Below are positions 1 to 64,000 of a stretch of DNA of 64,000 nucleotides, one piece after another. The DNA is from Pullulanibacillus sp. KACC 23026 (GTDB lineage: Bacteria; Bacillota; Bacilli; Bacillales; Sporolactobacillaceae), in contig NZ_CP119107.1 of assembly GCF_029094525.1 (NCBI RefSeq), forward strand, positions 248,001 to 312,000, written 5' to 3'. Made by a program: the position numbers and the translations under genes. Each line of letters begins with the position of its first letter. The stretch's first letter is position 1. The notes beneath the pieces are model-generated. The model searched no databases. It was given only the letters and a program-made list of their open reading frames with translations, and was not told the origin of the DNA.

Positions 1-279
1 TTGAAGGAGGAGAAAACAAGCGAGACAGAATCTGTGTTAGAAATGCAGTCTTTGCAAACCCTTCTTCTTGAAGAAATGTCGAGAAAGCAAGCCGAAATAG
101 ATAAAGAACAAAGGTCAGGTTTTATGAAGCTGCTTGAGAAATTAAACTTGATTAAACATGAGAATGATAAAAGCCATGATACTCAGCTTGAAAACCAAAA
201 ACTCATGGTCGATGCTTTGCATAAACTTATGAATGAAGAAGCTTTCATGAAGGAAATAAATGAATTAACCTCTAAATAA
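1..279 (+). CDS. Unknown hydrophilic helical protein, possibly cut at left edge
   Basis: The frame is open from base 1 and ends in TAA at 277-279. The 92 visible residues are highly charged (Glu, Lys), lack membrane segments, and have spaced Leu/Met that suggest helix or coiled coil. A TTG at base 1 could be the start. However, the only strong ribosome-binding sequence (AAGGAGGAG, 4-12) lies inside the frame and has no start codon at proper distance behind it, so the true start is probably outside the window. I do not recognise the family. Confidence 0.5.
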   Translation: MKEEKTSETESVLEMQSLQTLLLEEMSRKQAEIDKEQRSGFMKLLEKLNLIKHENDKSHDTQLENQKLMVDALHKLMNEEAFMKEINELTSK

Positions 280-344
280 ATGGGGAAATCTTGCTGAAGG
301 GTAACGGGTTTGGTTTTGAGGTAGAAAACGTCAACAAATAAATT

Positions 345-381
345 AAAAGGGATACTAATTCAAGAATGAATGGTATCCTTT
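345..381. terminator. Hairpin terminator between convergent genes
   Basis: AAGGGATAC and GTATCCTT form a stem with one bulge, followed by a T-rich stretch. It lies between the rightward gene ending at 279 and the leftward gene ending at 441, so it could serve both. Confidence 0.45.
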
Positions 382-440
382 ATTTATTTCCATTTAAACG
401 AACCCCTTCTTGCTGCAAACTGCTTATAACTGATGGGGGT

Positions 441-731
441 TCAATAGGTCTTTTCAATTTTTTCAAGTAAATAAATGATTAATAAAATGAGCCAAGCGCC
501 CATTTTAATAGGAATGCTCGCTGTCCAAATGACGGTTAAAACCAACAATATAACTAAGAAAATGACGGAAACACGTGTTGGTTTAAAGGACGTTGGTTGA
601 CGCGTCCGCTCTGGAATTAATAAACCAATCATAAAGGCTAAAACGAAAAAAGTAATCGCCCCTATTGTGCTCTGATTCACTAGACCGAATAAACAAGCCA
701 TTAGTGCTGAATATAAAAACTTAAAGGCCAT
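441..731 (-). CDS. Small membrane protein of unknown function
   Basis: A 96-residue protein with three or four hydrophobic segments (about residues 5-20, 23-40, 53-70 and 76-92) and a positively charged loop around residues 41-52 (ERTRQP...KPTR). That pattern indicates a small integral membrane protein. The ribosome-binding site is poor: AAGGAAG abuts the ATG almost directly. I do not recognise a family and no function can be given. The neighbours (speD, an unknown fragment) give no clue. Confidence 0.5.
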   Translation of the reverse strand: MAFKFLYSALMACLFGLVNQSTIGAITFFVLAFMIGLLIPERTRQPTSFKPTRVSVIFLVILLVLTVIWTASIPIKMGAWLILLIIYLLEKIEKTY

Positions 732-1007
732 CTTCCTTAAAAAAAGTCCCTCGGTTTCCCTCTTTTGCTTCTACAGCAGGATCCCCATCGTTTTTCTCAA
801 GCGGCCCTTTTTTATGGAACAAGTAAGAGATAGATAGGATTAAAAGATAGACTATAGGGCATGTATGGTTTAGACGGACTGGGGGAACTTAAGGAATAGA
901 AAACGGACTATTGGATTGTGGCACTTTCTTAGAAAAAACTCTAAGAATATAAATGTTTTGACTCCTTTTCCGGAAGGCTTGTTTAAACTGTCAAGGGGGA
1001 ATGGATC

Positions 1008-1823
1008 GTGAAACTTTCAGGAGAGCAGGTCATTGAACTTCATGGTTTCAATAATTTAACGAAAACCTTGAGTTTTAATATGTATGATATTTGTTACACA
1101 AAGACAAAAGAAGAGCGTGAAGCCTACATAGAGTATATCGATGAACAATACAATGCGACGCGTTTAACCGAAATCTTGAATCATGTGTCAGAGATAATCG
1201 GTGCCCATGTGCTGAATGTTTCCAAACAAGATTATGTCCCTCAAGGAGCGAGCGTCACTCTTCTCGTTTCAGAGGGACCGATAACAGAGGTGCCGACCGA
1301 GCATCTGGCTGAAACGCCGGGGCCATTGCCAAAGTCTATTGTCGATCATCTGGATAAGAGTCATATTACGGTTCATACTTATCCGGAATATCATCCACAG
1401 GAAGGAATCTGCACGTTCAGAGCAGATATTGACGTATCGACTTGCGGAGAAATCTCTCCTTTAAAAGCCCTTAATTACCTCATTCATTCTTTTGATACAG
1501 ACATTATGACAATGGATTATCGCGTTAGAGGCTTCACAAGAGATAAGACGGGGAAGAAGCTTTTTATCGATCATGAAATTAATTCGATTCAAAATTATAT
1601 ACCGGATAACGTAAAAGAAGACTATCATATGATTGATGTTAACGTCTACCAAGAACATATTTTTCATACTAAATGTAAGCTTAAGAACTTTGATCTCAAT
1701 AATTACCTCTTTGGCTATACAAAAGAAAAGCTCTCGGAGAAAGAACAAATGACGATCACGAAGCAGCTTAAGAAGGAAATGGACGAGATCTTTTATGGGA
1801 AGAACATGGGGGTGGAATTTTAA
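1008..1823 (+). CDS. speD: S-adenosylmethionine decarboxylase proenzyme, E. coli-type
   Basis: Makes decarboxylated S-adenosylmethionine, the aminopropyl donor for spermidine synthesis. The 271 residues match the long enterobacterial-type SpeD nearly end to end: LHGFNNLTK at the N-terminus, the central [12 protein letters not shown], then [12 protein letters not shown] and DHEINSIQN. Self-cleavage to give the pyruvoyl cofactor is expected before Ser118 in DKSHI. The start is GTG at 1008 with AAGGGGG about 8 bases upstream. Many Bacillus species carry only the short (~125 aa) SpeD type, so the long form is worth noting. No speE lies next to it; a strong terminator follows. Confidence 0.95.
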
Positions 1824-1826
1824 AAG

Positions 1827-1863
1827 AACAGGCTCATGCACCAGAAGTTGGCATGAGCCTGTT
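1827..1863. terminator. Bidirectional terminator between speD and pepT
   Basis: A perfect 13-bp stem (AACAGGCTCATGC / GCATGAGCCTGTT) with an 11-base loop, with A-rich and T-rich flanks. It is shared by the convergent speD and pepT. Confidence 0.85.
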
Positions 1864-1877
1864 TGTGATTCCAAAGG

Positions 1878-3107
1878 TTAAGCTTGAGCAAATCGCTTAA
1901 GAATTTCAATGATGACTTGAGTAGATTTTTCCATGTTATCAACCGAGGCATATTCGAACTTGCCATGGAAATTCTCTCCGCCAGTAAAAAGATTTGGGGT
2001 TGGCAGTCCCATATAGGAGATTTGTGACCCGTCTGTTCCTCCGCGAATCGGCTCAATTTTCGGCACAATTCCAAGTGACTTCATGGCGTCGCTCGCAATA
2101 TCAACGATCTCCATAACAGGTTCAATCTTCTCACGCATATTGTAGTACTGATCATTCAGTTCAAGGGTGACCGCATCCTGACCGTATTTTTCTTGGAACC
2201 CGGCAACTAATGATTGGATGAAAGCCTTCCTTCCTTCGAAGGAGTCACGATCGAAATCACGGATAATATAATAGAGCTTTGTTTGTTCAACATCTCCGTT
2301 AAATGAAAGGAGATGGTAGAAGCCTTCATACCCGTCTGTATATTCAGGGGCTTCGTCTTTAGGAAGCTGTTCATGGAAAGCCATAGCGATTTTGCTTGAA
2401 TGAATCATTTTTCCTTTAGCTGTACCGGGATGCACATTGGTTCCATTAAAGGTTAATTTGGCAGCAGCGGCATTAAAGCTTTCATATTGAAGCTCACCTA
2501 GTGGACCGCCGTCAACGGTATAGGCATAAGTGGCATCAAAGGCTTTGACATCAAAACGGTGAGGTCCGCGGCCAATCTCTTCATCTGGTGTAAAGGCGAC
2601 ACGCACTCGGCCATGTTTAATTTCTGGATGGTTCATCAAATAATTCATGGCCGTCATAATCTCAGCAATCCCTGCTTTGTTATCAGCCCCAAGCAGTGTT
2701 TGGCCATCTGTTGTGATGAGTGTATGTCCGACATATTGGGAAAGTTCTGGAAAATCCTGCGGCGACAGAACAATTTGAAGGGCTTCATTTAAAACGATGT
2801 CGTTGCCATCATAGGCTTCGACGACTTTTGGCTTTACACCTTTACCAGTAAAATCGGTTGCCGTGTCTAGGTGTGCCATGAAACCAATTGTTGGAACATC
2901 GTGATCGACATTGGACGGCAATGTGGCCATGACGTAAGCATTCTCATCAACCGTCACATCCTCCATTCCGATTCGCTTAAGTTCGTCCACTAGATGACGG
3001 GCAAGATCCCATTGGCCAGGTGTGGAAGGACAGGTTTCACTTTCTTCGTTAGATTGCGTATCGATCTTTGCGTATGTAGTGAGCCGTTCAATAAGCTCCG
3101 TTTTCAT
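1878..3107 (-). CDS. pepT: Peptidase T (tripeptide aminopeptidase)
   Basis: A cytosolic M20-family zinc aminopeptidase that releases the N-terminal residue of tripeptides. Family landmarks visible are [11 protein letters not shown] (metal-binding His and catalytic Asp), [10 protein letters not shown] (bridging Asp), TPDEEIGRG (general-base Glu pair) and VDGGPLGEL. The length (about 409 aa) is typical. The frame opens at a GTG at 3116, but the ribosome-binding sequence AAAGGGAG touches that codon. The ATG at 3107 sits 8 bases behind it and gives the usual start MKTELIERL. It is a single-gene unit ending in the terminator shared with speD. Confidence 0.95.
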
Positions 3108-3202
3108 TATGGTCACTCCCTTTGTCCCATGATCAAATTAACAGATTAATTATATCATGTTTCAAGGAGACCAGTTGGATTCAAATGAGTGGCGATAAAT
3201 AG

Positions 3203-3255
3203 AAAAAGTCGATCCAAGCAGATCATTATTTAGACCTGCTGAACCGACCTTTTTT
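3203..3255 (-). terminator. Terminator of cotD
   Basis: Read leftward, AGCAGGTC/GATCTGCT and an outer GGTCG/CGAC pair form a long stem just after the cotD stop, ending in a T run. Confidence 0.6.
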
Positions 3256-3270
3256 ATATTCATATTAGGA

Positions 3271-3468
3271 CTAGCAGCATTTGGTAGGATAGCCGGGATC
3301 ATTGACCACATTTTGATAAACAGGACGATAAATGTGTTGTGGAACATTAACAATGTTTTGTCTAGTAACAATGACTACAGGGTGAATATAAGGAACGACC
3401 CGTGGGACATAACAATCCCTTACGACATATTGTGGCGGACACTCTATTGGTCGGCATTGTTCGTTCAT
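3271..3468 (-). CDS. cotD: CotD-like inner spore coat protein
   Basis: A 65-residue protein, rich in Cys, Pro, His, Tyr and Val, with the CotD-family layout: an N-terminal CRPIECPP, a central VVPYIHPVV, an NVPQHIYRPVYQNV stretch and a C-terminal Cys pair. In Bacillus, CotD is a minor inner-coat protein made in the mother cell. The start is the ATG at 3468, with GGAGGTGA 7 bases upstream; the in-frame TTG just before it is too close. This is direct evidence for a spore former. The family call rests on composition and motif order, not a long match. Confidence 0.75.
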   Translation of the reverse strand: MNEQCRPIECPPQYVVRDCYVPRVVPYIHPVVIVTRQNIVNVPQHIYRPVYQNVVNDPGYPTKCC

Positions 3469-3545
3469 CAATCATCACCTCCATTACTGTTTACTATATT
3501 ACATGCACGACCAAGGAAAATCGAAACGGACAAACGTCTAGTTAT

Positions 3546-3596
3546 TGAAACATGGGGACGGTTCTCTTGTTTCAAGTAAACAAGAGAACCGTTCCC
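3546..3596. repeat. GGGGACGG-type dispersed palindromic element
   Basis: TGAAACA and TGTTTCA flank a GGGGACGGTTCTC core. This is followed immediately by an inverted copy of the core ending GAGAACCGTTCCC, so the whole element can form an almost perfect 17-18 bp hairpin. A close relative lies at 15326-15354. Confidence 0.7.
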
Positions 3597-3600
3597 AAAC

Positions 3601-3628
3601 AAAAAGCTGCCTTAAGGGGCAGCTTTTT
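3601..3628 (-). terminator. Terminator of the rhodanese gene
   Basis: AAAAAGCTGCC and GGCAGCTTTTT form an 11-bp stem with a short loop, directly after the stop codon of the leftward rhodanese gene. Confidence 0.8.
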
Positions 3629-3642
3629 ATTTACTAATTCAA

Positions 3643-4047
3643 TTAAGCAGGTGTTTCTACTTTATAGCCGGCTTCTTTCCAGGCACCTGTTCCGCCTTCG
3701 ATAAAGGATACATCTTCAAAGCCCATTAATTTAAGTATATAAGCACCTAGGGCAGCTTGGCCGCCAGCACCGCATGTGATAATGACAGGACGTGTGCGAT
3801 CGGCTAGGTCTGGGTCACGCAAGTTTTCCGGGAGTTCTAAATCAGCTCGAATAGGAAGCATCCCAAGAGAGATATTTTTACTGCTTGGAATTAATCCGCA
3901 TGCACCAGCATCTTTTGCATCTTGAACATCAATAATGAGTGTGTTGGGGTTTGATTCCATTTTTTCTTTTGCCTCTGCTGAAGAGATCGCTGGGACATTT
4001 TCACGCGCCTTACCTACTAATTCAAGAAAAGTAATACCTTTTGCCAT
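3643..4047 (-). CDS. Rhodanese-domain protein
   Basis: A single-domain rhodanese-like protein of 134 residues. The domain occupies about residues 18-131: TLIIDVQDAKDAG, then the active-site loop ITCGAGGQAALGA with its catalytic Cys, and a C-terminal GGTGAWKEAGY. Such proteins carry a persulfide sulfur on that Cys; the acceptor is unknown here. The start ATG is preceded by AAAGGAGG. It is a single-gene unit bounded by its own terminator. The loop (CGAGGQA) is not the canonical CxxGxR thiosulfate-sulfurtransferase form, so substrate use is open. Confidence 0.85.
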   Translation of the reverse strand: MAKGITFLELVGKARENVPAISSAEAKEKMESNPNTLIIDVQDAKDAGACGLIPSSKNISLGMLPIRADLELPENLRDPDLADRTRPVIITCGAGGQAALGAYILKLMGFEDVSFIEGGTGAWKEAGYKVETPA

Positions 4048-4142
4048 ATGTAACGCCTCCTTTAAAATACTTCATTACAATATCCATTATAACGATTTCT
4101 ATACCTTGACTTCAAAGCGGGAAGACTTATACTTCTGAAAAA

Positions 4143-4186
4143 AACTGACAGCGCTATCCTCTCAGATAGTCTGTCAGCTCTTTTTT
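4143..4186 (-). terminator. Terminator of katA
   Basis: CTGACAG/CTGTCAG with an inner ACTATC/GATAG pairing, and T runs on both sides. It lies directly after the katA stop. Confidence 0.8.
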
Positions 4187-4194
4187 GATTCAAT

Positions 4195-5646
4195 TTATTT
4201 CACATTTAATGATAAGCCAAGGCCTTTAGCGACACGTTCACCGTATTCTGGGTCGGCTTTGGCAAAGTGTTCGATTTGACGCTCTTGAATGTCTTTGTTG
4301 ACAGGCTTCATAGCTGCAACGATGTTGTTGATAAGGCGTTCTTTCTCATCCGCGCTCATTAAGCGATAGAGGTCGCCAGCCTGTGTATAGTGGTCATTGC
4401 TGTCATAAGCGACGCTGTCCGCATAACCAGATACTTCAAAAGATGGATGAGCATCTTCCGGTGATTCCGCTGGTCCATTAAAGCTGTTTGGCTCGTAGTT
4501 AACAGAGCCGCCGCCGTTGTCGTCAAAGCGCATAAAACCATCGCGTTGGTAATTGTTGACCGCTGCCTGTTTCGCTGCGTTAACAGGAAGAAGCTGATAG
4601 TTGCCGCCTAAACGGTAACGATGCGCATCGGCATAAGCGAACAAACGTCCCTGAAGCATTTTGTCAGGAGAAGCGCTAATGCCGGGTACAAAGTTACCAG
4701 GGGAGAATGCAGCTTGCTCCACTTCAGCAAAATAATTTTTCGGATTGCGGTCAAGAACCATTTTACCAACTTCGATGAGCGGGTAATCTTTGTGAGACCA
4801 CACTTTGGTAACATCAAATGGATCAAAGCGATAGGTGTTAGCATCTTCAAGCGGCATAATTTGCACGTAAAGGCGCCATGAAGGGAAATTTCCCTCTTCA
4901 ATCGAAGCATAAAGATCGCGTGTTGCATAATCAGGGTCTACACCGGCAATGCGCTGAGCATCTTCGGCGGTGAGGTTTTTAATCCCTTGCTCGGTCTTGA
5001 AGTGATACTTAACCCAGAACGATTCACCATCAGCATTCGTCCATTTGAAGGTATGACTGCCGTAACCGTTCATATGACGGTATGTAGCGGGTATACCGCG
5101 GTCTGAGAAAAGAATCGTTACTTGATGCAAGGACTCAGGAGATAAAGACCAGAAGTCCCAAACCGCATTAGGATCCTTGCAGTTTGTCGCAGGATTGCGT
5201 TTCTGTGTATGGATAAAATCAGGAAATTTAATAGCATCACGAATAAAGAAAACAGGGGTGTTATTCCCGACGAGATCATAGTTTCCCTCTTCTGTGTAAA
5301 ATTTCACAGCGAAGCCGCGCGGGTCGCGCTCTGTATCGGCAGCCCCTTTTTCCCCAGCGACTGTCGAAAAACGAATGAAGAGAGGGGTACGGAGCCCGCG
5401 TTCAGATAAAAATTTTGCCTTTGTCCACTTAGTCACATCATTGGTTACTTCGAGGTATCCATATGCACCGGCACCTTTGGCGTGAACGACACGTTCAGGA
5501 ATCCGCTCGCGGTTAAAGTGGGCGAGCTTTTCAATCAAATGAATATCTTGGATCAATGTCGGGCCGCGGGAGCCAGCTGTCCAAGAATTTTGATTATCAG
5601 CAACAGGGGCACCAGAAGCGGTTGTAAGTTTCTTTTGTTCCGTCAC
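4195..5646 (-). CDS. katA: Vegetative heme catalase
   Basis: Degrades H2O2 in the cytosol. A monofunctional small-subunit catalase of 483 residues, full length for the KatA type. Visible catalytic residues are His55 in [11 protein letters not shown], Asn128 in [10 protein letters not shown], and the proximal heme ligand Tyr338 in [11 protein letters not shown]. The start is GTG with AAGGAGGAG upstream. It lies 60 bases downstream of perR on the same strand with no clear promoter between, so it is probably read from the PerR-box promoter upstream of perR. A terminator follows. Confidence 0.97.
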
Positions 5647-5706
5647 GGAATCTCCTCCTTAAAATTCTTTCTTTTATGTCAAAAACTGGCGAAAGGTCAA
5701 GTCCCA

Positions 5707-6108
5707 TTAAGGCTTAGAAGGACTTTGGCCTTGTCGGCAGCTTGGACATACTCCTTTAAAGATAATCTGTGTGGTTTGAATCGCATAATCTGTGTCCTGC
5801 TCAATTTGGGATGTCCAATCTAAAGGCGGATGGGTGGTTACTTCATCAACCTTGCCGCATATCGTACATTGAACATGGTGATGTTCTTCGGTATTTCCAT
5901 CGTAGCGGCTCGCAGAATCCCCCAGCTTTAACTCCCGTATAAGGTTCATTTCCGTTAAATAACGGAGGGAGTTATACACTGTTCCATAAGCAAAATGGAG
6001 GCCATGTTCATTCAATCGGGCAATGATATCTGAAGCAGTCGGATGATCGTGAGCAGAACGAATCACATCCAGAATGGCCTTTCTCTGAGGTGTTAAGTTG
6101 ATTGACAT
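5707..6108 (-). CDS. perR: Peroxide-responsive Fur-family repressor PerR
   Basis: A metal-dependent peroxide-sensing repressor of 133 residues. After an N-terminal winged helix with TVYNSLRYL, the regulatory metal site is recognisable by comparison with B. subtilis PerR: His22, Asp70, His76 and His78 correspond to H37, D85, H91 and H93. The structural zinc site is CTIC (81, 84) and CPSC (121, 124). Asn46 matches Asn61, which favours PerR over Fur boxes. The Asp104 position is Glu89 here, the residue found in Fur. Adjacent katA and the PerR-like operator upstream support the call. Confidence 0.92.
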   Translation of the reverse strand: MSINLTPQRKAILDVIRSAHDHPTASDIIARLNEHGLHFAYGTVYNSLRYLTEMNLIRELKLGDSASRYDGNTEEHHHVQCTICGKVDEVTTHPPLDWTSQIEQDTDYAIQTTQIIFKGVCPSCRQGQSPSKP

Positions 6109-6130
6109 ATTAGGGCCCCCTTATAACTAT

Positions 6131-6159
6131 ATTTTAGACTTAGTCTAAATACAAGTCAA
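6131..6159 (-). promoter_or_regulatory. perR-katA promoter with PerR-box-like operator
   Basis: Read leftward: -35 TTGACT (6154-6159), a 17-base spacer and -10 TAAAAT (6131-6136). A perfect 7-1-7 palindrome TTAGACT-n-AGTCTAA (6134-6148) overlaps the spacer and the -10. It has the size and symmetry of PerR boxes (TTATAAT-n-ATTATAA), so autoregulation and control of katA are likely. Confidence 0.8.
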
Positions 6160-6240
6160 TAGCTTTTTGAAAGTGAGTCCAAATATAGTAGTGAGACTTA
6201 GGAGGAAAAGCTCGGGTACCGTGAACCTAGGGCTATTTTA

Positions 6241-6452
6241 GTAGTTAGACGTAACGAGGATACGCTGTCGGCCGCGCAATGGGCCATCCGGGCAAATAGG
6301 TGTAACGAGAATACGTTATTACTAAAAAACGAGTTAAAATGACCAGAATCAGAGGGAATAGCGTAATGACGTTACCACTAATCTTGAAATCAGCCTCAAA
6401 ACTGGCAAATAAGGAATCGTCGTTACACAAAAACTAAATAGACGTAACGTTG
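6241..6452. repeat. Diverged copies of the 81-bp repeat family
   Basis: Contains GACGTAACGAGGATACGCT, CGCGCAATGGGCCA, TGTAACGAGAATACG, AATAAGGAATCGTCGTTAC and GACGTAACG, all recognisable pieces of the unit tandemly repeated at 8030-9450, here shortened and shuffled. Short frames across it have no ribosome-binding site. Otherwise the 6160-6663 gap holds only the terminator at 6467-6515. Confidence 0.7.
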
Positions 6453-6466
6453 TGCCCTAAATAGAT

Positions 6467-6515
6467 AAAAAACCGACCGCTCTCATTTGATCAGAAATGA
6501 AAGCAGGCGGTTTTT
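6467..6515 (-). terminator. Long hairpin terminator
   Basis: AAAAACCG...CATTT pairs with AAATG...CGGTTTTT in a roughly 20-bp stem with three mismatches, T-rich on both ends. It is 150 bases beyond the HAD gene stop and could end its transcript or one from the repeat region. Confidence 0.6.
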
Positions 6516-6663
6516 CTAATAGGCTCTGTTACTAGTGAACCTTTCATAACGAAAAATTCCTAGTAAAAGCAGAGGAAGCAGATCTATTTTGCTTTTATTA
6601 GAAGCAATGCCTGACTAATCAACAACGTCATTAACAAAGCCAAAAGCAGTTGTTATAGGGAAA

Positions 6664-7500
6664 TTAAACTAATTTTTTCAGAAAAGGCAGGGCCTCAGTC
6701 ATGCTTGAAACAACAAGATCGGCTGAATCAGGTGAACCTAGATTGTGATGATCGATATAAATAGTCGAGCAGCCAAGCGGTTGGACAGGACGAATTTCAT
6801 TGAGCCAATTATCACCAATGCTTAGGATGTTGCTGTACTCAACGTTAAAGGTCTCTTTGACCGTTTCAAAGCGTTCGAGTGTGCGGACTGGTTTGCTTCC
6901 ATTGAAAAGTTTAAGATGAAAGACTTTATCTAAACCAAGCTTTTGTAAGATCACTTCACTGTCCGCTTCAGGACTATTTGTCAGCAGCACGAGCTTCTTT
7001 TTACCATGAAGCGCTTCTAATACCTCTTTAAATCCAGGGATGGGGTCCATCTCATAGTCTGGTCCCATCATATATTCACGTGTTTCAAGGAAAGAGGCTT
7101 GTCCTTTTTGGGGGTCAAGGCCATAGTGCAGAGCAACCGAAACAGGAACCCACCATAGGTCCCCTACATTGACAAAACGGACTTGGTCCAACGTGATTGG
7201 CTCAGGGTAACGCTCCTGTAATTCATCAGATGAAAGGGGTTCCCCTTCCCACGTAAAGGCCTCTTGAACTCGGTTATCGAGTTGGACCAGTATTAAATCG
7301 TTAACGGCGTCATAAACCCGGCCCATTTTCAGCGTATGCTGATCTTGTTTGGCGAGTTCGTAGTCCTTTTTATAATTCGAAAGAACGTCAGGTGAGAGCT
7401 TCTCAGTGAGTCTTTCGGCATAATAATCAAAATGGTGGGTGTCTTCATAGAGCGTTCCATCCAGGTCAAAGACAATGACTTCTGTGTTAGATAAATCCAT
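6664..7500 (-). CDS. HAD-superfamily hydrolase
   Basis: A haloacid-dehalogenase-fold phosphatase, probably cytosolic. Motif I is VFDLDGTLYED (nucleophile Asp), motif II LLTNS, and motif III/IV the conserved Lys region SKPVRTLERF followed by SIGDNWLNEIRP. A cap domain lies between motifs I and II. The frame opens at ATG 7515, but that codon overlaps the ribosome-binding sequence TGAGGA. The ATG at 7500 has correct spacing and yields MDLSNTEVIVFDLDG. The substrate is unknown. It stands alone next to the repeat regions. Confidence 0.85.
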   Translation of the reverse strand: MDLSNTEVIVFDLDGTLYEDTHHFDYYAERLTEKLSPDVLSNYKKDYELAKQDQHTLKMGRVYDAVNDLILVQLDNRVQEAFTWEGEPLSSDELQERYPEPITLDQVRFVNVGDLWWVPVSVALHYGLDPQKGQASFLETREYMMGPDYEMDPIPGFKEVLEALHGKKKLVLLTNSPEADSEVILQKLGLDKVFHLKLFNGSKPVRTLERFETVKETFNVEYSNILSIGDNWLNEIRPVQPLGCSTIYIDHHNLGSPDSADLVVSSMTEALPFLKKLV

Positions 7501-7675
7501 TATAGGCGTCCTCATTTCGTTATATATTATGATGGCTATGGTTTAAAGTGTACCTAAGGTCTTGCCGTATTTAAACAATGGCTTTAGTTACAGTTTACCA
7601 TTTTTTTAATGACTTTCTATTCATTTCATAAATCCTGCTCTTATGCTTTCGTTGGTAAGGTCCTGAGGTAACAAT

Positions 7676-7705
7676 GAATAGTCAGAAGGTCATAATGGCA
7701 AACTA
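7676..7705 (+). promoter_or_regulatory. Sigma-G-like promoter of sspH
   Basis: GAATA (7676-7680), 18 bases, then CAAACTA (7699-7705). This matches the forespore sigma-G pattern GnATR-N18-CATnnTA at all but one defined position, 29 bases before the sspH start. Confidence 0.65.
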
Positions 7706-7734
7706 TACCAAAAATGAAATAAGGAGGAGCTCTT

Positions 7735-7914
7735 TTGGATGCCAACCGTGCAAGAGAGATTCTTGAAGCCAATTATATGATTCAAGTAAACTTGGCAGGA
7801 ATTCCTGTGTTTATTCAAAAAGTGAATGAGGATGGTCTAACTGCACAAGTATTTCCACTGGATGAGCCTGACCATGAACAGGTCGTGACACTCAACCAAT
7901 TAGAAGAAGGCTAA
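7735..7914 (+). CDS. sspH: Small acid-soluble spore protein, H-type
   Basis: A 59-residue protein starting at TTG 7735, with AAGGAGG (7721-7727) 7 bases upstream. The sequence begins MDANRAREILEA and continues with IPVFIQKVNEDG, AQVFPLDEP and a C-terminal VTLNQLEEG, the arrangement of SspH-family minor SASPs. These are forespore-made proteins of uncertain role packed in the spore core. The sigma-G-like promoter upstream agrees. A single-gene unit immediately before the 81-bp repeat array. It is short enough to be missed by ordinary gene finders. Confidence 0.85.
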   Translation: MDANRAREILEANYMIQVNLAGIPVFIQKVNEDGLTAQVFPLDEPDHEQVVTLNQLEEG

Positions 7915-8029
7915 TAGATGAGTTAGGCGGGCACCAAAACTAACTCTATTCGCCTCATCGGATGGCCTGCTTCTATGTAGGAAGCCGTTTAAGCCAATAA
8001 GGAATGCTCGTTACACAAAGGCCGATTAG

Positions 8030-9450
8030 ACGTAACGTGGCTACGCTAACCTCCTGCAACTGGGCCGGAATGCCGAAATAAGGGAATGAGGTTACGCCTA
8101 TTTCGGATGAGTGTAACGAGAATACGCTATCCTCCTCGGATCGGGCAGACGTGCCGAAATAAGGGAATGAGGTTACACCTATTTGGGTTGAGGGTAACAA
8201 GGATACGCTATCCTCCTCGGATCGGGCAGACGTGCCGAAATAAGGGACTGACGTTACGCCTATTTTGATTGAGCGTAACGAGGATACGCTATCTGCCGCG
8301 AAATGGGCCAGAATGCCGAAATAAGGGACTGACGTTACGCCTAATTCGATTGAGCGTAACGAGGCTACGCTATCTGCCGCGAAATGGGCCAGAATGCCGA
8401 AATAAAGGACTGAGGTTACGCCTATTTTGGATGAGCGTAACGAGAATACGCTAACGTCCGCGAAATGGGCCGGAATGCCGAAATAAGGGACTGACGTTAC
8501 GCCTAATTCGGTTGAGGGTAACGAGGCTACGCTAACGTCCGCGAAACTGGGTGAAATGCCGAAATAAGAGAATGAGGTTACGCCTATTTCGATTGAGCGT
8601 AACGAGAATACGCTATCCGCCGCGAATCGGGCCGGAATGCCGAAATAAGGGAATGACGTTACGCCTATTTTGGATGAGTGTAATGAGAATACGCTATCCT
8701 CCTCGGATCGGGCAGACGTGCCGAAATAAGGGAATGAGGTTACACCTATTTGGGTTGAGGGTAACGAGGATACGCTATCCTCCTCGGATTGGGCAGACGT
8801 GCCGAAATAAGGGACTGACGTTACGCCTATTTTGATTGAGCGTAACGAGGATACGCTATCCTCCGCTAAACTGGGCCGAAATGCCGAAATAAAGGACTGA
8901 GGTTACGCCTAATTCGGTTGAGTGTAACGAGAATACGCTATCCGCCGCGAAATGGGCCAGAATGCCGAAATAAAGGACTGAGGTTACGCCTATTTTGGAT
9001 GAGCGTAACGAGAATACGCTAACGTCCGCGAAATGGGCCAGAATGCCGAAATAAAGGACTGAGGTTACGCCTATTTGGGTTGAGGGTAACGAGGATACGC
9101 TATCCACCGCGAAATGGGCCAAAATGCCGAAATAAAGGACTGAGGTTACGCCTAATTCGATTGAGAGTAACGAGGCTACGCTATCGTCCGCTAAACTGGG
9201 TGAAATGCCGAAATAAAGGACTGAGGTTACGCCTATTTCGGTTGAGCGTAACAAGGATACGCTAACCTCCGCTAAACGGGCAGGAATGCCGAAATAAGGG
9301 ACTGAGGTTACGCCTAATTCGATTGAGCGTAACGAGAATCCGCTATCTGCCGCGAAATGGGCCAGAATGCCGGAGTAAAGGACAGAGAATACGCTATCTG
9401 CCGCGAAATGGGCGACCTGAGTCATTAAGCGTAACGAGAATCCGCTAAAA
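8030..9450. repeat. Tandem array, about 17 units of 81 bp
   Basis: GTAAC-type anchors recur at 8032, 8113, 8194, 8275, 8356, 8437, 8518, 8599, 8680, 8761, 8842, 8924, 9005, 9086, 9167, 9248 and 9329. The period is 81 bp, with a single 82-bp step at 8842-8924, and a rearranged tail follows to 9450. Each unit carries GTTACGC...GCGTAAC (7-bp arms, about 14 apart) and AGCGTA...TACGCT. Some units also have CCGAAATA...TATTTCGG. Because 81 is divisible by three, long frames run through both strands, but they lack ribosome-binding sites and disagree with one another. I regard the array as non-coding. Confidence 0.95.
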
Positions 9451-9555
9451 ATAGAGACTGCTGATGAGATCTGTATGTAATCGAATCGAGGGATCTGCAT
9501 CGTGACGTCGTCCTTTGTTTTGTCTCTTAATCGTGGGGGGTAACGTATAAATAAA

Positions 9556-9579
9556 GGCTTTTGCAGGAAAGCAAAAGCC
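9556..9579 (-). terminator. Terminator of the 9597-9815 gene
   Basis: A perfect 9-bp stem, GGCTTTTGC / GCAAAAGCC, followed leftward by TTTATTTAT. It lies just beyond the stop codon of the leftward small gene. Confidence 0.7.
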
Positions 9580-9596
9580 AAGGATTGTCTAATCGT

Positions 9597-9815
9597 TTAT
9601 TCGTCTTCTTTAGAGTTTAGATACTCAGTTGGATGTTCAGGTGTTAGATATTCATTTGGAGAAGCGGATTCATCATGCGGGTTATGATTTTTAAACTGTG
9701 CTTTTCTTCCGTTGCGATATTCTCCGCCTTCTTGTTTGGTCAGGCTTTGCCCATTATTATCACTTCCAGGCAAGTTGTGACTCGTTTTTTCTCTGCGCTG
9801 ATCCTTTTTGCCCAT
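9597..9815 (-). CDS. Small hydrophilic protein of unknown function
   Basis: A 72-residue, very polar protein rich in Asn, Glu, Lys, Pro, Gly and Asp, with no hydrophobic core, so probably largely unfolded. The start ATG is supported by AAAGGAGGT 7 bases upstream, and its own terminator follows, so I consider it real. The composition resembles small spore-associated proteins of Bacilli, and sspH is nearby, but no family motif is recognised; that link is speculation. Confidence 0.6.
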   Translation of the reverse strand: MGKKDQRREKTSHNLPGSDNNGQSLTKQEGGEYRNGRKAQFKNHNPHDESASPNEYLTPEHPTEYLNSKEDE

Positions 9816-9960
9816 CTTACAGACCTCCTTTATTTTCTGATTTGTTAGTTTGGCTAAGAAATAAGCGATTATGCACCCATTCTATTTTTTAATCTTTTAT
9901 TTCCGACTCTTCTTTTTTATTCTATACTTATGAAAGCAGATGAGAAATGGAGGGTTGAGG

Positions 9961-11289
9961 ATGTTTTCTGAAAGTGCCGAAAACTTATTACTGAATATTC
10001 TTTATGTCACCTTGCCATTTTATTTAATTTTTATTTTTAATAAAGCGGACTTCAGTTTTCTTTTTAGTGATTCGGAAGCAGAACAGGTAGTGAAGGCTAA
10101 GGAAAAGGCCAAGAAATATCTCACCTTCCTTGGTATGTGTGTCCTTTTTCTTATGATGGGTTTTCCCATTGATGTGGTGCCCAATCACATCTTTGATCTA
10201 AGGCAAATACCGATCATCATTGGTTTTCTATATTTAGGCAGGAAATATGGTGTGGTTCTCTTTCTTACAGTCTTAGTGACGCGTTACATAATTGGCGGGA
10301 ACGGGTTTTATGGAGCCCTTATTACCAATGCAGTCCTGCTGCTGTTATTGTTTCTTTTGGATAAAGTCTATGTAAGAAGCCGCATCAGTCGTAAAGTACT
10401 TATTGTGGTTGGGATGACGGTGTTTAGTGGATTGATTATGTTAGCCAATTCATTGATATTTAATGATTGGTTATTTGATAAGGAATCCTTTAGACCCGTT
10501 ATTGGATCAATTGTTTATTTGACGTGTATTCAATCATTAGGACTTTGTGTTACGATCTTTTCCCTTGAAAAATTTAGAAATGATCAATTAGTGCGTGAAC
10601 ATCTACAAAAAATAGAAAAGTCCCAGATTGTGAGTGAACTGGCGGCTTCTGTCTCACATGAAGTTCGTAATCCGCTAACCGTAACAAAAGGTTTTTTGCA
10701 GTTAGCCCTTAAAGAAGACCTCGCGCCAACGGTAAAAGACTACTTAACCATGGCTCAAGAGGAACTGGTTCAGGCAGAAGAGATTATAAGTGATTATCTC
10801 ACCTTTGCAAAGCCTGCCCTTGATAATCCTAAAGCTCTGTCTGTCAAAGAAGAATTGGAAAACCTAGGGAGGCTATTAAGCCCTTATGTGAATTTAAATG
10901 GGATCCGGTTAGAGATTCAAATAGAGGGTGGTTTATATATCCTAGGGGAATCCAAGAAATTTCATCAATGCTTGTCCAATATTATTAAGAATGCTGTTGA
11001 AGCAAGCGCTCCTGAAGGGAAAATTAACTTGAAGGCATTGGCCCAAGGGGAGGCGGTTCAAATTATCATCCAAGATAATGGCGTCGGAATGACACAAGAG
11101 GTTCTCAGGCGAATTGGCGAACCTTATTATTCCACGAAAGAAAAAGGGACGGGCCTTGGAATGATGGTCGTTTATAGTATAGTAATATCAATGAAGGGCT
11201 CCATTAATATTGAAAGTGAACGCGGCAAAGGCTCTGTCTTCACCCTAGCCTTTCCAAAAGCGACTCCTGAGCAAGGGGCAGCCATTTAA
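9961..11289 (+). CDS. Membrane sensor histidine kinase, KinB-like
   Basis: About 442 residues. The N-terminal half has six or so membrane segments, including a five-helix LytS/YhcK-like region (FPIDVVPNHIFDLRQIP then GFLYLGRKYG). The catalytic half has the H-box SHEVRNPLTVTKGFLQLA, an N-box IIKNAVEAS, DNGVGM and GTGLGMM. This layout resembles the B. subtilis sporulation kinase KinB. No response regulator lies next to it, which suits input into the Spo0F phosphorelay (inference). The frame opens at 9940, but GGAGGG at 9950-9955 points to the ATG at 9961. Confidence 0.85.
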   Translation: MFSESAENLLLNILYVTLPFYLIFIFNKADFSFLFSDSEAEQVVKAKEKAKKYLTFLGMCVLFLMMGFPIDVVPNHIFDLRQIPIIIGFLYLGRKYGVVLFLTVLVTRYIIGGNGFYGALITNAVLLLLLFLLDKVYVRSRISRKVLIVVGMTVFSGLIMLANSLIFNDWLFDKESFRPVIGSIVYLTCIQSLGLCVTIFSLEKFRNDQLVREHLQKIEKSQIVSELAASVSHEVRNPLTVTKGFLQLALKEDLAPTVKDYLTMAQEELVQAEEIISDYLTFAKPALDNPKALSVKEELENLGRLLSPYVNLNGIRLEIQIEGGLYILGESKKFHQCLSNIIKNAVEASAPEGKINLKALAQGEAVQIIIQDNGVGMTQEVLRRIGEPYYSTKEKGTGLGMMVVYSIVISMKGSINIESERGKGSVFTLAFPKATPEQGAAI

Positions 11290-11320
11290 AATCGTATAAA
11301 ACGATAAAGAGGTGGACAGG

Positions 11321-11911
11321 ATGTCAGCACCTGACTTAATTATTCCGACCATTGAAACAGAGCATTATATTTTAAAGCCATTAGAACATAAGCACGCTGA
11401 AGCGCTGTTCCTTTTTTTAAGCGACAAAAAAACGATGCAGTTCATCACGCCGCATCCCGTAAAGACCTTGGCAGAGCTAGAGGACCAAATTAATGAACAG
11501 TTGGCGGCATTTGAAAATAAAAAGGAAATACCATGGGTTATTCAGGATAAAGCCACGCATTCGATTGTAGGGACGATCCGTTTTCATAAGCTAAGAAGCT
11601 GGCACAGAAGCTGTGAGATCGGGGTGGTTCTCTCCCCTCATTTTCAGCAAAAAGGTGTGATGACAGAAATCATGCCTTTCCTGCTGGATTACGGGTTCAA
11701 GAGACTACGCCTGAACCGAATCGTTGGTGACATTTTTGCAGGTAACCAAGGTTCCCGGAGATTGCTTGAGCGGTTTGGCTTTCAAAAAGAAGGCGTTATG
11801 AGGCAAACGGATTTTGATGGAGAAAGGTTTCATGATACAGTTGTCTATTCCATGTTAAAAGAAGAGTATGAGTTACGGATGGCTTCAGGGACAATCGACT
11901 CAAGGAAATGA
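11321..11911 (+). CDS. GNAT acetyltransferase, RimJ/RimL-like
   Basis: An acetyl-CoA-dependent N-acetyltransferase of about 196 residues: TEHYILKPLEHKHAEAL at the front, IGVVLSPHFQQKGVMTE as the acetyl-CoA loop region, and a C-terminal NQGSRRLLERFGFQKEGVMR typical of RimJ/RimL-type enzymes. The substrate could be a ribosomal protein N-terminus or a small molecule; it cannot be decided here. The frame opens at GTG 11312, which is itself part of AAAGAGGTGG; the ATG at 11321 is the better start. It is 31 bases after the kinase and probably cotranscribed with it and the exporter genes. Confidence 0.85.
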   Translation: MSAPDLIIPTIETEHYILKPLEHKHAEALFLFLSDKKTMQFITPHPVKTLAELEDQINEQLAAFENKKEIPWVIQDKATHSIVGTIRFHKLRSWHRSCEIGVVLSPHFQQKGVMTEIMPFLLDYGFKRLRLNRIVGDIFAGNQGSRRLLERFGFQKEGVMRQTDFDGERFHDTVVYSMLKEEYELRMASGTIDSRK

Positions 11912-11961
11912 AAGACAATCACATGATCTCCACATCATTAGTAAAAGAGAGAGGGCTTGTG

Positions 11962-12732
11962 ATGGGATTAAGCACGCAAGAATCACTTAAATTAATGGAT
12001 GTATGTTTATTAGCGGGAGAGATGCTGCTAAGGTCAGGGGCTGAAACGCATCGTGTCGAGGATACCATGACGCGAATGGCCGCTGCCTATACGGATGCTG
12101 CGACTCATAGCTTTGTGACACCAACCGGGATTGTTTTTTCAATTGATAAGGTTGACTCGACTAAGCTGGTACGTATTTTAGATCGCTCGACAAATCTTCA
12201 TAGAGTTGTTCTTATTAATCAGCTGTCTAGAGAAATGAGCAAAGGATCCTACACCATTGATCAAGCCTATGAGGAACTGCAGAAGATTAAGCAGTCTAAT
12301 CAAGGCTATCCTTTGGCTATAAAAATTGCGGCAGCAGCTATTTCCAGCGGTTGTTTTTTAATCATGTATAATGGCGTTTGGAATGATTTCCTTCCCGCAT
12401 TGATTGCGGGCGGCATTGGCTACTCAGCCTTTTCATGGTTTCATTTTCTGGTTAAAATTAAATTTTTTGCGGAATGCTTGGCAGCACTGGTGATTGGCAT
12501 TATCGCTTTGATCTTTGTGAAGGCGGGCTGGGGGCAGTCTCTGGATACCATTATTATTGGTTCGGTGATGCCTCTAGTCCCAGGAGTTCTGATCACTAAT
12601 GCCATTCGCGATCTGATAGCAGGGCATTTGGTGGCGGGATTATCCAAGGGGATTGAGGCCTTCCTAACCGCTTTCGCTATTGGAACCGGAATTGCCTTCG
12701 TCTTGGCTTGGACTTATGGAGGGATGTCATGA
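11962..12732 (+). CDS. ThrE-type exporter, large subunit (DUF1212/YjjP-like)
   Basis: A membrane protein of the threonine/serine exporter family. The N-terminal soluble part (about 120 residues) contains GAETHRVEDTM and a FVTPTGIVFS region typical of the DUF1212 half. Five hydrophobic segments follow, with GSVMPLVPGVLITNAIRDL near the end. A start at 11962 (ATG after GAGAGGG) fits better than the ATG at 11908, which would overlap the GNAT gene. Its stop overlaps the start of the partner gene by four bases. Together the two halves equal one ThrE protein. The transported solute is inferred from the family only. Confidence 0.85.
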   Translation: MGLSTQESLKLMDVCLLAGEMLLRSGAETHRVEDTMTRMAAAYTDAATHSFVTPTGIVFSIDKVDSTKLVRILDRSTNLHRVVLINQLSREMSKGSYTIDQAYEELQKIKQSNQGYPLAIKIAAAAISSGCFLIMYNGVWNDFLPALIAGGIGYSAFSWFHFLVKIKFFAECLAALVIGIIALIFVKAGWGQSLDTIIIGSVMPLVPGVLITNAIRDLIAGHLVAGLSKGIEAFLTAFAIGTGIAFVLAWTYGGMS

Positions 12733-13172
12733 TTTGGCAAGCGTTGACCAGCTTTATTGGGTCTCTTATGTTTTGCATTATTTTTAATATCCCAAAATCC
12801 TCCCTTTTCAAATGCGGAATAGTTGGGATGCTTGGATGGGTCGTCTATTATGCCATGTCAATCCATCAGATCAATCCTGTTATGGCAACACTCTTTGGGG
12901 CTTTTACCGTCGCTATTATTAGTCAAATCATGGCGCGTTTATATAAAACGCCGATGATTATTTTTAGTGTCGCTGGGATTATCCCCCTTGTTCCAGGGGG
13001 AATGGCGTATGACGCAATGCGGCATTTTGTCAGTAATGATTATGCGACCGCAACGTCTTTAGCAGCAAGAGCCTTTATGCTTTCCGGTTCCATAGCATTC
13101 GGACTCATTTTTTCAGAAGTGCTTAATCAACTGTCCAGAAAAACAGGCAATCATAAACAAGACAACAATTAA
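12729..13172 (+). CDS. ThrE-type exporter, small subunit (YjjB-like)
   Basis: About 147 residues with four or five membrane segments and the family signature AGIIPLVPGGMAYDAMRHF, which mirrors the LVPGVLITNAI motif of the upstream half. The start ATG overlaps the stop of the previous gene (ATGA), and GGAGGG at 12719-12724 lies just upstream, indicating translational coupling. It is probably an obligate partner of the upstream protein in exporting a small amino acid or dicarboxylate (family inference). The operon ends at the hairpin 13188-13241. Confidence 0.85.
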   Translation: MIWQALTSFIGSLMFCIIFNIPKSSLFKCGIVGMLGWVVYYAMSIHQINPVMATLFGAFTVAIISQIMARLYKTPMIIFSVAGIIPLVPGGMAYDAMRHFVSNDYATATSLAARAFMLSGSIAFGLIFSEVLNQLSRKTGNHKQDNN

Positions 13173-13187
13173 AAAGAGATTCTTAAT

Positions 13188-13241
13188 AAAAAACCAGGCC
13201 TTTAGCGGACTAGATGTGATGTCCTTTAAGGCCTGGTTTTT
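13188..13241 (+). terminator. Terminator of the exporter operon
   Basis: AAAAAACCAGGCCTT pairs with AAGGCCTGGTTTTT, with a GGAC/GTCC inner pairing in the long loop and a T run. Confidence 0.85.
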
Positions 13242-13250
13242 ATCTACACT

Positions 13251-13400
13251 CGCCCCCATTTTGGAGGCGGCAAGTCTCTATTTTTGTGTGCAAACGGCTG
13301 TTGCCCACCAAATTTAAGGCGGTGTTCCCCATTTTGGTGGGAATCCCGCACTTACCCACCAAATTTGCAGCGACTGCCTCTATTTTCGTGTGCAACTAGC
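13251..13400. repeat. Short imperfect repeats of a CCCACCAAATTT family
   Basis: CTCTATTTT-n-GTGTGCAA occurs twice (about 13276 and 13378), CCCACCAAATTT twice (about 13304 and 13356) and CCCCATTTTGG twice (about 13254 and 13327). TTTGGTGGG at 13333 pairs with CCCACCAAA at 13356, a perfect 9-bp hairpin. No gene lies here. Confidence 0.65.
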
Positions 13401-13423
13401 TCTTGAATAATTTCCTGCCGCTT

Positions 13424-14248
13424 TTACGAGGTTTTTTTACTATAAGGAGGCATAGGTGTAAGCGGTGAGAAGGGAGGCAGGCCAGAATCAAGGTTATTCA
13501 AGTAACTGAGGATATGTTCTTCAATAGAGATATCCAGCTGGTTCAATCCGATGTTCCCAAATAAGACATTAAACTCAAAGAAATAAGGATGGCCGTTTAC
13601 CATCGCGACATCAAAACCTGCATGATCAATCCCAAGCTCATCGGCTACTCTTTCAACCAGGTCAATGGCTTCACGAGGGACCGGATCGTATGAAATTTCA
13701 CCGCCTTGTGAAACATTATTGAGATGATTGCCATCACGGCCAATCCGCCAATAAGCACCAATAACCTTTTTCCCAACAAGAGTAATTCTCAGGTCACGGT
13801 CAATATCGAGCTTTTCTTGAACATATAACACGTCATTGCGTAAAGCGTAGTCACGGAGACCTTTTTCATTTTCAATAAGAAACACACCTCGCCCCATCGA
13901 GTTCCGTATTTCTTTAGCGATAAAAGGAAAGGAAAAGGTGTCTAATAGTTGCTCGATAGCACTTGGTGTGCTGGGATGAATCTCGGTATAAGGCATATGC
14001 TCAGGACAAATCGCTTGAAACACGCGCGTCATTTCCACCTTGTTATGACCCAAATGATAGGCAGCCATACTAGGAAACACTTTTTTGTGGAGACCGTAGA
14101 CAAGCGTATTAACCTGCCAATACTCCGGAAAGAGAATCCAATCCGCTTGAAGGATCTCTTCTTTATGACGAAGCATATGCTCAGGTTTTATATATAAACT
14201 ATCAGGAATACCAACCGTCCGAAGCGGGTTGAATGTGATGAACCTCAT
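13424..14248 (-). CDS. ATP-grasp protein, RimK-like
   Basis: A 274-residue member of the ATP-grasp ligase superfamily. The second half carries FPFIAKEIRNSMGRGVFLI (ATP-binding Lys and glycine-rich loop), LYVQEKLDIDRDLRITLVG, GHNHLNN-like RDGNHLNNVSQGG, and the metal-binding end HAGFDVAMVNGHPYFFEFN. These belong to RimK/glutamate-ligase-type enzymes, which form amide bonds by an acyl-phosphate. The N-terminal 90 residues do not resemble RimK closely. The start ATG has TAGAGGAG upstream. The substrate is unknown; there is no partner gene. Confidence 0.8.
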   Translation of the reverse strand: MRFITFNPLRTVGIPDSLYIKPEHMLRHKEEILQADWILFPEYWQVNTLVYGLHKKVFPSMAAYHLGHNKVEMTRVFQAICPEHMPYTEIHPSTPSAIEQLLDTFSFPFIAKEIRNSMGRGVFLIENEKGLRDYALRNDVLYVQEKLDIDRDLRITLVGKKVIGAYWRIGRDGNHLNNVSQGGEISYDPVPREAIDLVERVADELGIDHAGFDVAMVNGHPYFFEFNVLFGNIGLNQLDISIEEHILSYLNNLDSGLPPFSPLTPMPPYSKKTS

Positions 14249-14321
14249 GGTGATTCTCCTCTAGGAAAAATGTTATCTAAACGAGATAATTATAAAATGC
14301 TTTGCGAAAAAAGCAAGCTTT

Positions 14322-14412
14322 ATTTTAGAGGGGACTGTCCCCCTAAATCGCCTTTTCGGCTATTTTTAAAAAAACTCTCTATATAATGAGGGAGGGACTG
14401 ACCCCCTTTAAT
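14322..14412. repeat. Two GGGGAC-type palindromes
   Basis: TTTAGAGGGGAC-t-GTCCCCCTAAA at about 14323-14346 is an almost perfect palindrome. GAGGGAGGGACTGACCCCCTTTA at about 14388-14410 is a weaker one. Both belong to the gene-end family also seen at 3546, 15326, 56735 and 63092. Confidence 0.6.
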
Positions 14413-14435
14413 TATTTGGACATGTTGTATATAAT
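14407..14435 (+). promoter_or_regulatory. Candidate proC promoter
   Basis: TTTAAT, 17 bases, then TATAAT (14430-14435). The -35 is weak; the -10 is perfect and lies 87 bases before the chosen start. Confidence 0.4.
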
Positions 14436-14521
14436 AGACAATTAAGTATTTGTTTTAGAGCGTTAATGCGGTGAATGTCGAAAGAAACAAAGAGGTTAAT
14501 CTAAGAATGGGAGTGACCGAA

Positions 14522-15328
14522 GTGATAGAATCGGTTGGTTTTATTGGGTGTGGGAAAATGGCACAGGCCATGATTGCAGGGTTGGTTCATTCCAATCAAA
14601 TTCATCCGAGCCGAATTATAGGGAGTGCCAGGACACAAGAAACGTTAGATGAGGTTAAAGAGGCCTACAATATAGAAACCACATTTAGGAATACAACGGT
14701 AGCTGAGTCCGTTGATTGTCTCATCCTATCTGTTCATCCAGGTGGGCATGAAGATGTCATCCAAGAGATCCGAACGGTTATTCGACCCGAAACCATCGTC
14801 ATAACAGTAGCAGCCGGCATCACAATGAGTCAGGTTGAAGCCTATTTCAATAAAGCGGTTAAAGTGGTGCGGACTATGCCTAATACGCCTACTCTTGTGG
14901 GGGAAGGCATGACAGCCGTAAGTGTCAATGAACAAGTCACGGAGGATGAAAAAGAGGCAGTTATTAGCTTGTTATCGCATCTTGGAAAAGTAGAAGTTAT
15001 TCCCGAAACTCAAATGGATGCCATACCGGCGATAAGCGGCTCCTCACCAGCTTACGTCTATATGATGATCGAGGCCATGGCCGATGGCGGCGTACGGGAT
15101 GGACTCAGTCGTGACCAAGCTTATCGGTTAGCCGCACAAGCAGTACTCGGAGCTGCTAAAATGGTTCTCGAGTCAGGCATGCACCCAGGCGAATTGAAAG
15201 ATAAGGTTTGCTCACCAGGAGGAAGCACGATCGCAGCTGTCTCGACCCTTGAAGAAGAACAATTCCGCGGAACCATCCTAAAAGCCATGGCCAGCTGCAC
15301 CAACCGCATTCAGGAATTAAAGAAATGA
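14522..15328 (+). CDS. proC: Pyrroline-5-carboxylate reductase
   Basis: The last step of proline synthesis: NAD(P)H-dependent reduction of pyrroline-5-carboxylate. The N-terminal dinucleotide-binding VGFIGCGKMAQAM, VRTMPNTPTLVGEGM, SGSSPAYVYMMIEAMADGGVR in part, and the C-terminal KDKVCSPGGSTIAAVSTLE are all ProC signatures. The frame opens at 14471. The GTG at 14522, 8 bases after GGGAG, gives the usual short lead before the nucleotide fold; ATG 14507 is the alternative. A monocistronic unit. Its stop codon lies inside a dispersed palindromic repeat. Confidence 0.93.
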   Translation: MIESVGFIGCGKMAQAMIAGLVHSNQIHPSRIIGSARTQETLDEVKEAYNIETTFRNTTVAESVDCLILSVHPGGHEDVIQEIRTVIRPETIVITVAAGITMSQVEAYFNKAVKVVRTMPNTPTLVGEGMTAVSVNEQVTEDEKEAVISLLSHLGKVEVIPETQMDAIPAISGSSPAYVYMMIEAMADGGVRDGLSRDQAYRLAAQAVLGAAKMVLESGMHPGELKDKVCSPGGSTIAAVSTLEEEQFRGTILKAMASCTNRIQELKK

Positions 15329-15354
15329 AACGCGGGGACGGTTCTTGCGTTTCA
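15326..15354. repeat. GGGGACGG-type palindromic element at the proC end
   Basis: TGAAACGC and GCGTTTCA flank GGGGACGGTTCTT. The layout is the same as the element at 3546, and its first base is the first base of the proC stop codon. Confidence 0.7.
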
Positions 15355-15387
15355 CGCCAACGCACCCACAGGTTTATATGAATGAAC

Positions 15388-15472
15388 AGCCATCCAAGAG
15401 GCGTGCCTCCTGGATGGCTGACTACTTAGAGAACATGATGCTCACGAGCTTTGAGTGTAGCATGTTTTTTTT
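15388..15472 (+). terminator. Hairpins ending the proC transcript
   Basis: AGCCATCCAAGAGGC / GCCTCCTGGATGGCT (15388-15419) form a 15-bp stem with one mismatch. A second hairpin (AACATG...CATGTT, 15432-15466) is followed by a run of nine or more T. The T run points to termination of the rightward proC transcript. Confidence 0.65.
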
Positions 15473-16215
15473 TATTTGGATTGAACAATTTCCTTTAAAC
15501 GGGCAACAGGGTTGTTCGTATAAAGGCCACCGTGGTAGCAAAGGACTTTATCAATATCTAGATGAGTTAATTTTTCAACCGACTGCATAGCCGATTCCAT
15601 GTCAGGTGTGACAGCCTCGCGGGGACCTTGTAACTGGCCGTTCTCATCTACAACTAGGGCGTCACCGGCAATCAAAAGTTTCTCTGATTCGACATAAAGG
15701 CTGATATGACCAGGCGTATGGCCAGGGGTGAAGACCACTTTGACACCTGGCAGGAAGCTGAGTTCCTCGCCATCAGCAAGAGCGTGATCGACTTTATTTA
15801 CCTGAAGCTGAGAAAACTGAGCTTTCATTTTTGCGCCCACTTCTTCAGGCAGTGAGGCAAACATACTTTCAAAGCGAACGGGATCATATTTAATAAGAGG
15901 CTTGTCTCCTTCTATGTAAGGGATGTCCTCAGCGTGTGCATACACTTGGACCTTACCCTCAGAAGCTTTTAAAAGCTCTGTAAGACTGCCGATATGGTCG
16001 ATATCTTGGTGAGTCAGAACAATCTGTTTAACATCAGATAAAGATTTCCCAATTTTGCTGAGGGCATCTTTGAATGCCTCTAATTGTCCGGGTACACCTG
16101 TATCAAAAAGTGTGACACCTTCATCATTCCAGATGGCAGTAGGGTAAATAATGCTGGGAGTACCAGAGAAATTCATAGAAAGCTCAAGGGCTTCAACATG
16201 ATTGCCAATTTTCAT
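15472..16215 (-). CDS. Metallo-beta-lactamase-fold hydrolase (YflN-like)
   Basis: A 247-residue MBL-fold protein. The metal motif is LTHQDIDHIG, a HxDxDH variant of the usual HxHxDH, also found in YflN-type proteins. FTPGHTPGHISLY, the Asp in IAGDALV, and LCYHGG supply the other ligands. The substrate is unknown. The start is ATG 16215, but its only good ribosome-binding sequence (GGAGGTGAC, 16236-16244) is 20 bases away, separated by a perfect 7-1-7 palindrome. No in-frame start lies closer to it. Confidence 0.85.
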   Translation of the reverse strand: MKIGNHVEALELSMNFSGTPSIIYPTAIWNDEGVTLFDTGVPGQLEAFKDALSKIGKSLSDVKQIVLTHQDIDHIGSLTELLKASEGKVQVYAHAEDIPYIEGDKPLIKYDPVRFESMFASLPEEVGAKMKAQFSQLQVNKVDHALADGEELSFLPGVKVVFTPGHTPGHISLYVESEKLLIAGDALVVDENGQLQGPREAVTPDMESAMQSVEKLTHLDIDKVLCYHGGLYTNNPVARLKEIVQSK

Positions 16216-16220
16216 AACAA

Positions 16221-16244
16221 GGTCGTTAAACGACCGTCACCTCC
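16221..16244 (-). promoter_or_regulatory. Shine-Dalgarno separated from start by a hairpin
   Basis: Read leftward: GGAGGTGAC (16236-16244), the palindrome GGTCGTT-n-AACGACC (16221-16235), five bases, then the ATG of the MBL gene. Folding of the palindrome would bring the ribosome-binding site close to the start. An operator at DNA level is the alternative reading. Confidence 0.55.
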
Positions 16245-16339
16245 AAAATAAAAATATAGGTCACTTATTATTTTACAGTTAATCTTTTCTATTACAAAAA
16301 ATATGAGTTCCTTTTCAAACTTTTTCTTATAAAATGGCA

Positions 16340-16368
16340 TTGTTAAGCGCTTTAAATTTTAGTATAAT
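16340..16368 (+). promoter_or_regulatory. Sigma-A promoter of the RsgA-like gene
   Basis: TTGTTA (16340-16345), 17 bases, TATAAT (16363-16368). Transcription from about 16375 would give a 130-base leader. That leader carries a short frame (ATG 16393, 14 codons after GAGGAGCG) and a hairpin GGAGGAC...GGTCCTCC at about 16451-16486. Confidence 0.65.
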
Positions 16369-16504
16369 TTTCCTAACTATGAGAGGAGCGTGATGTTTTA
16401 TGTCGATTGTAAAACTAAGAAGTACTCAGAATGGTAATGGATTTTGCGGGGAGGACTTTTAGAGGTAGTGCCCTTTGGTCCTCCAACTATAAGGAGGAAA
16501 CGGA

Positions 16505-17548
16505 TTGTTTCATTTGGACGATTTAGGGTATTCCGCTTTCTTTGCGGAACAAGAAAGAACGAAGGATGATCGTTTAAAAGTGGGGCGAGTAGGTCTCGCT
16601 TCTAACGGGTTATATAAAGTGTTTTACGAAGAAGGCGAATGCTTTGCAGACGTAACGGGAAAATTTTATCATCATGTCACAGGAACCGCCGATTTTCCTT
16701 GTGTGGGGGACTGGGTGCTGTTCGAGCCTCTGCCAGGTGAATCAAAAGGGAGAATTCATAAGCTCTTTGAACGGAAAAGCCTTCTTTCGCGCCAGGTAGC
16801 AGGTGAAAGGGTTGAAGAGCAACTCATTGCGGCGAATGTCGACACGGTGTTTCTCGTGAGCGCACTCAACCAAGACTTTAATTTGCGCCGTTTGGAACGC
16901 TATCTCACACAAGTCTATGATAGCGGAGCGAATCCGGCCTTTTTGCTAACAAAAAGAGATCTATGTGAAAATGTAGATGAGAACATACGCACATTAGAAG
17001 AGATTGCGTTTGGGGTTCCTATTATTGCGGTGGATGCGCTTCACAATGAGGGAATGGAAGCCTTAGAACCTTATATACAAAGGGGAAAAACAATTTCTCT
17101 AATAGGCTCATCCGGTATCGGGAAATCAACCGTAGTGAATCAACTGCTCGGTGGGGTTTTCCAAAAAACTCAAGGGATTCGCGAAGAGGACGGCAAGGGG
17201 CGGCATACCACTACCCATCGAGAACTTTTTATTCTTCCCGGAGGCGGTGTTGTGATTGACACTCCTGGGATGAGAGAGCTCCAACTCTGGGCTGATGGAG
17301 ATTCGGCCAAGGCGATCTTTCAAGATATTGAAGCACTTGAAAAAAATTGCCGATTCCGGGACTGCCAGCATAAAGGGGAACCGGGATGTGCGGTAGGGAA
17401 GGCCATTGAAAGCGGCGAACTGTCAGAGGAGCGCTATCAAAGCTATGTTAAGCTTCAAAAAGAGTTGGCTTTCCAAGAATTGAAAGAAAAATATGGAACC
17501 AACCGTGCTTCACGGATACAATCACAACGGTTTAGAAAATTGAAATAG
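16505..17548 (+). CDS. rsgA: Ribosome small-subunit-dependent GTPase A (RsgA) family
   Basis: A circularly permuted GTPase acting late in 30S subunit maturation. Order: OB-fold (about 25-95), G4 LLTKRDL, then G1 GSSGIGKST, G3 DTPGMREL, and a C-terminal zinc site CRFRDCQHKGEPGCAV. At 347 residues it is longer than the roughly 300-residue RsgA (YloQ) of B. subtilis, so it may be a second RsgA paralogue rather than the housekeeping copy. The start is TTG 16505 with AAGGAGG 8 bases upstream. A single gene with its own promoter, leader and terminator, beside an ABC-F protein that also acts on ribosomes. Confidence 0.88.
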   Translation: MFHLDDLGYSAFFAEQERTKDDRLKVGRVGLASNGLYKVFYEEGECFADVTGKFYHHVTGTADFPCVGDWVLFEPLPGESKGRIHKLFERKSLLSRQVAGERVEEQLIAANVDTVFLVSALNQDFNLRRLERYLTQVYDSGANPAFLLTKRDLCENVDENIRTLEEIAFGVPIIAVDALHNEGMEALEPYIQRGKTISLIGSSGIGKSTVVNQLLGGVFQKTQGIREEDGKGRHTTTHRELFILPGGGVVIDTPGMRELQLWADGDSAKAIFQDIEALEKNCRFRDCQHKGEPGCAVGKAIESGELSEERYQSYVKLQKELAFQELKEKYGTNRASRIQSQRFRKLK

Positions 17549-17553
17549 ACAAT

Positions 17554-17590
17554 CAAAAGCTCCTTGAGGATGTTCTTCAAAGAGCTTTTT
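17554..17590 (+). terminator. Terminator of the RsgA-like gene
   Basis: AAAAGCTC...GAGCTTTTT with a TTGA/TCAA inner pair, just after the stop codon. Confidence 0.75.
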
Positions 17591-17645
17591 ATTATGGGAC
17601 TTGGCGGCTTAACGTGGTAGGCGGGACCCTCAAATGGTTTTGAAT

Positions 17646-17673
17646 TTGAAAAGAAGCCTAGAATCTTTATAAT
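17646..17673 (+). promoter_or_regulatory. Candidate promoter of the ABC-F gene
   Basis: TTGAAA (17646-17651), 16 bases, TATAAT (17668-17673), 56 bases before the start codon. Confidence 0.5.
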
Positions 17674-17729
17674 AATAAGGGTATTACGTGAACTGGATTA
17701 GAGGACCAATTGGAAGAGGTGGATGATAA

Positions 17730-19622
17730 GTGAGTGTCTTAATCGCTGAAAATCTAACAAAATCCTATGGAGAGAAGCGGTTATTTGATCACCTCTCTTT
17801 TACTATAGAAGATCGGGATCGCATTGGATTAATTGGTGTCAATGGTACAGGGAAGTCAACGCTTTTAAAGGCAATAGCGGGCATTGAGCCTGCTGAAATG
17901 GGTGACATTCTTCATGCAAAGGCATTCAAGCTCGCCTATTTGCCGCAGGACCCTTCCTTTGATAAAGAAGAAACCGTGCTTGAGTATGTGTTCAGTGGAG
18001 ACTCCCCAGTCATGAAAACGCTCAAGGCGTATGAAAAAGCTTTATATGATTTGGAACAACGGCCAGAAGATCCGGCTGTTCAAGCGCAATTCTCGAAAGC
18101 CCAGCAGAGGATGGATGAAGCGGATGCTTGGACGGCCAGCACACTGGCCAAAACCATCTTAACTCAGCTAGGGGTTAACTTTTTCAATCAATCTGTCCTA
18201 GAATTGTCAGGCGGGCAACGAAAGCGTGTGGCAATGGCTCAAGCACTTATTCAGCCGGCTGATCTGTTAATCCTTGATGAGCCGACCAACCATTTAGACA
18301 ACTCGACCATCGAATGGTTAGAGAGCTATTTGCAGAGCTATCCAGGAGCTCTCCTTTTAGTCACGCATGATCGGTATTTCTTAAATCGTGTGACCACCCG
18401 AATTTTTGAACTGGATTCCGGGCAACTGTACCGTTACGAAGGGAACTATGAAGTGTTCCTAGAGAAAAAAGCGGTGCGTGAGGAGAAAGAACGTTCCAAT
18501 GAGGAAAAAAGGCAAAACACATTAAGGCGCGAGCTTGCTTGGCTCAGGCGGGGAGCTAAAGCACGTTCAACTAAGCAGAAAGCACGCATTGATCGCGTAC
18601 ATGCCTTGCAAGAGGATGAACCGATGCAAAAGGGAGAGGCCATGGATATGGCGCTCGGCTCGCAGCGTCTCGGAAAGAAAGTCATTCAACTTGAAGAGGT
18701 AGCGAAAAAGGTCGGTACAAGCCTCCTTTTTCATGATTTTGATTATCTGGTCGTCCCTGGTGAGCGCCTTGGAATTATAGGACCGAACGGGAGCGGCAAG
18801 ACGACACTTCTGAATTTAATGGCGGGTAGACTGACTCCTGACAGCGGACAAATTGAGATCGGAGAAACGGTTAAAATCGGCTACTACACACAAGAGAACC
18901 AAGAGATCAATTTGAATCTTAGAGTTATAGATTATATAAAGGAAGTTGCTGAGGTTGTCACCACAGCTGACGGAATCACGATTACGGTTGAACAAATGCT
19001 TGAGCGATTTCTCTTTCCTAGAAGTGCGCAGTGGAATAAGATTAGCCGCCTTTCTGGTGGCGAAAAGCGGAGGCTGTATTTATTAAGGGTGTTAATGGGA
19101 GAGTCCAATGTTCTTTTCTTAGATGAGCCGACCAATGATTTGGACACAGAAACCTTAAGCATTCTTGAAGACTACCTTGAACAATTCAGAGGGGTAGTCA
19201 TTACCGTCTCCCATGACCGCTATTTTCTGGACCGAGTCGTCGAACATCTTCTAGTGTTTAATGGAAATGGGCAAATAGAACGGTTTGAAGGCAGTTATTC
19301 AGATTACTTAGAGCAAGGAAGAGAGCTAAGAGAAGCAGTTGTTAATGCGCCGAAACACAAATTGAGTGAAAAAAAACCTCAAAAAGAGAAGCGCAAAAAA
19401 TTGTCTTATAATGAGCAAAAAGAATGGGCAGAAATTGAAGATAAGATTGCAAAACTTGAAAACCGAGTGAACGAAATTCAACTTGAAATAGAAAAATCAG
19501 GCAGCGACGCCGGCAAAGCAGCAGAATTGTTCCGCGAACAACAAACCGCCGAAGAAGCATTAGAAAAAGCAATGGACCGCTGGACAGAACTGTCACTATT
19601 AATTGAAGAAATAGAAGAATAA
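17730..19622 (+). CDS. ABC-F ATPase, YfmR/Uup-like
   Basis: A soluble ABC-F protein of 630 residues with two nucleotide-binding domains and no membrane part; members act on the ribosome. Domain 1: GVNGTGKST, LSGGQRKR, LLILDEPTNHLD. A charged linker follows (about 245-310). Domain 2: GPNGSGKTT, LSGGEKRRLYLL, VLFLDEPTNDLD. The C-terminal 70 residues are a coiled coil, as in Uup and YfmR. The start is GTG with GAGGTGG upstream. In B. subtilis YfmR relieves translation stalls; transferring that role is inference. A strong terminator follows. Confidence 0.92.
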   Translation: MSVLIAENLTKSYGEKRLFDHLSFTIEDRDRIGLIGVNGTGKSTLLKAIAGIEPAEMGDILHAKAFKLAYLPQDPSFDKEETVLEYVFSGDSPVMKTLKAYEKALYDLEQRPEDPAVQAQFSKAQQRMDEADAWTASTLAKTILTQLGVNFFNQSVLELSGGQRKRVAMAQALIQPADLLILDEPTNHLDNSTIEWLESYLQSYPGALLLVTHDRYFLNRVTTRIFELDSGQLYRYEGNYEVFLEKKAVREEKERSNEEKRQNTLRRELAWLRRGAKARSTKQKARIDRVHALQEDEPMQKGEAMDMALGSQRLGKKVIQLEEVAKKVGTSLLFHDFDYLVVPGERLGIIGPNGSGKTTLLNLMAGRLTPDSGQIEIGETVKIGYYTQENQEINLNLRVIDYIKEVAEVVTTADGITITVEQMLERFLFPRSAQWNKISRLSGGEKRRLYLLRVLMGESNVLFLDEPTNDLDTETLSILEDYLEQFRGVVITVSHDRYFLDRVVEHLLVFNGNGQIERFEGSYSDYLEQGRELREAVVNAPKHKLSEKKPQKEKRKKLSYNEQKEWAEIEDKIAKLENRVNEIQLEIEKSGSDAGKAAELFREQQTAEEALEKAMDRWTELSLLIEEIEE

Positions 19623-19623
19623 C

Positions 19624-19653
19624 AAAAAGCGCCGCAAGACTGCGGCGCTTTTT
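19624..19653 (+). terminator. Terminator of the ABC-F gene
   Basis: A perfect stem AAAAAGCGCCGCA / TGCGGCGCTTTTT with a 4-base loop. Confidence 0.9.
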
Positions 19654-19675
19654 CTGTTTGATGGTAGGCGCATAA

Positions 19676-20210
19676 AAAGTTGGGATGCGCAATCCGAGAA
19701 GGTTGGTGAAAAATCCAAGAAGGTGGGGCAAAATCTAAGAAGGTCGAAGAAAAATCCTAGAAGGTCAATCAAAAATCCAAGAAGCTTGCCCCAAAATGCC
19801 AGAAGGTTAAACGAGCGCCCCCTCGATAGGAGGAAAATCCAAGAAGGTGGGCGCAAAATCCAAGAAGGTCGAAGAAAAATCCGAGAAGGTCAATCAAAAA
19901 TCCAAGAAGCTTGCTCAAAAATGCCAGAAGGTCACATTTGCGCCCCTCGATAGGAGGAAAATCCAAGAAGGTGGGCGCAAAATCTAAGAAGGTCGAAGAA
20001 AAATCCGAGAAGGTCAATCAAAAATCCAAGAAGCTTGTCCAAAAATGCCAGAAGGTCACATTTGCGCCCCCTCGATAGGAGGAAAATCCAAGAAGGTGGG
20101 CGCAAAATCTAAGAAGGTCGAAGAAAAATCCGAGAAGGTCAATCAAAAATCCAAGAAGCTTGCCCAAAAATGCCAGAAGGTCAAATGCGCCGCCAACAAT
20201 AGGAGGAAAC
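19676..20210. repeat. Tandem array with about 124-bp period, some 4 copies
   Basis: AGGAGGAAAATCCAAG-type anchors recur at 19828, 19952, 20077 and 20201 (steps 124, 125, 124). Within each unit AATCCAAGAAGGT-like blocks recur about every 20-27 bases, and most copies contain a CACATTTGCGCCCC-CTCGATAGG stretch. Short frames on both strands (poly-Leu/Phe leftward, Arg/Pro/Asn rightward) are by-products of the composition. No ribosome-binding site is placed to use them. Confidence 0.9.
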
Positions 20211-20387
20211 CTCAAACGCTCCCCCGCCACCAAGGCCAATCCCACCAATAAAATGTTAGTTTTTCTGATCTGTGGGGCTGTAATTTTCAATTGGCCAAAT
20301 GATTTAGTGCTTTCTTGTTGGGACGAATGGTATGATAGTGGGTACAGCATACTAAACTGTAGTGACTAGAAATGTGGTGATCGATAA

Positions 20388-21800
20388 ATGACATTCGACA
20401 AATTAGGTGTTTCTCAAGCACTTATTGAAAAGTTAAAAGAACAGGGGATTGCTCAGCCTACCCCGATTCAGGAGGAAGCTATACCGCTTTTATTAAGCGG
20501 AAGAGATGTTATTGGCCGTGCCGAAACAGGTTCGGGAAAAACAATGGCATTTGTTCTGCCTATTTTACAGCGGATTCAGCCTGAACAGCATCAGATTCAA
20601 GCGCTCATAGTGACACCCACCCGAGAGCTTGCGATTCAAATTACAGCAGAAATTAAGAAGTTAAATCCTGATCCAGGAGCCATACAGTTGCTTGCGGCAT
20701 ATGGCGGGCAAGATGTTGAAAAACAGCTTCATAAGCTGGAAAAAGGCGTACATATTGTGGTCGGGACGCCGGGACGCTTGCTTGATCATGTGAGAAGGGG
20801 CACGATCAAATTAGGTGGACTGCGAATGCTCGTTCTCGATGAGGCGGATCAAATGCTTCATTTTGGATTTTTAAAAGAAGTCGAGTCTCTCATACGATTG
20901 ACGCCAAACAGTCGGCAAACGATGCTGTTTTCAGCGACAATGCCCGATCAAGTGCGTCAATTGTCTAAACAATTTATGCGGAATGCAAAGGACATCCGGA
21001 TAAAAGCAACGGATGAATTAAAACCTGATATCAAGCAAATCGCCATTGAGACGACAGATCGTACTAAGTTTGACAAGCTTTGTAAAATTATTGATCAATT
21101 TCGTCCTTATTTGGCGCTTGTATTTTGTCGAACTAAGCGACGGGCGAGCCATCTTAACGAGTCGTTACTAGGAAAAGGCTATTTGTCTGATGAGCTTCAC
21201 GGTGACCTGTCACAGGCTAAGCGCGAACGTGTCATGAAGCGATTCCGCGATGCGGAGATTCAAATTCTTGTAGCAACGGATGTGGCCGCTAGGGGTCTAG
21301 ATGTCCAAGGGGTGACACATGTTATCAATTACGATCTTCCGGCGGACAAAGACAGCTACATTCATCGCATCGGCCGAACAGGGCGCGCAGGTGAATCTGG
21401 ACTTGCGATTACGTTTGTTGGACCACGTGAGCATGATGAATTTCGGCGACTATATAAAGCAGTCAATGGTCAAATCACTTGGAAGGATATAGATGGAGGG
21501 ACGCGACCGGCTCCGACTGTTAATGGCCATGACGCCCCGATGAAGTCTGATCGTCGCGAGCGGACGCCAAAGCGAGCTTCCGGAACACAGGGAAGGGAAT
21601 CGCGAGAACGCACCAGCCGCATGGGTGAAGGGCGTTCTGCCTCTACCTCTAAGGGAAGAAGAGGAAGCGGAAGACCCGGTCAAGAACGTACCCCTGTTAA
21701 TCGCGAGGAACGTTCGGGGCGACCTGAGCGCAACGATAATCGGCGCCCTTCTCAAAAGCCGGCATCACGTTCAAGAAATTCAAGGCGATCTTCAAGATAA
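20388..21800 (+). CDS. DEAD-box RNA helicase
   Basis: An ATP-dependent RNA helicase of 470 residues. Motifs in order: Q motif (QPTPIQEEA), I AETGSGKT, Ia PTRELAIQ, Ib TPGRLLDH, II DEAD, III SAT, IV LVFCRTKR, V ATDVAARGLDV, VI HRIGRTGRAG. After residue 370 comes a basic Arg/Ser/Gly/Pro tail without defined fold, probably RNA binding. It resembles the YfmL/CshB group. In B. subtilis YfmL and YfmR lie near each other, as this gene and the ABC-F gene do here. Roles in ribosome assembly or RNA decay are inferred from the family. Confidence 0.9.
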   Translation: MTFDKLGVSQALIEKLKEQGIAQPTPIQEEAIPLLLSGRDVIGRAETGSGKTMAFVLPILQRIQPEQHQIQALIVTPTRELAIQITAEIKKLNPDPGAIQLLAAYGGQDVEKQLHKLEKGVHIVVGTPGRLLDHVRRGTIKLGGLRMLVLDEADQMLHFGFLKEVESLIRLTPNSRQTMLFSATMPDQVRQLSKQFMRNAKDIRIKATDELKPDIKQIAIETTDRTKFDKLCKIIDQFRPYLALVFCRTKRRASHLNESLLGKGYLSDELHGDLSQAKRERVMKRFRDAEIQILVATDVAARGLDVQGVTHVINYDLPADKDSYIHRIGRTGRAGESGLAITFVGPREHDEFRRLYKAVNGQITWKDIDGGTRPAPTVNGHDAPMKSDRRERTPKRASGTQGRESRERTSRMGEGRSASTSKGRRGSGRPGQERTPVNREERSGRPERNDNRRPSQKPASRSRNSRRSSR

Positions 21801-21813
21801 GAGTTAACCGGTT

Positions 21814-21857
21814 AAGCGCGCATCCTTGGGGAGATTACCGAGGAGGCGCGTTTTAAT
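21814..21857 (+). terminator. Possible terminator after the helicase
   Basis: GCGCG...GCGCG outer arms with a CCTTGG/CCGAGG inner pairing and a TTTTAAT tail. The stem is interrupted. Confidence 0.4.
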
Positions 21858-21925
21858 AGGTAATCTGTCATTAAAGATGCTACAATATTTGTGGTAGTCT
21901 GAATAAAGCCTGGGAGGGATTCCAT

Positions 21926-22909
21926 TTGAAAAAAAGACAGCTTGGATCAACCGATTTACATATTAGTGAACTCAGTTTTGGAACTTGGGCCATTGGCGGC
22001 AGCTGGGGCCATACAAATGATGCGGAAGCCTTGAGAGGCCTTGAGAAGGCAATGGAGGCCGGAGTTAACTTTTTCGATACGGCTGATGTTTATGGTGACG
22101 GCCACAGTGAAGAGCTCCTTGCAAAAGCTACAAAAGGCAAAGAGGACTCCATCTATATTGCGACGAAGTTTTGCCGAGCCGGTGATATCCATGATCCTGC
22201 CACTTATTCAAAAGAATCAGTTACGCGTTATGTAGAGGGAAGCCTGAAGCGTCTCCAGCGTGATCAGTTGGACTTGATTCAAATTCACTGTCCGCCATTT
22301 GAGATTCTAAAAAATGGGGACGTTTTCAATGTCTTAGATGATCTAAAACAAGAAGGTAAGATCCGCTATTATGGTGTAAGTGTTGAAACGGTAGAAGAAG
22401 GGTTATTTTGCCTTGAACAGCCAAATGTCAGCAGCCTGCAGGTCATTTTTAACTTGTTAAGGCAAAAACCGCTTGGTGAGCTGTTTCCTGCAGCCCTTGA
22501 GAAAAAAGTGGGCATTCTGGCACGTGTTCCGCTTGCCAGCGGCCTGCTCACAGGAAAGTTTACGAAAGAAGCTACTTTTGAAGCGGATGATCACCGTTCG
22601 TTTAATAAAAATGGTGAGGCCTTTAACGTTGGGGAAACATTTGGCGGGCTTGAGTTCGCTAAGGGTGTTGAATTAAGCCAACAGCTTCAATGGATTGCAG
22701 AGGGAAGAGGGAACATGACGCGTGCGGCTCTTCGCTGGATTTTGGACCAAGAAGCGGTCACAAGTGTCATTCCTGGCTTTAAAACAGTGGCTCAAGTAGA
22801 GGATAACTTAAAGGCAACTGAAGTACCGTCCTTTACAGAAGAAGAACAAGCCCGACTTGCTGAATTTTACCGCGATCAAGTCCATGCACATATTAGAGGG
22901 GTTTATTAA
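21926..22909 (+). CDS. Aldo/keto reductase
   Basis: An NAD(P)H-dependent oxidoreductase of the aldo/keto reductase superfamily, 327 residues, TIM barrel. Visible: SFGTWAIGGSWG, the catalytic Asp/Tyr pair in FFDTADVYGDGHSE, Lys in IATKFCR, and the His in LIQIHCPP. The C-terminal VTSVIPGFKTVAQVEDNLKA binds the cofactor. It resembles YhdN/general stress protein 69-type enzymes. The start is TTG 21926 with GGGAGGG 7 bases upstream. The substrate is unknown. A single-gene unit with a terminator. Confidence 0.88.
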   Translation: MKKRQLGSTDLHISELSFGTWAIGGSWGHTNDAEALRGLEKAMEAGVNFFDTADVYGDGHSEELLAKATKGKEDSIYIATKFCRAGDIHDPATYSKESVTRYVEGSLKRLQRDQLDLIQIHCPPFEILKNGDVFNVLDDLKQEGKIRYYGVSVETVEEGLFCLEQPNVSSLQVIFNLLRQKPLGELFPAALEKKVGILARVPLASGLLTGKFTKEATFEADDHRSFNKNGEAFNVGETFGGLEFAKGVELSQQLQWIAEGRGNMTRAALRWILDQEAVTSVIPGFKTVAQVEDNLKATEVPSFTEEEQARLAEFYRDQVHAHIRGVY

Positions 22910-22989
22910 TTAGCGCCTTTTCGGAATAGATGAGGTTCCCGTGGAAAGCGAGCCAAAAAACAATAAAATTAAATTAAGCTATTTAAAGA

Positions 22990-23032
22990 AGCCGGTCAGT
23001 TTCCTTAATAGGAGGAACTGTGCCGGTTTTAT
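22990..23032 (+). terminator. Terminator of the aldo/keto reductase gene
   Basis: GCCGG-CAGTTTCCT and AGGAGGAACTG-CCGG form a strong stem with loop TAAT and a TTTTATTT tail, about 80 bases after the stop. Confidence 0.8.
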
Positions 23033-23127
23033 TTATTCTGGGGGAATAGCACACAATATAAGGGGCGAGGAGCATCAAAAATAAAGATTGTTGATGTCCA
23101 TCTTGAGTAAACAAATTTATAGAAACA

Positions 23128-23290
23128 TGTTATAATGTTGGGGAAAATACCTTTTTTCTAAAGGGTTGTACATACCAGAAGGACATTCGTGCCTTTTCGG
23201 TGGATGGTTTCCTCTTAATAAAGTAATAAAAACGGGTCACTAACGCTGTCTATTGATAAAACACTATTTTTTTTAATGGAGGGATTATAG
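23128..23290 (+). promoter_or_regulatory. kbl promoter and structured leader
   Basis: An extended -10, TG-n-TATAAT (23128-23136), without a good -35, predicts a leader of about 148 bases. In it, AGAAGG...CCTTTTC (about 23177-23201) can pair. I found no T-box motif and recognise no riboswitch class. The rest of the 22910-23290 gap holds the terminator above. Confidence 0.4.
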
Positions 23291-24481
23291 ATGGGAAGTC
23301 GAAAGTTGGATCAATTTCTTGAAGATAATTTGCAGGATTTAAAATCAAAAGGGCTTTACAATGAAATCGAGCCGCTTGAGAGTGCAAATGGGCCAATGAT
23401 TCAAATTAAAGGTCAGTCCTTGGTGAATTTATCTTCTAATAATTATTTAGGTCTTGCAACCGATTCGCGCTTAAAAAAGGCGGCGAAGGATGCCATTGAA
23501 AAATACGGTGTAGGGGCCGGAGCCGTTCGGACGATTAATGGGACGCTTGATATCCATCTTAAGCTTGAAGAGAAGTTGGCTACGTTTAAACATACGGAGG
23601 CAGCGATCGCTTATCAATCCGGTTTTAATTGTAATATGGCGGCTATTTCAGCGGTTATGGACCAGAACGATGCGATTTTGTCTGATGAGCTTAACCATGC
23701 TTCGATTATTGATGGCTGCCGCTTATCAAAAGCAAAAGTGATTCGATTTAATCACTCTGACATGGAAGATTTAGATAAAAAAGCAAAGGAAGCAGTAGAG
23801 TCGGGCCAATACAATAAAGTCATGGTGATAACGGATGGCGTTTTTTCAATGGATGGGGATGTGGCAAAGCTTCCTGAAATCGTTGAAATTGCCAAAAGGT
23901 ATGACTTGATTACTTATGTGGACGATGCTCATGGTTCAGGTGTCATGGGAAAAGGCTCGGGAACAGTCAGCCATTTTGGTCTTTCTGATCAAGTCGATTT
24001 TCAAATTGGAACCTTGTCTAAGGCCATTGGGGTTGTTGGCGGTTATGTGGCCGGAAAACAAATTCTTATTGATTGGTTGAAAGTAAGAAGCCGTCCATTC
24101 TTATTCTCCACCGCTCTGACACCAGCTGATGTAGCGGCTTGCATGGAATCGATTGACCTTTTGCTTGAAAGTACGTCGCTTAATGAAAAACTTTGGGAAA
24201 ATGGAAGCTATTTAAAGGATGGACTCAAAAAGCTAGGTTTTAATATAGGAGTGAGTGAAACCCCGATAACACCATGTATCATTGGTGATGAGGTGAAAAC
24301 ACAGGCTTTTAGTAAGCGTCTGTATGAAGAGGGCGTGTACGCCAAATCCATTGTTTTCCCAACTGTACCTCGTGGGACTGGCCGGGTCAGAAACATGCCG
24401 ACAGCAGCCCATACGAAAGAAATGCTGGATCAAGCCTTATCCGTTTATGAAAAAGTTGGGAAAGAACTTGGTGTCATTTAA
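23291..24481 (+). CDS. kbl: Glycine C-acetyltransferase (2-amino-3-ketobutyrate CoA ligase)
   Basis: A PLP enzyme that splits 2-amino-3-oxobutyrate with CoA into glycine and acetyl-CoA, the second step of threonine breakdown. 396 residues, fold type I. The alpha-oxoamine synthase landmarks are present: [46 protein letters not shown] and [16 protein letters not shown] with the PLP Lys in TLSKA. Tdh follows 47 bases later, confirming kbl over the related bioF. GGAGGG precedes the ATG. Confidence 0.95.
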
Positions 24482-24528
24482 ATTCATACAATACTAATAA
24501 ATTTATATTTTTTTCGGAGGCCATTCTT

Positions 24529-25482
24529 GTGGATAAAATACTTGTTACAGGAGCTCTTGGTCAGATTGGTTCAGAACTCACTATGAAGCTAAGGGAGATC
24601 TATGGGGCGGATCACGTGTTAGCAACCGATATTCGTCAAATTGAATCGGATGTCGTGCAATCAGGCCCGTTTGAAATTCTAGATGTTACTGATGGGAAGA
24701 GAATGCATGAACTTGCCAAGAATTTTAAGGCGGACACAATCATTCACCTGGCCGCTCTTCTCTCAGCAACGGCTGAACGGAATCCGCTTTTTGCCTGGAA
24801 TTTAAATATGGGCGGTCTGCTTAATGCGTTAGAGGCAGCCAAAGAAACGCAAAGTCAACTTTTTGTCCCGAGTTCAATCGGGGCGTTCGGGCCGTCTACA
24901 CCGAAAGATCAGACGCCACAGGTGACGATTCAGCGTCCTACCACCATGTATGGAGTCAATAAAGTGGCAGGAGAACTGCTCTGTGATTATTACTTTTGTA
25001 AATATGGCGTAGATGCAAGAGGTCTTCGCTTCCCTGGATTAATTTCCTATGTGACACCACCAGGCGGCGGGACTACGGATTATGCGGTTGATATTTATTA
25101 TCAAGCGGTTAAAACTCGCAGCTATACATCCTTCATAGATAAGGGAACATTTATGGATATGATGTATATGCCGGATGCGCTGCAGGCTGTAGTCCAATTG
25201 ATGGAGGCAGATTCCGATGCACTTCATCATCGAAATGCCTATAATGTGACCGCTATGAGTGTCGACCCGGAAATGATCGGTGCGGCAATTAGAACGCTTT
25301 TACCTGATTTTAAATTGGATTACAAGGTTGATCCGATCAGGCAAGCCATCGCTGAAAGCTGGCCGAATTCAATCGATGCAACGGCGGCCGCTGAAGAATG
25401 GGGCTTTACACCTATTTATACGCTTGAGAAGATGACACAAGATATGCTGCAAAAACTCAAACAAAAAGTCGGCTCTAAGTAG
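24529..25482 (+). CDS. tdh: L-threonine 3-dehydrogenase, short-chain (SDR) type
   Basis: NAD-dependent oxidation of threonine to 2-amino-3-oxobutyrate, the substrate of the upstream kbl product. 317 residues of the extended SDR family: [14 protein letters not shown] (NAD binding), [11 protein letters not shown], and catalytic SSIGAFGP and YGVNKVAGE (Tyr-x3-Lys). This SDR enzyme differs from the zinc-dependent Tdh of E. coli. The start is GTG 24529 after TCGGAGG. A terminator hairpin overlaps the stop codon. Confidence 0.92.
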
Positions 25483-25496
25483 AGAGCCGGCTTTTT
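25464..25496 (+). terminator. Terminator of kbl-tdh
   Basis: AGTCGGCTCT / AGAGAGCCGGCT with a T run. The left arm is inside the tdh coding end. Confidence 0.8.
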
Positions 25497-25959
25497 GCAT
25501 TTTTAACTAGAGGGTGCCCCTCTAATTAAGAGGGATCAAGGAAAGAGATGTCAGAAAAATGACTTGGAGACCTTTTCAAAAAATGATATATTAAAGGTAA
25601 TAATTGGTTTTGTAAAGAGATCTAACATAATTGAGATTACTTCCTAACCTATCTTAGTCTTTTTGGTTGGTAAAAAAGATAGATTGTGAAATGGGTTAAA
25701 TGGAGGACCATTAGCCATATTGCCTTGAGGCTGCCTTATAGTAGACATGGTGCGTTCTTTAGGACGTCTTTTTTTATACTATCAAAACGTATAAGTTGTG
25801 CTTAAGATTCTAAGAGAAAAGAAGTGGATTTTTCGCAAAGCATGCATGATGAGAAGAAGTAAAATCATGAAGCAATTAAAGAGAATGATATGAGAAAGCC
25901 GAGTTTTTCTAATTAATGGATGGAAGTTCAATTATTCGTAGTAGCAAGGGGAGAGATTT
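25497..25959 (+). other. Long leader/intergenic region before the 974-residue kinase
   Basis: Holds a TAGAGGG-tgc-CCCTCTA hairpin (25508-25524). A GC-richer block at about 25698-25775 contains GGAGGACCATTAGCC, GCCTTGAGGC and a GCGTTC/GGACGT stem followed by TTTTTTT, a possible intrinsic terminator inside a leader. No gene is visible. The RNA class is not recognised. Confidence 0.35.
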
Positions 25960-26019
25960 ATGGATAGATCTTCAGTAATAGCCCAAAATATGGATAGATC
26001 TTCAGTAATAGCCCAAAAT
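25960..26019 (+). repeat. Exact 30-bp tandem duplication over the start codon
   Basis: Bases 25960-25989 and 25990-26019 are identical and in frame, so MDRSSVIAQN occurs twice at the N-terminus of the kinase. Confidence 0.95.
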
Positions 26020-28884
26020 AGGATGCTTAATATAAATGTCAATGAGATCCCTAGTATTCATTTTTTATTAGACAGTAACTTGACCATTCAACATCTTTCC
26101 CAAAAAGGCATCGAGGTTTTTGAACTTCCTGCTGATTACTACTTACATAAACTTAATTTTATGGATTTAGCTGCATTGACAGACCGAGCGTTGGTCCAAG
26201 ATTATTTTGAAGTCCTTGAAGAAAATGAGATGAAAGAGAGCGGACTAAGATGCAGACTCGTTTCTCAAACTGGGAAAATAGAGTGGTATGACCTTCAAAT
26301 GAGGCGCGGTCGAGATTCTGAAAATATAATATATTATAATGTTTATTGTCGGAACTGCACGAATATCGTCTTTTATGAGCAATTTTTGGAAAGCGAAAAA
26401 AAGATTATAGAAGCGATTGTGAAAAATTGGGGAATCAATGAGACCATGGATTTGATAGCGACAGAGGTCGAAATGATTACTAGTGGGACTTGTTCCATTA
26501 TGCTTCTAGAAGATAAGGCGATTCATTTTTCGGCGGCACCAAGCCTATCCGCTGATTTTCATAATTGTGTTCTCGGATTTAAAATTGGTCCTGCTGAAAG
26601 TATGATTGGACAATTTTTATATCGACCAAGAGCGATTATGACTCCAGATATTAGACTAGATCCCATTTGGCTCCCTCACAAGGATAAAATTCTTGAGTGG
26701 GGCTTTACCGCCTGCTGGTCAAACCCTATCGTCGATCATAGCGATCAAGCAATTGGAGCCCTTGTCATATTTAACAGAGAGCCTCGTTCACCTTCCAAGT
26801 ATGACCTTAAGGCAATCGATTTATTTTCCCATCTAGTGGAACTCGCGGTCAGGCATCATCAAATTCGCCAATCAGAACTCCAAAAAAGTGAAGAGATATA
26901 CCGCATGATTGCGGAGAATACATCAGATATCATTGTCCTGTTCGATCGTGAGGGGACGATCACATATGCTTCACCTTCCATTCAAGAAATCTTTGGCTAT
27001 GCCAACACGCTTATAACCGGAAAGAATATTTGGGATTCTGATATTTATATAGAAACCGAGAATAAAGAAAAGATCATGAAGGCCATTGGCTCCAAAATTA
27101 AAATGAACTTTGTCATGGAAACAAGGAACAATGAAGGTCGAAAAATGATTATCGAATCAAGCAGTTCGCCTATTTTAAATTCTGATGGCGAAATTGAAAA
27201 CTGTGTCATTGTCTCCCGAGATATTACCGAACGCGAGCGGGCAAAACAAGAGATTGAACGCCTCCATTACCAAAATGATTCCATCCTTCATGCGGCCGGA
27301 GATGGAATATACGGGATTGACCCGGAAGGCTTGATTATCTTTTGCAACCATTCTGCCGCCACTATTTTGGGCTATGAGGCGAATGCCCTGATTGGAAAGT
27401 CGGTGCATCAAATTCTCCATATTCAACAAACGGGTCCGCTTGCGCAAATTCTCCGAACGAGCAAAATTTTGCGCTCTCTAAGAGAAAAAGAAACGTTTCA
27501 ATCCGATCGGGAACTCTTTGTTCACAAAGAAGGTCACCTTATTCCGGTTGAATTCATTGCCTCACCTATCATGGAACACGGTGAAGTGACGGGAACAGTT
27601 GTCACGTTTCGGAATATCTGCGACCGATTAAAGCAGGAAGCGGAAGGGCAAAGAAAAGTGGAGAACTTCCGGAAACAGCAGCAAGCCCTTCAAGAGTTAA
27701 ATGTGAACATTCATGATTATCCGCTCCATGAGGCGATAAAGATAATGAATGAAAAATCAGTTGAAGTATTGGATATTGATGGCGCAAGTGTCTGGATGTA
27801 TTCCGAGGACAAACAGGAGTTAGTTTGCCAGGACTTGTTTGAACAGGATAAACAGAAGCATTCGAGTGGGAAACGCTTGGATGTTCTTCCAATCCCCAAT
27901 TTTTACAAATCCATAAATCAGGATCGCGTATTTGTTTTAGACCGCGGGGATCACCTCTTAAAAGAATTTGTAGCACAGAACTTAAAAGCTAATCAAATTC
28001 ATTCGGTTGTTGTGGCCCCTCTTTTTACAGGGAAACGATTAATCGGTCTTGTTGCGTTCTCTAAGAAAGAGAATCGTATGAATTGGGATTATGATGAGCA
28101 GAATTTTGTTAGAACGATGGCCGACCTTCTTCATTTACTCATTGAGAAGGATGAGCGATTGAAGACGGAAGAATTGCTCCGAAAGACAGAGAAATTGTCT
28201 GTTGTCGGGCAGTTGGCAGCAGGCGTTGCCCATGAAATTCGTAATCCATTAACCTCTTTAAAAGGGTTTTTGCAATTAATGAGCGATCGGAACGAATCAG
28301 AGGAACAAGAACAATTTTATGAGATCATGTTATCGGAGATTGATCGCATTCATTTTATATCGGGTGAACTCCTGCTGTTAGCTAAACCTCAGGCTCATCA
28401 CTTTTCTGAAGTTGAACTTGTGAATATGTGTCAGCAGGTGCTTAAATTATTTGAAACAGAGGCCCATCTCCATAATGTTCAATTTGAATTCTATAATCAG
28501 ATTGAGCACGAGGAGGCATGGATAGAGGGACAGCCTGATCAATTAAAACAAGTGTTGGTTAACATTATAAAAAATGGCATTGAGGCAATGAGCGCTTCTG
28601 GAGGAATCATGACGGTTTACCTCCGGCTTATAAATGGCTATTACGAAATAGCGATACAAGACCAAGGGGTTGGCATTTCAGAAGAGCGCATGGAGAAGCT
28701 TGGTGAACCTTTCTATACTACAAAGGAGAAGGGGACAGGCCTTGGGCTGATGGTGAGCTACCGCATTATTGAAGCTCATAGAGGAACAATAAAAGTAAAA
28801 AGTCAATTGAACGTTGGAACCACGATTAAGGTTCGACTTCCTCAAATAAATAAAAATGGTATAATAACTAACAGTCATTCATAA
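25960..28884 (+). CDS. Multi-sensor histidine kinase (PAS-GAF-PAS-PAS-GAF)
   Basis: A cytosolic kinase of 974 residues with no membrane segment. Approximate order: divergent PAS (30-135), GAF (150-295), PAS (310-425), PAS (430-560), GAF (580-735), HisKA with AHEIRNPLTSLKGFLQLM (His at about 758), then an ATPase domain with IIKNGIEAM, DQGVGIS and GTGLGLM. The kinase core resembles sporulation kinases KinA/KinE. No partner regulator is adjacent, so phosphorelay input is plausible. Residues 1-10 are repeated exactly as 11-20. AAGGGGAG precedes the first ATG; the second has none. Confidence 0.88.
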   Translation: MDRSSVIAQNMDRSSVIAQNRMLNINVNEIPSIHFLLDSNLTIQHLSQKGIEVFELPADYYLHKLNFMDLAALTDRALVQDYFEVLEENEMKESGLRCRLVSQTGKIEWYDLQMRRGRDSENIIYYNVYCRNCTNIVFYEQFLESEKKIIEAIVKNWGINETMDLIATEVEMITSGTCSIMLLEDKAIHFSAAPSLSADFHNCVLGFKIGPAESMIGQFLYRPRAIMTPDIRLDPIWLPHKDKILEWGFTACWSNPIVDHSDQAIGALVIFNREPRSPSKYDLKAIDLFSHLVELAVRHHQIRQSELQKSEEIYRMIAENTSDIIVLFDREGTITYASPSIQEIFGYANTLITGKNIWDSDIYIETENKEKIMKAIGSKIKMNFVMETRNNEGRKMIIESSSSPILNSDGEIENCVIVSRDITERERAKQEIERLHYQNDSILHAAGDGIYGIDPEGLIIFCNHSAATILGYEANALIGKSVHQILHIQQTGPLAQILRTSKILRSLREKETFQSDRELFVHKEGHLIPVEFIASPIMEHGEVTGTVVTFRNICDRLKQEAEGQRKVENFRKQQQALQELNVNIHDYPLHEAIKIMNEKSVEVLDIDGASVWMYSEDKQELVCQDLFEQDKQKHSSGKRLDVLPIPNFYKSINQDRVFVLDRGDHLLKEFVAQNLKANQIHSVVVAPLFTGKRLIGLVAFSKKENRMNWDYDEQNFVRTMADLLHLLIEKDERLKTEELLRKTEKLSVVGQLAAGVAHEIRNPLTSLKGFLQLMSDRNESEEQEQFYEIMLSEIDRIHFISGELLLLAKPQAHHFSEVELVNMCQQVLKLFETEAHLHNVQFEFYNQIEHEEAWIEGQPDQLKQVLVNIIKNGIEAMSASGGIMTVYLRLINGYYEIAIQDQGVGISEERMEKLGEPFYTTKEKGTGLGLMVSYRIIEAHRGTIKVKSQLNVGTTIKVRLPQINKNGIITNSHS

Positions 28885-28923
28885 ATGCTCTAAAAGGGTG
28901 ACCATCCATAGTCATTTTGACAC

Positions 28924-28951
28924 CTTAATTGACGCAGAATGTCCAATTAAG
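28924..28951 (+). terminator. Hairpin after the kinase gene
   Basis: CTTAATTG / CAATTAAG, extended by GAC/GTC, in the 140-base gap behind the kinase. A T run follows only about 20 bases later, so it is a possible terminator. Confidence 0.4.
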
Positions 28952-29025
28952 TCTTCAAGGGCATCGTTGTTTTTTTAGCTGCTTATTCTGCAGTTAATGA
29001 CGATTAAGAAAAGGGGAATTTGTGA

Positions 29026-29307
29026 GTGGATATTGATCTGGAACTCTTGGAAAAAGAGGTTTTTAAGGAAGTCGTCTTGGAGGGTGATTTTGAGACCATT
29101 GCGATTTGGAGCGATGGGGATTGGTCCATCATGGCCTCTCTTCACTATAAAGAAAAAGTTGAAGAGGGCTTTAGTCCGATTTATTATCTGCGTAAGGCAG
29201 AGTTGACGTCAACTTTAATGACAACGGATCATTTGGAAGAGCTCATTTTGAGCATTGAATCAGAGCTTAATCAAACTTCCATGCCCATACAAGATTACTC
29301 AAATTAA
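29026..29307 (+). CDS. Small acidic protein of unknown function
   Basis: 93 residues, acidic, no membrane segment. Alternating patterns such as FETIAIWSDGDWSIMASLHYK and a later YYLRKAEL, then a helix-prone C-terminus, suggest a small alpha/beta fold. GTG start at 29026 with AAAGGGGAA 9 bases upstream. It follows the large kinase by 140 bases and may be cotranscribed. No family recognised. Confidence 0.55.
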   Translation: MDIDLELLEKEVFKEVVLEGDFETIAIWSDGDWSIMASLHYKEKVEEGFSPIYYLRKAELTSTLMTTDHLEELILSIESELNQTSMPIQDYSN

Positions 29308-29389
29308 AGCTTGTTTTCTTCTATGTGGGTGGGGTATGATTTGAGAGTGTGACACCCAAGTAAGTTACTTTTAAAGGAGTTGATCAGTC

Positions 29390-29509
29390 TTGAGTAGTCA
29401 TCAGATAAACGAACCGGAACCGGAACCCAATTCGTTTTTGTTTTTAGACTGGAGAAGGCTGAGTCTCCATTTTATAGAGCTTACTTGTCAATCGGAAAAT
29501 AGAAGATGA
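29390..29509 (+). CDS. Possible 39-residue protein
   Basis: A TTG start preceded by AAAGGAG at a 10-base gap, 39 codons, ending TGA. It begins MSSHQINEPEPEPN and contains a FLFLDWRRLSLHFIEL stretch. No family or terminator supports it. The rest of the 29308-29739 gap shows no other gene. Confidence 0.25.
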   Translation: MSSHQINEPEPEPNSFLFLDWRRLSLHFIELTCQSENRR

Positions 29510-29739
29510 TAGGATAAGAAAAAGAGGGCTTTAGCCATTATAAGTGGAATAGAAGCCGAGTTTTTCTGAAGGATCGGCACTGGACAATAAAGAGATTCTC
29601 TTAGTTGTCTGAACCCTTTGCTTTGGAACTCTATAAATTATTGATGAAGCCTTCTTCCAATTTTATTTTATAAAAGCTTATGCCTTATTTGGTTAAACTA
29701 ATGGATAGGGTTGCTGCTTTTCTTGAGGAGGCTTGCAAC

Positions 29740-30681
29740 ATGCTCGAAATTTATTCAACAACGGATACAGGACTGCTGGAGAAACGTGAGGAAATGTCAA
29801 AAGGTTGCTGGGTCAACATGGTTCAGCCGACTGAAGAGGAAATTGTGCGTGTTTCAGAAACATTGGACATAGAAGTGGATTTTATTCGGGATGCGCTGGA
29901 TGATGAAGAGCGCTCGAGAATTGATAGAGAAGATCATCATGTTCAAATTATTGTTGACTTCCCTTATATCACCCATGATGATGCCGGATTCCCGATCTAT
30001 GAAACGATTCCGATGGGAATGGTCGTCACAGAGGATTATTTTGTCACCGTGTCTTTGCGTGAAACGCCTATTATAGATGATTTTAAACAGCGCAAGGTTC
30101 GTTCCTTTTTCACGTATAAGAAAACACGGTTTGCCTTGCAAATTTTATATGCGATCTGCACTTATTATTTAAAATATTTAAAGCAAATTAACAAGAAAAC
30201 AAATGAGATTGAAAATGAATTGCATCAATCGATGAAGAATAAAGAGTTGTATGCCTTCTTGGCACTGGAAAAGAGCTTGGTTTATTTTACCACCTCTTTA
30301 AAATCAAACAAGATTGTTCTAGAGAAAATCTTGCGGGGCCATTACTTGAAGATGTATGAAGAGGATAAAGAACTGCTTGAGGATGTCATCATTGAGAACA
30401 CACAAGGAATTGAAATGGCAGACACTTACAGCTCCATTTTAAGCGGCATGATGGATGCCTTTGCATCGGTTATTTCCAACAATCTCAACATTGTGATGAA
30501 GTTCCTAACTTCGATCACCATTATTTTATCCTTGCCGACAATGGTTGCCAGTTTCTATGGAATGAATGTTGATGCGATTCCCTTCCAACATTCCGCCCAT
30601 GCATTTTGGATCACCATTTTAATATCGGCTGTTTTATCTTCAAGCGTTGCACTTGTTTTTTGGAAAAAGAAATATTTTTAA
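29740..30681 (+). CDS. corA: CorA-family magnesium/divalent cation transporter
   Basis: A membrane channel for Mg2+ (or Co2+), pentameric in the family. About 313 residues: a large cytosolic N-terminal domain, a long helix rich in Glu/Lys, then two C-terminal membrane helices (about 250-275 and 287-307). The signature YGMN lies at the end of the first. The last residues FWKKKYF are basic, as usual. The frame opens at 29680, but TGAGGAGG sits 8 bases before the ATG at 29740, which gives the normal family length. Single gene with terminator. Confidence 0.93.
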   Translation: MLEIYSTTDTGLLEKREEMSKGCWVNMVQPTEEEIVRVSETLDIEVDFIRDALDDEERSRIDREDHHVQIIVDFPYITHDDAGFPIYETIPMGMVVTEDYFVTVSLRETPIIDDFKQRKVRSFFTYKKTRFALQILYAICTYYLKYLKQINKKTNEIENELHQSMKNKELYAFLALEKSLVYFTTSLKSNKIVLEKILRGHYLKMYEEDKELLEDVIIENTQGIEMADTYSSILSGMMDAFASVISNNLNIVMKFLTSITIILSLPTMVASFYGMNVDAIPFQHSAHAFWITILISAVLSSSVALVFWKKKYF

Positions 30682-30712
30682 CAAGAGGCTGGGTTTTGTC
30701 CCAGCCTCTTTT
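30682..30712 (+). terminator. Terminator of corA
   Basis: AAGAGGCTGGG / CCCAGCCTCTT, perfect, with a 6-base loop and TTTT tail. Confidence 0.9.
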
Positions 30713-30807
30713 CATACTACAACAACATGCACCTGAAACAAAGTTGACTGAAATGGCTTTAAGGTGTTTTTTTATGGGTTGTTTCTATAAGCTTTGCTTA
30801 AAGGGAA

Positions 30808-30953
30808 TCCGACTTAGGTCGGAGATAAAAACTCGTCCGAGGTGCGTGGAAGACGACAAAGGCTTCTTCTATACTTGAATCAAGGGGAAGGTCACGATAA
30901 GGTGACAATAGAAAGGGATAGTAAGATTAGCTTTACAGTCCGACTTAATGACG
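30808..30953 (+). promoter_or_regulatory. Cluster of GTCCGA-type motifs before the lia operon
   Basis: TCCGAC-TTAG-GTCGGA (30808-30823, perfect 6-4-6 palindrome), CGTCCGAGGTGCG (30834-30846) and AGTCCGACTTAATGACG (30937-30953). A fourth copy, AGTCCGAGTTAGG, lies at 31339-31351 before liaF. They are candidate operators, possibly for LiaR. Nothing else is visible in the 30713-31011 gap. Confidence 0.4.
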
Positions 30954-31011
30954 ATCGTGATCATCTACTTTTTCTAATCAATCCACACACTATAAGGAGG
31001 ACCTAAGGCAG

Positions 31012-31305
31012 ATGCAATTAACCGGTAAATCAGTAATGGGTATCGTGTTTTTATTAATGGGCGCAGCTATTCTACTCAGAATGGTCTTCGTCCACCTAGC
31101 CTTTCTCATCAGTCTCGTCTTAGCTGCAGGATTGATCATTGCAGGCATCAATCAGCTAGTGAAGGGCAGGAAAATGTGGGGTTGGGGAATTCTCCTCTTT
31201 GGGCTCTTGGCTGTACTTGGAGCCGCGCATTTAGTTTTTCAATTGTTGCTAGCTTTTATCATTATCTTACTTGGGATCAAGTGGTTAGCACCAAAAAATG
31301 TGTGA
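31012..31305 (+). CDS. LiaI-like small membrane protein
   Basis: 97 residues with four hydrophobic segments (about 5-22, 26-46, 53-72, 74-90) and almost no soluble part. It matches in character the membrane half shared by LiaI and LiaF. Its place directly upstream of liaF supports a role in the cell-envelope stress response. ATAAGGAGGACC lies upstream of the ATG. The naming rests on size, topology and context. Confidence 0.65.
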   Translation: MQLTGKSVMGIVFLLMGAAILLRMVFVHLAFLISLVLAAGLIIAGINQLVKGRKMWGWGILLFGLLAVLGAAHLVFQLLLAFIIILLGIKWLAPKNV

Positions 31306-31452
31306 AAGACCCGTCAGTTGAAGGATTATGATAACTTTAGTCCGAGTTAGGATAAGAATAAAAATAAACAAGGACCAGTTGTGTAAAAAAGAGGCGGATG
31401 TTTGAACTGCGAAGATTAGATAGATTCCAATTAAAAGAGAGGAGGCCTTCCA

Positions 31453-32265
31453 ATGGGTCAGCACCAGATTATGGGCATCCTAGTTATTTTCATTGGCGTT
31501 GCCATTCTGTTAAATATTATCGGTCTCGCTTCTCTTTTGCTCGGACCGCTTATTTTATTAGCTATTGCTTTATTTTTTATCAAAAGAAAACACCCTATCA
31601 TCGGGATTATAGTAGCTGTTATTGGGGCGTCGGTTTTTATTAAGCATGTGCTCCATTTTAATATAATAAGCCTTGCCATTTCTCTCGTTTTTGTTTACGC
31701 AGGGATTAAGCTTTTGATAGGGCAAGGAAAGGAACGCCGAAGAAAGCCATCGTCTAAAACTCAAAAAGAGAACCTCGACCTTCATTTTGATGAAGAGGAG
31801 TCGGACCAGAGCGATGAGGAACTAGACAAGACTAAGAAGGAAAAGAATAAAAAGAGCAGGAAGTCAGAAAAGGACGCCCAGTATGACGCAATCGGGTCCA
31901 CTGTCCGAAGCTCGTTTATTGGTGATTATCATCTCATGGGCCGTCAGTTCGAACTTGAGGACCTAACGATTCGTAACGGTATCGGTGATGTGAAAATAGA
32001 TCTGACCAAAGCGATCATACCAGAAGGGGAAACGGTGATCGTTGTTCAGGCTTGGATTGGTGATGTGGATATTTTCGTGCCATATGATCTCGATTTATCT
32101 GTCAGCGCTTCGGTTACGATTGGTGACCTTAACATTTTATCTGAGAAGCAAGGCGGCTTTGGCAGACAGGTCACAATAAAAACGAAAGACTACGAGTCAT
32201 CCTCTCGTCGTGTTCGTTTAATCTTGTCCTTACTTATTGGGGATATTGATGTGAGGGTTCTCTAA
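31453..32265 (+). CDS. liaF: LiaF, inhibitor of the LiaRS two-component system
   Basis: A 270-residue membrane protein. Four N-terminal membrane segments (about 5-85) are followed by a very charged Lys/Glu/Ser linker (about 92-145) and a C-terminal beta domain with repeated IGDVKIDL, IGDVDIFVP, IGDLNIL and IGDIDVRVL motifs, the LiaF/YvqF hallmark. In B. subtilis LiaF keeps LiaS inactive without envelope stress. GAGGAGG precedes the ATG. The stop overlaps the liaS start by one base, so they are coupled. Confidence 0.92.
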   Translation: MGQHQIMGILVIFIGVAILLNIIGLASLLLGPLILLAIALFFIKRKHPIIGIIVAVIGASVFIKHVLHFNIISLAISLVFVYAGIKLLIGQGKERRRKPSSKTQKENLDLHFDEEESDQSDEELDKTKKEKNKKSRKSEKDAQYDAIGSTVRSSFIGDYHLMGRQFELEDLTIRNGIGDVKIDLTKAIIPEGETVIVVQAWIGDVDIFVPYDLDLSVSASVTIGDLNILSEKQGGFGRQVTIKTKDYESSSRRVRLILSLLIGDIDVRVL

Positions 32266-33332
32266 TGAAGGGAAAACGATTAGTTAATATACAATGGCGA
32301 TTTATACGTTATTCGATTTGGATGTGTGCCGTTTGTACCCTATTAACAATCGGAATCCTTATGAGCCTTGGACATCTCTCCTTCAAGGATTTTTGGGAGG
32401 AGAAACTGTATGGTCTGCCAATGGTTATTTGGCTTCTCTTTGAGTTTCTATGTCTTGGGTTCATCTTTGGCTACACTTATGGGAATCTCTTAAAGAAGCG
32501 ATTGGAACAGCTCGTTTCCGCGATTCTTTATTTTGAAAGAGGCACATTTTCCTATCGAGTCCCTGACTTAGGAGAAGATGAGGTCGGCCAAGTTGGGGGA
32601 CATTTGAACCAAATGGCGGGTAAAATTGAAGCGCAAGTAGCAGCCTTGCAGAAACTCTCCTCGGAGAAGGCCTCCTGGAATACCGAAATGAAGCGACATG
32701 CGGTGAATGAGGAGCGTCAACGATTAGCAAGGGAACTTCATGATGCGGTCAGTCAGCATCTGTTTGCGATCTCGATGCTGTCCTCGGCCGTCCGTGAGAC
32801 GCTTAGGAGAGATGTGGATGCAAGTGAGAAGCAAATTGAGACCATCGAAAAATTGGCGGGAATGGCACAAAATGAGATGCGGGCTTTATTGCTTCATTTA
32901 AGACCTGCTCATTTGGAAGGAAAGCCTTTAAAGCAAGGCATTGAGGAATTGCTTAAGGAATTTGCGGCTAAGCAGATGATTTCGATTAAGTGGGAAGTGG
33001 AGGATGTAAGGGGCTTGCCCAAAGGGGTAGAAGATCACCTGTTCCGAATTGTTCAGGAAGGCTTATCAAATATATTGCGTCATGCGAAGGCTTCCTCTGT
33101 TCAACTTCGACTTAACCGTGTCAATCAGCAGCTTTATTTAAAAATAATTGATGATGGTGTGGGATTTCGGCCGGAGAATCGAAAGGCCTCTTCCTATGGA
33201 CTTAGTTCGATTGAAGAGCGGGTAACGGAAATTGGCGGGGTCTTCGAAATCGTTTCGCTCCCTGGTAAAGGGACACAAATAGAAGTGAAGGTACCCATTA
33301 TTGAAGGAATTGGCGAGGAGGATGGAACGTGA
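32265..33332 (+). CDS. liaS: LiaS histidine kinase
   Basis: An envelope-stress sensor kinase of 355 residues. Two membrane helices (about 15-37 and 45-72) enclose a very short external loop, the intramembrane-sensing pattern. A HAMP-like region follows, then HisKA_3 with RQRLARELHDAVSQHLF (phospho-accepting His), and an ATPase domain with IVQEGLSNILRHA, DDGVGF and YGLSSIEER. It lies between liaF and liaR, overlapping both. Confidence 0.93.
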   Translation: MKGKRLVNIQWRFIRYSIWMCAVCTLLTIGILMSLGHLSFKDFWEEKLYGLPMVIWLLFEFLCLGFIFGYTYGNLLKKRLEQLVSAILYFERGTFSYRVPDLGEDEVGQVGGHLNQMAGKIEAQVAALQKLSSEKASWNTEMKRHAVNEERQRLARELHDAVSQHLFAISMLSSAVRETLRRDVDASEKQIETIEKLAGMAQNEMRALLLHLRPAHLEGKPLKQGIEELLKEFAAKQMISIKWEVEDVRGLPKGVEDHLFRIVQEGLSNILRHAKASSVQLRLNRVNQQLYLKIIDDGVGFRPENRKASSYGLSSIEERVTEIGGVFEIVSLPGKGTQIEVKVPIIEGIGEEDGT

Positions 33333-33958
33333 TTCGTGTCTTACTAGTGGATGATCATGAGATGGTGCGCCTTGGGCTTTCTGCTTATCTAGCCTCGCAG
33401 CCGGATATTGAGGTTGTTGGGGAAGCCTCAAGCGGGGATGAAGGGGTTCGGTTGGCATTGCAACATAAACCGGACGTTATTACGATGGACCTTGTCATGG
33501 ACGGAATGAACGGAATTGAAGCAACCCGTCTAATTACGGAGAAGATGAAGGATGCGAAGATTATTGTCCTGACGAGCTTTATTGATGATGACAAAGTCTA
33601 TCCAGTACTTGAGGCAGGGGCGCTGAGCTACTTACTGAAAACATCAAAGGCCCAGGAAATTGCCGATGCGATTCGTCAAGCTGCAAAAGGGGAGCCTGTA
33701 CTCGCAACAAAAGTAACAGGGAAAATGCTCAATCGGTTTCGGAACGCTGGACCAAAGCTTCACGATTCTTTGACTGAACGGGAGCTAGAAATTTTAAAAC
33801 TTATTGCGACCGGCCAGTCCAATCAAGAACTAGCAGACACCCTTTTTATAACGGTCAAAACGGTTAAGAGCCACTTGACCAATATTTTTAGCAAGCTAGA
33901 AGTCGAGGACCGAACGCAGGCAGCGATCTATGCCCATCGCAATGGTCTGGTGGAATAG
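33329..33958 (+). CDS. liaR: LiaR response regulator (NarL family)
   Basis: 209 residues. Receiver domain with acidic pocket DD (8-9), phosphorylated Asp54 in [12 protein letters not shown], Thr/Ser in VLTSF and the Lys in LLKTS. A C-terminal LuxR-type DNA-binding domain follows ([36 protein letters not shown]). Probably activates the lia operon in response to cell-wall-active agents, through the GTCCGA sites upstream (inference). GTG start overlapping the liaS stop; GAGGAGG upstream. Confidence 0.94.
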
Positions 33959-34111
33959 GCTTGCCTTTTCTGCATAGCGAAGCCATTTTAGATTTTCCTT
34001 AATCTTGGTTGGACGGATTTGGGAAAACCCGACAAGAATATGCTCATCATCCAGAACCACAAATCCCCTTGTTCACCCTAGGCTCCTATCAAGTTTAAGA
34101 AAAGGTCAAAG

Positions 34112-34150
34112 AAAAACGTGTCACCCCCATTAGGGACTGACACGTTTTTT
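34112..34150. terminator. Bidirectional terminator between liaR and mntH
   Basis: AAAAACGTGTCA / TGACACGTTTTTT, a perfect 12-bp stem, between convergent genes. Confidence 0.85.
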
Positions 34151-35454
34151 TATGAACCGAAAATGGTTTGATAAAGGAGAAAAAGATTTAAAGCAATTAT
34201 GATAAAAGCAATCAGCCATGCGGCAAGGGTGGTCGCTTTTCGGTTGACCAGCTGACCCATCAGTGATTTCCGGCTAGTAAAGACAATCAGTGGGATTAAG
34301 GCAAAGGCAATCCCAAAGGAAAGAACAACTTGACTTAAAACAAGAGCATGCGTTGGATTAACCCCCAAAATAATAATTAAGAGCGGGGGGATCATGGTAA
34401 TAAAACGTCGCAAGTAGACAGGAATTCTTTTGCGTATATAGCCTTGCATGATCACATCACCCGATAAGGTGCCGACTGATGAGCTTGAAAGTCCTGCTGA
34501 TAGAAGGCCGACCGCAAACAAAATGGCAGCTATAGGTCCCATCAAGTGTCCGAACTGCTTGAAGGCGACGTCTAGATCTTCAATGACCAGGCCGTGTGAG
34601 TGAAATAAAGCACTGGCGACGATGAGCATGGCTCCGTTAATCACTCCAGCTATCAACATGGCGATTAAAATATCAATGAACTCAAACTTAAAGATTTTGA
34701 TGCGCTGTTCTTCATTGTTTCCGACAATCCGCTTTTGTGTAAGTGCCGAGTGCAAATAGATCGCATGGGGCATGACGGTTGCGCCGAGAATACCCGCAGC
34801 GAGAAGAATGCTGTTCACACCCTGAAAATGAGGGATGGTCAAACCGGCTACAAGCGGCTGAAGAGCCGGCTGTGCAAAGATCACTTGCACACTGAAAGCA
34901 ATGACGACGACAAAGACCATACAGGCAATGACCGCTTCTAACAAACGAACCCCTTTTCGCTGCAGTTCAAGAATGATAAAGGAAGCGACAGCGGTTATAA
35001 GAGCGGAAGGCAGCATTGGAATTCCAAATAAAAGAGTCAGGCCAAGGGCCGCCCCAATAAATTCGGCAAGATCGGTGGCCATGATCATCAGTTCGCCTTG
35101 AATCCAAAGCAGGACAGACGCCCAAAACGGAAAATGATCTCGTGAAACCTCAGGTAAATTTTGTCCAGTGGCAATTCCGAGCTTAGCGGATAAGGACTGA
35201 ATGACGATGGCCATGATATTTGATAATAGAATGACCCATAAAAGCATATAGCCGTATTGTGAGCCGGCTTGGATATTGGTAGCAAAGTTTCCAGGATCTA
35301 TATAGGCAACGGAAGCGATGAATGCGGGACCAATGAAAGGGAGAAGGCGTTTCAGTCCTTTTCCTTTAGCAAGGACAGAGTCTAGAGTTTCGGATTTTTT
35401 CTTAGATTGATCAAATCCTTTTCTCCGCTCTGCAGTATACAGTTGGTCACTCAT
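34150..35454 (-). CDS. mntH: Nramp-type manganese transporter
   Basis: A proton-coupled Mn2+ importer with eleven predicted membrane helices, about 434 residues. Helix 1 holds the metal-binding AYIDPGNFATN, helix 6 GATVMPHAIYLHSAL with the Met-Pro-His metal site, and helix 4 the Nramp GELMIMATDLAEFIGAA. The frame opens at TTG 35478, but AAGGGGG lies 8 bases before the ATG at 35454. An MntR-like palindrome 34 bases upstream predicts repression by manganese. Confidence 0.95.
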   Translation of the reverse strand: MSDQLYTAERRKGFDQSKKKSETLDSVLAKGKGLKRLLPFIGPAFIASVAYIDPGNFATNIQAGSQYGYMLLWVILLSNIMAIVIQSLSAKLGIATGQNLPEVSRDHFPFWASVLLWIQGELMIMATDLAEFIGAALGLTLLFGIPMLPSALITAVASFIILELQRKGVRLLEAVIACMVFVVVIAFSVQVIFAQPALQPLVAGLTIPHFQGVNSILLAAGILGATVMPHAIYLHSALTQKRIVGNNEEQRIKIFKFEFIDILIAMLIAGVINGAMLIVASALFHSHGLVIEDLDVAFKQFGHLMGPIAAILFAVGLLSAGLSSSSVGTLSGDVIMQGYIRKRIPVYLRRFITMIPPLLIIILGVNPTHALVLSQVVLSFGIAFALIPLIVFTSRKSLMGQLVNRKATTLAAWLIAFIIIALNLFLLYQTIFGS

Positions 35455-35487
35455 ATTTGAGCCCCCTTTTTTAGACAATGGTTATTT

Positions 35488-35505
35488 TTTTGCCCTAAGG
35501 CAAAA
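35488..35505 (-). promoter_or_regulatory. MntR-box-like operator of mntH
   Basis: TTTTGCC-CTAA-GGCAAAA, a perfect 7-4-7 inverted repeat similar in half-sites to known MntR boxes. TATAT-type sequences just beyond it could be the -10. Otherwise the 35506-35814 gap shows no feature I can support. Confidence 0.7.
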
Positions 35506-35814
35506 CTAATGTATATAGTAAACAATATGCGAATATCGGGATATTTGCAACACTTTTGTTAGCATTTGGGTCATAATTTTGACTATTTCTCTTGGGAATT
35601 TGTATATAAGAAGATATCATCCTTGTGAGTCCAGCTTTTAAGCCTATCTTTTAACATTAATTTGATCCCGCTTAAACTTTAACTTAGTTTAGTTTGGTCA
35701 GTTTTTAGACGAATCTAGAAGGAAACTTTTTCATAAAAGTTCATTTTGGATCGATTATGGTATGTGTTAACACGTTTACGATAAAAATAAGGAAAAAAGT
35801 AAAGGTTGTATCAA

Positions 35815-36624
35815 ATGCCGGAATTACCTGAAATGGAACATTACAAAAGGGTACTCGTCCCAAGGTTCGCGGGTAAAACACTGACTCATGTCAGGGTTGA
35901 ACGTGAAAAATCGGTCAATCTTCCTATAGAAAATTTTATAAGCAAAACAGTTGGTCAGTCAATTCAACAGATTAGGCGCAGAGCGAAATACCTTGCCTTC
36001 TCTCTTTCAAACGGAAAAATCCTCCTCCTGCATTTGATGCTCGGCGGTAAGCTGTATTTTGGCAAAGAGGCGGACAGCCCTAATCATACAAAACAGATAA
36101 TGCTTTATGCCGGAGAAGAAGCCTTGTTTTTTATCGGACTTCGATTAGGCTATCTCCATCTGCTCACAGAAGAAGAACTTGCTGCAGAGTGGTCGAACCT
36201 TGGACCTGAGCCCTTGTCTGACACTTTTACAGTGGCTGTTTTTATGAAACGGCTTAAGGCAAAGCGAGGGAAGCTTAAAGCCCTGCTTGTCGATCAAAGC
36301 TTTGTAGCGGGAATCGGCAATCGTTATTCAGACGAAATTTGTTTCGAGGCAGCCCTTCATCCTGGTCGAACGGCTCAATCATTGTCCGATCAAGAAATAG
36401 AAAGTCTCTTTTCAGCTATGAGAGGTGTTCTCTTAAGGGCAATCGATCAAGGGGGCTATATCGATCTCCCCATTTATTTAGGGGACCAAATAACAGGAGG
36501 GGCAGAGGAGCAGATGAAGGTCCATCGTCGCGCTGGGGAGGCTTGTATTCGCTGCGGTTATATAATAGTTGAAGAGAAAATCGCCTCTAAGAAGACCTCA
36601 TTTTGTCCAAACTGTCAGCATTAA
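35815..36624 (+). CDS. Fpg/Nei-family DNA glycosylase, divergent paralogue
   Basis: A base-excision repair enzyme of 269 residues. The start must be ATG 35815, because the mature N-terminus PELPEME supplies the catalytic Pro and Glu; the in-frame TTG nine bases earlier would bury it. A helix-two-turn-helix region (LLVDQSFVAGIGNRYSDEICFEA) and a C-terminal zinc finger (CIRCGY...FCPNCQ) are intact. The lesion-loop residues differ from typical Fpg: the DxRxFG region reads GLRLGYLHL and the zinc-finger GGR is SKK. It is probably a specialised relative rather than the main MutM. Confidence 0.85.
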   Translation: MPELPEMEHYKRVLVPRFAGKTLTHVRVEREKSVNLPIENFISKTVGQSIQQIRRRAKYLAFSLSNGKILLLHLMLGGKLYFGKEADSPNHTKQIMLYAGEEALFFIGLRLGYLHLLTEEELAAEWSNLGPEPLSDTFTVAVFMKRLKAKRGKLKALLVDQSFVAGIGNRYSDEICFEAALHPGRTAQSLSDQEIESLFSAMRGVLLRAIDQGGYIDLPIYLGDQITGGAEEQMKVHRRAGEACIRCGYIIVEEKIASKKTSFCPNCQH

Positions 36625-36701
36625 TCCTTTTTTTCTAAGACTGAATTCTAAAAACGTTTTACTAAGCCCAAAAATGTCTGGTTGCTTTTGGTGTGTCAAA
36701 G

Positions 36702-36737
36702 TTGAAAAAACGGTTTCGAGCAGTCTACAATTGTAGA
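36702..36737 (+). promoter_or_regulatory. Promoter of the redox operon with palindrome on the -10
   Basis: TTGAAA (36702-36707), 18 bases, TACAAT (36726-36731). The perfect palindrome TCTACAA-TTGTAGA (36724-36737) covers the -10, a likely repressor site. TACAATT half-sites are known from OhrR operators; the identity of the regulator is inference. Confidence 0.6.
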
Positions 36738-36759
36738 AAAAGCGGAAAGAGGAATCCAG

Positions 36760-37317
36760 ATGACAAGTATACAAGCATGGCTTGGAAAAGGTCTTACCCC
36801 ACAAGGCTTTATCGATTGGATGTCTAAAAATCAGGAGACGTTCAAAGACAATTATGGAAAAGTAACCTTTAATGAAGCGGATGAGGCTTTTTTTAACACC
36901 TTTAATAGAGATGGGGTTCGCTGCGCCATCATTGCGTCTGATTGGTGCGGAGATGTGGTGAGAAATGTGCCTGTTGTCTTTCAGTTTATGGAACAAGCCG
37001 GGATTCCGACTGAAGTTTTTATTTTAGAAGAAAATGATGAGCTCATTCAACCTTTTCTATTATATGGAGGGAAGTCTATACCGGTTGTACTCCTCACTAA
37101 TGAGAAAGGAGAGGTCATTTATCGGTGGGGACCCCGCCCTGCTTACGTCCAGCAGCCAATGGCGGACTTCAAAGCTCTGAATTTAGATAGGGAATCGGAT
37201 GAGTATAAGGAAAAAGTGAAGGACGTATACGCTGAAATGATGAAACGGTATGGTGAGGGAACGGGATATTACCGTTATATCATCGATGAGTTCAAAGATG
37301 TGCTGGGCAACTTATAA
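36760..37317 (+). CDS. Thioredoxin-like family protein
   Basis: 185 residues with a thioredoxin fold: a strand CAIIASDWCGDVVRN at the active-site place, a cis-Pro-like SIPVVLL, and a final strand VIYRWGPRP. The active-site motif is WCGDV with only one Cys, so it cannot work as a classical dithiol thioredoxin. It matches a family of thioredoxin-9-type proteins of unknown role. AGAGGA precedes the ATG. It heads an operon with a flavoprotein and msrAB. Confidence 0.8.
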   Translation: MTSIQAWLGKGLTPQGFIDWMSKNQETFKDNYGKVTFNEADEAFFNTFNRDGVRCAIIASDWCGDVVRNVPVVFQFMEQAGIPTEVFILEENDELIQPFLLYGGKSIPVVLLTNEKGEVIYRWGPRPAYVQQPMADFKALNLDRESDEYKEKVKDVYAEMMKRYGEGTGYYRYIIDEFKDVLGNL

Positions 37318-37356
37318 GTGTTAAATAAGGATGCCCTGATGAAAGGAGAGGCCAAT

Positions 37357-38637
37357 GTGACCTATGATGTCATTGTCATTGGAGGCGGGCCATCTGGATT
37401 AATGGCCACTGTTGCAGCGGCGAGCTCTGGAGCCAAAGTGCTTTTAATTGATAAAGGGAATAAGCTTGGACGTAAGCTTGCGATTTCAGGTGGCGGGCGC
37501 TGTAACGTGACCAACCGTATGCCAATTCCTGAACTGATTAAGCATATCCCTGGTAATGGGAAATTTTTGCATAGTGCGTTTGCCACATTTAATAATGAAG
37601 ATATTATCACCTTTTTTGAAGGATTAGGCATTCAGTTGAAGGAAGAGGATCTTGGTCGCATGTTCCCTGTGAGTAATCGGGCACAAGACGTGGTGCAAGC
37701 TCTTTTGGACAAAATTGAATCTCTAAAGGTTTCGATTAGAACAAATGCCCCGGTTGAAACCGTTCTTTATGAAGAAGAGGGGGCAGTCGGTGTCTTATTA
37801 AAAAATGGTGAAAAAATAAAAACACGGGCCGTTATTGTAGCAGTGGGAGGAAAGTCAGTCCCGCAAACGGGTTCAACCGGTGATGGGTATAAATGGGCCA
37901 AAATGGCGGGCCACACCATTACAGACCTTTACCCGACTGAGGTTCCTTTGACATCCTCTGAACCGTTTATTCAAAAGAAATTACTACAAGGATTATCTCT
38001 TTATGATGTGGCGGTTTCCGTGCTCGACCCTAAAGGAAAACCAATTATCACGCATCAATGGGATATGATTTTTACACATTTTGGATTGTCAGGTCCTGCT
38101 GTGCTTCGATGCAGTCAGTTTGTTGTTAAAGCCTTGAAGAAATATAAGACAGAAACCATTGATTTGGCCATTGATGTGAAGCCGGATCAAAATCAAGAAG
38201 AGCTCTTTCAATTATTAAATCAGTTAGCTAAAGAAGAACCGAAGAAGGCTCTGAAGAACGTCTGGAAAGGTATTATTCCAGAACGCTATCTTCTGTTTTT
38301 ATTCGATCAAATGGGAGTTTCACTAGACTTAACGTACCATGAACTCCCGAAAACAGTGGTTCGTCAGTTGGCGGAATGGTTGAAGGGCTTTAAGATACGG
38401 GTAAATGGGACACTGCCAATCGAAAAGGCTTTTATTACAGGCGGCGGTGTCTCGCTGAAAGAGATCGACCCAAAATCAATGGCTTCGAAAAAGATGCCAG
38501 GTCTATATTTCTGTGGAGAGATATTAGATATTCACGGCTATACAGGCGGCTACAACATCACAGCTGCTTTTTCGACAGGGCATGCTGCCGGTGAACATGC
38601 GGCACAATACGCGCAAGCGACAGTGACATCCGTTTAA
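37357..38637 (+). CDS. FAD-dependent oxidoreductase, HI0933/BaiN-like
   Basis: A flavoprotein of 426 residues. The N-terminal [21 protein letters not shown] binds [19 protein letters not shown] is the HI0933-family signature; the C-terminus has [13 protein letters not shown] and [19 protein letters not shown]. Members are called BaiN or YtfP-like; the physiological substrate is unsettled. The frame opens at 37318, but AAAGGAG is 8 bases before GTG 37357, which gives the usual [10 protein letters not shown] start. Sits between the thioredoxin-like gene and msrAB with short gaps. Confidence 0.88.
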
Positions 38638-38673
38638 TAAAGCGGGTCTTGATTGAAGAAAAGAGGGATAAGA

Positions 38674-39621
38674 ATGAGTGAGAAAGCAACATTTGCAGGA
38701 GGCTGTTTCTGGTGTATGGTTAAGCCGTTTGATGAGCTTCCAGGGATTGAAAAAGTGGTGTCAGGCTATACGGGCGGCCATAAAGAAAATCCCACCTATA
38801 AAGAGGTTTGTTCCGATACAACGGGACATGTAGAAGCTGTCCAGATCACTTTTGATCCAGAGCTCTTTCCTTATGAAAAATTGCTTGATCTATTCTGGAA
38901 ACAGATCGATCCAACTGATGAAGGCGGACAATTTGGGGACAGAGGCGAATCATATAAGACGGCTATTTTTTACCACAATGAGCGCCAAAGGGAATTGGCA
39001 GAGGCTTCTAAGGCAGATCTCGAAGCGAATGGGCCCTTCAATAAGCCAATTGTAACGGCTATTCGACCAGCTATGCCGTTTTACCCAGCAGAAGAGTATC
39101 ACCAAGATTATTACCAGAAAAATCCGTTCCATTACAACCGTTATTATGAAGGCTCAGGGAGGAAAGGATTTACCGAAAGCGTCTGGCGCGTGAAGAAAGA
39201 TGAGAACGAGCTTCGTGAGCGGTTAACACCGATTCAATATGAGGTGACCCAAAATAACGGAACTGAGCGCCCGTTTATGAACGAGTATTATGCTAATACG
39301 CAAGAAGGGATCTATGTTGATATCGTTTCGGGTGAACCGTTATTCAGTTCAACTGACCAATATGACGCTGGATGCGGCTGGCCTAGTTTCACTCGCCCTA
39401 TACAAAAGGCGTTAATCAATGAGAAGATCGATCAAAGTCATGGTATGATTCGTACTGAGGTCAGAAGCAAATACGGGGACAGTCACCTTGGACATGTGTT
39501 TCCCGACGGCCCAGGACCGAATGGGCTGCGCTATTGCATTAACTCTGCCGCCCTGCGTTTTATTCCAAAAGACAAACTGGAAGAAGAAGGCTATGGGGAA
39601 TACAGCGTTTTATTTAAGTGA
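38674..39621 (+). CDS. msrAB: Bifunctional methionine sulfoxide reductase MsrA-MsrB
   Basis: Repairs oxidised methionine, both S and R sulfoxides. A fused protein of 315 residues: MsrA (about 3-170) with FAGGCFWC, catalytic Cys11, [11 protein letters not shown] and [11 protein letters not shown]; then MsrB (about 175-312) with [10 protein letters not shown] and catalytic [11 protein letters not shown]. MsrB zinc-binding CxxC pairs are not evident. ATG 38674 follows AAGAGGG; the upstream TTG is too early. Last gene of the redox operon. Confidence 0.95.
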
Positions 39622-39889
39622 AAACAGAAAGCTCTCCTTTTGTAAAAAGTAACTTAGAGAAGGGATTTTTTATACAAAATCTGCTCTTTAAGGAACATTT
39701 TACTTGCGGAGGGCTTGTTTTTTTGTTACAGCTTTTATTTTTTTGAAACAGTTCTATCACAATTCCATTTGATTCGGGAGGCTGTTTAAATGAACTTAAA
39801 AGGCGACGTTAAAACGAAATTTTCCTTTAATTTCAAGGGGTTATGCAATCGCTAACAAGAGTGAGCGGATTGGGTTTTCAGGCTGGGTG

Positions 39890-39907
39890 TTGTGAGGGAT
39901 ATCACAA
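39890..39907 (+). promoter_or_regulatory. Rex/Fnr-type palindrome before qoxABCD
   Basis: TTGTGA-GGGATA-TCACAA, perfect 6-6-6. It equals the Fnr/CRP core TGTGA-N6-TCACA and matches the Rex box TTGTGAA-N4-TTCACAA at 12 of 14 positions. A possible -10, TATGAT, lies at 39965-39970. The rest of the 39622-40104 gap shows no gene. Confidence 0.6.
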
Positions 39908-40104
39908 TCTAAGGAGAGAATTTGAACGAATAGCGTCGAAATAGTGACAAATTTGTGTAAAAGTTATGATGAAATCATGACACTCACGAAAATGGGGTTC
40001 GTGATAGAAAATCTGGTGGTATTATACAAATGCAGTTTCTTCGGGGTGGGCACACGCCATGAAGATTTTCTAATGTATTTTTACAGAGGGGGGAGAGCCT
40101 CAAT

Positions 40105-41058
40105 ATGAAAGTTGTCAAGTCTGTTTCTAAAGCTTCAGCTCTATTCCTATTATCCTTATTTTTCTTAACAGGATGCGACATCCCAGTCTTACAGCCAAAG
40201 GGGCCGGTTGGACGTCAAGAATACCATCTCATTCTTTGGTCTTTTGGACTTATGTCGGTCGTTGTACTGATCGTTTTTATTCTTTTTGCCGTAATGATTA
40301 TCAAGTATCGTGCGAATCGTAAAGATACGACGAACTACGATCCTGAGAATCATGGGAGTGCCAAGCTTGAGGTATTATGGACGATTATCCCGATTATAAT
40401 CGTTATTTTAATGGCAGTTCCAACTGTAACGTCGGAATACAACTTGCAAAAAAGTCCGACACCAAGTGTAAAACCGTTAACTGTTGAAGCAACGTCTATT
40501 CAATGGAAATGGGTGTTCAAATATCCTGAACAAGGGATATCAACCGTTAATGAATTGTACATTCCAAAAGATCGCCCTATTAAGCTAGTACTTAATTCAC
40601 AGGATGCGATGGCTTCTTTCTGGGTGCCTTCTTTAGGCGGACAGATTTATACCATGACAGGTATGAACACACATATGTACCTGCAAGCTGATGAGATAGG
40701 TACTTTCCAAGGAAGAGCAGCAAACTTTAATGGGAAGAAATTTGCTGATCAAACATTTGATGTCGTTTCACAATCAAGTTCTGATTTTAACAATTGGGTG
40801 CAAACCGTGAAATCGACTAAACCAGCACTCACCATGAACGAATACAAAAAGCTTGAAAAACCAAGTGTTGTTGGAAAAATGGCTTTCTCGGCTTATCCTA
40901 AGCAGATTTCCAATGATGCAATGAATGCGAAGTTTGGCGGAATGGAAGGAATGCCTGGAATGTCCGATTCCTCTGAATCAAAGTCAAGCGATGATTCAGC
41001 GAAGTCTGGATCTAAAGCTGACGACATGTCAGGTATGTCTATGAAGGGAGGCAATTAA
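40105..41058 (+). CDS. qoxA: Cytochrome aa3 quinol oxidase subunit II
   Basis: 317-residue lipoprotein: signal peptide with lipobox LTGC (Cys24), two membrane helices (about 45-70 and 90-112), then an external cupredoxin domain. The CuA-binding Cys pair of cytochrome c oxidases is absent, so the donor is quinol. The C-terminal tail is rich in Ser, Asp, Gly and Met (GGMEGMPGMSD, DMSGMSMKGG), low complexity. First gene of qoxABCD; gaps to the next genes are 2-5 bases. Confidence 0.94.
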   Translation: MKVVKSVSKASALFLLSLFFLTGCDIPVLQPKGPVGRQEYHLILWSFGLMSVVVLIVFILFAVMIIKYRANRKDTTNYDPENHGSAKLEVLWTIIPIIIVILMAVPTVTSEYNLQKSPTPSVKPLTVEATSIQWKWVFKYPEQGISTVNELYIPKDRPIKLVLNSQDAMASFWVPSLGGQIYTMTGMNTHMYLQADEIGTFQGRAANFNGKKFADQTFDVVSQSSSDFNNWVQTVKSTKPALTMNEYKKLEKPSVVGKMAFSAYPKQISNDAMNAKFGGMEGMPGMSDSSESKSSDDSAKSGSKADDMSGMSMKGGN

Positions 41059-41062
41059 CAAC

Positions 41063-43030
41063 ATGGACCAACTCATGCACTTCCTTACGCATAAGTTCTT
41101 TGTAACAGGAGAACCGATGATTTATGGCGCTGACGTTGCCATTGCCGTTGCAACCATCGGGATCCTTTTTGTCCTAACCTACTTTAAAAAGTGGAAATGG
41201 TTATGGCGTGAATGGTTGACAACGGTTGACCATAAGAAAATTGGGATCATGTACATTATTGCAGCGATTCTCATGCTTTTCCGCGGGGGGATTGACGGAT
41301 TGCTCATGCGTTCCCAATTATCTTTCCCAGGGTTGAAGCTGTTGGATGCTCAACACTATAATGAAATTTTTACAACTCACGGAACCATTATGATTTTGTT
41401 TATGGCGATGCCGTTTATCATCGGTATGATTAACGTTGCAATGCCGCTTCAAATCGGGGCACGTGATGTCGCTTTTCCTTATTTAAATGCTATTAGTTTC
41501 TGGCTCTTCTTCTGGGCTGCTATGCTATTGAACCTTTCATTTGTAATCGGGGGTTCCCCAGATGCCGGTTGGACCAGCTATACACCGCTTGCTGAAAACG
41601 GTCTGGATCCAGGGCTTGGTGAAAACTTCTATCTATTAAGCTTGCAAATTACAGGTATTGGTACTCTTGCTTCGGGTGTCAACTTTGCCGTTACTATTTT
41701 AAAAATGCGTGCGCCAGGTATGAAGTTAATGCATATGCCAATGTTTACTTGGTCGACACTGATCACATCAGTTATTATTGTGTTCGCGTTCCCAGTCTTA
41801 ACTGTTGCACTTGCTATGTTAACGATTGACCGTATTTTTGGAGCACACTTCTTTACGTCTACCGCAGGCGGGGACCCTATGATGTGGGCAAACCTCTTCT
41901 GGGTATGGGGACATCCTGAGGTATACATTGTTATTCTTCCAGCCTTTGGTATTTTCTCAGAGGTTATGAGTACCTTCTCAGGAAAACGTCTCTTTGGTTA
42001 CAGTATGATGGTTTGGTCAATGGTGCTTATTTCAGCTCTAAGCTTTATTGTTTGGGTGCACCACTTCTTCACGATGGGTGCAGGACCAGCTGTTAATTCC
42101 TTCTTTGGTGTATCAACCATGTTAATTGCGATTCCAACAGGGGTTAAATTGTTCAACTGGCTCTTTACCTTACGTCATTCGAAAATACGCTTTACAGTGG
42201 CTCATATGTGGGCACTAGCGTTTATTCCAAACTTTGTTATTGGTGGTTTGACAGGTGTTATGCTTGCTGTTGCACCTGCTGACTATCAATATCACAATAG
42301 TTATTTCTTGATTGCTCACTTCCACTATGTCTTAATTGCAGGTACTGTATTCGGTATGTTTGCAGGACTTCATTACTGGTGGCCAAAGATGTTCGGTCAC
42401 ATCCTTGATGAGAAGCTCGGTAAAATTGCTTTCTGGTTATGGATGGTTGGATTTAACGTCTGTTTCTTCCCAATGTACTTTGTTGGTTTACAAGGGATGA
42501 CACGTCGTATGTACACTTATCCAGCTAATGCCGGCTGGACATCTCTTAACTTTATTGAAACCATCGGCGCTTTCTTGATGGGTATTGGCTTCATCGTTAT
42601 GGTGTGGATGATTATCTACAGCGCTCGTCATGGTGAACGCGATGTAACAGGCGATCCATGGGATGGTCGTACAATGGAATGGATGACTTCTTCTCCTGCT
42701 CCTGAGTACAACTTCGCTACCCTTCCAGACATGTCTGGAATCGACCGTTTCTGGTACATGAAGCAAGAAAAAGGTGCCGTTGAAAAATGGCGCAAACAAA
42801 AAATTGAAGAAATTCATATGCCTGATAACTCTGGCCGACCATTTATTATGTGTGTCCTCTTCTTTATAGCAGGCTTCGGTCTCTGTTTCGAATGGATTTG
42901 GCTCGCCATCGTTGGTCTTGCAGGAATTCTTCTCTTTATGGTGCTTCGTTCCTTGTTTGATCCAGACGAAGGTCATCATATTCCAGTTGATGTTATTGAA
43001 CGCACTGAGCGTGAAGCGGGGAGGTTGTAA
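41063..43030 (+). CDS. qoxB: Cytochrome aa3 quinol oxidase subunit I
   Basis: The catalytic heme-copper subunit of the terminal oxidase, 655 residues with about 14-15 membrane helices. Visible: TTHGTIMILFMAMPF (heme ligand His), WGHPEVYIVILPAFG (CuB His and the cross-linked Tyr), HHFFTMG (CuB His pair), and HFHYVLIAG (heme ligands). The length is that of QoxB. It reduces O2 to water and pumps protons. Second gene of the operon. Confidence 0.97.
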   Translation: MDQLMHFLTHKFFVTGEPMIYGADVAIAVATIGILFVLTYFKKWKWLWREWLTTVDHKKIGIMYIIAAILMLFRGGIDGLLMRSQLSFPGLKLLDAQHYNEIFTTHGTIMILFMAMPFIIGMINVAMPLQIGARDVAFPYLNAISFWLFFWAAMLLNLSFVIGGSPDAGWTSYTPLAENGLDPGLGENFYLLSLQITGIGTLASGVNFAVTILKMRAPGMKLMHMPMFTWSTLITSVIIVFAFPVLTVALAMLTIDRIFGAHFFTSTAGGDPMMWANLFWVWGHPEVYIVILPAFGIFSEVMSTFSGKRLFGYSMMVWSMVLISALSFIVWVHHFFTMGAGPAVNSFFGVSTMLIAIPTGVKLFNWLFTLRHSKIRFTVAHMWALAFIPNFVIGGLTGVMLAVAPADYQYHNSYFLIAHFHYVLIAGTVFGMFAGLHYWWPKMFGHILDEKLGKIAFWLWMVGFNVCFFPMYFVGLQGMTRRMYTYPANAGWTSLNFIETIGAFLMGIGFIVMVWMIIYSARHGERDVTGDPWDGRTMEWMTSSPAPEYNFATLPDMSGIDRFWYMKQEKGAVEKWRKQKIEEIHMPDNSGRPFIMCVLFFIAGFGLCFEWIWLAIVGLAGILLFMVLRSLFDPDEGHHIPVDVIERTEREAGRL

Positions 43031-43032
43031 AA

Positions 43033-43644
43033 ATGTCACATGCAGAAGCGGTTGATCCAAATGTGCCTTTAGAGTACTCAACAGAACATGGGCGCTTAAG
43101 AATCTTTGGTTTTTGGGTATTCCTTGGAGCCGAAATTGTCCTATTTGCCACATTGTTTACAACTTATCTCATCTATCTACATCACACTGCAGGCGGTCCA
43201 ACAGCAAAGGATCTATTTGATGTTAAAGGGTTTACGATTGAAACCTTCTTGCTACTAACTAGTAGTTTTACTTGTGGGATTGCAACACATGAGCTTCGTC
43301 GCGGAAATCGCGGCGGGCTGATCGTGTGGCTCATAATCACACTGCTGCTAGGTGCAGGATTCGTAGGTATGGAGATTAATGAGTTTGTTGATTATGTTCA
43401 TCAAGGGGCAACGATTCAAACAAGTGCGTTTTTATCAGGGTTCTTTATCCTAGTTGGAACACACGGTTGTCACGTTTCTCTTGGTATTTTGTGGATGATT
43501 TCAGTTATCATTCAAGTATCTAAGAACGGAATTAATTCAACAACTGCTAGAAAAGCTTTTATTGTCGGGATCTACTGGCACTTCTTAGATGTTGTCTGGG
43601 TCTTCATTTTTACAGCAGTTTATTTGACGGGGTTGGTGTTGTAA
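43033..43644 (+). CDS. qoxC: Cytochrome aa3 quinol oxidase subunit III
   Basis: 203 residues with five membrane helices, of the heme-copper oxidase subunit III family: FWVFLGAEIVLFATLF, FLLLTSSFTCGIATHELRRG, and the end HGCHVSLGILWM...YWHFLDVVWVFIFTAVYL. It supports assembly and stability of subunit I. Two bases separate it from qoxB and one base from qoxD. Confidence 0.96.
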   Translation: MSHAEAVDPNVPLEYSTEHGRLRIFGFWVFLGAEIVLFATLFTTYLIYLHHTAGGPTAKDLFDVKGFTIETFLLLTSSFTCGIATHELRRGNRGGLIVWLIITLLLGAGFVGMEINEFVDYVHQGATIQTSAFLSGFFILVGTHGCHVSLGILWMISVIIQVSKNGINSTTARKAFIVGIYWHFLDVVWVFIFTAVYLTGLVL

Positions 43645-43645
43645 C

Positions 43646-43960
43646 ATGGAAAAAAATCAAACAGCACACTCAAACAGTCACCACGGTTTTCCTTGGAGTC
43701 ACGTCATTGGTTTTATTTTATCGCTTGTCTTAACAGTTGCAGCGCTATGGATTGCGCTTAGCCTGAATCTGTCAGCGACCTCAACAATGGTGCTTATTAT
43801 TATTCTAGCGATCTTCCAAGTCTTTGTTCAGCTTTTGATGTTCATGCACTTAAGAGAACAAGAAGGTGCGTTCCAAATTACGGCCATCAGCTTCGGCTTC
43901 TTCGTGGCTATTGCCGTTGTTGCTGGATCGATCTGGATCATGGAATACGGTTTATATTAA
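43646..43960 (+). CDS. qoxD: Cytochrome aa3 quinol oxidase subunit IV
   Basis: 104 residues with three membrane helices (about 17-38, 44-66, 78-100) and the conserved FVQLLMFMHLRE. Matches the small subunit IV of Bacillus quinol oxidases. The His-rich N-terminus is cytosolic. Last gene of qoxABCD, followed by a terminator. Confidence 0.94.
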   Translation: MEKNQTAHSNSHHGFPWSHVIGFILSLVLTVAALWIALSLNLSATSTMVLIIILAIFQVFVQLLMFMHLREQEGAFQITAISFGFFVAIAVVAGSIWIMEYGLY

Positions 43961-43965
43961 TAGTG

Positions 43966-44000
43966 AAAGAGACTGTCCTAATGATTAGGGCAGTCTTTTT
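43966..44000 (+). terminator. Terminator of qoxABCD
   Basis: AGACTGTCCTA / TAGGGCAGTCT with one mismatch, then TTTTT. Confidence 0.85.
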
Positions 44001-44028
44001 ATATTATTGGTGACTTTTATAGAACAGT

Positions 44029-44097
44029 TAAAGGGCATTCTAACAAAAGAGAGTGCTTTTTTTGTGCCTATTTTGCCCGGGCTCAGGCAAAATTAGG
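44029..44097 (+). terminator. Second hairpin with T run, then an ATTTTGCC inverted repeat
   Basis: GCATTCT...AGAGTGC followed by seven T (to 44061) looks like a back-up terminator. Next to it, ATTTTGCC and GGCAAAAT (44070-44093) form an inverted repeat with the same TTTTGCC/GGCAAAA half-sites as the mntH operator, but with eight bases between them. Confidence 0.45.
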
Positions 44098-44130
44098 GCG
44101 TGCTGACTGAGACTGTTCACTCGATTTGAT

Positions 44131-44190
44131 TACTTATGATTGAAAATGATTATAATTGATTGATTTTGAAAGTTAAATCGCTTACAATAG
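44131..44190 (+). promoter_or_regulatory. fru operon promoter/operator region
   Basis: TACAAT (about 44183-44188) is a likely -10. Upstream, GATTGAAAATGATT and ATTGATTTTGAAAG repeat a TTGAWWNTGA-like theme, suitable for a DeoR-type repressor such as FruR. The -35 is unclear because the region is AT-rich. Confidence 0.4.
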
Positions 44191-44218
44191 GATGTGAGCC
44201 AATAGAGGAGGTGTCCGG

Positions 44219-44971
44219 ATGTTAACCCCTGAACGTCATCGGGTCATCCTTGATTTAATAAATAACCAGCGTGTTGCAACGGTACAAGAATTAGCGGAAG
44301 CTACCTCAAGCTCAGAATCCACCATACGGCGTGATTTGCTGCAACTTGAAAGTGAAGGCAAGCTGACACGATTTCATGGTGGAGCGGAGAGTGTCAACAT
44401 GCGATCAGAGGAGACCGCATTCATTGAAAAGGTGAACCAGAATCAATCGGAAAAAGCCGCAATTGGTCAATATGCTGCCAAATTGGTTCAACCTGGAGAC
44501 TGTATCTATTTGGATGCTGGGACGACCACCGCGCAAATGATTCCTCACTTGAATTTAAATACTATAGTGGTGACAAACGGCTTGTCCGTCGTGGAAAGCT
44601 GTCTAATAAGAGGATTAAAAACGTATTTGGTCGGCGGTGAAATAAAAGAAAAAACAAGAGCTGTCATTGGCAGCGGAGCCGTTCTAAGTCTCCATGCCTA
44701 TCGATTCGATAAATGTTTTCTAGGAATGAATGGGGTTGACCATCTTCATGGGTTTACAACTCCAGACCCAGAAGAAGCGAGTGTGAAGCAAATGGCTTTG
44801 AAGCTCGCAACAGAGTCATATGTCTTAGCTGATGCATCGAAATGGGGAAAGGTTTCCTTTTCATTTGTAAGCGATCTCGAATCAAGCACTCTGATTACAA
44901 ATGCAGTCTCTGATATGGAGAGACTCAGAGCCATTCAGGCAAAAACACATGTAGAAGTGGTGACACAATGA
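44219..44971 (+). CDS. fruR: Fructose operon repressor, DeoR family
   Basis: 250 residues. The N-terminal DeoR helix-turn-helix (RHRVILDLINNQRVATVQELAEATSS in part, then STIRRDLLQLE) is followed by a DeoR effector domain with IYLDAGTTTAQM, VTNGLSVV, LVGGEIKE and VLADASKWGK. Its role in sensing fructose-1-phosphate is inferred from its position. ATG preceded by GAGGAGGTG. Overlaps fruK by four bases, so they are translationally coupled. Confidence 0.92.
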   Translation: MLTPERHRVILDLINNQRVATVQELAEATSSSESTIRRDLLQLESEGKLTRFHGGAESVNMRSEETAFIEKVNQNQSEKAAIGQYAAKLVQPGDCIYLDAGTTTAQMIPHLNLNTIVVTNGLSVVESCLIRGLKTYLVGGEIKEKTRAVIGSGAVLSLHAYRFDKCFLGMNGVDHLHGFTTPDPEEASVKQMALKLATESYVLADASKWGKVSFSFVSDLESSTLITNAVSDMERLRAIQAKTHVEVVTQ

Positions 44972-45879
44972 TCTATACCGTAACATTGAACCCATCTGTT
45001 GATTACTTTGTCCAACTATCGGACCTTAAGCTCGGTGAAGTGAATCGAGTGGTACAAGAGAAGAAGATGCCTGGCGGAAAAGGGATAAATGTGTCTCGAG
45101 TCTTACGGAGACTTCAAATAAGCAGTCAAGTTTTAGGATTTATCGGAGGCTTTACAGGTGATTACATTAAGAAGCGTCTAATGGATGAGGGAATTCCGTC
45201 TTATTTCATAGAAGTCCAAGGAGAAACTCGAATTAATGTAAAGGTTAAAGCCCAGCAGGAAACAGAGATCAACGGTGAGGGGCCACAAATCAACCCGAAT
45301 CATATGGACGCTTTGCTGAAGCGATTGGCTCTGCTTGAAGAAGGGGATTGCCTTGTTCTTTCAGGATCAGTTCCAAAAACGATTCCAAACGGCATCTATG
45401 AAAAAATGATTAAGCAGGCGGGGGAGAATGGGGCGAAGACTTTGGTTGATACAACAGGGACTTCGCTAAAAGAAACACTTGCCCATCACCCTTTTTTGGT
45501 TAAACCCAATCATCATGAGCTTAATGATTATTATCAAGAAACGGCTCAAAGCGTGAAGGAACTAGTGGAATTAGCTAAGCGCCTTTTGAATGAGGGGCCT
45601 GAGAATGTCTTGGTTTCAATGGGAGGAGAGGGAGCGCTTCTAGTCAATGAAAGCGGTGCTTATTTAGCCCATGCGCCCGCTGGTGACGTTCAGAACTCGG
45701 TTGGCGCCGGTGACTCACTTGTAGCAGGCTTTTTGGGCGCTTATTCAAAGCATGGGGACCTTCTCGAGGCCTTTCAATATGGTGTCGCAGCTGGAAGTGC
45801 TACGGCCTTTTCTATGGATTTATGCACGCAGGAGAAAGTGGAATCACTTTATAAAAAAATCGAGATCCAGGCATTGTAA
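44968..45879 (+). CDS. fruK: 1-phosphofructokinase
   Basis: Phosphorylates fructose 1-phosphate to fructose 1,6-bisphosphate. 303 residues of the PfkB ribokinase-like family: TLNPSVDYFV at the start, KMPGGKGINVSRVL, LSGSVPK, and the C-terminal NSVGAGDSLVAGFLGA with catalytic Asp. The N-terminal TVTLNPSVD is typical for FruK and LacC; the fructose PTS gene next door decides for FruK. Second gene of the fru operon. Confidence 0.95.
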   Translation: MIYTVTLNPSVDYFVQLSDLKLGEVNRVVQEKKMPGGKGINVSRVLRRLQISSQVLGFIGGFTGDYIKKRLMDEGIPSYFIEVQGETRINVKVKAQQETEINGEGPQINPNHMDALLKRLALLEEGDCLVLSGSVPKTIPNGIYEKMIKQAGENGAKTLVDTTGTSLKETLAHHPFLVKPNHHELNDYYQETAQSVKELVELAKRLLNEGPENVLVSMGGEGALLVNESGAYLAHAPAGDVQNSVGAGDSLVAGFLGAYSKHGDLLEAFQYGVAAGSATAFSMDLCTQEKVESLYKKIEIQAL

Positions 45880-45899
45880 GATCGAAGAGGAGATGACCT

Positions 45900-47786
45900 A
45901 TGAAAATTACCGATTTATTATCTATTGATACCATTCAATTAGATTTGGCTGCAAGTGATAAGTCAGGTGTCCTTGATGAACTGGTTGAAAAGCTTGACCG
46001 GGCAGGCAAGTTAACGAATAGACTTGATTTTAGAAGAGCAATTGATGCTAGAGAGGCTGAAACGACAACTGGGATCGGTGAAGGAATTGCGATTCCACAT
46101 GCCAAAACGGCAGCAGTCAAAACACCTGCAATTGCCTTTGGTCGCTCAAAGTTAGGCGTTGATTACGAATCCCTTGATGGGGCACCGGCTCATCTTTTCT
46201 TTATGATTGCAGCAAGTGCTGGGGCGACGGATGAGCATCTAGAAACCTTGTCTAAACTCTCAACTTATTTAATTCATGCAGACTTCCGGGAACAGCTCTT
46301 ACAAGCCAAAACCCCATCTGAAGTCGTGCGTCTATTTGAAGAAAAAGAGCGATCAGAGAGCGAAGAAGCGGAGGAATTCCCTGTTAATAAAGGTGCTAAG
46401 AAGTTAGTCGGTGTGACGGGCTGCCCAACCGGGATTGCTCACACTTATATGGCAGCGGATTCATTGAAAATGAAGGCCAAAGAGCTTGGCTATGAAATTA
46501 AGGTGCAAACAAATGGATCAACAGGTGTAAAAAATCAATTAACAGAAGACGATATCCGTGAGGCCGTTGGTGTCATCGTGGCAGCAGACACTAAAGTAGA
46601 CATGGAGCCATTTGTTGGGAAACGAGTTGTCCAAGCACCTGTTACTGCAGGGATTCGAAATCCTGAAGGTTTAATCAATCAAGTGGTTAACGGAGAAGCA
46701 CCGATTTATAGCGGTAATTCAAGTAAGGGCTACCAAGACAACATTTCAGATGCCAAGGCGGAACGCAAAGCAGGGCAAAATAGCTTTTACCGTCATTTAA
46801 TGAATGGGGTTTCGTTCATGCTCCCATTTGTTGTAGGCGGGGGGATCTTGATTGCCCTCTCATTCTTTTGGGGGATTCATGCAACCGATCCAAAGTCGCC
46901 TCATTACAACTGGCTTTCAGCGACTCTAAATGACATTGGCGCGACACATGCTTTTGCGCTTATGGTTCCCATTCTTGCAGGCTACATCTCTTTTAGTATT
47001 GCCGATCGCCCTGGATTAGCACCAGGGGTAGTAGGCGGCTACATGGCTGCAACAAGCGGTGCAGGCTTCTTAGGAGGCTTAATTGCAGGCTTTTTGGCAG
47101 GTTATGCCGTACAACTTTTGAAGAAAGTATTCGGTTCTCTCCCACAAGCTTTAGAAGGCCTAAAGCCGGTTTTGATTTTTCCAGTATTAGGTATTGCGAT
47201 TACGGGGATAATTATGGAACTGGTCGATGTACCGGTCCATGGGTTAATGACTGTGATTACTCATTGGCTAAACCATCTTGGTACAACTAATCTTGCCTTG
47301 CTTGGTATGATATTGGGCGGCATGATGGCGATCGATATGGGTGGGCCTTTCAATAAAGCAGCTTATACATTTGGTCTTGCTGCATTAAGCGCGGGCAACT
47401 ATTTTCCTCAGGCAGCCACAATGGCAGGAGGAATGGTCCCGCCACTCGGGATGGCCATTGCGACAACTCTTTTTGCACGTAAGTTTTCAGAATCAGAGCT
47501 CAATGCAGGTCGCACAGCTTATGTTTTGGGGGCGTCTTTTATTACAGAAGGGGCGATTCCTTTTGCCGCTGCAGACCCAATTCGTGTTATAATTTCTAGT
47601 ATAATTGGTTCGGCCACTACCGGTGCCCTTGTCTCGGGATTCAAAATTGGGCTTCGCGCCCCTCATGGCGGAGTATTTGTTATTCCGTTTGTTAATGGCA
47701 GCTCTTTGCTTTATTTGCTCTTTATTATTATTGGGGCTATTATTACAGGGGTTATTTATGGAGTTTGGAAGAAACCAATTATATAA
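45900..47786 (+). CDS. fruA: Fructose PTS enzyme IIABC
   Basis: Imports fructose and phosphorylates it at C1. 628 residues: EIIA (1-150, phosphorylated His67 in GIAIPHAKT), EIIB (about 165-265, Cys175 in GVTGCPTGIAHTYMAA), and a membrane EIIC (about 295-625) with GGGILIALSF, LAPGVVGGYMA, DMGGPFNKAAYTFG and ITEGAIPFAAADP. AGAGGAG precedes the ATG, 20 bases after fruK. Confidence 0.96.
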   Translation: MKITDLLSIDTIQLDLAASDKSGVLDELVEKLDRAGKLTNRLDFRRAIDAREAETTTGIGEGIAIPHAKTAAVKTPAIAFGRSKLGVDYESLDGAPAHLFFMIAASAGATDEHLETLSKLSTYLIHADFREQLLQAKTPSEVVRLFEEKERSESEEAEEFPVNKGAKKLVGVTGCPTGIAHTYMAADSLKMKAKELGYEIKVQTNGSTGVKNQLTEDDIREAVGVIVAADTKVDMEPFVGKRVVQAPVTAGIRNPEGLINQVVNGEAPIYSGNSSKGYQDNISDAKAERKAGQNSFYRHLMNGVSFMLPFVVGGGILIALSFFWGIHATDPKSPHYNWLSATLNDIGATHAFALMVPILAGYISFSIADRPGLAPGVVGGYMAATSGAGFLGGLIAGFLAGYAVQLLKKVFGSLPQALEGLKPVLIFPVLGIAITGIIMELVDVPVHGLMTVITHWLNHLGTTNLALLGMILGGMMAIDMGGPFNKAAYTFGLAALSAGNYFPQAATMAGGMVPPLGMAIATTLFARKFSESELNAGRTAYVLGASFITEGAIPFAAADPIRVIISSIIGSATTGALVSGFKIGLRAPHGGVFVIPFVNGSSLLYLLFIIIGAIITGVIYGVWKKPII

Positions 47787-47814
47787 TTGGTGAAAACACA
47801 TTAGGAGGATTTCT

Positions 47815-48084
47815 ATGGCAGTAGAAAAAACATTTACAGTAATTAGTGATTCTGGTATTCATGCACGACCAGCAACAACGCTTGTTCAACGAGCAAGCCA
47901 ATTTTCATCTGAAATTAACATCGTATCAGGTGACAAAACAGCTAATTTGAAATCTATTATGGGTGTCATGGCAATGGGAATTGGTAAGGGAGCTCAAATT
48001 ACGATCTCTGCAGAAGGCTCAGACGAAGCAGATGCTCTGCAAGGGGTAGAAGAAGTGTTAAAAGCAGAAGGGTTAGCTGAATAA
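47815..48084 (+). CDS. ptsH: Phosphocarrier protein HPr
   Basis: The general PTS phosphocarrier, 89 residues. The active His16 lies in SGIHARPAT and the regulatory Ser47 in [13 protein letters not shown], both intact, so it can serve phosphotransfer and CcpA-linked catabolite repression. It sits 28 bases behind fruA with its own TTAGGAGG and is not beside ptsI as in B. subtilis. It may be the main HPr, read from this operon, or a second copy. Confidence 0.93.
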
Positions 48085-48101
48085 GTCTGCCTAGATAAAA
48101 G

Positions 48102-48134
48102 CAGGGGGCTCACTTAAAAAGTGGGCGCCTTTTT
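48102..48134 (+). terminator. Terminator of the fru operon
   Basis: GGGGGCTCACTT / AGTGGGCGCCTT (mismatches in the middle), then a T run, shortly after ptsH. Confidence 0.65.
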
Positions 48135-48171
48135 CTTTTCTCTGGAGACAGATCTTGCTGAAATATACAAT

Positions 48172-48206
48172 AAAAAGCTCTCAAGGAAAATCCTTGAGAG
48201 CTTTTT
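48172..48206 (+). terminator. Second, perfect terminator-type hairpin
   Basis: AAAAAGCTCTCAAGGA / TCCTTGAGAGCTTTTT, a 16-bp perfect stem with a 3-base loop. It would work in either direction. Confidence 0.85.
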
Positions 48207-48639
48207 GGGGGGCAAGCAGATCAAGATTGGTTGGACATGTATTATGTCGGCTGCACAATTATAGTAACATGATCTCGCAGGGGAAATTTTAATTATGGGA
48301 GCTTTTACATTTTTCTTCGATAATTCTGATTAAATCAAAACATGACCTGAAAACGCTTGATTTGTCATCTGATTTAGCCCTTGCTAGAGTGTCCTGTTAC
48401 CATGAAAATAAGGCCGATTTGGGTGGGGAGTTGAGACCACCTCATTTCAAGGGCGGATAGCGAATCCTCGTTACGACTAAATGTTTTTGCGCTGCAGGAT
48501 TGATTCGTTCCGTGGCACCTGTAAGCGCGCCTGAGAGGCCGTCTTCGCCATTAATCACAAAAATTGAGTTCATTTAAGGAAAGTTGTACCATAAAGTTAT
48601 AGTACTGCAGCAAGTTAAATGATAAGAGGAGGCTTATAA
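48207..48639. other. Gene-free region with an 81-bp-family remnant
   Basis: The 433 bases before the aldo/keto reductase hold no convincing gene. GGCGGATAGCGAATCCTCGTTAC... at 48452-48474 is, on the other strand, the GTAACGAG..TCGCTATCCGCC segment of the 81-bp repeat. A partial cre-like TGAAAACGCT occurs near 48349. Confidence 0.5.
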
Positions 48640-49467
48640 ATGGTTCACTCATTGCACGATACGGTGACATTAAATAATGGAGTCAAAATGCCTTGGTTTG
48701 GTCTTGGCGTCTATAAAGCTCAGGATGGGAAGGAAGTTCAACAAGCCGTCGAAACAGCACTTGAAGTGGGCTATCGTTCCATCGATACCGCCTCTTTTTA
48801 CCAAAATGAAGAGGGTGTTGGGCAGTCGATTAAGGCATCGGGACTACCTCGTGAGTCTTTATTTGTCACAACAAAAGTTTGGAATGATCAGCAAGGTTAT
48901 GAGGAAACTTTAAAGGCCTTTGAAGAGAGCCGAAAGAAATTAGGGCTGGACTATGTCGATCTCTATCTTGTTCATTGGCCAATTAAGGGTAAATACATAG
49001 AGACCTATCGTGCTCTCGAAAAACTTTATCAAGAGGGATGGGTGCGGGCAATTGGCGTCAGTAATTTTAAGGAGCATCATCTTGATGATCTGTTGAGCCA
49101 CACCTCTATCGTTCCAGCGGTCAACCAGATCGAACTTCATCCTCGTTTGACACAAGAAGAAGTGCGCGCCTATTGCAAGGAAAAGGGAATTCAAGTCGAG
49201 GCATGGAGTCCATTAATGCGAGCACGCCTTTTTGAAGAACCGACGCTTAATCAATTGGCCAAAAAATATGGCAAGACACCTGCACAAATCATTCTTAGAT
49301 GGGATTTGGACCGAGGGATTATTACGATTCCTAAGTCAGTAACACCTTCAAGAATTAAAGAAAACGCGGATGTCTTTGATTTTAGGTTAACCGAGGACGA
49401 GTTAAAGTTAATTGATGCTTTAAATCAAAATGAACGCACAGGGATGGACCCTGATAAAATGAGCTGA
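48640..49467 (+). CDS. Aldo/keto reductase, YtbE/YvgN-like
   Basis: An NADPH-dependent carbonyl reductase of 275 residues. Landmarks: NNGVKMPWFGLGVYK, YRSIDTASFYQNEEGVG (catalytic Asp and Tyr), TTKVWNDQQGYE (Lys), YLVHWPIKGKY (His), and the NADP site LDRGIITIPKSVTPSRIKEN. It belongs to the 2,5-diketo-gluconate/glyoxal reductase-like group, whose Bacillus members detoxify aldehydes such as methylglyoxal. AGAGGAGG lies upstream. An SDR gene follows after 25 bases. Confidence 0.9.
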   Translation: MVHSLHDTVTLNNGVKMPWFGLGVYKAQDGKEVQQAVETALEVGYRSIDTASFYQNEEGVGQSIKASGLPRESLFVTTKVWNDQQGYEETLKAFEESRKKLGLDYVDLYLVHWPIKGKYIETYRALEKLYQEGWVRAIGVSNFKEHHLDDLLSHTSIVPAVNQIELHPRLTQEEVRAYCKEKGIQVEAWSPLMRARLFEEPTLNQLAKKYGKTPAQIILRWDLDRGIITIPKSVTPSRIKENADVFDFRLTEDELKLIDALNQNERTGMDPDKMS

Positions 49468-49492
49468 GTTTCTATTAAATGAGGTGGACAGC

Positions 49493-50233
49493 ATGTCACA
49501 GAAACGAGTGGTAGTTATAACCGGGGCAGCCAATGGGATTGGAAAAGGGGTTGCCAAGGTGTTTGCTGAAAACAACGATCGAGTCGTTATTGCTGATGTT
49601 GTGGATGGAAGCATCCTTCAACAGGAAATCGAGCAGGCAGGGCAAGAAGCGATTTTTATCCAGACGGATGTCCGTGATCCAAAATCCATTGGAAGACTGT
49701 TTCAGCAAGTGGAGGAGCTATGGGGTCGAGTCGATGTCCTCATTAACAATGCCGGCGTATCCAGATTTGCGCCCTTTGAGCAACTGACTGTTGAAGTGTG
49801 GGAGGATGTGATCCAGACCAATCTAAGAGGGGCCATGCTCTGTGCCCAGGCGGCGTCCAAGCTCATGAAGAAAAAGGGAATTCATGGATCGATTGTAAAC
49901 ATGGCCTCTACTCGTGCCATCATGTCCGAGCCTAATTCAGAAGCTTATGCGGCAACAAAGGGAGGCCTGGTCGCCTTGACCCACGCATTAGCTGCGACTC
50001 TGAGCGAAGCGCGAATCACGGTGAATGCCATTAGTCCAGGATGGATTGAAACGAGACATTATGACACCTTGCGTCCCATTGACCATGAGCAGCACCTGTC
50101 AAAGCGGGTAGGGACTCCTGAGGATATAGCGCGGGCTTGCCTTTATTTAACGGATCCGCAAAATAATTTTGTAACGGGTATCAATCATGTGGTTGACGGT
50201 GGCATGACCCGGAAAATGATATACGAAGAATAA
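49493..50233 (+). CDS. Short-chain dehydrogenase/reductase
   Basis: A classical SDR oxidoreductase of 246 residues. TGAANGIGKG binds NAD(P); NNAGVSRF, the catalytic Ser in VNMASTRAIM and YAATKGGL (Tyr-x3-Lys) form the active site; the C-terminal FVTGINHVVDGGMTRKM is typical. An acidic residue after the second strand (VVIADV) suggests NAD rather than NADP. GTG 49484 is part of the ribosome-binding stretch GAGGTGG; ATG 49493 is chosen. Probably cotranscribed with the aldo/keto reductase. Confidence 0.9.
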   Translation: MSQKRVVVITGAANGIGKGVAKVFAENNDRVVIADVVDGSILQQEIEQAGQEAIFIQTDVRDPKSIGRLFQQVEELWGRVDVLINNAGVSRFAPFEQLTVEVWEDVIQTNLRGAMLCAQAASKLMKKKGIHGSIVNMASTRAIMSEPNSEAYAATKGGLVALTHALAATLSEARITVNAISPGWIETRHYDTLRPIDHEQHLSKRVGTPEDIARACLYLTDPQNNFVTGINHVVDGGMTRKMIYEE

Positions 50234-50371
50234 ATGTTAGGATCGTTTTAGCTTAAGATTCCTCATTCAAAGGTGCAGCCACTTGATGAGGGTCTGTCCT
50301 CAAAAACACATAAAAACATTAAAGGGCGTTCATCCTATTCAAAGAGTCAATTTTTGTTAGGAGGATGGTCT

Positions 50372-50527
50372 ATGAAAAAACATGAGGATGAACCAACCCT
50401 TGCTCCGGGAATTGATACAGAAGATGAGCTGAACGATGAAGCTACAGAAGAAGAAATCGAGGAAGGCGACACAACGACGGTAACACGGCTTGTCCTTGAT
50501 GAAAATGATCCAAGCGGTGAGGATTAA
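50372..50527 (+). CDS. Small very acidic protein of unknown function
   Basis: 51 residues with about 20 Asp/Glu, ending RLVLDENDPSGED. The frame is open from 50273, but TAGGAGGA lies 6 bases before the ATG at 50372, and the preceding stretch has no ribosome-binding site. It has its own terminator. No family recognised; presumably a disordered cytosolic protein. Confidence 0.55.
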   Translation: MKKHEDEPTLAPGIDTEDELNDEATEEEIEEGDTTTVTRLVLDENDPSGED

Positions 50528-50538
50528 AGGGGGTTCAA

Positions 50539-50582
50539 AATAGGCTGTCCTTTGGGAGTGGCTTTCCAAAGGGCAGCCTATT
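50539..50582. terminator. Bidirectional terminator
   Basis: AATAGGCTGTCCTTTGG / CCAAAGGGCAGCCTATT, a long stem with one or two mismatches, between the acidic-protein gene and the convergent Hsp20 gene. Confidence 0.85.
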
Positions 50583-50621
50583 TATTTAAGAACTTTTGGG
50601 AGAATAGTTAGCAGCCGCTTG

Positions 50622-51128
50622 TTATTCATCATCGATATCAATCGTGTTCTGGGTCTTCGGATATTTAGGACCGCGAATTTCTAAGATACCATCTCGAAAA
50701 CGGGCTTTCGTTTTTGAACGGTAGACTCGATAAGGTAATGGAATCGTTCGCTCTGCCTGTTGAAGACGCCTTTCACGTCGATAGTAATTGCTTGCTGATT
50801 GATCAATAAAGCGTTCATCGTTTATAACCGCAAGACGAATGCGATCGCCCAGTGTTTCGATATGGATTTGACTCTTCTTAACGCCAGGCAGCTCAGCTTT
50901 AACTACCCATTCGTCTTTGGTTTCGTAAAGGTCAACAGGAAAGCTCCTGCCCGTGTTAAAGGGGTGGTTTTGAAAGAAAGCGTCAATGGAGTCCAGAACG
51001 CCTCGATATTCTTCATTAATAAAAAATTCATCAATACGGCCTAAAATACCGCCAGAGAAAGGATTCATTGGCGGACCAGGCTGAGGTTGTCTTGGAACAG
51101 GTCGATTATTCTCTTCTCGTTCGGCCAA
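50622..51128 (-). CDS. Hsp20/alpha-crystallin-type small heat shock protein
   Basis: About 168 residues. A flexible Pro/Asn-rich N-terminus is followed by an alpha-crystallin domain from about 65 (FPVDLYETKDEWVVKAELPGVKKSQIHI in part, ending KARFRDGILEIRGPK). The A-x-x-x-n-GVL motif appears as ARFRDGILEI. The TTG at 51128 lies 6 bases after AAAGGAGAG, and upstream ATG codons overlap that site. It resembles the spore/coat-related CotM-type or general Hsp20 proteins; which one is open. Confidence 0.8.
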   Translation of the reverse strand: MAEREENNRPVPRQPQPGPPMNPFSGGILGRIDEFFINEEYRGVLDSIDAFFQNHPFNTGRSFPVDLYETKDEWVVKAELPGVKKSQIHIETLGDRIRLAVINDERFIDQSASNYYRRERRLQQAERTIPLPYRVYRSKTKARFRDGILEIRGPKYPKTQNTIDIDDE

Positions 51129-51247
51129 GAGACTCTCTCCTTTCATACTTTTCCTTTTATAGTTTATGAAAAGGAGAAATATCCGGTTATAGGCAAACAC
51201 CTAAAAAATGCTCAGATATTAAAATGAAAAATTCTTTAAATTCCTAC

Positions 51248-51297
51248 TTGTTTATCGAAGCGCTTTCAATTATAATCTTTTTATGAAAACGATTTCA
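51248..51297 (+). promoter_or_regulatory. Promoter and operators of the LacI-type regulator
   Basis: TTGTTT (51248-51253), 17 bases, TATAAT (51271-51276). GAAGCGCTTTC (51257-51267) is a palindrome inside the spacer. TGAAAACGATTTCA (51284-51297), at the expected transcription start, fits the cre consensus TGWAANCGNTNWCA fully and is also a typical LacI-family operator. Confidence 0.75.
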
Positions 51298-51351
51298 CAA
51301 CATGGCAAAAAGTTCCTTGGGATTAGGGGGTGTAAAAAAAGGAGGAGTTGC

Positions 51352-52341
51352 ATGACGAGAATTCAAGATGTTGCAAAGCTTGCAGGGTTATCACCGGCTA
51401 CTGTTTCAAGGGTAATCAATAACCATCCTTATGTTTCAGAAGAGAAAAGGAAATTGGTCCATGAGGCTATGAAGGAACTAGGGTACGTTCCGAATTCAAT
51501 AGCGAGACAGCTTCGCACCCAAACAAATGATGCTATTGCGGTCCTGATCCCAAGGCTTTCAAACCCTTTTTTCAGCAAACTTGTTGATTCAATGGAGACA
51601 ATTGCGGCAGAAAACGGCTTTAAGCTGATTGTCTGCCAAACGCGGTCACAGAAAAGCAGGGAAATCACCTATTTAAACTGGTTAAAGACACGGCAAATTG
51701 GCGGTGTCATTATGGCCTCGAGTGAAAATGTCTGGGAGGTTATCAAGACCTATTGTGATTTTGGTCCCATTATTTTTTGCAATGAATATCCCCCCTTAAC
51801 AGAGGCGCCCATTATTTACTTAAATCAATTTGAAGGCGGTTACATTGGAACGAGGCATCTCATTGAACGGGGTCATACCAAAATTGCTTTTTGCTATGCA
51901 GGCACTCAATTTACAAATATTAAAGAACGTTACTTAGGATTTAAAAAGGCTCATGAAGAATTTAATCTGCCAATCAATGAGAATTGGATCTTTGATGAAG
52001 CTTATGATACTAAGAGCGGTCAAGAAATTTTCTATAAAATTAAGGCACTAAAACAAAAGCCAACGGCCATATTTACTAGCAGCGATGAAGTGGCACTAGG
52101 GATTATTGCAGAATCAAAAAAAAATGCTGTTAAGATTCCAGAAGAGCTGGCTGTATTAGGTTTTGATGACCAGCCCATTGCTGAGCTAATGGACCCTGGT
52201 ATTTCGACTATCTATCAACCGGTTGAACAAATTGGAAAAGTTTCCATTGAATTAATGTTAGACCTATTAAAAGGGGAACAAAAGCCGGAAACGTGTAAAT
52301 TGGAGCTGCCACTGCATTTGGTGGTAAGAGGGTCAACCTAA
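51352..52341 (+). CDS. LacI-family transcriptional regulator
   Basis: A sugar-responsive repressor of 329 residues. N-terminal helix-turn-helix TRIQDVAKLAGLSPATVSRVINNH with hinge YVPNSIARQLRT, then a periplasmic-binding-like domain (AVLIPRLSNPFFS to the LELPLHLVVRGST end). ATG 51352 follows AAAGGAGGAG; the long upstream frame is not used. Its own promoter has operator-like palindromes, and the same TGAAAACGATTTCA occurs before the next gene, so it probably controls the transporter operon and itself. Confidence 0.92.
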   Translation: MTRIQDVAKLAGLSPATVSRVINNHPYVSEEKRKLVHEAMKELGYVPNSIARQLRTQTNDAIAVLIPRLSNPFFSKLVDSMETIAAENGFKLIVCQTRSQKSREITYLNWLKTRQIGGVIMASSENVWEVIKTYCDFGPIIFCNEYPPLTEAPIIYLNQFEGGYIGTRHLIERGHTKIAFCYAGTQFTNIKERYLGFKKAHEEFNLPINENWIFDEAYDTKSGQEIFYKIKALKQKPTAIFTSSDEVALGIIAESKKNAVKIPEELAVLGFDDQPIAELMDPGISTIYQPVEQIGKVSIELMLDLLKGEQKPETCKLELPLHLVVRGST

Positions 52342-52358
52342 GTAAGTGGTACTAGATG

Positions 52359-52372
52359 TGAAAACGATTTCA
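52359..52372 (+). promoter_or_regulatory. cre/LacI-type operator before the solute-binding gene
   Basis: TGAAAACGATTTCA, identical to the site at 51284-51297, 41 bases before the binding-protein start codon. No strong promoter is visible next to it. Confidence 0.7.
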
Positions 52373-52412
52373 TATCATGATTGGAGAAGTTCATTCCTAA
52401 AGGAGGATTTAA

Positions 52413-53741
52413 ATGAGAGTCAAAAAGTTGAGCGTTTTAATGGTTATTATTTTAGCGTTTAGTCTATTCCTATCAGCTTGTTCGTCTTCAAAGGATAATG
52501 CATCTACCTCTGCTTCTGATAACTCAAGCAATGGGAAATCCAGTTCCGATTCATCCAGTAAAGATGTAACGATCGTTTGGGCGCGCGGGAAAGATACAAC
52601 TAATGCGACAAAAGATATGCTTGCTGCCTTTGAGAAAAAGTATCCTCATATTCATGTCAAAGTACTAGAAGAGCCTAATGATACAGGCAAACAGCATGAC
52701 GCCTATGTCACCGCTTTTAATGCCAAGTCATCTGCCATTGACGTCATCAATATGGATGTTGTATGGCCGGCAGAATTTGCTCAAGCGGGCTACACGCTCC
52801 CACTGGATCGTTTTATCCAACAGGATCATGTTGATTTAAGTCAATATAGTCAAGGGGCTTTGAGTGCCGCTCAGTTTAATGGTAAGCAGTGGGCATTACC
52901 GCTCTTTGTGGACGCAGGGGTCTTGTTCTATAGAACGGATCTTGTTAAAACCCCGCCAAAGACTTGGGATGACCTTATAGCTGACGCCAAACAATTACAA
53001 GGCAAAAATGGGACTAAATACGGGATGCTTTTACAGGCTGATCAATATGAAGGTCTTGTCTGTAATGCAGTTGAGTATCTAGGAAGCTATGGCGGTGCAT
53101 TCATCAATAAAGATGGCAAGGTTTCAGTTGACACGCCTCAAGCTATTAAGGGACTTACAGAATTGAAGAAGATCGCTGTGGATTCAGGGATTACGCCAAG
53201 TAATATTACCAATTTCCAAGAGACGGATACCGATAATTCCTTTATTCAAGGCCAATCCGTGTTTGCTCGTAACTGGCCATACATGTGGGCAGATGCCAAC
53301 GATAAAACGAAATCAAAAATTGTCGGCAAAGTTGGAGTTGCCGCTCTTCCTTCTGGTGACGCCGGGACTGCATCGGCTCTAGGCGGCTGGCAGATGGGCA
53401 TTAACAAATATTCCAAACATCCGCAAGAAGCCTGGAAACTCGTTGAATTTATGACAGGGCTTGAGGGAGAAAAAATTCAATCGATCAGCGGCGGAAGCGC
53501 ACCTGCCATTACAAGTCTTTACAGTGATCCTGATGTCCTTAAAGCGAATCCATTCTTTAAGCAAAAAGGGTTCCAAGAAGCTGTAGCCAATGCGACTTCA
53601 CGTCCTGTTGCACCGAACTATCAACAAATCTCTAGCATTATTCAAATCCATGTATCTAAAATGCTCGCCGGTCAAGAAACACCAGCACAAGCGGCTGCTA
53701 ATATGCAAAAAGAAATGGAAGCGGCAATGAAACAAAGCTAA
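52413..53741 (+). CDS. Extracellular sugar-binding lipoprotein (family 1)
   Basis: The substrate-binding part of a sugar ABC transporter. 442 residues: signal peptide with lipobox LSAC (Cys23), a Ser/Asp/Asn-rich linker (24-50), then a family-1 solute-binding fold (VTIVWARGKDTTNATKDML, DVINMDVVWPAEFAQAGY, LGGWQMGINKYSKHPQEAW). It resembles trehalose/maltose-binding ThuE-type proteins; the ThuA gene downstream supports a disaccharide. AAAGGAGG precedes the ATG. A hairpin follows the stop. Confidence 0.9.
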   Translation: MRVKKLSVLMVIILAFSLFLSACSSSKDNASTSASDNSSNGKSSSDSSSKDVTIVWARGKDTTNATKDMLAAFEKKYPHIHVKVLEEPNDTGKQHDAYVTAFNAKSSAIDVINMDVVWPAEFAQAGYTLPLDRFIQQDHVDLSQYSQGALSAAQFNGKQWALPLFVDAGVLFYRTDLVKTPPKTWDDLIADAKQLQGKNGTKYGMLLQADQYEGLVCNAVEYLGSYGGAFINKDGKVSVDTPQAIKGLTELKKIAVDSGITPSNITNFQETDTDNSFIQGQSVFARNWPYMWADANDKTKSKIVGKVGVAALPSGDAGTASALGGWQMGINKYSKHPQEAWKLVEFMTGLEGEKIQSISGGSAPAITSLYSDPDVLKANPFFKQKGFQEAVANATSRPVAPNYQQISSIIQIHVSKMLAGQETPAQAAANMQKEMEAAMKQS

Positions 53742-53747
53742 TAAATG

Positions 53748-53774
53748 GTTGGCCTTCACAAGTTGAAGGCCAAC
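53748..53774 (+). terminator. Intercistronic hairpin after the binding-protein gene
   Basis: GTTGGCCTTCA / TGAAGGCCAAC, a perfect 11-bp stem with a TCTTCTT tail, between the binding-protein gene and the permease. It probably attenuates or stabilises, so that more binding protein than permease is made. Confidence 0.65.
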
Positions 53775-53796
53775 TCTTCTTAAAGAGGTGAGGAGC

Positions 53797-55104
53797 ATGA
53801 AGAGACAGAAAGGTAATCGGAGAAAATCAGATTGGAAGGCAGCCTATCTATTAATGGCACCAGCCCTGATCTTAATTTTGGTCATTGCAGTTTATCCAGT
53901 CTTGCAATCGATGTATTTTAGTTTGTTTGATTACAAATTAAATGACCCGACTCAATCAAAGACAACCACTCATTATAGTATTGATCTCCAGCGCTATTTA
54001 AACGACATGCCCTTCCTAATGGGAGACATTCAGAATGATTTACCTAAAGTTACGGGTAAGGACCACGATGTATTTAATAAGGTGTCCAATCAATTAACGG
54101 CAATAGATAACAAGATTAAGAAGGAAACCGGAAGCCGTTATACGAAGGTCAACACGATTCTTAACAACTTTAAAACACCATCAGATGAACTCTCACAAGT
54201 AAGAATAAGCAAATCAACGGCCGTTGCCCTTCAGCAAACAGCCAATCAGGTCGAAAAGGAATTAGCACCTTATCAAGATTCGAAAGTCTTGACCAATGCC
54301 AAAAAAGATTATGGACTCGCAACAGGCTTAGGAGATGCCCTCATTAAACCGAATTTTATTGGCCTTCAGCACTATAAGACGTATCTCCAAGACCCTAGAA
54401 TGTGGGCCGCACTCCTTCATACCGTTACGTTTACCATTATTTCAGTGTTCATTGAATTCGTTTTAGGCTTAGCGATCGCCTTGCTAATTAATAAGGCCTT
54501 TTTTGGCAGGGGGCTTATACGGGCTACGGTATTGGTTCCATGGGCTGTTCCAACAGCTATTTCAGCCATGATGTGGCGGTATCTCTATGATGGGCAAAGT
54601 GGAATCATTGCCAAGTTTTTTCAAAAGATCGGGATTATTCATGATATGGGGACTCTTTTAACCACCACAAATGGCGCTATGTCCTCGGTCATTTTGGCCG
54701 ATGTGTGGAAGACGACCCCCTATATGGCATTACTCTTACTCGCAGGGCTACAAGTGATTCCAGAATCTCTTTATGAGGCCGCAGCGATTGATGGCGCGAA
54801 TAAATGGAAACAGTTTGTCCGTATCACCCTTCCGCTATTGAAAACAAGCATTTTGGTCGCTCTGTTGTTCAGAACGTTAGATGCTTTCCGAGTGTTCGAT
54901 TTAATCTACGTACTGACTGGAGGAGGGCCAGCGAATTCAACCGAAACGATCTCTATTTATGCCTACAAAGTGATGTTTTCACAAACCGACTTCGGAGGCG
55001 GTTCGGCGTTATCTGTCATTGTGTTCTTCTGTGTTGCAATCATTTCTATCATATTTGTCAAATTGCTAGGCTCAGAATTATTGCCAGAAGGCTCAAAGAA
55101 TTAG
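53797..55104 (+). CDS. Sugar ABC transporter permease, MalF/ThuF-like with large loop
   Basis: A membrane permease of 435 residues. After the first helix (about 12-35) comes a roughly 125-residue external segment (about 45-170, rich in Lys/Asp/Gln helices) before the remaining five helices. The EAA loop EAAAIDGANKWKQFVRITLP contacts the ATPase. Most ThuF/MalF-type permeases of Bacilli are near 300 residues; an insertion at this place recalls the P2 loop of E. coli MalF. GTGAGGAG lies before ATG 53797. Confidence 0.88.
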   Translation: MKRQKGNRRKSDWKAAYLLMAPALILILVIAVYPVLQSMYFSLFDYKLNDPTQSKTTTHYSIDLQRYLNDMPFLMGDIQNDLPKVTGKDHDVFNKVSNQLTAIDNKIKKETGSRYTKVNTILNNFKTPSDELSQVRISKSTAVALQQTANQVEKELAPYQDSKVLTNAKKDYGLATGLGDALIKPNFIGLQHYKTYLQDPRMWAALLHTVTFTIISVFIEFVLGLAIALLINKAFFGRGLIRATVLVPWAVPTAISAMMWRYLYDGQSGIIAKFFQKIGIIHDMGTLLTTTNGAMSSVILADVWKTTPYMALLLLAGLQVIPESLYEAAAIDGANKWKQFVRITLPLLKTSILVALLFRTLDAFRVFDLIYVLTGGGPANSTETISIYAYKVMFSQTDFGGGSALSVIVFFCVAIISIIFVKLLGSELLPEGSKN

Positions 55105-55117
55105 AGGAGGGGAGAAC

Positions 55118-55945
55118 ATGCAAAAGAAAGCTGGCCCATTTTTTTATATATTCTTAGTGTTGTTTGTCTTCGCCGTTATTTTTCCGTTCCTTTGGGTGCT
55201 TCTTAGTTCTCTGAAGCCCCCATCGGAGCTATTCGGCAATCAGGCCTTCAATTGGTTTGCAGAGCATCCAACATTGAAAAATTACACAGATGTCTTTTTA
55301 AATTATCCGTTTTTAAATTACATGAAAAATAGTTTAATTGTAGCGGCTCTTACAACCATCATTGCGGTACTCTTTGCGTCGTTTGCAGCCTATGCACTTG
55401 CCAGGCTTCATTTTCCTGGGAAGACGGTAATATTGGGGTTAACTTTGTCGGTAACCATGTTTCCGCAAATTGCTACTTTATCCCCCATTTATATTATTTT
55501 AATGCATCTCGGTCTTACGAATAGTTATATCGGCCTGGTCATTCCGTATATAACTATCACGTTACCTTTGTCAATTTGGATTTTGGTGACTTTCTTTAGA
55601 AAGATTCCTCTTGAGCTCGAGGAATCGGCGAAAATTGACGGGGCAACTTTAATGCAAACGTATAGAAAGATTATTTTTCCGCTTGCTGTACCTGGAATAT
55701 TTACAACGGCAATTCTTGCTTTTATTGCCGCTTGGAATGAGTATTTATTCGCCCTTACGATTAACTCGGACCAATCCCATATGACTGTACCGGTTGGAAT
55801 TTCAATGTTCTCTGGTCAATACACGGTTCCTTGGGGAGAGATTTGTGCAGCAACAGTAGTTGTAACGGTTCCGTTAGTCGTCCTTGTTCTGATTTTCCAA
55901 CGCCGAATTGTTTCAGGACTCACTTCAGGTTCAGTTAAAGAATAG
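55118..55945 (+). CDS. Sugar ABC transporter permease, MalG/ThuG-like
   Basis: The second permease subunit, 275 residues with six membrane helices. EAA loop: EESAKIDGATLMQTYRKIIFPLA. Ends in the usual FQRRIVSGLTSGSVKE. GAGGGGAG precedes the ATG, 13 bases after the first permease gene. No ATPase gene follows, so the transporter probably uses a shared MsmX-type ATPase encoded elsewhere (known for Bacilli; inference here). Confidence 0.93.
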   Translation: MQKKAGPFFYIFLVLFVFAVIFPFLWVLLSSLKPPSELFGNQAFNWFAEHPTLKNYTDVFLNYPFLNYMKNSLIVAALTTIIAVLFASFAAYALARLHFPGKTVILGLTLSVTMFPQIATLSPIYIILMHLGLTNSYIGLVIPYITITLPLSIWILVTFFRKIPLELEESAKIDGATLMQTYRKIIFPLAVPGIFTTAILAFIAAWNEYLFALTINSDQSHMTVPVGISMFSGQYTVPWGEICAATVVVTVPLVVLVLIFQRRIVSGLTSGSVKE

Positions 55946-56000
55946 ACGGGTTCCTGAAGTGCTGCATTAGAGAAAAATGAAATTAAAAGGAGCGTTTTAT

Positions 56001-56711
56001 ATGAAAGTTACAGTTTGGAATGAGTTTCGCCATGAGCGAGAGCATGAGGAAGTTAGAAGTGTGTATCCAAATGGGATTCATGAGGTTATTGCCGAATTTT
56101 TACAAACGGCGGGCTTTGAAGTTGGGACGGCTACTCTTGACGAACCTGAGCATGGATTAACTGAAGACGTGTTAAGCCAAACAGATGTCCTTGTTTGGTG
56201 GGGACATATGGCCCATCATGAAGTGTCAGATCGCATTGTCGACAGGATTCATCAACGCGTCCTTGATGGAATGGGTTTAATCGTCTTACACTCCGGACAT
56301 TTTTCTAAGATTTTCAAAAAGCTAATGGGGACGTCCTGCGATCTTAAGTGGCGTGAGGCCGGAGAAAATGAACGGTTATGGGTGGTTAATCCCAATCATC
56401 CAATCGTCCAAGGAATTGGGGAAACGATTGAGCTTGAGCATGAAGAAATGTATGGTGAGCACTTTGATATCCCAGCACCTGATGAGTTAGTTCTTGTTAG
56501 TTGGTTCAAAGGTGGAGAAGTGTTCAGAAGCGGATGTGTGTTCAACAGAGGCCAAGGCAAAATTTTTTACTTTAGACCAGGGCATGAAACATTCCCAACC
56601 TATTACCAGGAACCAGTTCAAAAGGTCATCACTAATGCCGCCCGCTATGTAGCACCAGTTAAACGAGACAAACCAGTATATGGGAATGCCCAACCATTGG
56701 AATCACTATAA
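56001..56711 (+). CDS. ThuA-domain protein (trehalose utilisation)
   Basis: 236 residues with the ThuA fold, related to class-I glutamine amidotransferases: [17 protein letters not shown] at the N-terminus, [41 protein letters not shown], and [17 protein letters not shown]. ThuA proteins act in trehalose or related disaccharide catabolism in rhizobia; the chemistry is not firmly known. AAAAGGAGCG lies before ATG 56001. The position after the transporter genes suggests it acts on the imported sugar. Confidence 0.9.
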
Positions 56712-56734
56712 GGAAAGGGGAGAGACTTTTTTGT

Positions 56735-56782
56735 GGGGACAGACCTTGGCTTATCTATCTAACTAAGCCAAGGTCTGTCCCC
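56735..56782. repeat. GGGGACAG-type palindrome ending the transporter operon
   Basis: GGGGACAGACCTTGGCTTA and its perfect reverse complement form a 19-bp stem with a 10-base loop. It belongs to the dispersed GGGGAC family and may act as a terminator, though without a T run. Confidence 0.8.
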
Positions 56783-56849
56783 TCTAAGTCTGTCTCCTTA
56801 ATAATTTTGTGGTAATATATAGGATATTCAGTTTTAGGAGGCGGAACAG

Positions 56850-57719
56850 GTGGAGCAAAACGCAAAGGTTATTGGATTTATTGGGACAGGCGTTATGGGG
56901 CAAGGGATGGTTCGGAACTTAATGAAGGCGGGTTATCGCGTTAATGTCTATAACCGAACAAAGTCAAAAGCAGATGCGCTTATTGAAGATGGGGCGGTTT
57001 GGATGCCTACGATCCAGGATATTTCTAAAAATTCAGATGTTATTATTACGATTGTAGGCTACCCTAAGGATGTTGAGCAGGTATACTTGGAAGACGGGAT
57101 CGTGGCCCATGCGAAACAGGGAAGTACCTTAATTGATATGACCACCTCTTCACCAAAGCTTGCTGAGCGTATCTATGAAGAAGCTAAAGCGAATGGGCTT
57201 TCGAGTCTGGATGCACCGGTTTCCGGAGGCGATGTTGGCGCTCAAAATGGTAAACTTTCGATCATGGTAGGCGGCGATAAAAACGTGTTTGAAACCGTCC
57301 GCCCAATTTTTGAAGCTATGGGTCAAAACATCGTTTACCAGGGGCAAGCTGGGTCCGGTCAGCATACCAAATTAAGTAACCAAATTGCCATTGCCGGAAC
57401 GATGCTTGGTGTCTGTGAAGCAATCGCTTATGCTGCTAAGGCTGGTTTGGATCCTGATCAAGTCCTAAAAAGCATTGCGGCAGGTGCAGCAGGGAGTTTC
57501 TCTCTTTCCAATTTGGCACCGCGCATGTTAAAAGGGGATTTTGCTCCTGGCTTCTATGTAAAGCATTTTATTAAAGATATGAGGATCGCCTTAGAGTCGG
57601 CTGAAGAATTGGGCTTATTGACACCAGGACTCGCTCTAGCTAAAAAAAGATATGAAGAATTAGCCGAACAAGGCGGCGAGAATTTTGGTACGCAAGCCCT
57701 TTACAAGCTTTATTTATAA
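56850..57719 (+). CDS. NAD(P)-dependent beta-hydroxyacid dehydrogenase
   Basis: 289 residues of the 3-hydroxyisobutyrate dehydrogenase/GLYR family (YkwC-like): IGFIGTGVMGQGMVRNLM, LDAPVSGGDVGAQNG (substrate loop), catalytic Lys in GSGQHTKLSNQIA, and VKHFIKDMRIALE. The Asn-Arg-Thr after the second strand (VYNRTKSK) suggests NADP. GTG start with TTAGGAGG upstream. It may be tartronate semialdehyde, hydroxyisobutyrate or succinic semialdehyde reductase; the substrate is not decided. Single gene. Confidence 0.88.
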   Translation: MEQNAKVIGFIGTGVMGQGMVRNLMKAGYRVNVYNRTKSKADALIEDGAVWMPTIQDISKNSDVIITIVGYPKDVEQVYLEDGIVAHAKQGSTLIDMTTSSPKLAERIYEEAKANGLSSLDAPVSGGDVGAQNGKLSIMVGGDKNVFETVRPIFEAMGQNIVYQGQAGSGQHTKLSNQIAIAGTMLGVCEAIAYAAKAGLDPDQVLKSIAAGAAGSFSLSNLAPRMLKGDFAPGFYVKHFIKDMRIALESAEELGLLTPGLALAKKRYEELAEQGGENFGTQALYKLYL

Positions 57720-57736
57720 TACCTTTGCCAATTAAC

Positions 57737-57793
57737 AGGGACAAGCCCCTCCAGACTTCTAGTTTAGAAGCAGGGGGAGCAGGTCCTTGTTCT
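57737..57793. terminator. Hairpin between convergent genes
   Basis: Nested arms: GGGACAAG, CCCCT, TTCTA / TTAGAA, AGGGG, CTTGTTC. Imperfect, and related in its GGGAC..CCCC start to the dispersed palindromes. Confidence 0.45.
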
Positions 57794-57803
57794 TTGCTTT
57801 TAG

Positions 57804-59351
57804 CTAAAAATACGGACCAATTAAGAAAGTTAGTCCAAGTACATAGAGTGTCAGACAATAGATCAGGGCGGCTCGGGGTGACCAATTATCTGGCCGCAAG
57901 AAATGGGAGAAGAGATATAGGATCACCCAAAAGCCGAGCCCATAAATGATCGAGCGGAAGGCCGGTTCTAAAAACGGAGGCAGCTCTGCAGCGTGGCTTA
58001 AAACGTACTGAATCACATCGATCTGCGCTGCTAGAAAGACGATAAGCGATGCGGCCCTTATTCGATCACCATGGCCTTCAGCCCCCAACCATTTGGTTAA
58101 GATTAAGTAAAACATAAGCGGCGGCAGTCCTGAGAGAAGCAACAGGATCAGTAAACGGCCCATGTTGTCCATCGTTTGATTGGCCTTTCGAAAACCGTGG
58201 ATAAGATCAGCAGGTTTAAGACTTAAGCTTTTCTTAGCGAGTTTTGGATCATGACTGGTAAACTGAAGGCGGTTCAAAACAGCTGTCTTTGGGCTGCTCC
58301 ATAGAATATAATCATGGTTGGAATCGAGCCAGACGGGATGTGATTTTAGACTGAGCGAATCACTTCTTTTGTCAGCGATCCATGTTCCTTGTTGGGAAGG
58401 GTGCGCTTCATATAACGTGTGTTCAAAGGATTCTAGAGACCCTCCAACAAATAACAACGATGGCTGATTATTCTTTTGACTAAGCTGTAAATCGTTTATA
58501 TAGTCAATCGCCGTTCCCGATTTCTCTTTTATTGTGAAAACCTGTGCTTTTGGATGGTTGATGATCCCAGAGTTTATTTGATTGTTTGGAATCGTCGAGC
58601 TCTCTAGCTTCACTTTGCCATTCAGCCCCTTAAAGGCCATGATCACAAGCGTATCTGTTTTGGTTTCGGTTACTTGGCTTGTGAGAAGGGTTTGTTCGGC
58701 AGACTCCTCTATATAACCCAATTTCATGACTTTATAGCCTTGGTCGCCTTGCGCTTTAACTAGAAAAAAGGTATACCGTTTTGTTTTAGGCTGCTGGGTC
58801 GTGATTAACAGAGTTTGCCCATTATCGGTCGAATGAATATCGACTATGGGTGAAGCAAAGCCCGCCATTTCATTGGTTTGACGAGTGGACGGCAGGAATG
58901 AGTATAGAAGATTGGACTTGGCATATAAAAGAGTCGAACCTGCCGCCTGGGCATGATCCCATTTTGAGGTGATGAGTACGGACTTCTTATGACTGTAGAA
59001 ATAGAGCTTATCGGCCTGTTGATAGACAAATTCGTCTTGGTCCCCCCATATTAAAGCTTGAACGGTTCCTTTAACGGTAAAGGGCGTTTGCTGAATGATT
59101 TTAAGGGAAGGGTTAAGCTGGGTATAGAAAACGGTTTTCCCCTTTGCTGTATAAATATTAAAAGACGAGCCCGCATTATTAGTCAAGGGAGTAATGGCAG
59201 AGTCCAGCGGTTCTGAGGCCTCCAAAGGTCGGCTCCATCCTTCAGCTGGAAGCTTGCGGATACTCATTAATTGCGTATCTATTTGTAAGAAGAATAATAA
59301 AAGAATAAAGAGAATGGGAAATAAACCAAACAGGAGTCGCCTATACGTCAT
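57804..59351 (-). CDS. Large membrane protein of unknown function
   Basis: About 515 residues: one N-terminal membrane helix (about 5-25), a roughly 350-residue outer domain made mainly of short beta strands in a repeating pattern (beta-propeller-like: LIWGDQDEFVYQQ, VDIHSTDNGQTLLITT, PVWLDSNHDYILWSS), then four C-terminal helices. The frame opens at 59429, but GGAGG is 8 bases before ATG 59351. No enzyme motif is visible. I do not recognise the family; a sensor or surface-associated role is only a guess. Confidence 0.7.
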   Translation of the reverse strand: MTYRRLLFGLFPILFILLLFFLQIDTQLMSIRKLPAEGWSRPLEASEPLDSAITPLTNNAGSSFNIYTAKGKTVFYTQLNPSLKIIQQTPFTVKGTVQALIWGDQDEFVYQQADKLYFYSHKKSVLITSKWDHAQAAGSTLLYAKSNLLYSFLPSTRQTNEMAGFASPIVDIHSTDNGQTLLITTQQPKTKRYTFFLVKAQGDQGYKVMKLGYIEESAEQTLLTSQVTETKTDTLVIMAFKGLNGKVKLESSTIPNNQINSGIINHPKAQVFTIKEKSGTAIDYINDLQLSQKNNQPSLLFVGGSLESFEHTLYEAHPSQQGTWIADKRSDSLSLKSHPVWLDSNHDYILWSSPKTAVLNRLQFTSHDPKLAKKSLSLKPADLIHGFRKANQTMDNMGRLLILLLLSGLPPLMFYLILTKWLGAEGHGDRIRAASLIVFLAAQIDVIQYVLSHAAELPPFLEPAFRSIIYGLGFWVILYLFSHFLRPDNWSPRAALIYCLTLYVLGLTFLIGPYF

Positions 59352-59542
59352 GAAAAGAACCTCCGTTAAACAGGATGGTGGAGAACCTGTCCCGAAGACA
59401 GGCTTATAGTCAATTAGATGATTGAACATGTAAAATTATGATAAAACCGCTCATACTTTCTTCTAACATATTGGTGGGCTTCATTGTTTTAAGGTATATT
59501 AGAATTATTAGAGTTGGTAGAAAAAAGGGAGTGCCTTCTTAA

Positions 59543-60622
59543 ATGGCAAGGATTGGAAGAACTTTTTTAGGAGGGCGTATTGCGAAGAGCTTTCTCGCAT
59601 CATTAATAACGGCATACATTTGCCAGACTTTTGATTGGCCGCCGCTTTTTGCAGTCATGACGTCCGTCGTCTCCATAGAAAATACCTCATCGGACAGCTT
59701 TAAGAAAGGGCTTGTGCGCTTTCCGGCATCAGCTATAGGAGCAGCCATTGCGATGGGGCTGGAGGCTTATTTTGGAGAATCCGCACTATCCTATACGCTT
59801 GCGGCGACGTTAACATTGATTGTTTGCATTCGATTAAAGCTGCATGACGGATTAGTCGTGGCCGTTCTGACAGCTGTTGCTATGTTGCCGGTTACATACG
59901 GAAATTATTTGGATTCGTTTGTTGTGCGGTTAGGCACGACGTTTACAGGGATCACCGTTGCCACACTCATTAATTATTTCGTCCTTCCGCCCAACTACTA
60001 CACTAGGATTTTGGAAAGATCCGAGAAATTAGTAAAGGACTCTGCCAAATGGCTTGAACTGTTTTTCTATGGGGAACTCCCCGCTAAGCCCAGACTTCGG
60101 CTTGCCTATCAGAGCCAAGTCAAAGAATTGGATACAGCATTTAAATTAGTTCATTTTCAAAGAAGTGAGTGGCGGTATCATTGGCGAGGGAAGAAGAAGC
60201 TCCAATTGCTGAATCAATCCCAGCGCCTTTTAGAAATGATCCAGTCGCTTCAGCATCAGTTGGCTGATCTCATTTATGCCTCTTGCTCACCAAGACTTTT
60301 TAAAGGGACGGATCACGAAATCCTTTTAAATTATGGGAAAGAGTTAGTCGCTGCTATTGAGCAGATTGAGAAGCCTTTCAGCGCGTCTTATTTAGCGTCA
60401 TTTGAGACATTGTGTTCATTATATGAAAGAGAAAAAGAAGTGGATGCCCATCAAAATGAAGATCACCCCCAGCTTCATCCAAGAATTAAACTTTTATATG
60501 ATTTGTTTGATATTCACGATCTAATATGTGATATGAAGAAAAATTATCATAAATCCATTGCAAGAGAGGAGAAGCTGTCACATGATGAGCACACCATTTC
60601 CAATCGAGGCCTCGATCGATGA
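59543..60622 (+). CDS. Aromatic acid exporter (ArAE/FUSC) family membrane protein
   Basis: 359 residues. Four to five membrane helices in the first 150 residues with the family pattern FLASLITAYICQTFDWPPLFAV in part, KGLVRFPASAIGAAIAMGLE, and TFTGITVATLINYFVLPPNYY. The C-terminal 200 residues are cytosolic, helical and charged. It resembles Bacillus YqjA/YgaE-type DUF939 proteins. The solute is unknown. AAGGGAG lies 12 bases before the ATG. Its end overlaps the amidase start by about 40 bases. Confidence 0.85.
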   Translation: MARIGRTFLGGRIAKSFLASLITAYICQTFDWPPLFAVMTSVVSIENTSSDSFKKGLVRFPASAIGAAIAMGLEAYFGESALSYTLAATLTLIVCIRLKLHDGLVVAVLTAVAMLPVTYGNYLDSFVVRLGTTFTGITVATLINYFVLPPNYYTRILERSEKLVKDSAKWLELFFYGELPAKPRLRLAYQSQVKELDTAFKLVHFQRSEWRYHWRGKKKLQLLNQSQRLLEMIQSLQHQLADLIYASCSPRLFKGTDHEILLNYGKELVAAIEQIEKPFSASYLASFETLCSLYEREKEVDAHQNEDHPQLHPRIKLLYDLFDIHDLICDMKKNYHKSIAREEKLSHDEHTISNRGLDR

Positions 60623-62027
60623 GCTTCAGCAAGCTTTAGAAAAAGGGGAAACGACATCGCTTAAATTGGTTCACTTTTATATGGAGCAAATAGCGACCTA
60701 TAACCCCGTTGTGAATGCAGTGGCCGAAGTGAATCCAGATGCGGAGGCGATCGCTCAAGTGCTGGACGAAGAACGAAGAGTAAAGGGGTCGAGAGGGCCG
60801 CTTCATGGTATTCCGGTTTTACTCAAAGATAATATTGACACAGGCGATCACATGCATACAACAGCCGGGTCTATTGCGTTAAAAGATCATTATGCCAAAG
60901 AGGATGCAACGGTTGCGAGCAAACTGCGAGAAGCGGGTGCTATTATATTAGGAAAAGTGAATTTGACTGAATGGGCCAATTTCATAAGTGACCATATGCC
61001 AACCGGCTATAGTTCGCGCGGCGGACAAGTCCTTAATCCATACGGACCAGGAAAATTTGCTGTTGGCGGTTCGAGTGCGGGGTCAGCCGCTTCTGTCGCA
61101 AGCAACATGGCACCTATTGCGATTGGGACAGAAACATCGGGTTCTATTTTGAATCCAGCCTGTCAAAACAGCTTGGTTGGGATTAAACCAACCATTGGTT
61201 TGGTCAGCCGTAAAGGCATCATTCCGATTTCTCACAGTCAGGATACAGCAGGGCCTATTGCTAAGTCTGTCAAAGATGCGGCTATTTTGCTGAATGCCAT
61301 TGTGGGTGAGGATGATCATGACCCCGTCACGAAGCTTGGGACAACACGTGGTCCAATCGACTATACGGATTTCCTGGATAAAGAAGGTTTGAAGGGAAAA
61401 CGAATCGGGGTTCCAAGACCGCGCTTTTATGATGAGGTTGAAGAAGGGGTTCTAGCGGTCATCAACCAAGCACTTGAAGAGATGAAGGCGTTAGGGGCAG
61501 AAATTATAGATCCTGTGACCATTCCAGAAACAGAAGCAGAAAAGGGCCATGATGTGCTTATCTATGAATTCAAACCCGCACTTAATGCGTATTTAAAAGG
61601 GGTTGAGCCGCATGTCCCGGTTCATTCTTTACAAGATCTTGTGGCCTATAATGGGCGACATGCCGATAAGGCGCTCAAATATGGACAGGCTCTCTTTGAA
61701 GAGGCAGAACGCACGGAAGGGACTTTAGCGGAATCCGCTTATTTAAAAAGCCGTTTAGCTGACTTAGAGTACTCTAAAGGGATTGATCAGGTCATGGAAG
61801 AGCATCAATTAGATGCACTCGTCTTTTTCTCCAGCTGGGGATCAAGTATTGCTGCTAAAGGCGGGTATCCATCCATAGCCGTTCCAGTTGGGTTCTCAAA
61901 GGAAGGCGAGCCAATTGGCTTAAGCTTTACAGCACGTGCCTTTGAAGAGCCAAAATTAATGGCCATGACTTATGCGTTTGAACAGGCTTATCCTCACCGA
62001 TTGCCTCCTGTTTTTGATGGTGAATAG
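60582..62027 (+). CDS. Amidase (amidase-signature family)
   Basis: A Ser-cisSer-Lys hydrolase of 481 residues. Lys in GIPVLLKDNIDTG, the Gly/Ser signature GGSSAGSAASVASNMA, then IGTETSGSILNPA with the nucleophile Ser and cis-Ser. The C-terminal YPSIAVPVGFSKEGEPIGLSF is typical. It could act on a small amide or peptide amide; GatA is unlikely without gatB/gatC. The start lies inside the end of the exporter gene; GAGGAG precedes ATG 60582, so the two are coupled. Confidence 0.9.
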   Translation: MMSTPFPIEASIDELQQALEKGETTSLKLVHFYMEQIATYNPVVNAVAEVNPDAEAIAQVLDEERRVKGSRGPLHGIPVLLKDNIDTGDHMHTTAGSIALKDHYAKEDATVASKLREAGAIILGKVNLTEWANFISDHMPTGYSSRGGQVLNPYGPGKFAVGGSSAGSAASVASNMAPIAIGTETSGSILNPACQNSLVGIKPTIGLVSRKGIIPISHSQDTAGPIAKSVKDAAILLNAIVGEDDHDPVTKLGTTRGPIDYTDFLDKEGLKGKRIGVPRPRFYDEVEEGVLAVINQALEEMKALGAEIIDPVTIPETEAEKGHDVLIYEFKPALNAYLKGVEPHVPVHSLQDLVAYNGRHADKALKYGQALFEEAERTEGTLAESAYLKSRLADLEYSKGIDQVMEEHQLDALVFFSSWGSSIAAKGGYPSIAVPVGFSKEGEPIGLSFTARAFEEPKLMAMTYAFEQAYPHRLPPVFDGE

Positions 62028-62108
62028 AGTATCTTTTGACCGGCTAGAAAATACTTGAGCAGGACGATAAATTTAATGTGTTCGCTTAACTTATGTGAGG
62101 ATGATTGA

Positions 62109-62543
62109 ATGAAAAAGCAACCGACCATAGGGTTGATCGATGGCAGTCTTAGGTCTTGTCCTAGAACACCAAATTGTGTGTCGACCAATCATAGTGATTT
62201 AAACCGTCATATGCTCCCAATTGACTACAGTGGTTTAACCTTGGATGAAGCCAAGGGCATTTTATTTGAAGTGTTAAAGACCATCCCTAAAGTAGAAGTG
62301 GTGAAAGAAGAGGATGGCTATATTCACGCTGAGGCGAAGACGATGGTCTTTGAATACATACAAGATGCCGAATTTCTGTTTGATGAGGACGACAAGCAGC
62401 TTCATTTTCGGTCCGCCTCTCGCGTGGGCTATACGGATTTTGGAAGCAATAAACGGCGCATGCAATCCGTTGTGGCCCGCTTTTTGCGCAAACGAGATGA
62501 ACATCTTGAGAAGCAGGCAGAAACAGACAAGCCTGCTACTTGA
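62109..62543 (+). CDS. DUF1499 family protein
   Basis: 144 residues. LRSCPRTPNCVSTN is the DUF1499 signature, followed by alternating beta strands (YIHAEAKTMVFEY, DDKQLHFRSASRVGYTDFGSNKRRM). The C-terminal tail is charged. No enzymatic function is established for the family. ATG at 62109 with GTGAGGA upstream. Stands between the amidase and a small unknown gene. Confidence 0.85.
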   Translation: MKKQPTIGLIDGSLRSCPRTPNCVSTNHSDLNRHMLPIDYSGLTLDEAKGILFEVLKTIPKVEVVKEEDGYIHAEAKTMVFEYIQDAEFLFDEDDKQLHFRSASRVGYTDFGSNKRRMQSVVARFLRKRDEHLEKQAETDKPAT

Positions 62544-62726
62544 ATAAACACCTCGCTTGGCAGGCTCGCGAAGGATCTCTTTTAATAGGAGGCTTCCTTT
62601 ACGGATTATCTCCGAACATGCGGGCCTAGTTGGCTTGTAAAAACGAAAGAAAAAAGGATTGGAAATAATTTCGAGTTTAAAGGCGTTCAAATTGACACAT
62701 CTTCTATATTGAAAGGGGTGTCAATA

Positions 62727-63017
62727 ATGGACTTTCAAAATCCTTTTAATCCAATTGGAGGGGTTTTTCTAAACGCTGAGCCATTGGATATGAAGCTTGA
62801 GCATGACCGGTATGAGGTTTATGTAAATGGAGATTTTGTTGGAATTAAAACCCTTTTGACGCAAAATGAAGAGGTAACCGATTTAAATGATTTCTTGAGA
62901 GAGCAAGGGATTAAAGCCTTTCAAGCTAAGACGAATGGTGACCATTATGAGATTCATACGGACAAGATGGAAGAACCAATCAAAGATGCCTTACAGGTTT
63001 ATTTACAAACTCGATAA
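62727..63017 (+). CDS. Small protein of unknown function
   Basis: 96 residues, soluble, mixed alpha/beta: PIGGVFLNAEPLDMKLEHDRYEV is followed by VYVNGDFVGIKTLLTQNEEV and a final helix. ATG 62727 follows AAAGGGG; the TTG at 62709 would be upstream of that site. The neighbours ywdK and gerQ correspond to the B. subtilis ywd region, so it could be the equivalent of a small ywd gene, but I cannot confirm which. Confidence 0.6.
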   Translation: MDFQNPFNPIGGVFLNAEPLDMKLEHDRYEVYVNGDFVGIKTLLTQNEEVTDLNDFLREQGIKAFQAKTNGDHYEIHTDKMEEPIKDALQVYLQTR

Positions 63018-63040
63018 AAAAGCAGATGTCCATTTTTTCA

Positions 63041-63049
63041 GGGGGGGGG
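63041..63049 (+). repeat. Run of nine G
   Basis: A homopolymer of nine G, 24 bases after a stop codon, in a non-coding gap. Confidence 0.9.
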
Positions 63050-63091
63050 AAGATCTCGTTTCTCTGGAAAAATGGTCTTTTTCTTTTTTGT

Positions 63092-63160
63092 GGGGACAGG
63101 CCACTGCTGAAAGAATAACTTCTCGGCAGGGGTCTGGCCACACCACTATAACGAAAGCTC
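63092..63160. repeat. GGGGACAGGCCACTGC-type palindromic element
   Basis: GTGGGGACAGGCCACTGC and, inverted with mismatches, GCAGGGGTCTGGCCACACCAC. A further member of the GGGGAC family, between the small gene and ywdK. Confidence 0.6.
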
Positions 63161-63248
63161 TAATGGGTCAGTGGGTTAGATATGCAGGAGAACAACGGGG
63201 TATGGTATGATACGACTAAATAGAGACTGATTAAGGAGGATGAGAAAA

Positions 63249-63623
63249 ATGAAGGTTTTTATGGTACTTGGAACATTAAATGCGTTTCTGTCTATCGCTT
63301 TAGGAGCATTTGGAGCGCATGGACTGAAAGATAAGCTCTCTGCAAAGTATCTTGATATATACCAAACAGGGGTCCACTATCATATGATTCATGCGCTTGG
63401 GCTTGTTATAGTAGGCATCCTATATATGACGCTAAACAAAAATCAACCGGTTCTGATGACCTGGACAGGGTGGCTGATGTTTGCAGGGATTGTTTTGTTC
63501 TCTGGAAGTCTTTATGTCCTTAGTTTAACGAAGGTATCTGTCCTTGGAGCGATCACACCTCTTGGAGGACTTTGCTTCTTAGCGAGTTGGCTGCTTCTAA
63601 CCATTGCCATTATTAAAGCTTAA
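63249..63623 (+). CDS. ywdK: DUF423 membrane protein, YwdK-like
   Basis: About 124 residues with four membrane helices and the DUF423 signature LGAFGAHGLKDKL followed by YQTGVHYHMIHALGL. No function is established. GGAGG abuts the first ATG (63240) and is 9 bases from the ATG at 63249, which is preferred. Its convergent neighbour gerQ (ywdL) is also next to ywdK in B. subtilis, which supports the name. Confidence 0.88.
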   Translation: MKVFMVLGTLNAFLSIALGAFGAHGLKDKLSAKYLDIYQTGVHYHMIHALGLVIVGILYMTLNKNQPVLMTWTGWLMFAGIVLFSGSLYVLSLTKVSVLGAITPLGGLCFLASWLLLTIAIIKA

Positions 63624-63636
63624 TTATTTTTGTACA

Positions 63637-63683
63637 TAAAAAAACGCCACAGTAAGGGAATAGCTTACTAAGGCGTTTTTTTT
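63637..63683. terminator. Bidirectional terminator between ywdK and gerQ
   Basis: AAAAAACGCC...AGTAAG and CTTACT...GGCGTTTTTT form a strong stem, with A and T runs on both ends. Confidence 0.9.
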
Positions 63684-63703
63684 ATAAATAAGTAGCAGGT
63701 CAT

Positions 63704-64000
63704 CTAACGTCGATAAGGATAAGCGTAATTGACTACACCTTGGAAGACAACGTAATCAAGGTAGATTAAAGGAAGCAGATATCTTGTACCTGTTGCAACC
63801 TCTTTTAAAATAAGATGGTCACGTCCAGCGGCTTCAATGGTTCCTTTAAAGGACTTGGATTCATTGCCGCCAGCATGTTCAAAGGTCATATAGACAGTCA
63901 CTTCTTTGTCTTTGTTCAGGCGGAGAATGTTCTCAATGTACGATTGTTCCTGTGCAGGCAGCGGAAGCGTCCCTCCTTGGGGGGCAGCAGGCGATGTGGC
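63704..64000 (-). CDS. gerQ: Spore coat protein GerQ, C-terminal part (cut at right edge)
   Basis: The frame stays open to the last base; 98 residues are visible. It reads PAQEQSYIENILRLNKDK, VYMTFEHAG, FKGTIEAAGRDHLILKE and TRYLLPLIYLDYVVF, ending in YAYPYRR. This is the conserved C-terminal domain of GerQ, a coat protein cross-linked by transglutaminase and needed for the localisation of the cortex-lytic enzyme CwlJ. The Pro/Gly/Ala-rich lead-in belongs to its low-complexity N-terminal half, outside the window. Confidence 0.92.
   Translation of the reverse strand, partial: ATSPAAPQGGTLPLPAQEQSYIENILRLNKDKEVTVYMTFEHAGGNESKSFKGTIEAAGRDHLILKEVATGTRYLLPLIYLDYVVFQGVVNYAYPYRR

Follow-up and report, generated by a model that had tools for sequence, protein, structure and literature searches.

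The 81-bp tandem array located in the window, i.e. the whole 64,000-nucleotide stretch analysed here (positions 248,001-312,000 of a single-contig 4.80-Mb genome), is probably a copy of a dispersed non-coding minisatellite that is partly borne by IS91-type elements, and the data can be explained without any function for the host; it looks like selfish repeat DNA spread by transposons, and not like a regulatory RNA or a binding site.

TRF finds 16.8 copies of an 81-bp unit at 8031-9394 (plus strand, score 1684), and by unit spacing these are 16 full units and a partial one; all steps are 81 bp except for a single 82-bp unit at 8800-8881. This agrees with a sequence-only reading of the same DNA, which described about 17 units of 81 bp with one 82-bp step, lying between sspH and a small gene. 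Indeed, sspH (7735..7914, plus strand; TIGR02861, E = 8.8e-18) is situated upstream of the array and co-oriented with it, downstream lies a minus-strand ORF of 72 aa (9597-9815), and the block-wise variation of the sequence noted there is real. The inverted repeats GTTACGC..GCGTAAC and AGCGTA..TACGCT, which the same reading placed in each unit, are present, but in the exact form they occur in only 8/16 and 7/16 window units, respectively; a further pair said to be found in some units, CCGAAATA..TATTTCGG, is exact in 2/16. The G+C content is 50% in the array vs. 43% in the window.

At the left side of the array stands an edge (leader) unit, AAGGAATGCTCGTTACACAAAGGCCGATTAGACGTAACG.. (7998..8048, plus strand), which, according to the left-edge alignment of the arrays, recurs at array edges of other loci, including the IS91-borne ones. 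It is followed by a degenerate right edge ending with TTAAGCGTAACGAGAATCCGCTAA (9395..9448, plus strand; the corresponding TRF row is 9322-9447), which in the right-edge listing resembles the right edges of other arrays. At 6228..6470 on the plus strand, an nhmmer match at 6228 and the sequence itself reveal another copy of this motif family, short and decayed (CGTAACGAGGATACGCT.., ..CGTTACAC..GACGTAACG). The window also harbours a second tandem array at 19691-20209 with periods of 21/42/125 bp (AAAATCCAAGAAGGTC...), beginning just past an apparent intrinsic terminator (GCGCCGCAAGACTGCGGCGCTTTTT), and a short degenerate repeat at 13240-13395 (CCCACCAAATTT.. / CCCCATTTTGGTGG..), situated directly 3' of a terminator-like hairpin; the latter is a further type of intergenic repeat, different from the 81-bp unit.

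The family is dispersed over the host chromosome. A two-unit query yielded 236 matches in the host genome, and the pattern TTACGCCTANTTNNGNTGAG, with one mismatch allowed, was observed in 341 places vs. none for the reversed control. All 31 further host stretches examined contain arrays, of 2-20 units each; in total, there are at least 32 intergenic arrays of the 81/82-bp unit, and a degenerate array of the 81-bp family lies near 977 kb. Among 340 units extracted from the host arrays, 188 are 81 bp long, 151 are 82 bp long, and one is 83 bp long, and a 40-bp core (GTTACGCCTATTT..TTGAGCGTAACGAG.ATACGCTA) is far less variable than the rest of the unit. An edge unit, CGTTACAC-N7-GATTAGRCGTAACG (also CGTTACAC-N7-GATTAGGCGTAACG), is common to the window array and the IS91-borne arrays; the edge unit of the window also matches, less exactly, arrays without IS91 ends (L047, L054, L058, L073, L076), and it is present in only a part of the array copies. 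The trailing TTAGGCGTAACGAG is likewise common to IS91-borne and other arrays. In addition, several arrays are accompanied by another repeat about 39 bp in length, TGAAACGCGGGGACGGATCTCTCGTTTCACTGAAGCCTT or a similar sequence (the right flanks of L050 and L053, and the minus strand of L088, 1624-1891).

Twelve arrays (L055, L056, L057, L059-L063, L065, L067, L070, L072) are situated inside non-coding elements with sharp boundaries. The order is the left end (..TTTAGGAAATTATAAAATTCTCGACTTGTGGATA..), a hairpin (CCTCGCTTTGCGCG..CGCGCAAAGCGAGG), the array, starting about 110 bp from the left end, and the right end (..GGGAGTCGCGGCGTTAGCGATTTTGTTC, finishing in ..GTTAGCGATTTTGTTC). In most copies, the identity of the ends is 97-99%. 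Every right end has the sequence ..TTTTGTTC, or one close to it, followed by variable flanks, and, as judged by eye, terminal inverted repeats are absent. Members of the IS91 family have no terminal inverted repeats, and their right end lies beside a constant tetranucleotide. In one relative (G024, locus L078), matching left and right ends, 1,578 bp apart, surround a broken transposase gene with the Zn_Tnp_IS91 and Y2_Tnp domains (NF033538, 209.9 bits with the cut-off of 125), and the transposase match in another relative (G007) is 79% identical. Thus, by their sequence, the 12 bounded elements bear the features expected of non-autonomous IS91-family elements. No match to Y2_Tnp or IS91 transposase was found in the host genome, hence the IS91-type copies there are orphans. 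In a thirteenth array (L051) the right end is present and the left end is truncated at a terminator, as one-ended transposition would give; both one-ended transposition and mobilisation in trans have been documented for IS801/IS91 (PMC3189936).

In the relatives, the insertions are nearly always localized just behind intrinsic terminators. Of the 29 left ends found there, 25 have such a terminator within the preceding 70 nt, with a usual distance of 9-16 nt from the terminator stem, vs. 14% of random 70-mers from the left-end loci of the relatives taken as a control. In the host, 11 of the 12 bounded elements are situated behind a co-oriented upstream gene. All 12 are oriented along the replichore, vs. 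11/20 other arrays, the replichores being inferred from the gene-direction switch between 2.3 and 2.6 Mb rather than from a mapped origin; this bias fits insertion after the terminators of co-oriented genes. A polar chromosome motif, which was the first impression, was rejected, as the replichore bias is carried by the IS91-borne copies. To our knowledge, based on a brief literature search, insertion just after terminators has not been described for the IS91 family. The best conserved part of the left ends in the relatives (L078-L101, L205-L222) includes TGTGGATAA, which is a DnaA box in reverse complement, exactly in 18/29 and with at most one mismatch in 26/29 cases.

For the window array itself, HMMs of both IS91 ends find nothing significant around the array; in this array and about 19 others, neither the left nor the right IS91 end can be detected. 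By this test, the window array is classified as a member of the repeat family and not as an IS91-type element, and its own mode of spread we infer as follows. An IS91 transposase, now absent from the genome, would have transferred copies of whole arrays to new sites beside terminators, by the rolling-circle mode and by one-ended transposition; recombination of the RecA or slippage type could later have altered the copy number and shuffled the variants, while older copies, such as the one in the window, may have lost, or never possessed, recognisable ends. We moderately favour the view that the window copy is an older insertion that lost its ends, rather than that the family moved otherwise and was later captured by an IS91-type element. 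Against the IS91 origin count the arrays without IS91 ends, of which 9 of 20 oppose the inferred replichore, the absence of a Y2 transposase from the host genome, and the right end not being found in the array-bearing loci of the relatives. Moreover, as the edge unit is common to both classes of arrays, the array may predate the IS91 capture.

The latter consideration leads to an alternative, possible but rather improbable in our opinion, in which the repeat is a self-mobile BOX-like element consisting of an edge, a number of 81-bp units, and a trailing edge, one of which was captured by an IS91 derivative that spread 13 copies. It would explain why the edge unit is found both in the IS91-borne arrays and in the others (the window, L047, L054, L058, L073, L076), why TTAGGCGTAACGAG trails both, and why some arrays without IS91 ends lie away from terminators in either orientation. 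However, these arrays revealed no target duplication, no mobilising enzyme, and no fixed outer boundary, and in tandem arrays the edges diverge in any case and get copied together with the arrays. A further, much less probable explanation is an array of the REPIN/BIME kind, mobilised by a RAYT (Y1 HUH) transposase. The units are palindromic and clustered, and the host encodes a REP-associated tyrosine transposase (L188; NF047646, 84.8 bits vs. the cut-off of 80), a second candidate just under the same cut-off (L189, 77.2), and a third Y1 protein; but no unit is found within about 1-3 kb of any of the three Y1 genes, and the unit is 81 bp long, compared to palindromes of 20-40 nt. It is noteworthy in itself that the host, a member of the Bacillales, has genes resembling REP-associated tyrosine transposases (L188, L189, and L224).

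The readings that assign a function to the unit are likewise very improbable. The sequence-only reading had suggested that a transcript could fold in alternative ways, as the arms of the inverted repeats share bases, and overlapping inverted repeats do occur in about half of the window units. The sharing of bases holds, whereas the alternative folding does not: in the 340 units, the observed pairing was close to that expected under column independence for helix 5-21 (314 vs. 311.3) and helix 23-33 (239 vs. 236.1), and it was 149 vs. 163.4 for helix 64-15, i.e. none of the three proposed helices exhibits covariation. Two-unit folds gave z-scores of -1.0 and -0.9 as RNA (for either strand) and -0.8 as DNA, hence they are not better than shuffles, and Rfam contains no family above the cut-off for the array. 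As neither covariation nor a folding excess is seen, a structured RNA is unsupported, and a structured or switching transcript, such as a small RNA array, seems hardly credible. An array of protein-binding sites (nucleoid, replication, or regulatory), in which the palindromic core would be a putative site repeated for avidity, is doubtful, if less so. It could account for the much lower variability of the 40-bp core over the 340 units and for the conservation of both arms. However, in close unit pairs, reflecting recent differences, the palindrome arms have 31 differences in 14 columns vs. about 89 in 38 other non-polymorphic columns; since the arms change per column as often as the others, their conservation is no sign of special selection. 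The species-private distribution also speaks against this possibility, and the sites of the bounded copies are accounted for by terminator targeting. A protein-coding repeat was rejected: units of 81 bp (188) and 82 bp (151) are intermixed, which rules out a conserved reading frame; the sequence-only reading had named a place within an expressed protein gene of related strains as a refutation. In the ORFs opened by the 27-codon period, nothing was found by Pfam above the cut-off, and the weak matches below it were to PetL and phospholipase.

The arrays evolve as a minisatellite undergoing concerted evolution, with lower divergence within arrays than between them, block duplications, and recombined variants. 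Units differ by 14% within arrays and by 20% between arrays. The variable columns occur in all combinations between the units (four-gamete shuffling), thus short tracts are exchanged between units. In L075, units 11-15 are an exact repeat of units 1-5, and in the window array, units 1-2 recur as units 8-9 with 2% divergence. In elements whose flanks diverge by about 3%, the array units diverge by about 18%, hence the arrays either turn over much faster than the flanks or exchange sequence between loci. Of the three roles initially considered for the array (a protein-binding array, a nucleoid or replication site, a recombination-expanded neutral repeat), the recombination-expanded repeat fits best, given the shuffled variants, the block duplications, and the divergence of 14% vs. 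20%. Recombination thus stands, whereas a merely local neutral repeat does not, as the family is dispersed and partly transposon-borne.

The unit was also sought beyond the host and was found in no other genome searched. In 57 relatives there was no significant match, only short chance-level ones, and among 248 other genomes of the order three contained weak matches. At the weak matches in G029 and G192 the tandem array is absent, and G069 has only the short motif GAAATAAGGAACTGAGG in common with the unit. The exact core pattern had no match in GTDB contigs (with the host genome excluded), and the unit was not found in the plasmids or phages searched. No Rfam or Pfam family scored above the cut-off, in line with the initial remark that no named element was known to match. 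Thus, the repeat family seems to be private to the host genome within the available sampling, with no congener included. As there was no congener among the genomes compared, no empty site is available for the elements; the neighbouring kinase gene, used to look for such a site, had best full-length matches of 31-36% identity. Separately, G069, which belongs to another family, carries a small intergenic cluster of GGAAATAAGGAACTGAGGGTCCG (L190, L191), and the pattern GAAATAAGGNACTGAGG occurs, among 397 genomes, only in G069 and in the host; this cluster is possibly a distant relative of the unit.

Tandem arrays are also found behind the left ends in the relatives, 66-126 bp past the end in 5/29 cases (G033 twice, G021, G003, and G014). 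Their units of 52, 40/82, 92, 51, and 40 bp are unrelated, and a search of these loci for the right end, at the tolerance applied, gave no match. No such arrays occur elsewhere in 99 kb of the left-end loci of the relatives, with 0.33 expected from all background sequence. The P-value of 2e-5 for the association of left ends with arrays is, however, too optimistic, as it was the first batch (4/12) that drew attention to the association, and the second one gave only 1/17. A sixth case is the host locus L088 (at about 2.93 Mb; minus strand, 2114-3271), where a 52-bp palindromic unit starts 434 bp past the left end; the array comprises about 14 copies with the perfect palindrome GGCGTTCATC-GAGGG-GATGAACGCC and is followed by an apparent coding sequence, without a right end. 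It is a tentative idea, which we consider unlikely on balance, that in this bacterial order minisatellites, each genome having its own unit, tend to arise or to be carried directly behind the terminus of IS91-type rolling-circle transposons. If so, they would be a bacterial counterpart to satellite genesis by Helitrons/HINEs, and terminator-adjacent intergenic DNA would be a nursery of tandem arrays.

If the preferred explanation, a dispersed minisatellite partly borne by IS91-type elements, is right, at least some of the intergenic tandem arrays of these bacteria that still lack an explanation originate as the cargo of non-autonomous rolling-circle elements, for which transcription terminators serve as landing sites. 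It would also supply a simple bacterial model for asking whether rolling-circle transposition itself makes arrays, an open question for Helitrons, and cautions against taking such arrays for small RNAs or protein-binding sites.

The host elements resemble IS91/ISCR and their miniature derivatives, e.g. the IS801 fragments of Pseudomonas syringae (PMC3189936), in the Y2 HUH transposase of the autonomous relative, in the lack of visible terminal inverted repeats, in the right end finishing in GTTC, and in one-ended copies and mobilisation in trans; unlike them, they carry a minisatellite, insert just after intrinsic terminators, and reside in a host without the transposase. REP/BIME/REPIN systems with RAYT are similar in having palindromic clustered intergenic repeats and HUH enzymes in the genome, but the RAYT genes of the host are not flanked by the unit, and the unit size is different. 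Pneumococcal BOX elements (PMC3049150) consist of an edge module, variable tandem modules, and an edge module, a layout resembled by those host copies that have the edge unit, and share the dispersed intergenic localization and the varying number of modules; however, stable stem-loops are predicted for BOX elements, whereas the 81-bp unit has no structural covariation, and they have no link to IS91 ends. Non-autonomous Helentrons (DINE-1/HINE, PMC4067079) are likewise rolling-circle elements with a preference for T-rich targets, and their tandem repeats make up to about half of the element, but they are eukaryotic, use a Rep-helicase enzyme, and their repeats are unrelated in sequence. Thus, the host repeat works like repeat-bearing Helentrons and has a BOX-like layout of modules, while belonging to neither group.
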